Positions 1 through 23,528 of a stretch of 23,528 bases of DNA are shown piece after piece. Numbering within the stretch: position 1 is the first letter of the stretch; the number at the start of each line of letters is the position of its first letter. The notes beneath the pieces are model-generated. The model searched no databases, was not told where the DNA came from, and worked only from the letters and a program-made list of their open reading frames with translations. This DNA is from a virus. Both the position numbers and the translations under genes were made by a program. Location of the stretch: IMG/VR virus record IMGVR_UViG_3300047649_000003, positions 1 through 23,528 of that record. One strand, 5' to 3'.

Positions 1-1
1 A

Positions 2-868
2 ACAAATATTCGAGGGAATCATGTTGCTATTGTCCGGGAAGGAAGAGCCGGTCACAGAGTAGCTGTAAAAGATCAAAAACCGAAAAAAGAAGGGATGAAA
101 AGAATGCCAAAATCAAATAGCGATACAATTTGGGGCAAGATGTTCAAGGCATTTGCTCAAGATGCAGAACCGGAAGAATTAGCCGAAGCATCTAAAATGA
201 TGCATAAAGAAACCAGTAAAGATGAGGAACCGGCAGAAATTCCCGCTGTTGCCGATAAGAAGGCCGAAGATGCTGAACCGGTAGCAGGAGAGGGTAGCGC
301 AGCTGAAGCTGTTCTTAAACATATTCTTGAAAAAATTGATGATATCGGCAATCGTTTGACTGCATTAGAGCAAAGTGATAAAGAAGTACACGCCAATATT
401 CCAAAACCTAAAGATGCATTAGACGAGCTTGTTTCTGAACTCGGCGGTGGTGATGAAGGGATGTCCGAAGGGGTTACAGGTAACGATCCTGATGATGAAT
501 CTTCAGTAACAATTGCCCCTGAACAATTGCAAGATGGCGTTCCAGTTGCAAGTCCTGAAGATCGTCCTAAGAACCCGATTCCCGGCGCAGATAGCCGAGC
601 AGCGGTAAGAATGGCTATTAACGCGATTAAACCCGTTGTAGCTTCCATTCAAGATCCGAAACAAAGGAAAGCGGCTTGTGATAAACTTGCTAAAACTTTT
701 CGCGAGCAGCTTCAAATTGAAAAGGCGCCTACTGATGCTTATTCAAAAATGGCAAAAGCGCCAAAGCCTAAAGCAACTGATTCTAAAGATGATGATCCTT
801 CAAAATTAGGCGAAGATTTGAAGTACAAATACAATCCACATTACAAAGGTAAAAGGGGGAATGAGTAA
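2..868 (+). CDS. DUF2213 phage head protein, C-terminal part (5' end outside window)
   Basis: The reading frame is open from base 2, so the ATG at 95 is internal and the true start lies upstream of the window. The first visible residues include NIRGNHVAIVREGRAG, which I recognise as the conserved C-terminal motif of the DUF2213 domain found in phage head proteins; many members are thought to act as prohead protease or protease-scaffold. After the motif comes a long, highly charged, low-complexity tail rich in Glu, Lys, Ala and Pro, with a predicted helical segment near the middle (ILEKIDDIGNRLTALEQ), as expected of a scaffold-like region. It lies directly before the cement and major capsid genes, the usual place for a protease/scaffold gene. 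Its TAA overlaps the next ATG by one base (TAATG). The family call is good; protease activity cannot be judged because the N-terminus is missing. Confidence 0.8.
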   Translation, partial: TNIRGNHVAIVREGRAGHRVAVKDQKPKKEGMKRMPKSNSDTIWGKMFKAFAQDAEPEELAEASKMMHKETSKDEEPAEIPAVADKKAEDAEPVAGEGSAAEAVLKHILEKIDDIGNRLTALEQSDKEVHANIPKPKDALDELVSELGGGDEGMSEGVTGNDPDDESSVTIAPEQLQDGVPVASPEDRPKNPIPGADSRAAVRMAINAIKPVVASIQDPKQRKAACDKLAKTFREQLQIEKAPTDAYSKMAKAPKPKATDSKDDDPSKLGEDLKYKYNPHYKGKRGNE

Positions 869-1380
869 TGCCTGGTAGCTCAATTGGAATTACATTTAAC
901 GTAGGTTATCCTGGTAGTTTTGCAAGAAACGCTGACTGCATTATTTTAAATCGCGGGGTAAGAAGCGCCGATACAATCAATGTTAATTTTGGTGATCCCG
1001 TTGTTCTTAATTCTGATAATTCCGTTAGCAAATTTGGCGCAAGCAACACGGCAGCACAATTCTCCGGTGTTGCGATTCGTGAAGTAAAACAAGCACAAGA
1101 TTATTATAATCCTGCTGGATATTATAAACCTGGTACGCCTTCCGATGTTTTAACTCGCGGTGGCATTTGCGTTACCATCAATAATGGTACTCCTACTGCC
1201 GGTGGGGCAGTCTATGTTCGCACTGTAGCCGGGACGCTGGCCACTCCTGTGGGCGGATTTGAAGCCGCCGTTGCATCTGATGGCGGATCTACTATTTTAT
1301 TGACTAACACTGTATTTACTACTGGCAGCATGGATTCTAACAACATTGCTGAAATTACAATTCTGTCGAGACAGGCATAA
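868..1380 (+). CDS. Probable capsid cement/decoration protein
   Basis: A 170-residue protein starting at an ATG that overlaps the previous stop, with a purine-rich AAGGGGGA ribosome site just upstream. It has no signal peptide or membrane segment and looks all-beta. The pattern, with an N-terminal NVGYPGSFAR, a central GVAIREVK, then DVLTRGGI, PTAGGAVYVRT and VGGFEA, matches what I recall of phage proteins annotated as structural cement or decoration proteins encoded just before the major capsid gene. Such proteins bind the outside of the mature shell and stabilise it. The position between DUF2213 and the capsid gene supports this. The exact family is from memory; the role is inferred from context and the beta-rich sequence. 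Confidence 0.65.
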   Translation: MPGSSIGITFNVGYPGSFARNADCIILNRGVRSADTINVNFGDPVVLNSDNSVSKFGASNTAAQFSGVAIREVKQAQDYYNPAGYYKPGTPSDVLTRGGICVTINNGTPTAGGAVYVRTVAGTLATPVGGFEAAVASDGGSTILLTNTVFTTGSMDSNNIAEITILSRQA

Positions 1381-1393
1381 GGAGGAATGACAA

Positions 1394-2422
1394 TTGCTTA
1401 ATTTAAATGGTGGCGTACCGATGTCTACTTTAAAAATTCCTGAATCCATGCGCGCACAAGATGCTGCGACTTCAGGCGGAATGGCGTTTCTAGTAGGCGA
1501 ACTTGAAAAGAGAGATCCTAAACTTCGTGAACCGTTGACAAGTGTAACTTATCAACGTGACATTGTGATAAAGACCGGTGGCGGATTTGTTGAAAATGTA
1601 TCGGCCTATAACGTATCCTATGCAACTGCCGCAGGCGTTACTGGTGGTATTATCGGCGGTGAAACAAACTCTATTCCTATCATGCAAGCTGATATTGGAA
1701 AAGACATTTTTAAGGTGTTCACGTGGGCACACGTGCTGAAAGTCCCTTATATCGATCAGCAAAAGTTGCAAAACATTGGCCGGTCGTTAGATGATCTTTT
1801 GGATAAAGGTATTCGACTTAACTTTAATAAAATGATGGACCAAAATGTATACCTTGGATTTACACAATATGGAACGTATGGCATCACTAACAACCCTAGC
1901 GTAACTACTGCTAGTGCTGTGAATGGTGCGTCTGGAAGCCCTCTGTGGGCCAATAAGACACCTGATGAGATTCTGGCTGATATTAATACTGCGATGGGCA
2001 ATACTTGGGCAGCAGCAGAATACGACTTATCCGGCATGGCAAATCATATTTTGATTCCACCGAAGAAATACCAAATGTTAGTTCAAACTAAAATTAGTAC
2101 CGCTGGCAATATTTCTATTTTGCAATTTTTGCTAGAAAATAATATTGGCAAAAACCAAGGTGTTGAGCTGTTTATTGCTCCTTCACGGTGGTGCATTGGT
2201 TCGCTTAACGGCGGTGTTGGCGCTGGTACTGGTGGTACTGACAGAATGGTTGCTTATGCGAACGATGAAGACCGTTTGCAGGTAGATATCACTGTTCCTT
2301 TGATGCGTGCGCTTACTCAGCCAGACGCTAAAGAATTTGCATACCTTACTGATTATTGCGGTCAGGTTGGACAGGTTAAGTTCTTATTTTTACAGCCTGT
2401 GGCCTATACTGACGGGATTTGA
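1394..2422 (+). CDS. Major capsid protein (DUF2184-type)
   Basis: A protein of about 340 residues that forms the icosahedral shell. The sequence resembles the DUF2184 group of HK97-fold capsid proteins: an N-terminal region with AATSGGMAFLVGELEKRDP, a central VPYIDQQKLQNIGRSLDDLL helix, an LIPPKKYQML segment, and a C-terminal section with ITVPLMRALTQPDAKEFAYL and KFLFLQPVAY. The chosen start is TTG at 1394, 8 bases after a perfect GGAGG (1381-1385). An in-frame ATG at 1421 has only a weak GGTGG upstream and would shorten the protein by nine residues. A closer ATG at 1387 is out of frame and stops at once. A TTG start for what should be the most abundant virion protein is notable, but the ribosome site is very strong. 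No obvious propeptide or internal insertion is seen. Confidence 0.85.
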   Translation: MLNLNGGVPMSTLKIPESMRAQDAATSGGMAFLVGELEKRDPKLREPLTSVTYQRDIVIKTGGGFVENVSAYNVSYATAAGVTGGIIGGETNSIPIMQADIGKDIFKVFTWAHVLKVPYIDQQKLQNIGRSLDDLLDKGIRLNFNKMMDQNVYLGFTQYGTYGITNNPSVTTASAVNGASGSPLWANKTPDEILADINTAMGNTWAAAEYDLSGMANHILIPPKKYQMLVQTKISTAGNISILQFLLENNIGKNQGVELFIAPSRWCIGSLNGGVGAGTGGTDRMVAYANDEDRLQVDITVPLMRALTQPDAKEFAYLTDYCGQVGQVKFLFLQPVAYTDGI

Positions 2423-2453
2423 TTTCACATTATACTTTTAGGGGGAAAAATAG

Positions 2454-2723
2454 TTGAGAATCTTTACGAAAAAAGCATTTAAATTTCAAGATCACGAAAG
2501 CGGCGAAAGTGTAAAAACTTTGCCGTTTTCTTTTTCAAATGTTCCTATATGTGCTACAAAGGATGTCCTTTTTGCATGGGGAGTAAAAGACGGAGATATC
2601 GAAGTTGTACAATCCAAATCGGATGAAAGAGAAATCGAAAAATCTGACGTTAAAATGGCTAACAACAACGGAAATCCCGATAACGACAAGGATTCAGTCG
2701 ATAAAAAAAGTCCCAAAAAGTAG
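2454..2723 (+). CDS. Small hypothetical head-module protein
   Basis: An 89-residue protein starting with TTG, preceded by a TTAGGGGGAAAAA purine run that should serve as ribosome site. The N-terminal half (about 1-55) is mixed hydrophobic and charged and contains the segment VPICATKDVLFAWGVKDGDIEVV, which may fold. The C-terminal half is a disordered Lys/Asp/Asn/Ser tail ending in repeated lysines. I do not recognise the family. Small proteins of this kind often follow the capsid gene in contractile-tailed phages with DUF2184 capsids, and the acidic/basic tail suggests a minor head component or an assembly helper, but that is inference from position only. Confidence 0.65.
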   Translation: MRIFTKKAFKFQDHESGESVKTLPFSFSNVPICATKDVLFAWGVKDGDIEVVQSKSDEREIEKSDVKMANNNGNPDNDKDSVDKKSPKK

Positions 2724-2732
2724 GCGGATCAA

Positions 2733-3479
2733 ATGGCTGATATTGATAACTTCGATTTTACAGAAGTGTTTGATACCGGATACTCAGAGCAAGGGATACA
2801 AAACGTCTCAGGGATTGTTGCCGATGCGTCTAATTTACGTGTTGGCACAAATCCTGCCTTTGGTATAACTGACTTTGTTCAAATGTATCCGAATTTCATT
2901 AATCCGAATCAATCAGGGACTTTTCCAATCATAGGAAATTTAACGACTGGAAGCAATCAAATTACCGAAATAGAAAATATTTCAGGAATAAACCTTAATC
3001 AAATAATTTCTGGACCTGGAATCCCTTTTGCTACATATATAACAGCTATAAATTCTACTACTGTTACTATGTCCAATACAGCTACTGTAAATAGCATAGC
3101 AACTTCTATACTTACTTACTTCCCTTTGGTTCCATTGATAATGCTACAAACTTATATTTCATTAGCTAATGCCAGTATTCAGCAAGCAAGATGGCGTACG
3201 TCATGGTCGTTGGCTATGGCGTTATTTATTGCTCACTTCGCTGACTTATATTTGCAAAGCTCGGCTAATCCAATGGGAACCGCAGCACAAGTTATATCTG
3301 CCGGACAAGCACGTGGGCTAATGGCTTCAAAAGGTGTAGGAGATGTGTCGGTAAGCTATGATTATAACTCTATTTCGCAAGACTTAAATGGATGGGCTAT
3401 GTGGAAGGCTACGATTTATGGGCAACAGTTAGCTACTATGGGAAAAATGTTTGGTAAAGGTAATATGTACGTTTGGTGA
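2733..3479 (+). CDS. DUF4054 head-tail connector (adaptor) with an inserted beta-domain
   Basis: A 248-residue protein. The core fits DUF4054, the head-tail adaptor that docks under the portal: an FVQMYPNF motif near residue 48, a helical block AHFADLYLQ near 168 following a run of alanine-rich helix, and a C-terminal GLMASKGVGDVSVSYDY segment followed by YGQQLATMGKMFGKGNMYVW. Between the two parts of the core, residues about 63-127 (bases about 2919-3113) form a Gly/Thr/Ser/Ile-rich beta stretch, with GNLTTGSNQIT, ISGPGIPFATYITAI and TVTMSNTAT. Sequence of this style is common in phage fibre and tail proteins, and it appears to be inserted into the adaptor fold. It starts with ATG after a GGCGGATCAA ribosome site, 9 bases behind the previous gene. 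Confidence 0.75.
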   Translation: MADIDNFDFTEVFDTGYSEQGIQNVSGIVADASNLRVGTNPAFGITDFVQMYPNFINPNQSGTFPIIGNLTTGSNQITEIENISGINLNQIISGPGIPFATYITAINSTTVTMSNTATVNSIATSILTYFPLVPLIMLQTYISLANASIQQARWRTSWSLAMALFIAHFADLYLQSSANPMGTAAQVISAGQARGLMASKGVGDVSVSYDYNSISQDLNGWAMWKATIYGQQLATMGKMFGKGNMYVW

Positions 3480-3489
3480 GGTGATTTGA

Positions 3490-4077
3490 TTGATACAGGG
3501 CAAAGTAGGCGTAACAAGCACAGACAATATGGGAGCGTTGGCTAAGATTATAAAAGACTTATCTAATCTTGATGTGCTCGTAGGTATCCCTGAGAATGAT
3601 GCCACTAGGCAATCTGGTGACGGTATCAATAATGCTGAATTAGCTTATATTCACACGAACGGTATTCGACAAAACTCTATGATCGAGGAAATGCAGCCGG
3701 AACTAGATAAAGGAACACCTTACAGTGCAGCTCACCAAATGTATATTCAAGCGCACGGTTCCCCTTTATGGCATTCGCCACCTAGACCTATTATTGAGCC
3801 TGCTATCGAATATAAACCAAATAAGGAAGCTATTTCTAAGCAGTTAGGAATGGCTGCCAAGAAAGCGTTAAGCGGTGATCAGCAAGGAACTAAAGATCAA
3901 CTAAGTAAAGCTGGTCTGTTGGCTCAAAACTTGGTTAGAGATTGGTTTACTAATCCTGCAAACAATTGGCCATTAAACACGCCAGCTACAATCGAAGCTA
4001 AAGGCAGCGATATGCCGCTCATAAATTCGGGCCAATTGCGGAAATCGATCACCTTCGTTGTTAGGGATGAGCCATGA
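3490..4077 (+). CDS. Probable neck/tail-completion protein (HK97 gp10-like)
   Basis: A 195-residue soluble protein. The start is TTG at 3490 behind GAGGTG (3478-3483). The layout, with an early DVLVGIP strand, a Gly/Asn-rich NNAELAYIHTNG stretch, a proline-rich SPPRPIIEPAIEY motif in the middle, a helical region, and a C-terminal PLINSGQLRKSITFVVR, matches the general pattern of HK97 gp10-type neck proteins, in which the PPRPF-like and L..TG.L..SI motifs recur. Such proteins sit between connector and tail. Position between the DUF4054 adaptor and the tail terminator supports it. The stop codon overlaps the next start by four bases (ATGA), which implies translational coupling. Confidence 0.65.
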   Translation: MIQGKVGVTSTDNMGALAKIIKDLSNLDVLVGIPENDATRQSGDGINNAELAYIHTNGIRQNSMIEEMQPELDKGTPYSAAHQMYIQAHGSPLWHSPPRPIIEPAIEYKPNKEAISKQLGMAAKKALSGDQQGTKDQLSKAGLLAQNLVRDWFTNPANNWPLNTPATIEAKGSDMPLINSGQLRKSITFVVRDEP

Positions 4078-4442
4078 TCGATGTATCAGAACTTATAGTC
4101 GATCCTGACCTATCTCAATCTTATATAGTCTATCGCAAAGGCGGTTACTGGCTAAACTTTAAATTTGTCGAAGGCGATCAGCCTCTACCATTCTTTGGCG
4201 TTATTACGGCAGCTAATTATAGAGAAATAAATACATTGCCAGAAGGCGATAGGGTAAGCGGGATTATGGTGTTTTATACAACAGCCGATAATCCTTTTTT
4301 GTTGGCTAGAAGTAAAACGGGTGATTTAGGAACATCTGATCAACCTTATTGGCGGGGAGATCGTTATAAGGTAATTAAGCTGTTCCTATTTGATGATTAC
4401 GGCTATCAAAAAGTAATGGCAACCAGAATGCAAGGGTCGTGA
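4074..4442 (+). CDS. Probable head-closure/neck protein
   Basis: A 122-residue protein that begins inside the stop codon of its upstream neighbour (ATGA overlap). It has no signal peptide or membrane segment and appears beta-rich, with YIVYRKGGYWLNFKF, a central DRVSGIMVFYTT and a C-terminal WRGDRYKVIKLFLFDDYGYQKVMATR. Small proteins with this kind of strand pattern and this place between the gp10-like protein and the tail terminator commonly form the stopper or closure ring of the neck in contractile-tailed phages. I cannot name a family with certainty; the role is inferred from length, strand content and gene order. Confidence 0.5.
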   Translation: MIDVSELIVDPDLSQSYIVYRKGGYWLNFKFVEGDQPLPFFGVITAANYREINTLPEGDRVSGIMVFYTTADNPFLLARSKTGDLGTSDQPYWRGDRYKVIKLFLFDDYGYQKVMATRMQGS

Positions 4443-4446
4443 TAGA

Positions 4447-5037
4447 TTGGCTGATATATATTTAACTTTAGCAGAATTAGAGCAGCTATTTGCTAATTTG
4501 ACCATAACAATGCTAAATATCGATTTTGATCCAACGGCTGAGTCCACTAGTGAAAATAGTCCAGTACGCATATCTTGGCCTACTGACGGTGCCCCTGCGT
4601 GGCAGATAACGGATGATGTTAACTTTGTTCGCGTTATCCCTGTTGATAACGATTACGATAAGATCCGTGATGTTTCATATAGCTATTTAAGTGATTCTAG
4701 TCTAAATAAAGCTACAAGCAGAACCAGAGTATTTCAGGTAATATGGACGGTATATGGGCCTAACTCATTTACAAATGCTGAAACGATTAGAGATAGTTTG
4801 TTTGATGACATTGCTCATGATACCTTAGCTCAAAACAATATCTACATGATTACTGATGTTCCTGAAATAACTCGGGCACCGGAACAATTTGCAAATCAAT
4901 GGTGGGAAAGATGCGATTTATCGGTAATGTTTAATGGATTAATCGTTAAAAACACGACGGTTTCCAGCGTAGCAAGTATTCCTATTGTTGTTTCAACTCC
5001 TACAACAACCGATAACGAAAATATAGTTTTAGATTAA
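4447..5037 (+). CDS. Neck/tail terminator protein (gp12-like)
   Basis: A 196-residue protein starting with TTG at 4447, with AGGG about a dozen bases upstream as a weak ribosome site. The central part (about 95-170), with FQVIWTVYGPNSFTNAETIRD, then a short AQNNIYMITDVPEITRAPEQF and WWERCDLSVMFN, resembles the neck-terminator domain (gp12-like) that caps the tail tube and sheath of myophages. The WWERCD.S..FN end is the part I trust most. It is placed immediately before the sheath gene, as expected. The last 35 residues form a Thr/Val/Ser-rich tail of unknown use. The N-terminal 40 residues include a helix (LTLAELEQLFANL) that may help docking. Confidence 0.65.
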   Translation: MADIYLTLAELEQLFANLTITMLNIDFDPTAESTSENSPVRISWPTDGAPAWQITDDVNFVRVIPVDNDYDKIRDVSYSYLSDSSLNKATSRTRVFQVIWTVYGPNSFTNAETIRDSLFDDIAHDTLAQNNIYMITDVPEITRAPEQFANQWWERCDLSVMFNGLIVKNTTVSSVASIPIVVSTPTTTDNENIVLD

Positions 5038-5056
5038 ATAAAAAGAGGTGAATCTA

Positions 5057-6739
5057 TTGGCAACACAACTTGATTTATCGGATATTATCGATGTGACGGT
5101 ATCTGTTTCTTCAAATTCTGTATCAACAGAAACGTTTAATCAAGGCTTGATCATCGGAACAAGCACTATAATTCCAGCTGCTACAAGATTACAGCCTTAT
5201 AATGGTCTATCGGCGATGATTACTGCTGGATTTCCTATTACTAGTCCAGAATATATTGCGGCAAGTTTATACTTTAGTGCTAAATCTGCTCCATCTACTT
5301 TGTGGGTAGGCAGGCAGAACACGACGAACGGAGCAATCGCTAATTTTGCTATTGCTAATGCTGGTTCCGGTTACAATCTCAATGATATTTTAACTGTTGT
5401 ACAATCTGGTGGTTTAGGGGCTACGTTAACCGTATCGTCTGTAAGTGCTGCTATTGCGGGTTCAAATACTTACACACTGACTACTAATTTTGCAACTGGA
5501 GCAACCATTGTATTCGACGGCGTTACTTTCACTGCTGTAACTTCTAGTGCTACAGGAAATCAATTTGTTGTTGGCGGTTCAACGACAATTTCCGTGACAA
5601 ACTTAGCTGCAGTAATGGCAGCAAATTCCACAATTAGTGCCGCTTATTCCGTTACTTCAAACAACAATATAATTACAGTTACAGAAAAAACGCCCGGTAG
5701 TGGTAATACACCAGGAACGATGACAATTACCGGAACTGGAGCTGTAACTGTAGGAACAGCTACAACAAGCACAGCTCAAACGGTAACGGGTGCAACGTTA
5801 ACAACTGCTGGTACTGGTTATGGTATTGGCAATGGTTTAGCAACTACTGACGCAACTTCTGCTGGGACTGGCTGTACAGTCAACATTAGTCAAGTTGGCG
5901 AAACTCCTTTAGCAGCAATTCAGGCTTGCAGAGCAGCATCAAATGCCTGGTATGCCTGCGTGGCAACCGCGGCAGTAAAAGCCGATCATATAGCAATTGC
6001 TGCCTATGTTGAAAGTATGAAGCCTAATAGTGTCTATATGTACACTACTCAAGACGCCGATGTTTTAGCCGGAACAACAGGAAATGTTATGCAAACTTTA
6101 TATTCTTTAGGATATACAAGATCATTCGGAATTTATTCCACAACTGCACAAGCTGCAGCTGCTGTAATGGGTGAAGCTATGGGGCTTAATACCGGATTAG
6201 CTAATTCAGCCTTTACGCTTAAATTTAAGAGCCTCACAGGCGTTACTGTTGAAGCTCTTACTCAATCACAAGTTTCCATTATCGAAGCTGTTAATGGCAA
6301 TGTTTACGTGAATTATAACAATGAATATAGCATTTTAGAGCAAGGAACAATGGCTGATGCTAGTACGTATTTCGACCAGATTATAAATCGGGACATGCTG
6401 GTAAATACCATTCAACAAAATATCATGAATTTATTTACTTCGTCAAATAAAGTTTCCTTAACGGACGCAGGCGTTACCTCTATTATTCATCAAGTAAATT
6501 TAGCATGTGCTGCTGCTGTAACGTTAGGATATATTGCTCCAGGTACTTGGGATGGCGCAACAGTGTTGAATCTTAGCAATGGAGATTCAATGACAAATGG
6601 TTATCTTGTTCAGGCTTCAGCTGTAAGCACGTTAACAAGTGCAGAAAGATCGGCTAGGCAGTCCCCGGCTTTATATGTAACCCTTATCGAAGCAGGCGCT
6701 GTTCACGGTGTAGTAATTGCCGTTTACGTTCAGGCTTAA
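5057..6739 (+). CDS. Tail sheath protein (DUF3383-type) with a large nested insertion
   Basis: This protein forms the contractile outer tube. The start is taken at TTG 5057 (560 residues): the in-frame GTG at 5048 is part of the GAGGTG ribosome site (5045-5050), and the family normally begins close to the LDLSDIIDVTVSVS motif. The N-terminal core continues with FNQGLIIGTSTIIP and ends near TLWVGRQ (residue 87). Residues about 95-280 are a Gly/Thr/Ser/Val-rich beta insertion: two GSGY/GTGY motif segments (near 104 and 253) flank another beta-domain (about 145-240). After that the core resumes (LAAIQACRAASNAWYACV to the C-terminal HGVVIAVYVQA). The C-terminal ASAVSTLTSAERSARQSP stretch is typical of sheath family members. 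Such insertions normally face outward as surface decorations. The DUF3383 assignment is from pattern memory. Confidence 0.8.
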   Translation: MATQLDLSDIIDVTVSVSSNSVSTETFNQGLIIGTSTIIPAATRLQPYNGLSAMITAGFPITSPEYIAASLYFSAKSAPSTLWVGRQNTTNGAIANFAIANAGSGYNLNDILTVVQSGGLGATLTVSSVSAAIAGSNTYTLTTNFATGATIVFDGVTFTAVTSSATGNQFVVGGSTTISVTNLAAVMAANSTISAAYSVTSNNNIITVTEKTPGSGNTPGTMTITGTGAVTVGTATTSTAQTVTGATLTTAGTGYGIGNGLATTDATSAGTGCTVNISQVGETPLAAIQACRAASNAWYACVATAAVKADHIAIAAYVESMKPNSVYMYTTQDADVLAGTTGNVMQTLYSLGYTRSFGIYSTTAQAAAAVMGEAMGLNTGLANSAFTLKFKSLTGVTVEALTQSQVSIIEAVNGNVYVNYNNEYSILEQGTMADASTYFDQIINRDMLVNTIQQNIMNLFTSSNKVSLTDAGVTSIIHQVNLACAAAVTLGYIAPGTWDGATVLNLSNGDSMTNGYLVQASAVSTLTSAERSARQSPALYVTLIEAGAVHGVVIAVYVQA

Positions 6740-6741
6740 TT

Positions 6742-7227
6742 ATGAGCGCCACAGTATATAGCTTTAAAGATTTAGTGGGGGCGTTTTCTCATACGTCTGT
6801 TGGACAAATATCAATAGGCGGGGCAACTAATGGGACAGGGCAAATGGGTATTGGGCAAATAGTTGTGCATATGACAAACGATATAACCACTCATGAAATT
6901 AGTATTGATGGGGGGATTATACCGTTTGTCGTTCCTGTTTATAACGGCACAATTTCAATCCAATGCCAACAAACTTCCCTGTTCAATTATTATTTACTGG
7001 ATTGGTACAACAGTTTAAAATTGTCGGCTACATCAAGTGGATCTATTCCTGCTGATGTTTCAAATTGGGCTAACGCAGTTATGCTACTAAAAAATATAAA
7101 GCATGGAACGCAGCACAATATAACAGGTATTAGTCCACAAAATAGTCCCGATAAAACATATGCAGCGCAGGCCGGATCAGTAAACTGGTCGCTACTGGCA
7201 GCAAACATAGAAAGCATTAATATTTAA
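6742..7227 (+). CDS. Tail tube protein paralogue 1 (DUF3277-type)
   Basis: A 161-residue protein with the DUF3277 tail-tube pattern: YSFKDLVGAFSH at the N-terminus, GIGQIVVHM, GTISIQCQQTS in the middle, and SPQNSPDKTYAAQ followed by VNWSLLAANIESI at the end. It is clearly related along its full length to the next gene, with blocks YSFKDL.GAF.H, IG.GQ..VHM, (S/T)I.CQQTS and SPQN.PDKTYA.Q in the same order. The differences are a 10-12 residue insertion near residue 25 and a diverged segment near 45-60. It starts only 2 bases after the sheath stop and has no good Shine-Dalgarno sequence (CAGGCTTAATT), so it probably depends on translational coupling with the sheath. It could be a tube component used at one end of the tail or in smaller amount. 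Confidence 0.75.
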   Translation: MSATVYSFKDLVGAFSHTSVGQISIGGATNGTGQMGIGQIVVHMTNDITTHEISIDGGIIPFVVPVYNGTISIQCQQTSLFNYYLLDWYNSLKLSATSSGSIPADVSNWANAVMLLKNIKHGTQHNITGISPQNSPDKTYAAQAGSVNWSLLAANIESINI

Positions 7228-7238
7228 GGAGGGAAACA

Positions 7239-7688
7239 ATGTCCACTACTTATAGTTTTAAAGACCTCACGGGTGCGTTTACTCATTCTTTAGCGGGATC
7301 ATATGTATTCGGCGGCCAAATTGGATTAGGGCAAGTTGTTGTTCATATGGCTACAGAAAAAACAGCAACCGATACAGCCGCCGATGGAACCGTTCAAATA
7401 TCCGCCATTGCTGGTGATAGCGGCACAGTTTCGATTGAATGCCAACAAACTTCCGATTTACACAAATTTTTATTAGTGTGGGCTAACATCGTTAAAACTG
7501 CACTAAATAACAATGATATTAGCGCGTGGGCAACGGCATCGATACTATTAAGAAATTCAGTTGATGGCACTAGCCATACTGTAGGCGAAGTTAGTCCACA
7601 AAACATCCCAGATAAAACATATGCAAGTCAAGGTGGTAAGGTTACTTGGGTTTTATCTGCTGGGGACATTCAAAGTTTAACGGCATAA
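7239..7688 (+). CDS. Tail tube protein paralogue 2 (DUF3277-type), probable main tube subunit
   Basis: A 149-residue protein with the full DUF3277 pattern: TYSFKDLTGAFTH, GGQIGLGQVVVHMATEKTATD, the ADGTVQISAIAGDSGTVSIE block, and IPDKTYASQGGKVTWVLSAGDIQSL at the end. It is the closer of the two copies to the family pattern as I know it. Tube proteins polymerise as stacked hexamer rings inside the sheath. It is preceded by a near-perfect AAGGAGGG ribosome site 5-6 bases before its ATG, much stronger than that of the upstream copy, so it is likely the major tube protein. No frameshift or truncation is seen. Confidence 0.8.
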   Translation: MSTTYSFKDLTGAFTHSLAGSYVFGGQIGLGQVVVHMATEKTATDTAADGTVQISAIAGDSGTVSIECQQTSDLHKFLLVWANIVKTALNNNDISAWATASILLRNSVDGTSHTVGEVSPQNIPDKTYASQGGKVTWVLSAGDIQSLTA

Positions 7689-7698
7689 AACGGCATAA
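7680..7698 (+). repeat. Short direct repeat at the end of the tube gene
   Basis: ACGGCATAA occurs at 7680-7688 and again at 7690-7698, separated by one A. The first copy contains the final Ala codon and TAA stop of the second tube gene; the second copy lies just before the AGGAGG of the chaperone gene. This is best read as a small local duplication. No function is evident. Confidence 0.6.
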
Positions 7699-7713
7699 TT
7701 AGGAGGATAAAAA

Positions 7714-8166
7714 TTGAAAAGCAGAAATTATGAACCAGAGTATAAAGACGTTGAAATTGCTGGAACTAAATATAGAGTTGAAAAAATCCCCGCAATGACA
7801 GGGTGTTGGATTGCTACACAGATTTTTAGCAAAATGATGCCGATGGGGATGGAAGCGCAGGCTGGATTAGGAAACTTGCCAGAAAATAGGCCATCTATGA
7901 CAGAAAAAGAGTTTTATGATTTGCAGAGTTATTGCTTAATGGCTTGCAAACGATACGAAGTTGTAGGCGAAATGGAAACTGCAATGCCGATTATGTCAGG
8001 TATGGGGAAATTCGCTATTCCCCAATTGAAATATGATTTTACAGCTGTTATCGGATTAACTGTACACGTATTGGAGTATAATATAAGCTCTTTTTTCAAC
8101 GGAGGGGCCTTAGAGGCATTGAAAGAAACCTTGAAGGATTTACCCCTGTTCAATACCCCAGATTAA
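7714..8166 (+). CDS. Tail assembly chaperone, short (zero-frame) product
   Basis: A 150-residue protein starting with TTG, six to seven bases behind AGGAGG (7701-7706). It follows the tail tube and precedes the tape measure, the conserved place for tail assembly chaperones, which bind the tape measure protein and help the tube polymerise around it; they are not part of the virion. The sequence begins YEPEYKDVEIAGTKYRVEKIPAMTG, resembling other chaperones that start with a strand-rich domain of the type seen in XkdN-like proteins, and then is helical. The reading frame ends at 8166, but coding-like sequence continues in the -1 frame to 8336; see the fusion entry. Position and frameshift together make the role convincing, though the family name is not certain. 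Confidence 0.75.
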   Translation: MKSRNYEPEYKDVEIAGTKYRVEKIPAMTGCWIATQIFSKMMPMGMEAQAGLGNLPENRPSMTEKEFYDLQSYCLMACKRYEVVGEMETAMPIMSGMGKFAIPQLKYDFTAVIGLTVHVLEYNISSFFNGGALEALKETLKDLPLFNTPD

Positions 8167-8336
8167 ACCCGTTTTTATGGGCACCTGTTGCATCTAAAGA
8201 GTGGCAGCAACACGAATTAAATGACGGAACATATACAGTCGAAGATTTAATCGACTGGCATGAAATGGCAGCTGTTCGAGCTGAAAACGAACGATTATTC
8301 CAAGAATACATGGACGAAAAGCGCAAACACCAATAA
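7714..8336 (+). CDS. Tail assembly chaperone, -1 frameshift fusion product (207 residues)
   Basis: The -1 frame is open from 8082 to the TAA at 8334-8336 and has no ATG, GTG or TTG before a late ATG around 8266. The extension therefore cannot be a normal independent gene, yet it reads as real protein: NPFLWAPVASKEWQQH, then DGTYTVEDLIDWHEMAA and ENERLFQEYMDEK. Slippage at T TTT TTC (8091-8097) would join 128 zero-frame residues to 79 residues read from 8097. Long-tailed phages, including lambda (gpG/gpGT), commonly make a short and a long chaperone by such a slip, and the long form's extra domain binds the tape measure. The tape measure starts 22 bases later. The frameshift is inferred from sequence alone, with good support. 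Confidence 0.72.
8091..8147 (+). promoter_or_regulatory. Candidate -1 ribosomal frameshift signal (slippery site plus stem)
   Basis: The heptamer T TTT TTC at 8091-8097 is in the correct X XXY YYZ phase for the chaperone frame. Five bases later, AGGGGCCTT (8103-8111) can pair with AAGG (8134-8137) and CCCCT (8143-8147), giving a 9-bp stem with a five-base bulge on the 3' side and a 22-base loop. A 5-base spacer is within the usual range for stimulating structures. A shorter alternative hairpin, GCCT-TAG-AGGC at 8107-8117, is mutually exclusive. Pairing was checked by eye; no energy was calculated. Confidence 0.65.
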
Positions 8337-8357
8337 CCACCGGGAGGTGATTAGAAT

Positions 8358-10322
8358 TTGGGTATAGATGTTCTCAAACAATATTTAGTATCTTTAGGAT
8401 TCAGCGTAAATAACGAACAATTCAATAAAATGAATCAAACTCTTACGGATATGTCTAAAACTGTTCAAACTCACACAGAAGGCATGACAAAGGCTTTTGT
8501 CGTTGCTTCTACCTCAATTGTTTCTGCTCTTGGTGGCGTGGCAGTAGCTACCGCAGGACTGGTAGATCAAGTCGCTAACGCTGATCTTGCCTATCAAAAA
8601 TTTGCCCTTAGAATGTATACTACTGCTGATGTAGCTAAACAGCTTAAAATTGTTACCGGGGCAATGGGCGAGAATATCAATGATATTGCGTGGGTTCCTG
8701 AATTAACTCAACGTTATACCGCATTGATGCAACAAGCTAAACAAATGGAGACTCCTGGAGATGCCGAGAATGGGCTAAAGAAAGTTCGGGATATTCGTTT
8801 TGAGTTTACTCGTATGAAAATTGAAGCTATGTATGGTATGCAGTGGATAGCTTATTATCTAATTAAATATTTAGGCGGCCCACTTGATGCTGTAGAAAAT
8901 AAATTAAAAGCAGTTAATGACTGGATAACTAAAAATATACCCATATGGACGCAAAAAATAGCACAATGGGTTATGGCTTTCATTGATTTCGGTAAAAGCA
9001 TTGTAAGATTTGCTAATACAGTTATTGATGCCTTTAAACGGTTATGGAATTCCATGGGTGGTGGAGAAAAAGCGTTTACCGGATTCGGATCTCTTATTAC
9101 AGCTTTCTTCTTATCTGGTCCGTTGGGAAAAGCAATGATGCTAATGGGAACATTTTTATTATTGTTAGACGATTTTTATGCCTATATTGATGGTAGAAAG
9201 TCCTCTAAGACCATGGCTCCTCTGTGGAAACACCTGACAGATATTAAAGGAGCAATGCCCGATTTTGGAGACGGATTAGATGACCTAAAGAAAAAAGTAG
9301 AATCATTAGCTATCAGTGTAGGAAAATTAGCTAATGATTCTCTTAAATCACTTAAAGATCAATTAACAACTATATTCAGTATCATTTGGGATTCATTGAA
9401 AAAAAACGGGGTTTGGCAAAGTTTTACAAATGCTTTAGACCATATAACAAACGGCATAAACGCTATGATTCGAGCATTGTCACAATCAATGGTGCAATTA
9501 GGAATATTGTCAGCAGACCAAAAATATCGGGACTTTTGGACATGGTTTAGTGATGAGTTATCTAGAGAATTAAAGCAATTGTTTGCGGTTGGCAAATTAA
9601 TTGGCGACATACTTAAAATGCAAGCTCAATTGTCGGTAGGCGATTTTAAAGGTGCATTAGAAACAATTAAAGGCATTAGCATTATACAAGACATTAAAGA
9701 TGCAAATGCTGGGGGTAATTTACACGGGACAAGTCGTTCATGGGATGGATCGGCTGGTAACAAGGAAATGATGGGATTAGCAAATCAAGTTTCTTCTCAA
9801 ACTGGAATCCCCGCAGACCTTATATATGGGCAATGGGGTCATGAATCAGGAAACTTTTCTTCTGATCTCGCCAAAGAAAACAATAATTTTGGCGGGCTGA
9901 AAAATTCAAGTGGCGATTATATGAATTTTGATTCCCCACAAGATTTCGCTAGTTATTTTGCTAAATATATTAAATTATATGCAGAAGATGGCATTTTGCA
10001 GGCTAATACACCCGAAGAGTATGCTGCAGCATTGAAACATGGTAGATATTTTGAGGATTCTGTATCTAATTACGCTAATGGAGTAAGTAATTTTTCTTCT
10101 CAATACGATAGTGCTAATAATTTAACCCCTTCTGGATATAGCCCATATGGTTCTGTGGGAGATTACGCTTACAACAGCAATAATACTAGCGCAGGAAGCA
10201 CAAATTCAGCTGTATACAATATTACAGTGAATGCTACTTCAGGGAACCCACAAGGAATTGGAAGCTCTGTTATCGATGCGATTAAAACTGCTAGAATGAC
10301 TCAAGCTTTTAGTGGGACGTGA
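8358..10322 (+). CDS. Tape measure protein with C-terminal glucosaminidase-like domain
   Basis: A 654-residue protein starting at TTG behind GGGAGGTGA (8342-8350). The N-terminus and middle are largely helical with hydrophobic stretches (about 45-70 and 250-275), typical of a tape measure that sets tail length and crosses the envelope during infection. Residues about 455-600 look like a lysozyme-fold glucosaminidase (FlgJ-like): GIPADLIYGQWGHESGNF, with the likely catalytic Glu at residue 496, then NNFGGLKN, FASYFAKYIKLYAE and AAALKHGRYFEDSVSNYANGV. This domain would cut peptidoglycan locally for DNA entry. The C-terminal tail (VYNITVNATSGNPQGIGSSV) is a pattern seen at the ends of tape measures. 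At about 0.15 nm per residue, the whole protein would predict a tail near 100 nm, a rough inference. Confidence 0.8.
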   Translation: MGIDVLKQYLVSLGFSVNNEQFNKMNQTLTDMSKTVQTHTEGMTKAFVVASTSIVSALGGVAVATAGLVDQVANADLAYQKFALRMYTTADVAKQLKIVTGAMGENINDIAWVPELTQRYTALMQQAKQMETPGDAENGLKKVRDIRFEFTRMKIEAMYGMQWIAYYLIKYLGGPLDAVENKLKAVNDWITKNIPIWTQKIAQWVMAFIDFGKSIVRFANTVIDAFKRLWNSMGGGEKAFTGFGSLITAFFLSGPLGKAMMLMGTFLLLLDDFYAYIDGRKSSKTMAPLWKHLTDIKGAMPDFGDGLDDLKKKVESLAISVGKLANDSLKSLKDQLTTIFSIIWDSLKKNGVWQSFTNALDHITNGINAMIRALSQSMVQLGILSADQKYRDFWTWFSDELSRELKQLFAVGKLIGDILKMQAQLSVGDFKGALETIKGISIIQDIKDANAGGNLHGTSRSWDGSAGNKEMMGLANQVSSQTGIPADLIYGQWGHESGNFSSDLAKENNNFGGLKNSSGDYMNFDSPQDFASYFAKYIKLYAEDGILQANTPEEYAAALKHGRYFEDSVSNYANGVSNFSSQYDSANNLTPSGYSPYGSVGDYAYNSNNTSAGSTNSAVYNITVNATSGNPQGIGSSVIDAIKTARMTQAFSGT

Positions 10323-10328
10323 TAATGA

Positions 10329-11033
10329 ATGGGTAACATAATAAATGAAGCTAGTGAAGTATACGCAGCATATAGTTTATATACGGTATCAGTAGCCTCG
10401 CCTGTGAGTGTAACTTTAGCATCACAGACTACTGCTTGGAAACCTTCCCAATGGAACGGCCTATCAAGTGATATAGCACAGCTTGCCACTATTAAAACTA
10501 ATATATCGGACGGAACGAATTATTATTTTTTTGACGCTGTTTTACATGCCGATCATACGACAACAGTTAAAGCTACTGAACACCCTGTACAAACTGGAGC
10601 GAATATTGCAGACCACGCTTATATGATGCCTTCTAGACTGATATTATCTATTGCGATGTCAGATGCAATGCAATCTCTTAATCCTGCAAACTGGTCGAAA
10701 ATACCAACTAAATCGGTTTCAGCTTATCGAACGCTAGTAAACCTACAGCAAAGCAGGGTGCCATTAACGATACTTACTAGATTAAATAGCTATGATAACA
10801 TGATTATTGAACAAATTAATGCACCCGACGATTATAAAACAATATATGGATTAAAATGTACTATTACGCTTAGACAGATTATGACCGGAACTGTAGCCAC
10901 TACTACAACTGGGACATCAAGCGCAACACAAGTAACAGGTAGTACCAATACGGGATCTGTCGCAACAAGCACAGCCGATGACAATTCATCATTACTTTCC
11001 AAGATCGAAACTGCTGTAACTGGAACTAGCTAA
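10329..11033 (+). CDS. Dit-like baseplate/distal tail protein
   Basis: A 234-residue protein. The ATG at 10329 is the first possible start (an in-frame TGA sits just upstream, and the nearby ATG at 10325 stops after three codons); the ribosome site is weak. The middle part contains FFDAVLHADHTTTVKATEHPVQ followed by ADHAYMMPSRLILSIAMSDAM. This fits the Dit-like N-terminal domain found in myophage baseplate proteins, where a PV..G..(V/I)(A/T)DH....P..L pattern recurs. Residues about 127-190 include SAYRTLVNLQQSRVPLTILTRL and YGLKCTITLRQI, which belong to the same domain. The last 45 residues are a low-complexity Thr/Ser tail. Such proteins link the tail tube end to the hub. It lies just before the plug and hub genes. 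Confidence 0.65.
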   Translation: MGNIINEASEVYAAYSLYTVSVASPVSVTLASQTTAWKPSQWNGLSSDIAQLATIKTNISDGTNYYFFDAVLHADHTTTVKATEHPVQTGANIADHAYMMPSRLILSIAMSDAMQSLNPANWSKIPTKSVSAYRTLVNLQQSRVPLTILTRLNSYDNMIIEQINAPDDYKTIYGLKCTITLRQIMTGTVATTTTGTSSATQVTGSTNTGSVATSTADDNSSLLSKIETAVTGTS

Positions 11034-11042
11034 GGAGGAAAA

Positions 11043-11390
11043 ATGTCGACATATCAAATAATTCCTCTTACTAATAGTCCTAATCAAACATTCACAACTA
11101 CATTAACAATTGATAGCGCTAATGTAACATTAACGATGAATCTTCGCTATAATGTTATTGCTGAATATTGGGTTTTAACTATTATAAATACATCCACGCA
11201 AACAATTCTTTTAGATTCTATCCCATTTGTTACCGGGGATTATCCGGCTAGCAATATATTAGGTCAGTACGCCTATTTGGAGATTGGGAGTGCCTATATT
11301 ATAAATACAGATAATGCAACACTAGATTATCCAGATGATAGCACAAATTCTCTCGGAACTGATTTTATTCTCGTTTGGAGTGGTTCTTAA
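11043..11390 (+). CDS. Baseplate plug protein (Pam3_gp18-like)
   Basis: A 115-residue beta-rich protein with a strong ribosome site (TAAGGAGGAAAAATG). It begins IIPLTNSPNQTFTTTLTID, has LRYNVIAEYWVLTIINTSTQTILLDSIPFVTGD in the centre and ends LGTDFILVW. This follows the order of the Pam3_gp18-like family: I.PL...PNQ.F at the start, W.L.I.....G..LL...P..TG in the middle and LG.....V.. at the end. In the cyanophage Pam3 this protein forms a plug in the baseplate. It sits between the Dit-like and hub genes, a fixed place in this type of baseplate cluster. Its stop overlaps the start of the hub gene by one base. Confidence 0.7.
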   Translation: MSTYQIIPLTNSPNQTFTTTLTIDSANVTLTMNLRYNVIAEYWVLTIINTSTQTILLDSIPFVTGDYPASNILGQYAYLEIGSAYIINTDNATLDYPDDSTNSLGTDFILVWSGS

Positions 11391-12364
11391 TGGCTACAAT
11401 CACTAGTAATGCCTATTACGGGAGAAAATGGCATATAGTTTATAATCCGGCTAATGGTGCGCAGTCTTTAATATTAACAAGCAGCGACTTTGGCGATTAT
11501 GCGCTTAGAGCTACTTTCAAAAGAGATATTCCAGGATACCAAGCAATCTCTTACTGTGATATAACAATCTGGAATTTAAATGCCGAAACAGACAGTTTGA
11601 TCACATCAAAAACTAAAGGAACAGTATTACTCCAGGCGGGATATGAAAACGGGGCTTATGGCAATATTTTTACAGGAGCAGTTTTTCAAATAGTCAGGGG
11701 GCGTGAAAATGTCACTGATTATTTTTTAACGCTACATTGCATGGACGGAATGGGGATAATGAATAACAGTACCGTTTCATTCACAACCCCATCGCCAATT
11801 AATCAACGCACTGCATTAACAAACATTGCGGCACAAGCAACGATTCCCTTTGAATTAGCTCATGTTTCTGCTGATTTAAGTGATATATCTTTACCTAGAG
11901 GAAAGGTTTTCTTTGGCGAACCTAAAAGATATCTCAGACAAATCGCTCAAGATAATTTAGGCCAATTTTTTGTGGATGATACTGGAGTTACTGTATCCAA
12001 GATAACAGATGCCTATTCCGGTAATATTGTTACTGTGTCTCCTAGTACCGGGCTAATTGGTTATCCCCAACAGATAGACTGGGGCGTACAAGTAAAATGC
12101 CTACTAAATCCTAATTTGACTGTTTCTCGACCTGCAATGCAAATAAAAATAGACCAATCTTTTATCCGACAAGAATTAGTACAGTATGGACATCAAGTTT
12201 CCGTACTAGATCAGGATGGGCAATATATGGTTGCAAGAGTAACTCATACTGGTGATACTCGTGGAAATGACTGGTATACAGAGGTTACAGGGGTTTCTAG
12301 TACGGGTAGAATCCCATATTTGCCTGGAATTATGCAAAATGTAAATCAAAACCCTAATCATTGA
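11390..12364 (+). CDS. Baseplate hub protein
   Basis: A 324-residue protein when started at ATG 11390, which overlaps the previous TAA (TAATG) and has GGAG 10 bases upstream. An in-frame TTG at 11375 exists but would lie inside the preceding gene with no ribosome site. The protein is beta-rich: KWHIVYNPAN, then FKRDIPGYQAISYCDITIWNL, TVLLQAGYENGAYGNIFTGAV, and a later IPFELAHVSADLSDISLPRGKVFFG and DNLGQFFVDD segment. This is the pattern of myophage hub proteins that act like T4 gp27 or P2 gpD: early beta-barrels that copy the tube shape, then the section that seats the spike. The next gene is the spike, as expected for a hub-spike pair. No lysozyme domain is present. Confidence 0.7.
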   Translation: MATITSNAYYGRKWHIVYNPANGAQSLILTSSDFGDYALRATFKRDIPGYQAISYCDITIWNLNAETDSLITSKTKGTVLLQAGYENGAYGNIFTGAVFQIVRGRENVTDYFLTLHCMDGMGIMNNSTVSFTTPSPINQRTALTNIAAQATIPFELAHVSADLSDISLPRGKVFFGEPKRYLRQIAQDNLGQFFVDDTGVTVSKITDAYSGNIVTVSPSTGLIGYPQQIDWGVQVKCLLNPNLTVSRPAMQIKIDQSFIRQELVQYGHQVSVLDQDGQYMVARVTHTGDTRGNDWYTEVTGVSSTGRIPYLPGIMQNVNQNPNH

Positions 12365-12376
12365 GGTGTTCATTAT

Positions 12377-13003
12377 ATGGCTGATCCTATAATTACTAGC
12401 CTAACAGAACAATTAGCATTACCTGAAGAGGTTTTACGCAGGGCAATGGAGACTGAAATGTGGAATTTAAGAGTTTCCTGCCCAGGTATTATACAGGATT
12501 ATGACTCTACAACTCAAACAGCAACGATTCAGCCAGCTATAAGGGAACGAATTAGCATATACGGGAACTTAACTTGGAAGCAACTTCCTTTACTTGTAAA
12601 TGTTCCTGTGATTTTCCCTGGTAATAGCAATTATTCTATAACTTATCCAGCAGTTAAGGGCGATGAATGTATTGTTTTCTTTATGGATAATTGCTATGAC
12701 GCATCATGGCAGAACGGCGGGATACAAAATCAGGTAGAATTAAGAAGACACGACTTGTCTGATGGAATGTGCTATTTAGCTAGATGGTCGCAGCCTAATA
12801 AATTATCAGCAGTTTCTACTAATAGTTTACAAATAAGAAATGCCGCAGGTACATCGTTAGTCGAAATAGCAGGTTCGGTTATAAACATTACAAATAGTAC
12901 CGTCAATATAGGGAGCAACACAACAATTGATAATAGAGTATTTTTAAATCACACACATTCTGGAGTTCAAACGGGTTCAGGAACTAGTGGGGCGGTTGTT
13001 TAA
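12377..13003 (+). CDS. Gp138-type membrane-puncturing spike protein
   Basis: A 208-residue protein with GAGGTG 8 bases before its ATG. Residues about 33-135 form an OB-fold-like domain (VSCPGIIQDYDSTTQTATIQP, LPLLVNVPVIFPG, PAVKGDECIVFFMD, RRHDLSDG), the pattern of the Gp138 N-terminal domain. Residues 140-190 are short beta repeats (SLQIRNAAGTSLVEIAGSVI and similar) fitting a narrow beta-helix needle. The end has LNHTHSG, with His192 and His194 in an HxH arrangement like that known to bind an iron ion at the tip of P2 gpV and phi92 gp138 spikes. The spike leads the tail tube through the cell envelope. The stop codon is directly next to the stop of the reverse-strand gene. Confidence 0.8.
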   Translation: MADPIITSLTEQLALPEEVLRRAMETEMWNLRVSCPGIIQDYDSTTQTATIQPAIRERISIYGNLTWKQLPLLVNVPVIFPGNSNYSITYPAVKGDECIVFFMDNCYDASWQNGGIQNQVELRRHDLSDGMCYLARWSQPNKLSAVSTNSLQIRNAAGTSLVEIAGSVINITNSTVNIGSNTTIDNRVFLNHTHSGVQTGSGTSGAVV

Positions 13004-13447
13004 TTACTGACGGTATAGCATCATATCTGTTTTCCATTCTCCATTTGGCCATGTTTTAGATAAAAAATATTTGTGTTCGATAACACGAACAATATTATTA
13101 TCGGATAATTCAACAATCAATTTTGAATCTACTTCTGGCGCGGGGAAAATTCCTCTGTTTCTAAGAAAATATGTGCAATTTACAACATATTTAGTATCTG
13201 ATATTTTTACAATATCATCAGTGTGGAGTGTCCAACCATTTAATTTACCATTATCTATGGTGATTTCATTTCCATAGATGTTTTTTAATGCGTCAAAATA
13301 TCTTCCTTCGACTTGGTAATCTACATTATATGTTCCGTTTAACGACTGAATTATTTCCTCTCTAGTCAAAATATTAGATTGTTCGGCAAATCCAACAGTA
13401 CAAAACATCATTAAGCCGATTACCAATATTATTATCTTCTTCATCAC
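13004..13447 (-). CDS. Secreted hypothetical protein; probable moron (cargo) gene on reverse strand
   Basis: A 147-residue protein and the only convincing reverse-strand gene of the window. The first residues (MKKIIILVIGLMMFCTVGFA followed by EQ) form a clear Sec signal peptide with a likely cut after GFA. There is no proper lipobox, so export as a soluble protein is favoured. The mature part of about 125 residues has aromatic and charged strands (YNVDYQVEGRYFDAL, KYVVNCTYFL, VIEHKYFLSKTWPNGEW) but I do not recognise a family. The start is GTG 13447 (8 bases from GGAGG at 13456-13460) or the adjacent ATG 13444. It ends flush with the spike stop. A candidate own promoter lies upstream. This isolated, reversed, exported gene inside a structural operon is typical of lysogenic-conversion cargo; function unknown. 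Confidence 0.72.
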   Translation of the reverse strand: MMKKIIILVIGLMMFCTVGFAEQSNILTREEIIQSLNGTYNVDYQVEGRYFDALKNIYGNEITIDNGKLNGWTLHTDDIVKISDTKYVVNCTYFLRNRGIFPAPEVDSKLIVELSDNNIVRVIEHKYFLSKTWPNGEWKTDMMLYRQ

Positions 13448-13479
13448 TTAACCATCCTCCCAACTTGTCCCAATTTATA

Positions 13480-13508
13480 TTTATAGTATATACGTGTCGA
13501 GGTGATAA
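13480..13508 (-). promoter_or_regulatory. Candidate sigma-70/sigma-A promoter for the reverse-strand gene
   Basis: Reading the reverse strand, TTATCA (13508-13503; 4 of 6 bases match TTGACA) and TATAAA (13485-13480; 5 of 6 match TATAAT) are separated by exactly 17 bases, in a very AT-rich stretch 33 bases before the start codon. An alternative -35 (TCGACA at 13500-13495) has the wrong spacing. The -35 region overlaps the ribosome site of the forward wedge gene. Found by eye only. Confidence 0.5.
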
Positions 13509-13513
13509 ATACA

Positions 13514-13870
13514 GTGTCTTCGATAACTTATCGCAAGTTAGATTCCAATGGAGATTATATTTTTGGACAGCCTTCAATAGAATTTTTGACTGATACTGAC
13601 GCTGTTGCTCAAGCAATTAAAACCAGATTATTGCTACTTTACTCGGAGTGGTGGGAATCAACAACAGACGGCACTCCATTCTGGCAAGAAATATTAGGTG
13701 CATCTGGCGTGAATAAAAGCTCTGTAGATGGCATTTTGCAAGAAAGAATACTTGGCACAACTGGAGTCAATAGCATTAGTTCATTTTTAAGCACCTATAC
13801 CAACAGAAAATATACATTTACAGCCAGTGTAATAACCGATTATGGTACTACGGTTACGGTATCAAGCTAA
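13514..13870 (+). CDS. Baseplate wedge protein (gp25-like)
   Basis: A 118-residue protein. The start is taken at GTG 13514, 9 bases from GAGGTG (13499-13504); the in-frame GTG at 13502 is inside that ribosome site. The resulting N-terminus, MSSITYRKLDSNGDYIFGQ, fits the family pattern. The protein has VAQAIKTRLLLLYSEWWES (EWW motif), a TPFWQEILG section, and ends RKYTFTASVITDYGTTVTV. The AQ.I..RL.L...EWW and ILGT.GV patterns are typical of gp25-like wedge proteins, which make up the inner baseplate and start sheath assembly. The following gene is baseplate J, the normal partner. The reverse-strand gene separates it from the spike, though spike and wedge are normally direct neighbours. Confidence 0.72.
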   Translation: MSSITYRKLDSNGDYIFGQPSIEFLTDTDAVAQAIKTRLLLLYSEWWESTTDGTPFWQEILGASGVNKSSVDGILQERILGTTGVNSISSFLSTYTNRKYTFTASVITDYGTTVTVSS

Positions 13871-13884
13871 AAGGTGGTGATTGA

Positions 13885-15063
13885 ATGACATATACCGCAC
13901 CAACCGTTAATAGTGTGTCAGGATTAACAATACCGTTGTATTCTGACATATTGAACTATTATGTCACAAATGCACAAAGCATATTCGGGCAGGATATATA
14001 TCTCGGAATAGACTCTGCTGATTATCAGATGTTATCAGTAATGGCCAGAATCGCGTCTGACTGCATGAATCTTAATCAGCAGGTATATAACAGTTTTAGC
14101 GCAGCAACCACGATAGGAGCAGCACAGGATTCGTTATATAAACTTAACGGGCTTAGTCGAAAAGTCGCGTCGTACTCAACAGCACCTTTTACCGTAACGG
14201 GTACAGCAGGTGCTGTTATTAATTCCGGCATAGTTTCAGACGGGACAAACGAATGGTATTTACCAACTGCCGTAACATTTGGTACTGATGGAACTACCAG
14301 TGGAACTATGACCTGCGCAGTAATTGGACCTATAACAGCTTTAATTAATACGATTACTCAGATTGTAACTCCTACATATGGTTGGACTAGCATAACAAAT
14401 ACGGCAGCTGCTTCCCCAGGGACCTCAATAGAGCAGGATTCATCTTTTAGGAGTAGACAGGCCGTTAGTACCGAGTTGCCTTCGCAAACAATGCTAACCG
14501 GAACCGTGGCAGCTATTGCTGTTCTGCCTAACGTAACGAGATATTCAGTTATTGAAAATGACACCAATGTTGTAGATGATAACGGCAATCCTCCACACTC
14601 CATCACGGCAATTGTAGAAGGTGATACCAATGCTGATATAGCACAAGCAATTTACAATAATCGAGGTCTCGGGTGCCTTACGAACGGTACAACGTCGGTG
14701 ACAATAACAGACTCTGTTTACGGCCTGCCTACGGTGATAAGTTTCAGCAGGCCAACTTATGTACCTATCTATGTCATTGCCTCAATCCATGCCCTTACTA
14801 GCTATACAACCTCGACTACGATAGCGATTCAAACGGCAATAACTAATTACTTGAATAGCTTGCAAATCGGAGAAATGTTGACTATATCAGGTATCTATGC
14901 GGCAGCAATGACAGTGAACGCCAATATATCTACTCCATTGTTTTCGATTCGTGGGATGACCGCTGGCTTGACGAGTAGCCCGACTGGGACAGCAGATATT
15001 AGCGTCTTATTCAACGAAGTAACACAGGGAACTTTAGCCAACGTGACAATAACGCTGGTATAA
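13885..15063 (+). CDS. Baseplate J-like protein
   Basis: A 392-residue protein with AAGGTGGTGA before its ATG. The N-terminal section LYSDILNYYVTNAQSIFGQDIYLG, then DSADYQMLSVMARIASDCMNLNQQVYNSFS, resembles the start of baseplate J-type (gpJ/gp6-like) wedge proteins. The middle part has the family's GTAGAVINSGIV, a TDGTTSGTMTCAVIGPITAL strand block, and ASPGTSIEQDSSFRSRQAVST with the expected E.D..FR.R motif (about residues 185-200). The C-terminal portion, with PTYVPIYVIASIHALTSYT and IQTAITNYLNSLQIGEMLTISG, also fits (a helix then IG). It forms the wedge that links hub and fibre network. Its position between the gp25-like and DUF2612 genes is standard. Confidence 0.85.
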   Translation: MTYTAPTVNSVSGLTIPLYSDILNYYVTNAQSIFGQDIYLGIDSADYQMLSVMARIASDCMNLNQQVYNSFSAATTIGAAQDSLYKLNGLSRKVASYSTAPFTVTGTAGAVINSGIVSDGTNEWYLPTAVTFGTDGTTSGTMTCAVIGPITALINTITQIVTPTYGWTSITNTAAASPGTSIEQDSSFRSRQAVSTELPSQTMLTGTVAAIAVLPNVTRYSVIENDTNVVDDNGNPPHSITAIVEGDTNADIAQAIYNNRGLGCLTNGTTSVTITDSVYGLPTVISFSRPTYVPIYVIASIHALTSYTTSTTIAIQTAITNYLNSLQIGEMLTISGIYAAAMTVNANISTPLFSIRGMTAGLTSSPTGTADISVLFNEVTQGTLANVTITLV

Positions 15064-15074
15064 GGCGGTGAAAC

Positions 15075-15725
15075 ATGGTTCATGAATTAGATTTTTATTT
15101 AAACTTAATAACCTCTGAGTATAAAACCAAACCCAATTTTATGGCGTTCTTAAACGTGCTGCTAACCCCTTTCAACGATATAAATACTGTCATGCAAGAC
15201 TTTTATTTGAACTTTGATATTGATAGCGCAGTAGGAATGCAATTAGATATGGTTGGTTTATTAGTTGGACAATCCAGAACCATTCCCTTCCAACCAACGG
15301 ATGGGTCAAGTAGCACATTAGATGATGTTACCTACCGAACTTTACTGAAAGCAAAATGCGCCTTAAATAATTGGAACGGTCAAGCAAGTGAATTAGAAGC
15401 TACTTGGCTTAATTTATTTCCAGATGGAGCGGTAATTGTCCAAGATAATCAAGACATGTCAATAACCATAGGCGTAGGCGGACAAATAACATCTACCATG
15501 CGGGATTTAATTAGAAACGGCTATATCATCCCACATCCACAAGGAGTAAAAATAAATGTTTATTTTAGCAATCCTTTGCCCTTGTTTGCATATGGAGTCG
15601 TCAATCAATATTTAGCCGGCTACGGCGTGGGAAATTGGTGTACAGGTCAAACTGAGCCTGCTGTATTTGGCTATGATGATGAAACAACCAAAATAGAAGG
15701 CTATGATCAAGGCTATTGGGATTAG
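15075..15725 (+). CDS. DUF2612 baseplate protein (tail protein I/gp53-like position)
   Basis: A 216-residue protein after a TAAGGCGGTGAAAC ribosome site. The N-terminal helix block DFYLNLITSEYKTKPNFMAFLNVLLTP is followed by FDIDSAVGMQLDMVGLLVGQSR, which is a clear DUF2612 signature (FD...A.G.QLD..G..VG..R). Then come LDDVTYRTLLKAKCALNNWNGQASELEATW and IPHPQGVKINVYF, also in family order. The last part, YGVVNQYLAGYGVGNWC and FGYDDET, is tail-specific. Proteins of this group take the place of P2 gpI in baseplates that carry gp25-like and J-like wedges, connecting the wedge to the fibres. The next gene is the first fibre, consistent with this. Confidence 0.8.
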   Translation: MVHELDFYLNLITSEYKTKPNFMAFLNVLLTPFNDINTVMQDFYLNFDIDSAVGMQLDMVGLLVGQSRTIPFQPTDGSSSTLDDVTYRTLLKAKCALNNWNGQASELEATWLNLFPDGAVIVQDNQDMSITIGVGGQITSTMRDLIRNGYIIPHPQGVKINVYFSNPLPLFAYGVVNQYLAGYGVGNWCTGQTEPAVFGYDDETTKIEGYDQGYWD

Positions 15726-15736
15726 GAGGCTTATAA

Positions 15737-17026
15737 ATGGCAGGAACAAGTAATTTTCAACAATTTAACCCATCACAAAACAATCAGCTAACCGATGCTG
15801 ATTACGCATTAAGCACATATCGGTTGAATGGTGCTACCGCTGGTGTAGCACCTTCAATAGATCACAACAAACTTTACTATCAGCTATCGACATTCGTGGC
15901 TGCCATGGCCCAGGCGTTTGCTAATCATGGCTACGCGGTATCAGACGCTAGCCTTTCAACGTTAACAAGCGTATTAGATAACATCGTATTAGGTCTCAAC
16001 CCCAATATTTCATCTATTTGTTTAGGTTCACAAATTTATTTATCCATTGTTGGGACAGACTTGTGGATCACGGGGAACGCTTATTATGATGGATCAAATT
16101 GGCAAAGAGTTGATACTGCACTAGCTTCGTTCGCTTTTAATATTAGTTCTACCGTCAATATTCCTGGGCAGACTACATCGACTAAAGGAATGGCTTTCTG
16201 GCGTGCCATCGCAGGTAGTAATCCAATCAGTGCAACATATAATTCTGCTGGAGGATGGGAACTTGTCTATCTGCTAAATGGTGATAAGAGTTTAACTGCT
16301 GGAGGTAGCAGTATTACCTTGAATGGCACCGGCAATGGAACTACTGCTACTACCCCATATGGGCGATTTTTACATACCAGTACAAGCAATACATCGCCAA
16401 AACACACGGGAATACTGACCAATCTTCATGACGATTTAAGTTCTTTAGATGACAATACGCAACCTTCATGGTTTATTGGCCGGCAGGATGATTCCTTCGT
16501 TATTCAGCGGGCCGCCGCAGGCAGTTCAACTTTAACAACATTGTTTTCGATTGATAATACAGGAACATCTTCGGCAATTCCAGCAGGAACAAAATTAGAA
16601 ACTTATTGCTCTACGGCACCAGCAGGATACTTAGTTTGTGACGGATCTGCTGTGTCGAGAACCACTTATTTAGCATTATTTAATGCTATTGGTGTTGCAT
16701 ATGGCGCGGGTGACGGCACTACTACGTTTAATTTACCGGACGAACGTGATCGGGTATCTGTCGGTAAGGGGCTTACTTTCAATGTAATGGGCGCTACTGG
16801 TGGGGAAATAAATCATCAGTTAGTAACATCGGAAATGCCTAGCCATGTTCATAGCATTACTCCGCCAAATTGTGCGAGTGAGTCTAACAGCGGCTACACT
16901 GTTTCCGGTAATGATTCTATTGGAACTGAACCAATTTTTCCATATAACAGCGCATCTACTGGCGGCGACGGTGCCCATAACAACCTGCAACCTTATATTG
17001 TCACATTACACTGTATTAAATACTAG
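15737..17026 (+). CDS. Tail fibre protein with tail-collar domain
   Basis: A 429-residue protein with AGGAGG 9-10 bases before the ATG. Residues about 1-95 form an anchor (NFQQFNPSQNNQLTDADYAL, LYYQLSTFVAAMAQAFANHGY) that recurs in the next fibre. The middle, about 100-280, is beta-rich with many Ser/Thr/Gly. Residues about 283-345 are a phage tail-collar domain (GTKLETYCSTAPAGYLVCDG, TYLALFNAIGVAYGAGDG, TFNLPDERDRVSVGKG), the domain of T4 gp12 and many phage fibres, which often binds metal and takes part in trimer assembly. The C-terminal part has EMPSHVHS and GAHNNLQPYIVTL. This gene probably encodes a receptor-binding or short fibre. No chaperone gene is directly next to it. Confidence 0.75.
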   Translation: MAGTSNFQQFNPSQNNQLTDADYALSTYRLNGATAGVAPSIDHNKLYYQLSTFVAAMAQAFANHGYAVSDASLSTLTSVLDNIVLGLNPNISSICLGSQIYLSIVGTDLWITGNAYYDGSNWQRVDTALASFAFNISSTVNIPGQTTSTKGMAFWRAIAGSNPISATYNSAGGWELVYLLNGDKSLTAGGSSITLNGTGNGTTATTPYGRFLHTSTSNTSPKHTGILTNLHDDLSSLDDNTQPSWFIGRQDDSFVIQRAAAGSSTLTTLFSIDNTGTSSAIPAGTKLETYCSTAPAGYLVCDGSAVSRTTYLALFNAIGVAYGAGDGTTTFNLPDERDRVSVGKGLTFNVMGATGGEINHQLVTSEMPSHVHSITPPNCASESNSGYTVSGNDSIGTEPIFPYNSASTGGDGAHNNLQPYIVTLHCIKY

Positions 17027-17037
17027 GAGGCGGAATA

Positions 17038-18144
17038 ATGCCCGGGAGTAATAATTTTTTACAATTTGATTCTACTTTAAATAATGCTTATAGTGATGCT
17101 AATTATGCTGAATTATCTCAAATAGCAAAAGGTATACAAATAGGTATTGCTGATCCGATGATGCACAATAAGCTATTTTACCAGCTGTCAACGTTTGTAG
17201 CAGCTTACGCGCAAGTATTTGCCAATCTTGGATACGTTGTTAATGATAGCAGCATATCAGCTTTGACTACCGTTTTAAGCAATACATTGACTACTAATAG
17301 TCTATGGCAATCATTCACTGGCGATTTTCATAGCCAAACAACTAAAGGCTTTTATGTTACAGCAGCAGCTGGTCAAACCGATGCTCCTACGTCTGGTGAT
17401 AAATATTATCTAATTGTAGCGACTACCGGAACGCTAGTCTATCATTTAGCGATTGACGCAGCAACAGGACTTTTCTATTTTGAAATATATAATACAACAT
17501 GGTCAGCATGGTCACAAATGCCGAGTGGTGCTAGTGGAAGTGTCACTGCTGTTATGCTGGCGACAGGAGCTGCTATAGCTAACATTGGTTATATTCCTGC
17601 CAATAAAGCAGGTGATACTTTTACAGGCACGGTAACCGCTCCTAATTTTAGTGGCCCGTTAACGGGCAATGTAACAGGTAATTTAACTGGTTCCGTAACA
17701 GGCAATGTAACTGGTAATGTAAGCGGAAGTTCTGGAAGCTGTATGGGAAATTCAGCTACAACTACATTGGCGGCAGCAGCAACAGAATTAGCTAATGCAA
17801 GGCTAATCAATGGAATTAGCTTCAACGGGACTGCCAATATAGCTAATGCTGATTATGTAGTGGCTCAATCATTAGGAACAAACGGTTATACAAAATGGAA
17901 CAGTGGGAAAATCGAGCAATGGGGAAGTAGTACTGTCGGTGGTGGTAGCCAGGTTACTATTACTTTTCCTACAAGTTTTGTTTCTGCCGTATATGATATA
18001 AATCCTACTCTGACAAACTATACTCTTGGAACCTCTGGAAACAACGACGGAGTATTGGCTGTTGCTAGTTATGGATTGAGTTCATTCAATGTTTGCGCAG
18101 GATCAAGTAGCGGCACATTTACTTGGCATGCGATCGGAGTGTAG
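17038..18144 (+). CDS. Tail fibre protein with TGNV repeat and gp53-like C-terminus
   Basis: A 368-residue protein starting 11 bases after the previous fibre, behind TAGGAGGCGG. Residues about 1-85 repeat the anchor of the upstream fibre: MPGSNNFLQFDSTLNNAYSD and LFYQLSTFVAAYAQVFANLGY have the same order and spacing. Residues about 95-165 are a shaft (SLWQSFTGDFHSQTTKGFY), then a repeat of T-G-N-V units at 208-233. The last part, about 275-368, begins NGYTKWNSGKIEQWGSS and ends SGTFTWHAIGV, matching the gp53-like C-terminal domain of fibre proteins that bind the cell surface or act in trimerisation. It may pair with, or replace, the first fibre. Directly after the stop is a terminator-like hairpin. 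Confidence 0.75.
   Translation: MPGSNNFLQFDSTLNNAYSDANYAELSQIAKGIQIGIADPMMHNKLFYQLSTFVAAYAQVFANLGYVVNDSSISALTTVLSNTLTTNSLWQSFTGDFHSQTTKGFYVTAAAGQTDAPTSGDKYYLIVATTGTLVYHLAIDAATGLFYFEIYNTTWSAWSQMPSGASGSVTAVMLATGAAIANIGYIPANKAGDTFTGTVTAPNFSGPLTGNVTGNLTGSVTGNVTGNVSGSSGSCMGNSATTTLAAAATELANARLINGISFNGTANIANADYVVAQSLGTNGYTKWNSGKIEQWGSSTVGGGSQVTITFPTSFVSAVYDINPTLTNYTLGTSGNNDGVLAVASYGLSSFNVCAGSSSGTFTWHAIGV
17659..17736 (+). repeat. Tandem 12-base repeats coding for (T-G-N-V)-type units
   Basis: Bases 17659-17736 encode six to seven degenerate units of about 12 bases each, LTG, NVTG, NLTG, SVTG, NVTG, NVSG, SSG, in the second fibre. The period of 4 residues fits a beta-structured shaft in a trimer. 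The copies are imperfect at DNA level, so the repeat is partly diverged. Unit number could vary between strains by slippage. Confidence 0.8.
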
Positions 18145-18165
18145 AAAATCATATATTCGGCTATT

Positions 18166-18190
18166 TAAGACACATCGGTGTCTTATTTTT
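18166..18190 (+). terminator. Intrinsic terminator-like hairpin after the second fibre
   Basis: TAAGACAC (18166-18173) pairs with GTGTCTTA (18178-18185) around the loop ATCG, giving an 8-bp stem followed by TTTTT and a further ATTTTAT. It lies 21 bases after the stop of the second fibre and 20 bases before the TTG start of the third fibre. This is the strongest terminator-like element of the window. There is no room for a promoter between it and the next gene. Confidence 0.65.
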
Positions 18191-18210
18191 ATTTTATAGG
18201 AGGTTTTATA

Positions 18211-20793
18211 TTGTCACAAACAAGATATGATTTACTATTGCAAACATACGCAAATCAAGCGGGTGGTTATGCAGCCGCCGCCGCTACTTCTGCTGGGATA
18301 GCCGAAAACTATGCTACATCTTTAACCTCAACTTCAACATCAGCAATATTAATTTCCATTGGAGTTCAAACTTTTGTCACTCAATCAGCGAAATTATATA
18401 CACCAGGACAATTTGTTATAATTGCAGATGTGATTAATCCCACTGAATATTGGATGTATGGTCAAGTAAGTGCTTATTCTGGCACAAATTTAGTTGTCAA
18501 CGTAAACAGTATAAACGGTACGGGAACATACGCTAATTGGAATATATCTATGTGTGGTGTACAAGGGCAAACAGGCGAAGTTCCTATTATATCAAGCACA
18601 TCTGTAACATCTATGACAATCGATCTAGGAACGCAATCTTTTACGACTGGAACAGGACTAGCGTTTTCTATTAATCAATTTGTTCTAATTTCTAATGATA
18701 GTAATTCGCTAATTTGGATGGAAGGTGTAATAACTTCTTATAATTCTGATACCGGATCACTGATTGTTAATGTAACAACAATGAATGGTAGTGGAACATT
18801 TGCAGACTGGACTGTATCCCTTTCAGGGGCTCCTGGTGCATCAGCTACGGATATGAGCACCGCATTAACTGAAATAGAAGAATCAACAGGCTACGGCATC
18901 ATAAGTGGCGGCGCAGTAACAGCACAGTCTACGCCAAATATGACAGTCCAAGTAGCAGCGCCTATAGCTCATATGCCTAGCGGCGCACGATTTACGCCTG
19001 CAGCAGTTTCGGCACTCGCTATCAATGCAGCCGATACTGTATTGCCTAGAATCGATCTTATTTATCTGGCGGCAGCAAATGGAGCTATTACTTATTTACC
19101 TGGAATTTCTGCGGCAACTCCTGTAGCACCTACGTTGCCAAGTGGCGGATTAGGGGAAGCTACTGTTTTAGTACCAGCTAATTCTACTGCTATTCCGCAG
19201 GCGAATATTACCGATATAAGGATACTAAAAGTAAATTCGCAAACAACAGCTAATGCTGTTTCTGCTGTTGTCCCCTTGAAAGCATTGAGCAATAATTTTG
19301 TTCGCTCGCTGTTTTGGGATTGTGATGTAGATGTATATACCAACTACAGTTATTGTAATCGTAAAATAGCATTTCTAGGTGATTCCCACGGCTGGGGCGA
19401 AGGTGGTTGTGGCTATCAAGGAGCTAGTGCTGGCGTGTCTGTTCATGCCGAATGGCCTCAGAACAAAGGATTTTATGGTAGATTAAGAGATTACTTTTAT
19501 AAAAAATACGATAGCAAACCTTGGCGCTGTGTGCCACTAGGCAACGGCAACGAAACGCAGGCAACTGCAACAGTGCAGACCGGGGCGCTCGTAAATAACT
19601 GGCAACAAAAATATGAGGATGAAATACTATTTACTAATGTACCACGTTTTATTAGTGGTAATTATAGGATATACCCGCAAACTAAAAGTGCCATGAGTGG
19701 TTATAACACGACTATGAATAGCTGGCTAAATGCCGAGGCACAGGAAGACACGTACTCGCAAGCTCAATATAGACATAACGCAGATATCGGATTATTTACC
19801 AAGTGGCAAATGGAGTTAGCTCCTGCCACTGGCGCATCTGGTGTATTGATGGATTTAAAAACACCAACTCGCTATATTTTTATCGCGGCACTTATGGGAC
19901 CAGATCAAGGTGTCATGAATTTAGAATTGCTTGACGATGTCTTAGATATCACAACTCAGGCGGTATCTACTTGGGGTGATACTAATTTTGGTACAGCTGT
20001 TCCGCTGGTAAATTATATGGACGTAAACAATAATCCGCAAGTTGTATCGTCTCCAACTGCTACGGTCAACGCAACTAATATACTGATTGATATGCACAAT
20101 GGCGTGGGGTACTCATATACCGTATTTATGATTGATTTGGGGCAGAAAAAACAGGGAACCATCAGAATGAGTTGTGGCACTCCTAATAGTTCCGCTACCA
20201 GCAATGCAACATTTGGATGTCCTATTATAACTTGCCGTGGAATCATAATTGGAAATAATGATGTAATCAAAAATTGGTCTTGTGGTGGTCATACCACGGG
20301 CGCAATGCTTGGCCTTGAAATGAGTTTTTCAGGCGAAACTCATAACCATGTTGCTGATATCAAGACCTATATGGAAGGTAATCTTGGTGGAAGTTACGGA
20401 AATATTCAAGGAATAATATTACAAGCGCCTATTGTAAATGAGTATTTACGCCAAAATCCGGTAGCAACAATGACAACAAACTTGACTAGTATTGCTACAG
20501 CTTTAGGCCAGGGGAACATGCTTGTATTTACCACGATTGGGCAGATGAATATGGAATTTGTAACCGATACTGGAGCTATTACTTACCAAAATTATTTTGA
20601 CGCTTTAAGATTATGGTGTGTTAATTCCGCAGTAGAGGTAACCTATGTTGATTGCAGATCATATTTGAAACAGTTAGTTGCTAACGGGATAGTTAGATAT
20701 CAAGATTTGTACTACAATAATGAGCATCCATCGAGCATGGCAAATGAGATAATTTTTGGCATGCTAAAGCAGGCTGTTGACTTGAAGTTTTAA
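18211..20793 (+). CDS. Large tail fibre/tailspike with SGNH (GDSL) hydrolase-like domain
   Basis: Starting at TTG 18211 (860 residues) with AGGAGG 7 bases before; an earlier in-frame GTG at 18178 lies inside the terminator stem and is not used. Residues about 41-116 and 130-206 are two copies of a beta-domain, sharing QSF or QTF, SYNSDTG or SAYSGTN, VNVNS or VNVTT, and NGTGTYANW or NGSGTFADW. Residues about 225-350 resemble baseplate-attachment domains of fibres (MPSGARF, LPRIDLIYL, ITDIRIL). From about 385 on, KIAFLGDSHGWGEG is a GDSL block I with Ser392 as likely nucleophile. ILQAPIVNEYL (Asn743) may be block III, and NNEHPSS (His839) block V, although Asn replaces the usual Asp three residues before His. 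Probably a receptor-binding esterase acting on surface glycan; activity is inferred. Confidence 0.72.
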   Translation: MSQTRYDLLLQTYANQAGGYAAAAATSAGIAENYATSLTSTSTSAILISIGVQTFVTQSAKLYTPGQFVIIADVINPTEYWMYGQVSAYSGTNLVVNVNSINGTGTYANWNISMCGVQGQTGEVPIISSTSVTSMTIDLGTQSFTTGTGLAFSINQFVLISNDSNSLIWMEGVITSYNSDTGSLIVNVTTMNGSGTFADWTVSLSGAPGASATDMSTALTEIEESTGYGIISGGAVTAQSTPNMTVQVAAPIAHMPSGARFTPAAVSALAINAADTVLPRIDLIYLAAANGAITYLPGISAATPVAPTLPSGGLGEATVLVPANSTAIPQANITDIRILKVNSQTTANAVSAVVPLKALSNNFVRSLFWDCDVDVYTNYSYCNRKIAFLGDSHGWGEGGCGYQGASAGVSVHAEWPQNKGFYGRLRDYFYKKYDSKPWRCVPLGNGNETQATATVQTGALVNNWQQKYEDEILFTNVPRFISGNYRIYPQTKSAMSGYNTTMNSWLNAEAQEDTYSQAQYRHNADIGLFTKWQMELAPATGASGVLMDLKTPTRYIFIAALMGPDQGVMNLELLDDVLDITTQAVSTWGDTNFGTAVPLVNYMDVNNNPQVVSSPTATVNATNILIDMHNGVGYSYTVFMIDLGQKKQGTIRMSCGTPNSSATSNATFGCPIITCRGIIIGNNDVIKNWSCGGHTTGAMLGLEMSFSGETHNHVADIKTYMEGNLGGSYGNIQGIILQAPIVNEYLRQNPVATMTTNLTSIATALGQGNMLVFTTIGQMNMEFVTDTGAITYQNYFDALRLWCVNSAVEVTYVDCRSYLKQLVANGIVRYQDLYYNNEHPSSMANEIIFGMLKQAVDLKF

Positions 20794-20794
20794 T

Positions 20795-20816
20795 CCGCCA
20801 ATAGGCGGTTATTTTT
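20795..20816 (+). terminator. Intrinsic terminator-like hairpin after the SGNH fibre
   Basis: CCGCC (20795-20799) and GGCGG (20804-20808) pair around AATA, followed by TTATTTTTAT. The stem is short but all G-C. It sits right after the TAA at 20793 and separates the fibre block from the lysis genes. Strength was not calculated. Confidence 0.6.
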
Positions 20817-20844
20817 ATGGGTTACAACAAGAGGAGGAGACGGA

Positions 20845-21177
20845 TTGAAAGAATTCAACGATTTGTTAATGGATAAATTATCAGACTTGTTGGCGATGGC
20901 ATGGCTGTTTTATATTCTAAACATTGCGGCGGTTATAATTTTAGTGTTTCAGCGTCCGACTGATTTACTTAGTTGGACGTTATTTTTTGGAACAATTTAT
21001 TTTCAATCAGTTACATTGCCGGTTATCAATAATACAGCTAAACGATCAGGTGAACAAATGATGAAAGTCCTGCAAGAAACACACGACACCGCTATGGAAT
21101 CTCATAGTGAACTGCACTCCAAGCTTGATCTATTGATTAAAAACATGGAGGTGAAGCATGGCAGAGATTCGGATTGA
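20845..21177 (+). CDS. Small two-membrane-segment protein, possible holin; low-affinity iron permease/DUF1003-like topology
   Basis: A 110-residue protein starting with TTG behind GAGGAGGA (20831-20838). Two membrane segments are seen: about 15-35 (LLAMAWLFYILNIAAVIILVF) and 42-60 (LSWTLFFGTIYFQSVTLPV), then a charged amphipathic helix (about 65-104) ending SHSELHSKLDLLIK. This topology, with a C-terminal KLD.L helix, is weakly like the low-affinity iron permease family and DUF1003, but it also fits a class II holin. It is the first gene of the lysis cassette and overlaps the next gene by 20 bases, suggesting coupled translation. I cannot decide between holin and transporter-related protein from sequence alone; the family call is tentative. 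Confidence 0.6.
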   Translation: MKEFNDLLMDKLSDLLAMAWLFYILNIAAVIILVFQRPTDLLSWTLFFGTIYFQSVTLPVINNTAKRSGEQMMKVLQETHDTAMESHSELHSKLDLLIKNMEVKHGRDSD

Positions 21178-21532
21178 CTCTGAGACACTTAAATCGTTGA
21201 TTTGCGGGGCAGTATCGGAAGCAATGACTCCTTATATTGAAGCGATAACAAAACAAAACGGCAGAATTCTCGTATTAGAAACTATAAATACGCAGGAAAA
21301 AGGACTTTGCCCACAAAATTGTCCCTGCCAAAACCGACTTAATCAGCAGTCTACACAGATCACGCAAACTACCGAATCAGCAAAAGTTGCTCATCATCGT
21401 ATTGACGGGGTATTTAAAACGGCGGCAATTGTAGGGGGCTCTGTTAGCGGCGCAGTCACACTGTTGTTGATGGCAATTCAAATATTATTACAATGGCATG
21501 GTAGTGTGACTAAGTTTCTAGGGGGCAGTTAA
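21158..21532 (+). CDS. XhlA-like holin-associated protein, tail-anchored
   Basis: A 124-residue protein whose ATG lies inside the preceding gene (AGGTGAAGC ribosome site 3-9 bases before). Residues 1-85 are polar and helical, with a Cys cluster CPQNCPC (51-57) in the middle; residues about 87-112 form one membrane segment (TAAIVGGSVSGAVTLLLMAIQILL). The short RIDGVFKTAAIVGG junction is a pattern often seen in XhlA-type proteins, which join a cytoplasmic helix to one C-terminal membrane helix and work with a holin and an amidase in PBSX-like phages. Position before an amidase fits. The Cys cluster is not part of XhlA as I know it. Its stop overlaps the next ATG by one base. Confidence 0.55.
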   Translation: MAEIRIDSETLKSLICGAVSEAMTPYIEAITKQNGRILVLETINTQEKGLCPQNCPCQNRLNQQSTQITQTTESAKVAHHRIDGVFKTAAIVGGSVSGAVTLLLMAIQILLQWHGSVTKFLGGS

Positions 21533-22002
21533 TGGATAGCGACGAGAAAAGCGAATTGCAAGCCTTTATCATGTGTGCCACCGATGCTCTGAATACGACA
21601 ATATGCTTTATTATGGGCGTTATTGCCAGTGGACTAACTAATCATATTGTCTTGGTAACCTCGCTAATATTGGCTGTATCCGGTGCCCTGTCGATGTCAA
21701 GCGGCGAGTATACAAGCAATGAACCGCTATCTGGCTGGAAATCTGCAATAGGCGCATCCATAACGGGGTTTGTTTCTTTTATCGCTTGTTCGCTAATCCC
21801 CATATTGCCGTTTTTCTGGCTAGTGGGAGTTCCGGCGATGATAACAAGTATTATGTTGGGCACGGTCGTATTGTTCGCAGTAGGAGCAATTGGCGCAAGA
21901 TTTACTAACAAATCTGTCATTAGGAATGGTATAAGACAGGTTGTTTTAGGGCTGATAATTGTATCAATAAGTTATCGGCTTGGATTGAAGATTGGAGGTT
22001 GA
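21532..22002 (+). CDS. Compact VIT1/CCC1-like membrane protein lacking the cytoplasmic metal-binding domain
   Basis: A 156-residue protein with about five membrane segments (roughly 12-33, 37-57, 72-98, 101-123 and 133-152). It resembles the VIT1/CCC1 family of Fe/Mn transporters: ATDALNTTICFIMGVIA (Asp18) matches the first helix motif, GALSMSSGEYTS (Met55, Glu59) the second, and SITGFVSFIACSLIPILPFF, GARFTNKS and RQVVLGLIIVSISYRLG the last three. Usual members are 220-250 residues and carry a cytoplasmic helical metal-binding domain between helices two and three; here helix three starts about ten residues after GEYTS, so that domain is missing. It overlaps the XhlA-like gene by one base and is followed by the HNH-like gene. 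It may be a holin or an envelope/metal modifier; the family call is fairly firm, the function open. Confidence 0.68.
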   Translation: MDSDEKSELQAFIMCATDALNTTICFIMGVIASGLTNHIVLVTSLILAVSGALSMSSGEYTSNEPLSGWKSAIGASITGFVSFIACSLIPILPFFWLVGVPAMITSIMLGTVVLFAVGAIGARFTNKSVIRNGIRQVVLGLIIVSISYRLGLKIGG

Positions 22003-22004
22003 CA

Positions 22005-22466
22005 ATGGTAGCTGAACATATTGAAAAACATTCTTTACACGAAGTTGATGTTAGGCCGGATCACGGCAAACGCGACACACCAAAATTTCACAAGTCCAAG
22101 AAACGGCTTGAAGAAGATGGGCACCAACAGTGTTACGTGTTTGGCTGTAAAAATACTAATATTCAGACTCATCATAGGTATGAATTTTCATTCGAGAATA
22201 TCTGTGATTATGACAAATTGAAGGCTTATTTACTTGGTCATGATACTTACGGCTATTCCAAGCTAATGGAAAATTTGCCTATCGAATCAGTTGACGATGT
22301 AAGAAACCTAGTCAACTATTGCCAAGAACATCATACAGGAATTGACCACGAAGATGGCGGGTCCGGCATCGGCATACACGAAGTAACCGAGCCGGTGCCG
22401 CAAAATGGTGAGACAATTGAACAAGTTATGCAAAGAGTTAAAGAACACGAAAGGAAGGCGGTATAA
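22005..22466 (+). CDS. HNH-like zinc-binding protein
   Basis: A 153-residue protein. The ATG at 22005 lies six bases after GGAGG (21994-21998); the in-frame TTG at 21999 directly abuts that ribosome site and is unlikely. A possible zinc site is made of Cys43-x4-Cys48 and Cys106-x2-His109, with THH (56-57), and NLVNYCQEHH-GIDH in the position that HNH proteins have for NL..LC..CH...H. The C-terminal 40 residues are acidic and helical (IEQVMQRVKEHER). It thus looks like an HNH-fold nuclease or a non-catalytic relative. It lies between the VIT-like gene and the amidase, an unusual location, since phage HNH genes more often adjoin the terminase. The start overlaps nothing but is only 2 bases from the preceding stop. 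Confidence 0.6.
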   Translation: MVAEHIEKHSLHEVDVRPDHGKRDTPKFHKSKKRLEEDGHQQCYVFGCKNTNIQTHHRYEFSFENICDYDKLKAYLLGHDTYGYSKLMENLPIESVDDVRNLVNYCQEHHTGIDHEDGGSGIGIHEVTEPVPQNGETIEQVMQRVKEHERKAV

Positions 22467-22952
22467 ATGGATATAGTCGAAAAGAACTGGCCTTGGCCCC
22501 ACGCACTTGAGCAGCGAAGCGAAACGGACTATCTAGTCGTTCACCACACGGCTGGCCCGCAGATGCAAGATACACAGGAAATTTGGGATGAACATATTGC
22601 TATAGGCGACAACGGAATTGCTTACCACTACATTATCAAAGGCGATGGTACTGTTGTAAGAGGCAGGCCGAGCGATACAGTTGGCGCCCATGCTCTAGGG
22701 GTTAACGAAATATCTATTGGCATTGTGCTGGAAGGTAACTTTCAGACCGGACAAGACAACTATGTTACGCCGACTGATGCTCAGATCGCTTCAGTAAAGG
22801 AGCTTCTCGCGGAGTTGCTTAGCATTTATCCTGGTGTACAAATAATTGGGCATAGAGATGTTGCGGGGATTGTAAATGATTCGAGTGATGCAACTGCGTG
22901 TCCAGGCGATACGCTATATGCCATGCTACCAGATATTATAAAGGGGCTGTGA
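22467..22952 (+). CDS. N-acetylmuramoyl-L-alanine amidase endolysin (amidase_2/PGRP fold)
   Basis: A 161-residue enzyme that should cut the amide bond between N-acetylmuramic acid and L-alanine in peptidoglycan at the end of infection. The zinc ligands can be placed by analogy with T7 lysozyme: His26 in VVHHTAG, His129 in IIGHRDV and Cys145 in ATACPGD; Tyr53 in AYHYII is the conserved catalytic-site Tyr. At the position of T7 Lys128 there is Thr143, a change seen in many peptidoglycan-recognition proteins. The body of the domain (GDGTVVRGRPSDTVGAHA, SIGIVLEGNF) is complete. There is no separate cell-wall-binding domain and no signal peptide, so release needs a membrane pore. The ATG directly follows the HNH-like stop, with AAGGAAGG upstream. 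Confidence 0.88.
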   Translation: MDIVEKNWPWPHALEQRSETDYLVVHHTAGPQMQDTQEIWDEHIAIGDNGIAYHYIIKGDGTVVRGRPSDTVGAHALGVNEISIGIVLEGNFQTGQDNYVTPTDAQIASVKELLAELLSIYPGVQIIGHRDVAGIVNDSSDATACPGDTLYAMLPDIIKGL

Positions 22953-22955
22953 TTA

Positions 22956-23162
22956 ATGAAAACAGTAAACCTAACTCGCATTGGCGACTCCGGCATTTAC
23001 ACATTACCGGCAGGCGTGACAATCAGAGACGTGCTTAATATTTCGCTGGACGATAAGCCGATTGGATTCAATCGTTATAAAGTCTTGGCGCCTGACCAGA
23101 TCGACATCTATGATTCCAACTTGTCCAACTCTGCCGAGACTGTGACTGCCGAGGTAGAGTAA
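22956..23162 (+). CDS. Small hypothetical protein
   Basis: A 68-residue protein with AAGGGG about ten bases before its ATG, three bases after the amidase stop. It reads as a beta-rich domain with TRIGDSGIYTLPAGVTIRDVLNISLDD and NRYKVLAPDQIDIYD, then a polar C-terminus (LSNSAETVTAEVE). No signal peptide or membrane segment. I do not recognise a family. Its stop overlaps the next ATG by one base, so the pair is probably co-translated. A small structural part or inhibitor is possible, but nothing in the sequence decides. Confidence 0.6.
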   Translation: MKTVNLTRIGDSGIYTLPAGVTIRDVLNISLDDKPIGFNRYKVLAPDQIDIYDSNLSNSAETVTAEVE

Positions 23163-23311
23163 TGGCTGATACGACAGTCGGCATTTCGGTTGATCCAAAA
23201 ACCGACTCATCCAAAATTGTATTAGATTATCATATCGACGCTGACACAGATATTGCGGTGTCGGACGATACCGAAGGCAACAAAACTATTACCTTCACTA
23301 AAAAATTCTAA
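23162..23311 (+). CDS. Very small hypothetical protein (49 residues)
   Basis: ATG 23162 overlaps the previous stop by one base (GAGTAATGG) and has GAGGTAGA just before it, so translation is well supported despite the short length. The protein starts MADTTVGISVDPKTDSSKIV, contains DYHIDADTDIAVSDD and ends NKTITFTKKF. It is acidic in the middle, with no membrane segment and no recognisable family. The strong ribosome site, tight coupling and absence of rare stops argue for a real gene. Confidence 0.55.
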   Translation: MADTTVGISVDPKTDSSKIVLDYHIDADTDIAVSDDTEGNKTITFTKKF

Positions 23312-23319
23312 GCTTATTA

Positions 23320-23334
23320 ACCGCAAATGGCGGT
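23320..23334. other. Weak hairpin between small genes
   Basis: ACCGC (23320-23324) can pair with GCGGT (23330-23334) around AAATG. The sequence recalls the stem at 20795 but has no T-run in either orientation; after it comes AATAAAATAAAAAAA on the + strand. Not a convincing terminator, perhaps a decayed one or a leader structure of the next gene. Confidence 0.3.
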
Positions 23335-23364
23335 AATAAAATAAAAAAATGGAGAGTGTTAATT

Positions 23365-23528
23365 ATGACATTTGTACAAGCATTAGAAGCAAGTTTGGAA
23401 AGCGGAGCAATGGCAGCACTGGAAGCTTATTTATCAGGTGGCAACAAAGATGCAATTGAGACTGCAGGCAGATCCGCCGTTATCCAAAACGTAGTTACCA
23501 CAATTGTTAGTTCCTTGCCGGCTACTAC
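23365..23528 (+). CDS. Unknown protein, N-terminal part (3' end outside window)
   Basis: ATG 23365 with GGAGAG (23351-23356) 8 bases upstream opens a frame that runs to the window edge: 54 complete codons. The visible part starts MTFVQALEASLESGAMAALE, contains YLSGGNKDAIETAGRSAVIQ and continues hydrophobic/Ser/Thr (VVTTIVSSLPATT). It is helix-rich and Ala-rich. I do not recognise it. It follows a 53-base gap, so it may begin a new small unit after the lysis genes. The other frames are closed. Confidence 0.5.
   Translation, partial: MTFVQALEASLESGAMAALEAYLSGGNKDAIETAGRSAVIQNVVTTIVSSLPAT

Follow-up and report, generated by a model that had tools for sequence, protein, structure and literature searches.

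We found that the gene beginning at position 7714 of a 23,528-nt virus sequence (IMG/VR record IMGVR_UViG_3300047649_000003; hereafter, the window) very probably (a probability of roughly 93%, judged from sequence comparison and structure modelling) produces a tail assembly chaperone in two forms, a short one and a 207-aa long one that would arise by -1 ribosome slippage at a T TTT TTC heptamer. This reading is supported by the families of both protein parts, the heptamer in 21 intact loci, the gene order, and the predicted fold, and these agree with the preliminary description of the region, which had proposed a tail chaperone made in two forms through a -1 frameshift. The biology is already known from lambda G/GT, P2 E/E+E', and the Vandenendeviridae; the window adds another phage branch, and the small addition made here is to interpret DUF6889 as the part encoded through the frameshift.

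The zero frame runs on the plus strand from a TTG codon at 7714, with an AGGAGG ribosome-binding site directly upstream, to a stop at 8164-8166, and encodes the 150-aa short form (7714-8166). The heptamer (8091-8097, plus strand) occurs in this frame as TCT TTT TTC AAC, that is, in X XXY YYZ phase, and translation after -1 re-pairing would go on with CAA (Gln). In the -1 frame, no stop interrupts the stretch from 8082 (the nearest upstream stop is a TAA at 8079) to the one at 8334-8336. Its part from the slip site onward (8097-8336, plus strand) is a 79-aa extension that belongs to DUF6889 and would form the C-terminal 'T' part of the chaperone. The shifted long product has 207 aa and the junction NISSFF-QRRGLRG. 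As in G/GT-type genes, the in-phase heptamer lies where the zero frame overlaps a -1 frame that lacks a start of its own. On re-reading, both frames held as the preliminary description had given them, and so did the absence of a usable upstream start for the -1 frame, the phase of the canonical heptamer, the length of 207 residues, and the passage from SSFF to QRR. The distance between the extension stop and the TTG start of the tape measure gene (8358), which had been put at 22 bases, is 21 bases.

Profile searches assigned the zero-frame protein to the Pfam family Phage_TAC_15 (PF21822; 30 bits against a cut-off of 22, E 8.6e-7) and to the tail assembly chaperone family phrog_1688 (E 3.9e-9). 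The extension matched the Pfam family DUF6889 (PF21829; 28.3 bits against a cut-off of 23.9, E 1.4e-6), as well as phrog_4364 and phrog_3976, for neither of which the function is known. In NCBIfam, neither the chaperone nor the extension was matched, and a PDB sequence search with the extension returned chance matches only. In the model of the chaperone (pLDDT 81), a long helix (109-128) ends where the two Phe codons lie. Its best two structural matches were both chaperones, namely 5IR0 (PLE ORF19; Z 9.7, 100 aligned, 3.1 A), which is the tail assembly chaperone of the Vibrio satellite PLE1 (PMC12987554), and the HK97 chaperone 2OB9 (Z 6.3, 93 aligned, 4.9 A), the latter being suggestive only when taken on its own; the next match had a Z of 3.7. 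A family match above the cut-off, together with the predicted fold of solved chaperones, supports the assignment of the 7714 gene as a tail assembly chaperone. The extension was modelled with moderate confidence (pLDDT 76) and is predicted to be helical in its C-terminal half. The preliminary description had also presented the protein family as worth describing. This applies to the extension, which Pfam lists solely as DUF6889 and of which we found no mention in the literature searched; the zero frame, however, belongs to the named family Phage_TAC_15.

The genes are arranged in the order sheath, two tube proteins, chaperone, and tape measure, which places the chaperone between the tail tube and tape measure genes in the manner of G/GT-type genes. 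The neighbours comprise a DUF3383 sheath, two KPP10_Orf10-like tube proteins, the tape measure protein, and a Dit-like protein. The tandem tube-like proteins (6742-7227 and 7239-7688, both on the plus strand) are 43% identical and both belong to phrog_280, and the second copy matches KPP10_Orf10 at E 6e-32; by analogy, this second copy is the expected partner of the extension domain. The tape measure gene (8358-10322, plus strand, TTG start) was identified by its position and by matches of its product to phrog_12506 (tape measure; E 0.0036 over aa 1-74) and phrog_22539 (function not known; E 3e-24). Its product would, again by analogy, be the expected client of the chaperone. The tape measure protein also carries a glucosaminidase (cell-wall hydrolase) domain at aa 474-584 (Pfam E 7e-12). 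Farther downstream, a 147-aa ORF on the minus strand (13004-13447) with a signal-peptide-like start and without a Pfam match lies amid the plus-strand tail genes.

Protein searches of virus contigs, genomes, and phage records, with either the chaperone or the extension as the query, supplied the relatives; the heptamer was not a criterion, and the extension ORFs were located with a profile blind to it. Counting the window, 21 loci were intact, and each of them had T TTT TTC or T TTT TTT at the same Phe-Phe codons and its extension in the -1 frame. These loci fall into 12 clusters at 60% identity and 4 at 50%, and the extension of the window is 26-51% identical to those of its 20 relatives. The first Phe codon was TTT in every intact locus (21/21), and the residue before Phe-Phe varied (Asp, Gly, Ser, Ala), its codon ending in T every time. 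The joint chance of this pattern from local codon use was 1e-15 (uncorrected) and 4e-7 with one lenient value for each of the 12 clusters at 60% identity; with the harshest clustering (4 clusters, 50% identity), it rises to 0.005 and the test becomes weaker. The conserved heptamer that the preliminary description had expected an alignment of homologues to reveal is thus present, with one further relative, described below, lacking it. Phage_TAC_15 was matched by all 22 chaperones tested (E <= 0.01), and DUF6889 by all 21 aligned extensions. Among 300 Negativicutes genomes, the six in which the chaperone profile was found were also the six with DUF6889 above its cut-off; a search of a plasmid collection gave no match.

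The counts exclude two loci, namely a more distant chaperone-like gene (L027) and an UNVERIFIED record with a broken upstream frame in which GAT TTT TTC is present (L038); L029 is a duplicate of L028 in the chaperone region. The excluded L027 gene (1037-1456, minus strand) has a TTTTTTC followed by a 65-aa -1 extension that scores 28.9 bits against DUF6889. A further candidate locus (L019) was rejected, its DUF6889 score being 21 bits (below the cut-off) and the chaperone arrangement being absent. The virus record behind the window belongs to a metagenomic collection, a source that would be compatible with a frame break caused by sequencing error or by a broken gene. However, 21 loci, some of them in sequenced cultured phages, share the identical break at the same codons, and these relatives refute that explanation, to which we attach next to no credence.

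Separate ORFs are annotated at the extension in the records of Edwardsiella phage ZHS and Proteus phage Myduc, which would suit a second part that is a small protein started on its own in the -1 frame. In the window, however, a scan of the -1 frame for ATG, GTG, and TTG found none before an ATG at 8265, which is without a Shine-Dalgarno sequence and would yield only 23 aa, whereas conservation reaches further upstream; a separate start was therefore rejected for the window. In 9 of the 21 loci, the first ATG, GTG, or TTG, if there is any, falls within the final 40 aa of the extension, and an SD-like stretch accompanies only one candidate extension start among all 21. Independent initiation is consequently very improbable as a general explanation. 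The exception among the relatives is Edwardsiella phage vB_EpM_ZHS (L037:2010-2689), the related chaperone of which has GAT TTT ATG instead of TTTTTTY and is followed by a second part in the -1 frame with an annotated ATG start; this chaperone may use another slip site or a separate start. Homologues with a separate start codon for the second part, which the preliminary description had named as evidence against a frameshift, are thus represented by the annotated ATG of ZHS, but the nine loci without such a start speak for the frameshift.

Canonical in-phase heptamers are common in the window, with 25 across the 28 genes examined. A heptamer alone therefore proves nothing, and we dropped its rarity as an argument in itself; the weight of the argument falls on the conserved extension and the relatives. 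The heptamer at 8091-8097 is the only one of the 25 whose -1 frame outruns its gene (79 aa). In the tape measure gene, an in-phase AAAAAAC at position 9401 opens a 47-aa -1 frame that ends within the gene, and it is probably a chance occurrence.

The preliminary description had also drawn an imperfect bulged stem downstream of the heptamer (8103-8147, plus strand; 8103-8107 paired with 8143-8147 and 8108-8111 with 8134-8137). That drawing is correct and agrees with the minimum-energy fold predicted for the region (-14.6 kcal/mol), but the role of the stem as a conserved signal had to be dropped. For a sequence of this composition its stability is ordinary (z -1.09), and 29 of 200 shuffled versions folded equally well. 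Across ten aligned sequences, 47% of the cells were paired as the stem requires, inside the range of slid controls (23-64%), and RNAalifold found 0 consensus pairs in the same ten sequences. The relatives gave folding z-scores from -2.7 to +1.6 with unrelated folds, and the window had no match in Rfam. Among the pseudoknot-free folds modelled, we found no conserved or unusually stable stem that could act as a stimulatory downstream structure, and the heptamer itself appears to be what the frameshift depends on. A real frameshift that the stem stimulates in this lineage only would fit its status as the minimum-energy fold and its start 5 bases past the heptamer, which is a usual spacing; however, its ordinary stability, the loss of its pairs among relatives, the lack of a consensus fold downstream of the heptamer, and the report of P2-type TTTTTTG sites without a hairpin (PMC3091744) make such a role doubtful.

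The same lack of conserved RNA structure downstream of the sites, together with the fact that every site is a run of six or seven Ts, could also point to slippage of RNA polymerase in place of the ribosome, which would give mRNAs with an extra or missing U. We regard this as improbable. Six Ts is short for polymerase slippage, and the related chaperones of KPP10-like phages use GTTTTT. The T run is moreover always in X XXY YYZ phase, yet the conserved Phe-Phe codons would force that too. Ribosome slippage remains our preferred reading, and it can be set against the systems described in other phages.

Compared with lambda gpG/gpGT, the gene in the window differs in its protein family and in its heptamer, which is GGGAAAG in lambda. 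The likeness would lie in a two-form chaperone made by -1 slippage, in the gene position, and in the presumed role, and such two-form chaperones are widespread and, for lambda, well established (PMC5009743). The E / E+E' genes of P2 resemble the present case in their T TTT TTN heptamer and in a -1 shift between the tube and tape measure genes, and the TTTTTTG of P2-like phages likewise has no predicted or reported hairpin (PMC3091744). The extension here also weakly matches the P2 GpE family (E 0.046). However, the last base of the heptamer is G in P2 (Phe-Leu) and C or T here (Phe-Phe), and a Pfam profile search with the zero-frame protein gave no match to the P2 family.

The closest published case is that of phage Adele and other Vandenendeviridae, reported in 2025 with a GTTTTT motif (PMC12846349). 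These KPP10-like phages have a related sheath, tube (KPP10_Orf10), and chaperone, the slip lies at the same place in the chaperone, and the -1 extension reaches up to the tape measure gene. The conserved motif is GTTTTT there, whereas it is TTTTTTY here, and the tube locus is triplicated in Vandenendeviridae (PMC12846349), whereas the window has two tandem tube-like genes. The homologous chaperone of KPP10 matches the profile and carries GTTTTTC at the corresponding position, followed by an ORF in the -1 frame; its extension, however, is very divergent and only weakly matches the profile of the extension described here. In the Chaseviridae (Myduc, pEa_SNUABM_27, and Bp10), our analysis found the same arrangement with T TTT TTC, although the linker before the conserved part is longer and the records either leave the extension unannotated or give it as a short hypothetical ORF.

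In the mechanism that we propose, most ribosomes would terminate at 8166 and release the short form. A minority would slip back by one base with two tRNA-Phe, re-pairing from TTT/TTC to TTT/TTT, and would complete the 207-aa long form. We infer this tandem tRNA-Phe slippage from lambda and P2. If lambda gpG/gpGT is taken as the guide, the tape measure protein (8358-10322) would be coated by the shared part and the tail tube protein recruited by the -1 extension; with such a division of tasks, a low ratio of long to short form would matter for tail assembly. A separate study that tested two frameshift genes of tail chaperones obtained 6-7% (PMC3711429), which is a plausible order of magnitude here and not a measurement for this gene.

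DUF6889 is most likely, judging from these comparisons, the frameshift-encoded 'T' part of the chaperone. It is likely, with less certainty than the two-form chaperone of the window, that DUF6889 (with phrog_4364 and phrog_3976) is wholly the frameshift-encoded C-terminal half of Phage_TAC_15 chaperones in phages that infect several bacterial phyla, and that a bare T TTT TTY heptamer, with no conserved stimulator, sets the ratio of short to long form. The extension sits in a stretch without annotation in many phage records, and it is either such a gap or a hypothetical protein in most of those found, an annotation that this reading corrects. Reading DUF6889 as the 'T' part would give a testable role to a family that Pfam lists without a function, and the loci, with their T TTT TTY, variable preceding residue, and no stem, form a comparative set for what sets frameshift rates in phages.

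Follow-up and report, generated by a model that had tools for sequence, protein, structure and literature searches.

Moron genes and the baseplate operon of phage P2

In phage P2 the genes of the baseplate operon are arranged in the order V-W-J-I. The same order of spike, gp25-like wedge, J and I genes was found in the window analyzed here, i.e., the whole viral DNA stretch of 23,528 nucleotides, but in contrast to P2 a reverse gene is located at the V/W boundary. In the following, this gene is called the cargo gene. Criteria for the recognition of phage morons have been published (PMC2920897), and genes antisense to lytic genes were described as typical accessory loci, one of them being transcribed from its own promoter (PMC7067206). 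Like phage morons (PMC2920897; PMC7067206), the cargo gene of the window is a single gene between conserved phage genes which is absent in relatives. It has a lower GC content, lies on the strand opposite to the lytic genes and occupies a site at which different phages carry different genes. It differs from the described morons in its promoter and terminator, which are only candidate or weak signals, and in belonging to an orphan family seen in one phage. A similar case is STMMW_20121 of the Salmonella prophage ST64B (PMC7067206), which is also antisense to prophage lytic genes and was proposed as an accessory locus. Its transcription from an own promoter was observed, whereas the promoter of the cargo gene is only a candidate.

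It is quite likely, judged from the sequence and its relatives, that the cargo gene is a moron: a single accessory gene in reverse orientation that has a ribosome site, and probably also a promoter, of its own and is located at the spike (P2 V-like)/wedge (P2 W-like) boundary of a probably temperate myovirus. The general phenomenon of passenger genes carried for the host cell is already known, while the protein is new. No literature on opposite-strand morons in baseplate operons was found. The locus offers a clean before/after view of cargo entry into that part of the myovirus genome which is under the strongest constraint.

Identification of a reverse-strand gene for a predicted exported protein

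The cargo gene is located on the minus strand (13004-13447) and encodes a protein of 147 amino acids if translated from GTG 13447, or of 146 amino acids from ATG 13444. A Shine-Dalgarno sequence (GGGAGG, minus strand, 13456-13461) lies 8 nt before the GTG. The protein is predicted to start with a type I signal peptide of 20 residues, MKKIIILVIGLMMFCTVGFA (13385-13444, minus strand), with cleavage before EQ. This prediction is based on sequence reading and on the hydropathy profile, which has its peak of 3.0 at residues 4-17. A second hydrophobic stretch and a lipobox were looked for by hydropathy and sequence, and none was found. The stop codon of the cargo gene (TAA, 13006-13004) is flush with that of the spike gene (TAA, 13001-13003), so that both genes are arranged tail-to-tail, and the cargo gene is divergent from the gp25-like wedge gene. 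All remaining genes of the window are located on the plus strand. The preliminary description, which had reported a lone reverse gene for an exported protein of 147 residues with flush stops against the spike, is confirmed in these points.

With a GC content of 0.311 the cargo gene is the lowest among the genes of the window (whole window 0.403). Among the six frames, that of the cargo gene has the highest codon score and alone reaches a positive value, yet this value is weak (0.05). AT-richness and weak codon score would fit a chance open frame in an AT-rich spacer. However, a frame of this length was reached in only 1 of 5000 shuffled versions of the 498 bases of this region, Shine-Dalgarno sequence and signal peptide are correctly placed, and the relatives do not have such a spacer. 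A chance frame is therefore hardly credible, and the minus-strand frame 13004-13447 is a real gene. The GC content at third codon positions (0.27) is normal for the phage, and codon usage thus gives no proof of a foreign origin.

Both neighboring genes are intact according to profile matches and homologue alignment. The upstream gene (12377-13003, plus strand) encodes a gpV-like spike with matches to PF18352 and Apex (PF18946), and this spike retains its own apex motif. The downstream gene (13514-13870, plus strand) encodes the gp25-like baseplate wedge protein (phrog_120). Its start had been placed at 13502 before, but homologue alignment favors GTG 13514 instead, which is most likely the true start. 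The Shine-Dalgarno sequence of the wedge gene (GAGGTGA, plus strand, 13499-13505) lies at the right-hand end of the insert and stands outside the spike gene. During lytic growth, the wedge gene would be translated from its own ribosome site and not by coupling to the spike. It is followed by the baseplate J gene (13885-15063, plus strand, PF04865), which served as marker for finding relatives.

Comparison of the spike-wedge junction in related phages

In viral contigs, relatives were gathered with the J protein and by aligning J, spike and I; in GTDB contigs, they were gathered with J. The presence of the gene at this place in all relatives had been named beforehand as one finding that would speak against a moron. 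The cargo gene was found at none of 159 distinct homologous spike-wedge junctions, which favors a moron. A search for it in 17 related records gave one match with an E-value of 0.4, which is a chance match. In an earlier count, a gap between spike and wedge was absent in 82 of 122 junctions and had a length of 1-50 nt in 21 of 122.

The window clusters with L032, L035 and L135 (support 0.72) in a tree based on hub, spike, wedge and J, and L116 together with L134 joins this clade next (support 1.0). In L032 and L035 the start codon of the wedge gene overlaps the stop codon of the spike gene (ATGA), and in L135 and L134 the two codons touch each other. As the closest relatives have overlapping or touching genes, about 500 bases were gained in the lineage of the window with both neighbors left unharmed. 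By this comparison, the cargo gene is a precise insertion at the spike/wedge boundary. A search for target-site duplications and flanking repeats at the insert gave only matches of the chance type.

Other genes located at the junction and elsewhere in the operon

This junction is occupied by a reverse gene in two further phages. In one of them, L068, of which L116 is a longer copy (IMGVR_UViG_3300037149_000031, 3300037243_000030), the gene encodes an exported protein of 215 amino acids with a signal peptide. Its GC content is 0.30 compared to 0.42. This gene shares with the cargo gene of the window the junction, the reverse strand, the export of its product and the low GC content, and its stop overlaps with that of the spike gene. 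Its product differs in length and is dissimilar in sequence. In L036 and its copy L117 (IMGVR_UViG_3300031577_000001), junction and strand are also the same, but the gene encodes a membrane protein of 134 amino acids with a zinc ribbon and a TM2 domain (PF05154, E 3e-12; phrog_10772) and without a signal peptide. Here the GC content is 0.37 compared to 0.43. No sequence similarity to the cargo protein of the window was found for either of these proteins. At one and the same boundary, each of three phages has a reverse gene of its own, and in other relatives the spike gene overlaps there with the wedge gene.

At the other junctions, reverse genes were found in 1 of 155 cases between hub and spike, in 0 of 163 between wedge and J, and in 1 of 158 between J and I, the latter being doubtful. 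This contrast suggests an enrichment of reverse cargo at the spike-wedge junction, but it does not reach significance (p 0.10 for all cases, 0.05 without the doubtful case, 0.16 without the window). These statistics are biased because the window itself chose the site. In the distant relative L188, a forward gene for an exported-looking protein of 113 amino acids and a reverse gene of 118 codons' product length (118 amino acids) are located between hub and spike (L188:3030-3739), which makes this junction a second place for cargo. The reverse gene has a GC content of 0.41 compared to 0.53.

Forward genes were found at the spike-wedge junction as well. In L153, L155, L160 and L175, a gene for about 95-106 amino acids with PAAR-like repeats is located there, and from these repeats, as seen by eye, it reads as a PAAR-type spike tip. 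The spikes of these four phages lack the HTHSGV apex tail. The boundary therefore takes up structural genes too, and by analogy the cargo gene might encode a late structural or assembly protein, e.g., a tip or a chaperone, which became reversed by happenstance. This is very improbable in view of the signal peptide, the orientation opposite to the late operon and the absence of a match to tail families; moreover, the spike of the window keeps its own apex motif and the relatives manage without the cargo. Between spike and wedge of L039 (2177-2521) and L053 (3203-3562), forward genes for coiled-coil-like proteins of 114-119 amino acids were observed. They look homologous to each other and do not belong to a named family.

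Temperate relatives of the window phage

No integrase gene was found in the window, a fragment of 23.5 kb, and lysogeny is therefore inferred from the relatives. Of 29 related records, 18 encode a tyrosine recombinase (PF00589) and 7 a serine-recombinase resolvase domain (PF00239); most of the longer relatives have a recombinase gene. The tyrosine recombinase occurs in the two other phages with reverse cargo, G415 and G416, and in the close cargo-free relative G417. Another cargo-free relative, G002, carries a gene for a large serine recombinase and a repressor-like gene just after the late operon. The Paenibacillus prophages L018 and L019 are also relatives, with 45-47% identity in J. The window phage is thus probably a temperate myovirus.

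Transcription signals of the cargo gene

For the cargo gene, a candidate sigma-70 promoter was located on the minus strand (13480-13508). It consists of TTATCA (13508-13503), a spacer of 17 nt and TATAAA (13485-13480). An alternative candidate, TCGACA-17-TAAATT (13500-13472, minus strand), overlaps with it. The first candidate matches 9 of 12 consensus positions, a value equaled by 25% of shuffled sequences (P 0.25), and it is therefore not above chance. Of the promoter proposed in the preliminary description, the geometry could be confirmed but not a match better than chance; its -35 element does overlap the ribosome site of the wedge gene, as had been stated (13508-13503 and 13499-13505, respectively). 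At the corresponding position in L068, TTGTCA-17-TATAAT matches 11 of 12 positions, which is equaled by 0.1% of shuffles (P 0.001), and the -35 element abuts the Shine-Dalgarno sequence of the wedge gene. L036 also has a TATAAT, but its -35 element is poor. A constitutive or host-controlled promoter is presumed in the short divergent region upstream of the cargo gene.

A consensus scan for a terminator after the cargo gene revealed only weak hairpins, and no RNA families were found. In L068 the spike gene contains a terminator-like hairpin of 9 pairs (minus strand, 1163-1188), about 213 nt past the reverse cargo, and it could end the transcript of the latter.

As no clear terminator separates the cargo stop from the spike gene, read-through into the spike is possible. 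The insert might then be mainly a source of antisense RNA, with a transcript that would extend over spike and hub and silence a related phage on its entry, the protein being secondary. In a Salmonella prophage, antisense RNA over structural genes does give superinfection exclusion (PMC7067206). Nevertheless, a frame of 146 codons with Shine-Dalgarno sequence and signal peptide demands an explanation at the protein level, the promoter is only a candidate, and in L068 the hairpin some 213 nt into the spike gene could stop the transcript. We consider this explanation improbable. A slightly less probable, combined scenario is that the spike/wedge boundary serves specifically for the exchange of reverse cargo, most of it exported, whose message doubles as spike-antisense RNA, so that protein and RNA together form a barrier to related phages.

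The preferred reading remains that of a moron, and it is well supported because of the comparison with relatives. The earlier interpretation as a moron is supported in part: the absence from 159 junctions, the tight junctions in the closest relatives, the reverse cargo in two relatives and the temperate relatives speak in its favor, while the promoter does not. Since the late genes run in the opposite direction and would be silent in the prophage, transcription of the cargo gene in the lysogen may start at a host-type promoter next to the Shine-Dalgarno sequence of the wedge gene. During lytic growth, late transcription coming from the left would oppose transcription of the cargo gene.

Homologues, predicted fold and possible function of the cargo protein

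No homologue of the cargo protein was found in Pfam, PHROGs, NCBIfam, PADLOC or PDB sequences, nor in phages, plasmids, viral contigs or GTDB contigs, the contig scans reaching close relatives only. This agrees with the earlier statement that the mature protein matches no family. Concerning known superinfection-exclusion proteins, no Pfam, PHROG, NCBIfam or PADLOC match of the cargo protein passes. Four matches (E 0.0006-0.01 per genome) were obtained among 398 genomes of the Paenibacillus phylum. As judged by eye, the matching frames encode other proteins, including one M16-type peptidase and one ABC transporter, and the matches were thus rejected as chance.

The full-length protein was modeled with AlphaFold2 from the single sequence (mean pLDDT 62). 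The model has the order helix-strand-helix-four strands, and its top structural matches are nearly all NTF2, cystatin or VirB8 folds (best Z 7.4 over 80 residues, rmsd 3.3). Accordingly, the cargo might be a soluble periplasmic ligand- or peptide-binding protein with a cystatin/NTF2-like fold which helps the host in metabolism or under stress rather than excluding phages. The moron reading includes this case, which adds nothing to its probability. Such a function is possible but rather doubtful, as the confidence of the model is low and Foldseek against the PDB gave no E-value below 0.05. In addition, a model of the mature protein alone (AlphaFold2, pLDDT 67.5) has a different topology, without any structural match above Z 4; its list of matches is headed by RelE-like chains (Z 4 or less). 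The NTF2/cystatin fold was not reproduced, and because the two models disagree, no fold was assigned.

As a moron product, the cargo protein would be exported by Sec, and its place of action would be the periplasm or the cell surface. Export and accessory status together make a role in the envelope most likely, and our best guess is an envelope-located superinfection-exclusion or fitness factor. The junction is thus a place to seek new exported prophage proteins, and the orphan protein is a candidate for phage exclusion.

Further observations in the window and in related records

In the late/lysis region of the window, a gene for a VIT-family membrane protein was found (21532-22002; PF01988, E 8e-22), which is an unusual phage cargo. 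It adjoins an HNH endonuclease gene (21999-22466, phrog_8048). Two tandem paralogous tail genes (6742-7227 and 7239-7688) both match a single gene of the cargo-free relative G002. Likewise, two consecutive tail-fibre-like genes (15737-17026 and 17038-18144) have a common N-terminal domain, and both match the start of one and the same gene in relatives. G416 carries more reverse-strand genes (37068-37985 and 42054-43160; L198 and L199) with GC contents of 0.29 and 0.27, respectively. The L198 gene begins like an NAD-dependent epimerase. As a ParA-like gene is present in the G416 record, it may be a phage-plasmid. Finally, the hub gene of L005 and L010 is longer by about 560 nt, located between residues 270 and 278 of the hub; this additional sequence lies within one long hub frame and represents an inserted domain.

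Follow-up and report, generated by a model that had tools for sequence, protein, structure and literature searches.

A stand-alone VIT1/CCC1-family protein without its metal-binding domain in a phage lysis cassette

Lysis operons are viewed as sets of holin, antiholin, endolysin and spanin genes, and the locus described here raises the question of what a protein of the VIT1/CCC1 transporter family, devoid of its cytoplasmic metal-binding domain (MBD), does among them. The window, i.e. the whole stretch of DNA that was analysed, is the linear IMG/VR record IMGVR_UViG_3300047649_000003 of 23,528 bases, probably a virus fragment. It contains a myovirus structural module (capsid, tail sheath, baseplate hub and wedge, tail fibres), and is closed on the + strand by a lysis cassette encoding, in order, a 110-aa membrane protein, an XhlA-like protein, the VIT protein, an HNH-like protein, an Amidase_2 endolysin and two small conserved proteins (Table 1). 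In the tail region, a 654-aa protein (8358-10322) with a glucosaminidase domain (PF01832) is probably a tail-borne wall-degrading protein.

Gene layout of the cassette

The sequence-only reading had placed the VIT gene in a lysis cassette two genes before the amidase, and this was right, one HNH-like gene intervening. The VIT start codon shares one base with the stop codon of the XhlA-like gene (TAATG), and a 2-base gap separates its own stop from the HNH-like ATG at 22005. This ATG, instead of the TTG at 21999, is probably the HNH-like start, because GGAGG precedes it and the homologue in phage contig L003 begins MIAEHIEK, against MVAEHIEK in the window. The VIT gene resembles its neighbours in composition, with a GC content of 0.436 (0.403 for the window) and a GC3 of 0.429 (0.435 for the amidase). 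The HNH-like gene (window 21999-22466, L003:5519-6001) is conserved between membrane genes and endolysin in the two phages, and its match to phrog_8048 covers the C-terminal half of the family only.

Table 1. Features of the lysis cassette, with positions in the window.
Feature	Position	Strand	Evidence
Terminator-like hairpin, CCGCCAATAGGCGG then TTATTTTTAT, between tail gene and lysis cassette	20795..20808	+	pattern scan
110-aa membrane protein, two hydrophobic stretches, coiled C-terminus; holin candidate	20845..21177	+	blastp to L003
XhlA-like protein, 124 aa, C-terminal TM	21158..21532	+	31% to L017 protein; joint profile
MBD-less VIT1/CCC1-family protein, 156 aa, ATG start, 5 TM helices, D18/M55 kept	21532..22002	+	Pfam, PDB profile match, AF2, fold search, conservation
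HNH-like protein (C..C, HH)	22005..22466	+	phrog_8048 HNH endonuclease E 1e-15; 38% to L003 protein, equivalent slot
N-acetylmuramoyl-L-alanine amidase (Amidase_2) endolysin	22467..22952	+	Pfam E 6.7e-24; phrog_822 lysis amidase 6e-37
68-aa conserved protein 3' of amidase	22956..23162	+	43% to L003 69-aa protein, equivalent place
49-aa conserved protein	23162..23311	+	61% to L003 47-aa protein, equivalent place

Similar GC-rich hairpins bracket the genes, at 20795-20808 (CCGCCAATAGGCGG) and at about 23316-23330 (ACCGCAAATGGCGGT), as if the cassette were a module. As a terminator, the hairpin at 20795-20808 is weak evidence, because the pattern scan found 6 such sites in the region against 4.3 expected.

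The two membrane proteins upstream of the VIT gene were assigned by distant similarity. The 110-aa protein had no Pfam family above cut-off; it matched a 147-aa protein of L003 by blastp (27.5%, E 4e-5) and a DUF1003 set by HHalign (61% probability), and may possibly be a remote DUF1003 relative, a relationship not established by these matches. For the XhlA-like protein, a joint profile with its L017 relative, itself matching PHROG holin/hemolysin families, led to XhlA-type proteins in Bacillota prophages, one of which matches Pfam XhlA at 1.2e-4, below cut-off. Because the window protein had no Pfam match to XhlA, the label is transitive only; of the proposed overlap with an XhlA-like gene, the one-base overlap was confirmed and the name is indirect. 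Viral contigs searched with the XhlA alignment A5 returned nothing. In the amidase, no hydrophobic N-terminal segment was seen by sequence inspection.

Family, fold and metal pocket of the VIT protein

The ORF at 21532-22002 is a true VIT1/CCC1-family protein. Pfam VIT1 (PF01988) matched with an E-value of 7.9e-22 and 78.6 bits against a cut-off of 28.1, in two stretches covering positions 1-55 and 130-213 of the 214 in the profile, and among PDB sequences a profile of two sequences (A3) matched EgVIT1 alone (E 1e-9). The AlphaFold2 model, obtained from a 53-row alignment with a mean pLDDT of 95.7 and a pTM of 0.88, consists of five long helices (3-32, 37-67, 69-91 with a short 93-96, 99-125 and 129-155). 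By Foldseek and VIA-align it superposed on the EgVIT1 structures 6IU4 and 6IU3 with Z 21.7 and 21.2 and an rmsd of 1.5-1.6 Å over about 150 residues (1.5 Å over 151 residues at Z 21.7). The next fold had Z 7.8, and matches below EgVIT1 (MgtE and others), all with Z under 8, were treated as generic helical packing. The identification is not due to chance, as the E-value of the profile, the fold match obtained independently and a second copy in a lysis cassette all point the same way. The reading from sequence alone was borne out here in its ORF, its length and all of its quoted motifs, as well as in family and fold; an ordinary holin or unrelated family, or a model without the VIT fold, was looked for as the contrary outcome and did not occur. 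No holin family in Pfam, PHROG or NCBIfam matched the protein, nor did any PHROG family with confidence. The short VIT-like family TIGR00267 (171 aa) gave a weak match (E 4e-7), but its 29.8 bits fall below the cut-off of 157 and the protein is not a member. In the viral structure library, VIT-like folds occurred in giant algal viruses, plus one 230-aa protein; BFVD entries A0A5J6VL61 and A0A0N9QR04 from giant algal viruses are short VIT-fold proteins (145 and 152 aa), MBD-less by length.

That no domain separates helices 2 and 3, as also claimed earlier, was confirmed: the missing middle section of PF01988 is the MBD, and alignment with a 217-aa full-length relative left a 68-residue gap at this place. 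Both phage proteins have lost the columns that full-length VITs conserve within the MBD, yet of the five columns with at least 95% conservation among 51 cellular VITs they keep four (D18, G29, S54, M55). D18 and M55, which do not vary across 53 sequences, correspond to Asp43 and Met80 of EgVIT1 by a numbering offset deduced from the conserved Asp and Met; these are the metal-binding residues of EgVIT1, and they are strictly kept in MBD-less plant VTLs, in which Asp59, the counterpart of Asp43, is essential (PMC10794610). The proton-relay position Glu72 is Leu47 in the window protein and Asn in the second phage protein. Proton coupling is uncertain because Glu72 is replaced, though bacterial relatives and VTLs lack it too. 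MBD-less designs are established in plant VTLs and in bacterial MbfA, which has a ferritin-like domain, and as both still move iron (PMC10794610, PMC7540006), the loss of the MBD is unremarkable by itself.

The same slot in other phages and prophages

Several hundred Bacillota genomes were searched with PF01988 or A3 (399, 300 and 368, in overlapping sets). Many full-length VITs and many of the Er-VIT type were found, and one other stand-alone MBD-less VIT, a 165-aa protein in a Bacillota prophage of genome G155 (L054:1471-1968). Of two further short candidates, that in G544 was a false match and that in G729 a frame-split Er-VIT. The matches in G017 and G047 were to other proteins and due to chance. 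The G155 prophage (L054/L070) has the order tail proteins, reverse transcriptase, XhlA-type protein (631-1008), DUF1003 protein (E 3e-29), VIT (E 3e-23) and Amidase_2 (E 1e-9; PHROG endolysin 1e-32), and its VIT gene overlaps the DUF1003 gene by 23 bases. The reverse transcriptase (L070:5559-6572; RVT_1 4e-13) lies shortly 3' of a tail protein, some 560 bases ahead of the lysis cassette, and has the appearance of a diversity-generating retroelement.

The two phage VITs are 24% identical and formed sisters in the tree (UFBoot 98), a relation less certain than this value suggests because the phage branches are long. Together with full-length bacterial VITs, both fall into a group with a support of 98, apart from Er-VIT1. 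Given the sister position inside this group, a single loss of the MBD, on the phage branch, is probable. An origin from MbfA/Er-VIT1 was rejected by the tree, in which the length of both phage branches calls for caution.

A VIT gene beside XhlA-type, DUF1003 and Amidase_2 genes recurs in L054, and in INPHARED no genuine isolate phage was found to encode an MBD-less VIT. The only INPHARED matches, in 'Acinetobacter phage MD-2021a' and MT835996, are not phage cases, as the records carry bacterial chromosome. In three records labelled as phage (CAKLQF020000007.1, CAKLQH020000006.1 and MT835996.1) the VIT surroundings resemble an ordinary bacterial chromosome, and they are likely misfiled or contaminated. 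No isolate-phage homologue of the window VIT was found in about 50,700 records, and a first genome-contig scan for VIT relatives likewise gave none. Searches of IMG/VR with single proteins and alignments A3 and A9 returned no close VIT relatives by a peptide-pattern method that misses divergent proteins and possibly excluded the record of the window.

What other cassettes carry in this position was followed with the window XhlA-like profile or the window amidase. At least 15 Bacillota prophage loci so recovered, read by eye, had an XhlA-like gene, a gene for a small protein of 1-3 TM and about 60-120 aa, and then an endolysin of varying type (GH25, Amidase_2, Amidase_3, glucosaminidase-like). 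Amidase relatives were compared in four phage contigs and one bacterial contig, 60-73% identical to the window amidase. In L005 and L004, with amidases 72-73% identical, the amidase follows a Phage_holin_4_1 protein (E 2.5e-9) and a weak T7-holin-like 57-aa protein, respectively, and in L008 and L009 short XhlA-like proteins occupy the slot. L003 shares the window cassette, with homologous 2-TM, HNH, amidase, 68-aa and 49-aa proteins, lacks the VIT, and has a 100-aa protein with one TM where the window has XhlA. A prophage of genome G043 (L156:418-1959, - strand) likewise is without VIT and carries DUF1003, a 62-aa XhlA-like protein and a GH25 lysin. DUF1003 proteins, recurrent in Bacillota lysis cassettes, may be an unrecognised holin type.

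Role in lysis and likeness to known systems

As the lysis core works without a VIT in L003 and L156, the VIT is probably an accessory, and as a distantly related second prophage shares the arrangement, the MBD-less VIT is a real part of some lysis operons. We favour, with moderate confidence, an accessory transporter of VIT/CCC1 fold that still moves metal ions without the MBD. A cellular transporter would have lost its MBD and become a late, co-translated member of the lysis operon, just upstream of the endolysin or HNH-endolysin pair and beside XhlA-like and 2-TM proteins. It would form a five-helix dimer, as in the MBD-less VTLs and MbfA, and export divalent iron or manganese from the cytoplasm through its D18/M55 site, probably in exchange for protons. 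If abundant in late infection, it could drain metal, proton-motive force or both, and so help to fix or sharpen the time at which lysis occurs, while the XhlA-like and 2-TM (DUF1003-like) proteins would permeabilise the membrane for the signal-less amidase. This is preferred to a holin proper or a passenger because the position points to lysis, the kept residues to metal passage, and L003 and L156 to a VIT-less core. Against it count the number of cases, two only, the replaced Glu72, and the XhlB/holin slot, which could equally mean a permeabilising role.

That the VIT is itself the holin or pinholin, a transporter fold reused as a pore with the XhlA-like protein releasing or activating the amidase, is unlikely. 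In its favour, PBSX places the XhlB holin between XhlA and the XlyA amidase, all three genes being required (PMC5589764), and the small TM proteins of the prophage loci, like the Phage_holin_4_1 protein of L005 and the weakly T7-holin-like one of L004, lie where the window and L054 hold the VIT. The lack of any holin family match speaks against it, as does a transporter pocket kept at so low an overall identity, unexpected for a mere pore; a compact 5-TM dimer would also have no known route to the large holes needed by a signal-less amidase. A large-hole holin is made less likely by the conservation of the channel residues and by the additional 2-TM protein of the window, with DUF1003 present in L054. 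We are similarly doubtful of the broader proposal that an MBD-less VIT with XhlA is a membrane-acting lysis effector, by collapse of proton-motive force or permeabilisation, replacing XhlB-type holins in a Bacillota phage lineage.

A passenger (moron) transporter, benefiting the lysogen or infected cell by iron/manganese detoxification or a superinfection effect and merely located in the operon, is possible if somewhat improbable. It would agree with the kept pocket, with the absence of VIT from the close relative L003, as expected of an optional gene, and with a weak promoter-like match at 21467-21494 inside the upstream gene. Such matches are near chance level by the pattern scan, however (21 observed, 15.1 expected, sd 4.6), and the tight gene overlap, the equivalent slot in two distant phages and the lack of an own terminator (none on the + strand between 20981 and 23165 by pattern scan) argue for a component of the operon. 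Decay of a VIT into a functionless remnant would explain the missing MBD and replaced Glu72, but the frame is intact, the five TM helices are confidently folded, the domain loss is clean, D18 and M55 are invariant, and a sister protein of like design exists in another prophage; this reading is strongly disfavoured and very improbable.

The VIT family and MBD loss were known already, and a stand-alone MBD-less VIT tied to lysis cassettes appears undescribed. In the open-access literature nothing relevant connected DUF1003 or VIT/CCC1 with phage or prophage lysis or holins, in line with the earlier remark that such a gene is not known as a described lysis component, and a published case of a VIT family protein and a phage does not appear to concern phage-encoded lysis. 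The presence, in two distant phages, of a lysis-operon transporter whose metal-binding residues are intact suggests active handling of metal or proton flux during lysis, and a minimal natural VIT core of 156 aa, with neither MBD nor ferritin domain, can help to address the purpose of the MBD.

With EgVIT1 and the VIT1-CCC1 family (PF01988; 6IU3, 6IU4) the window protein has in common the five-TM fold, the Asp43 and Met80 equivalents and an above-cut-off profile match; it differs by the missing cytoplasmic MBD, by Leu for Glu72, and by being phage-encoded in a lysis operon. Plant VTLs such as MtVTL8 also have no MBD, a kept Asp/Met pocket and a non-chargeable residue at the Glu72 position (PMC10794610), but are a cellular plant family with other biology. 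MbfA/Er-VIT1, for which iron export has been demonstrated (PMC7540006, PMC4902296), likewise has an MBD-less VIT domain, whereas the window protein has no ferritin-like N-terminal domain, beginning 17 residues before Asp18, is only 15-21% identical, and groups with full-length bacterial VITs. As in the XhlA-XhlB-XlyA cassette of Bacillus subtilis PBSX, a gene that is XhlA-like by transitive similarity is followed by a membrane protein and then an amidase; in the window, the VIT and HNH-like genes, instead of a small holin, fill the XhlB position between the XhlA-like and amidase genes, and an additional 2-TM protein precedes XhlA.
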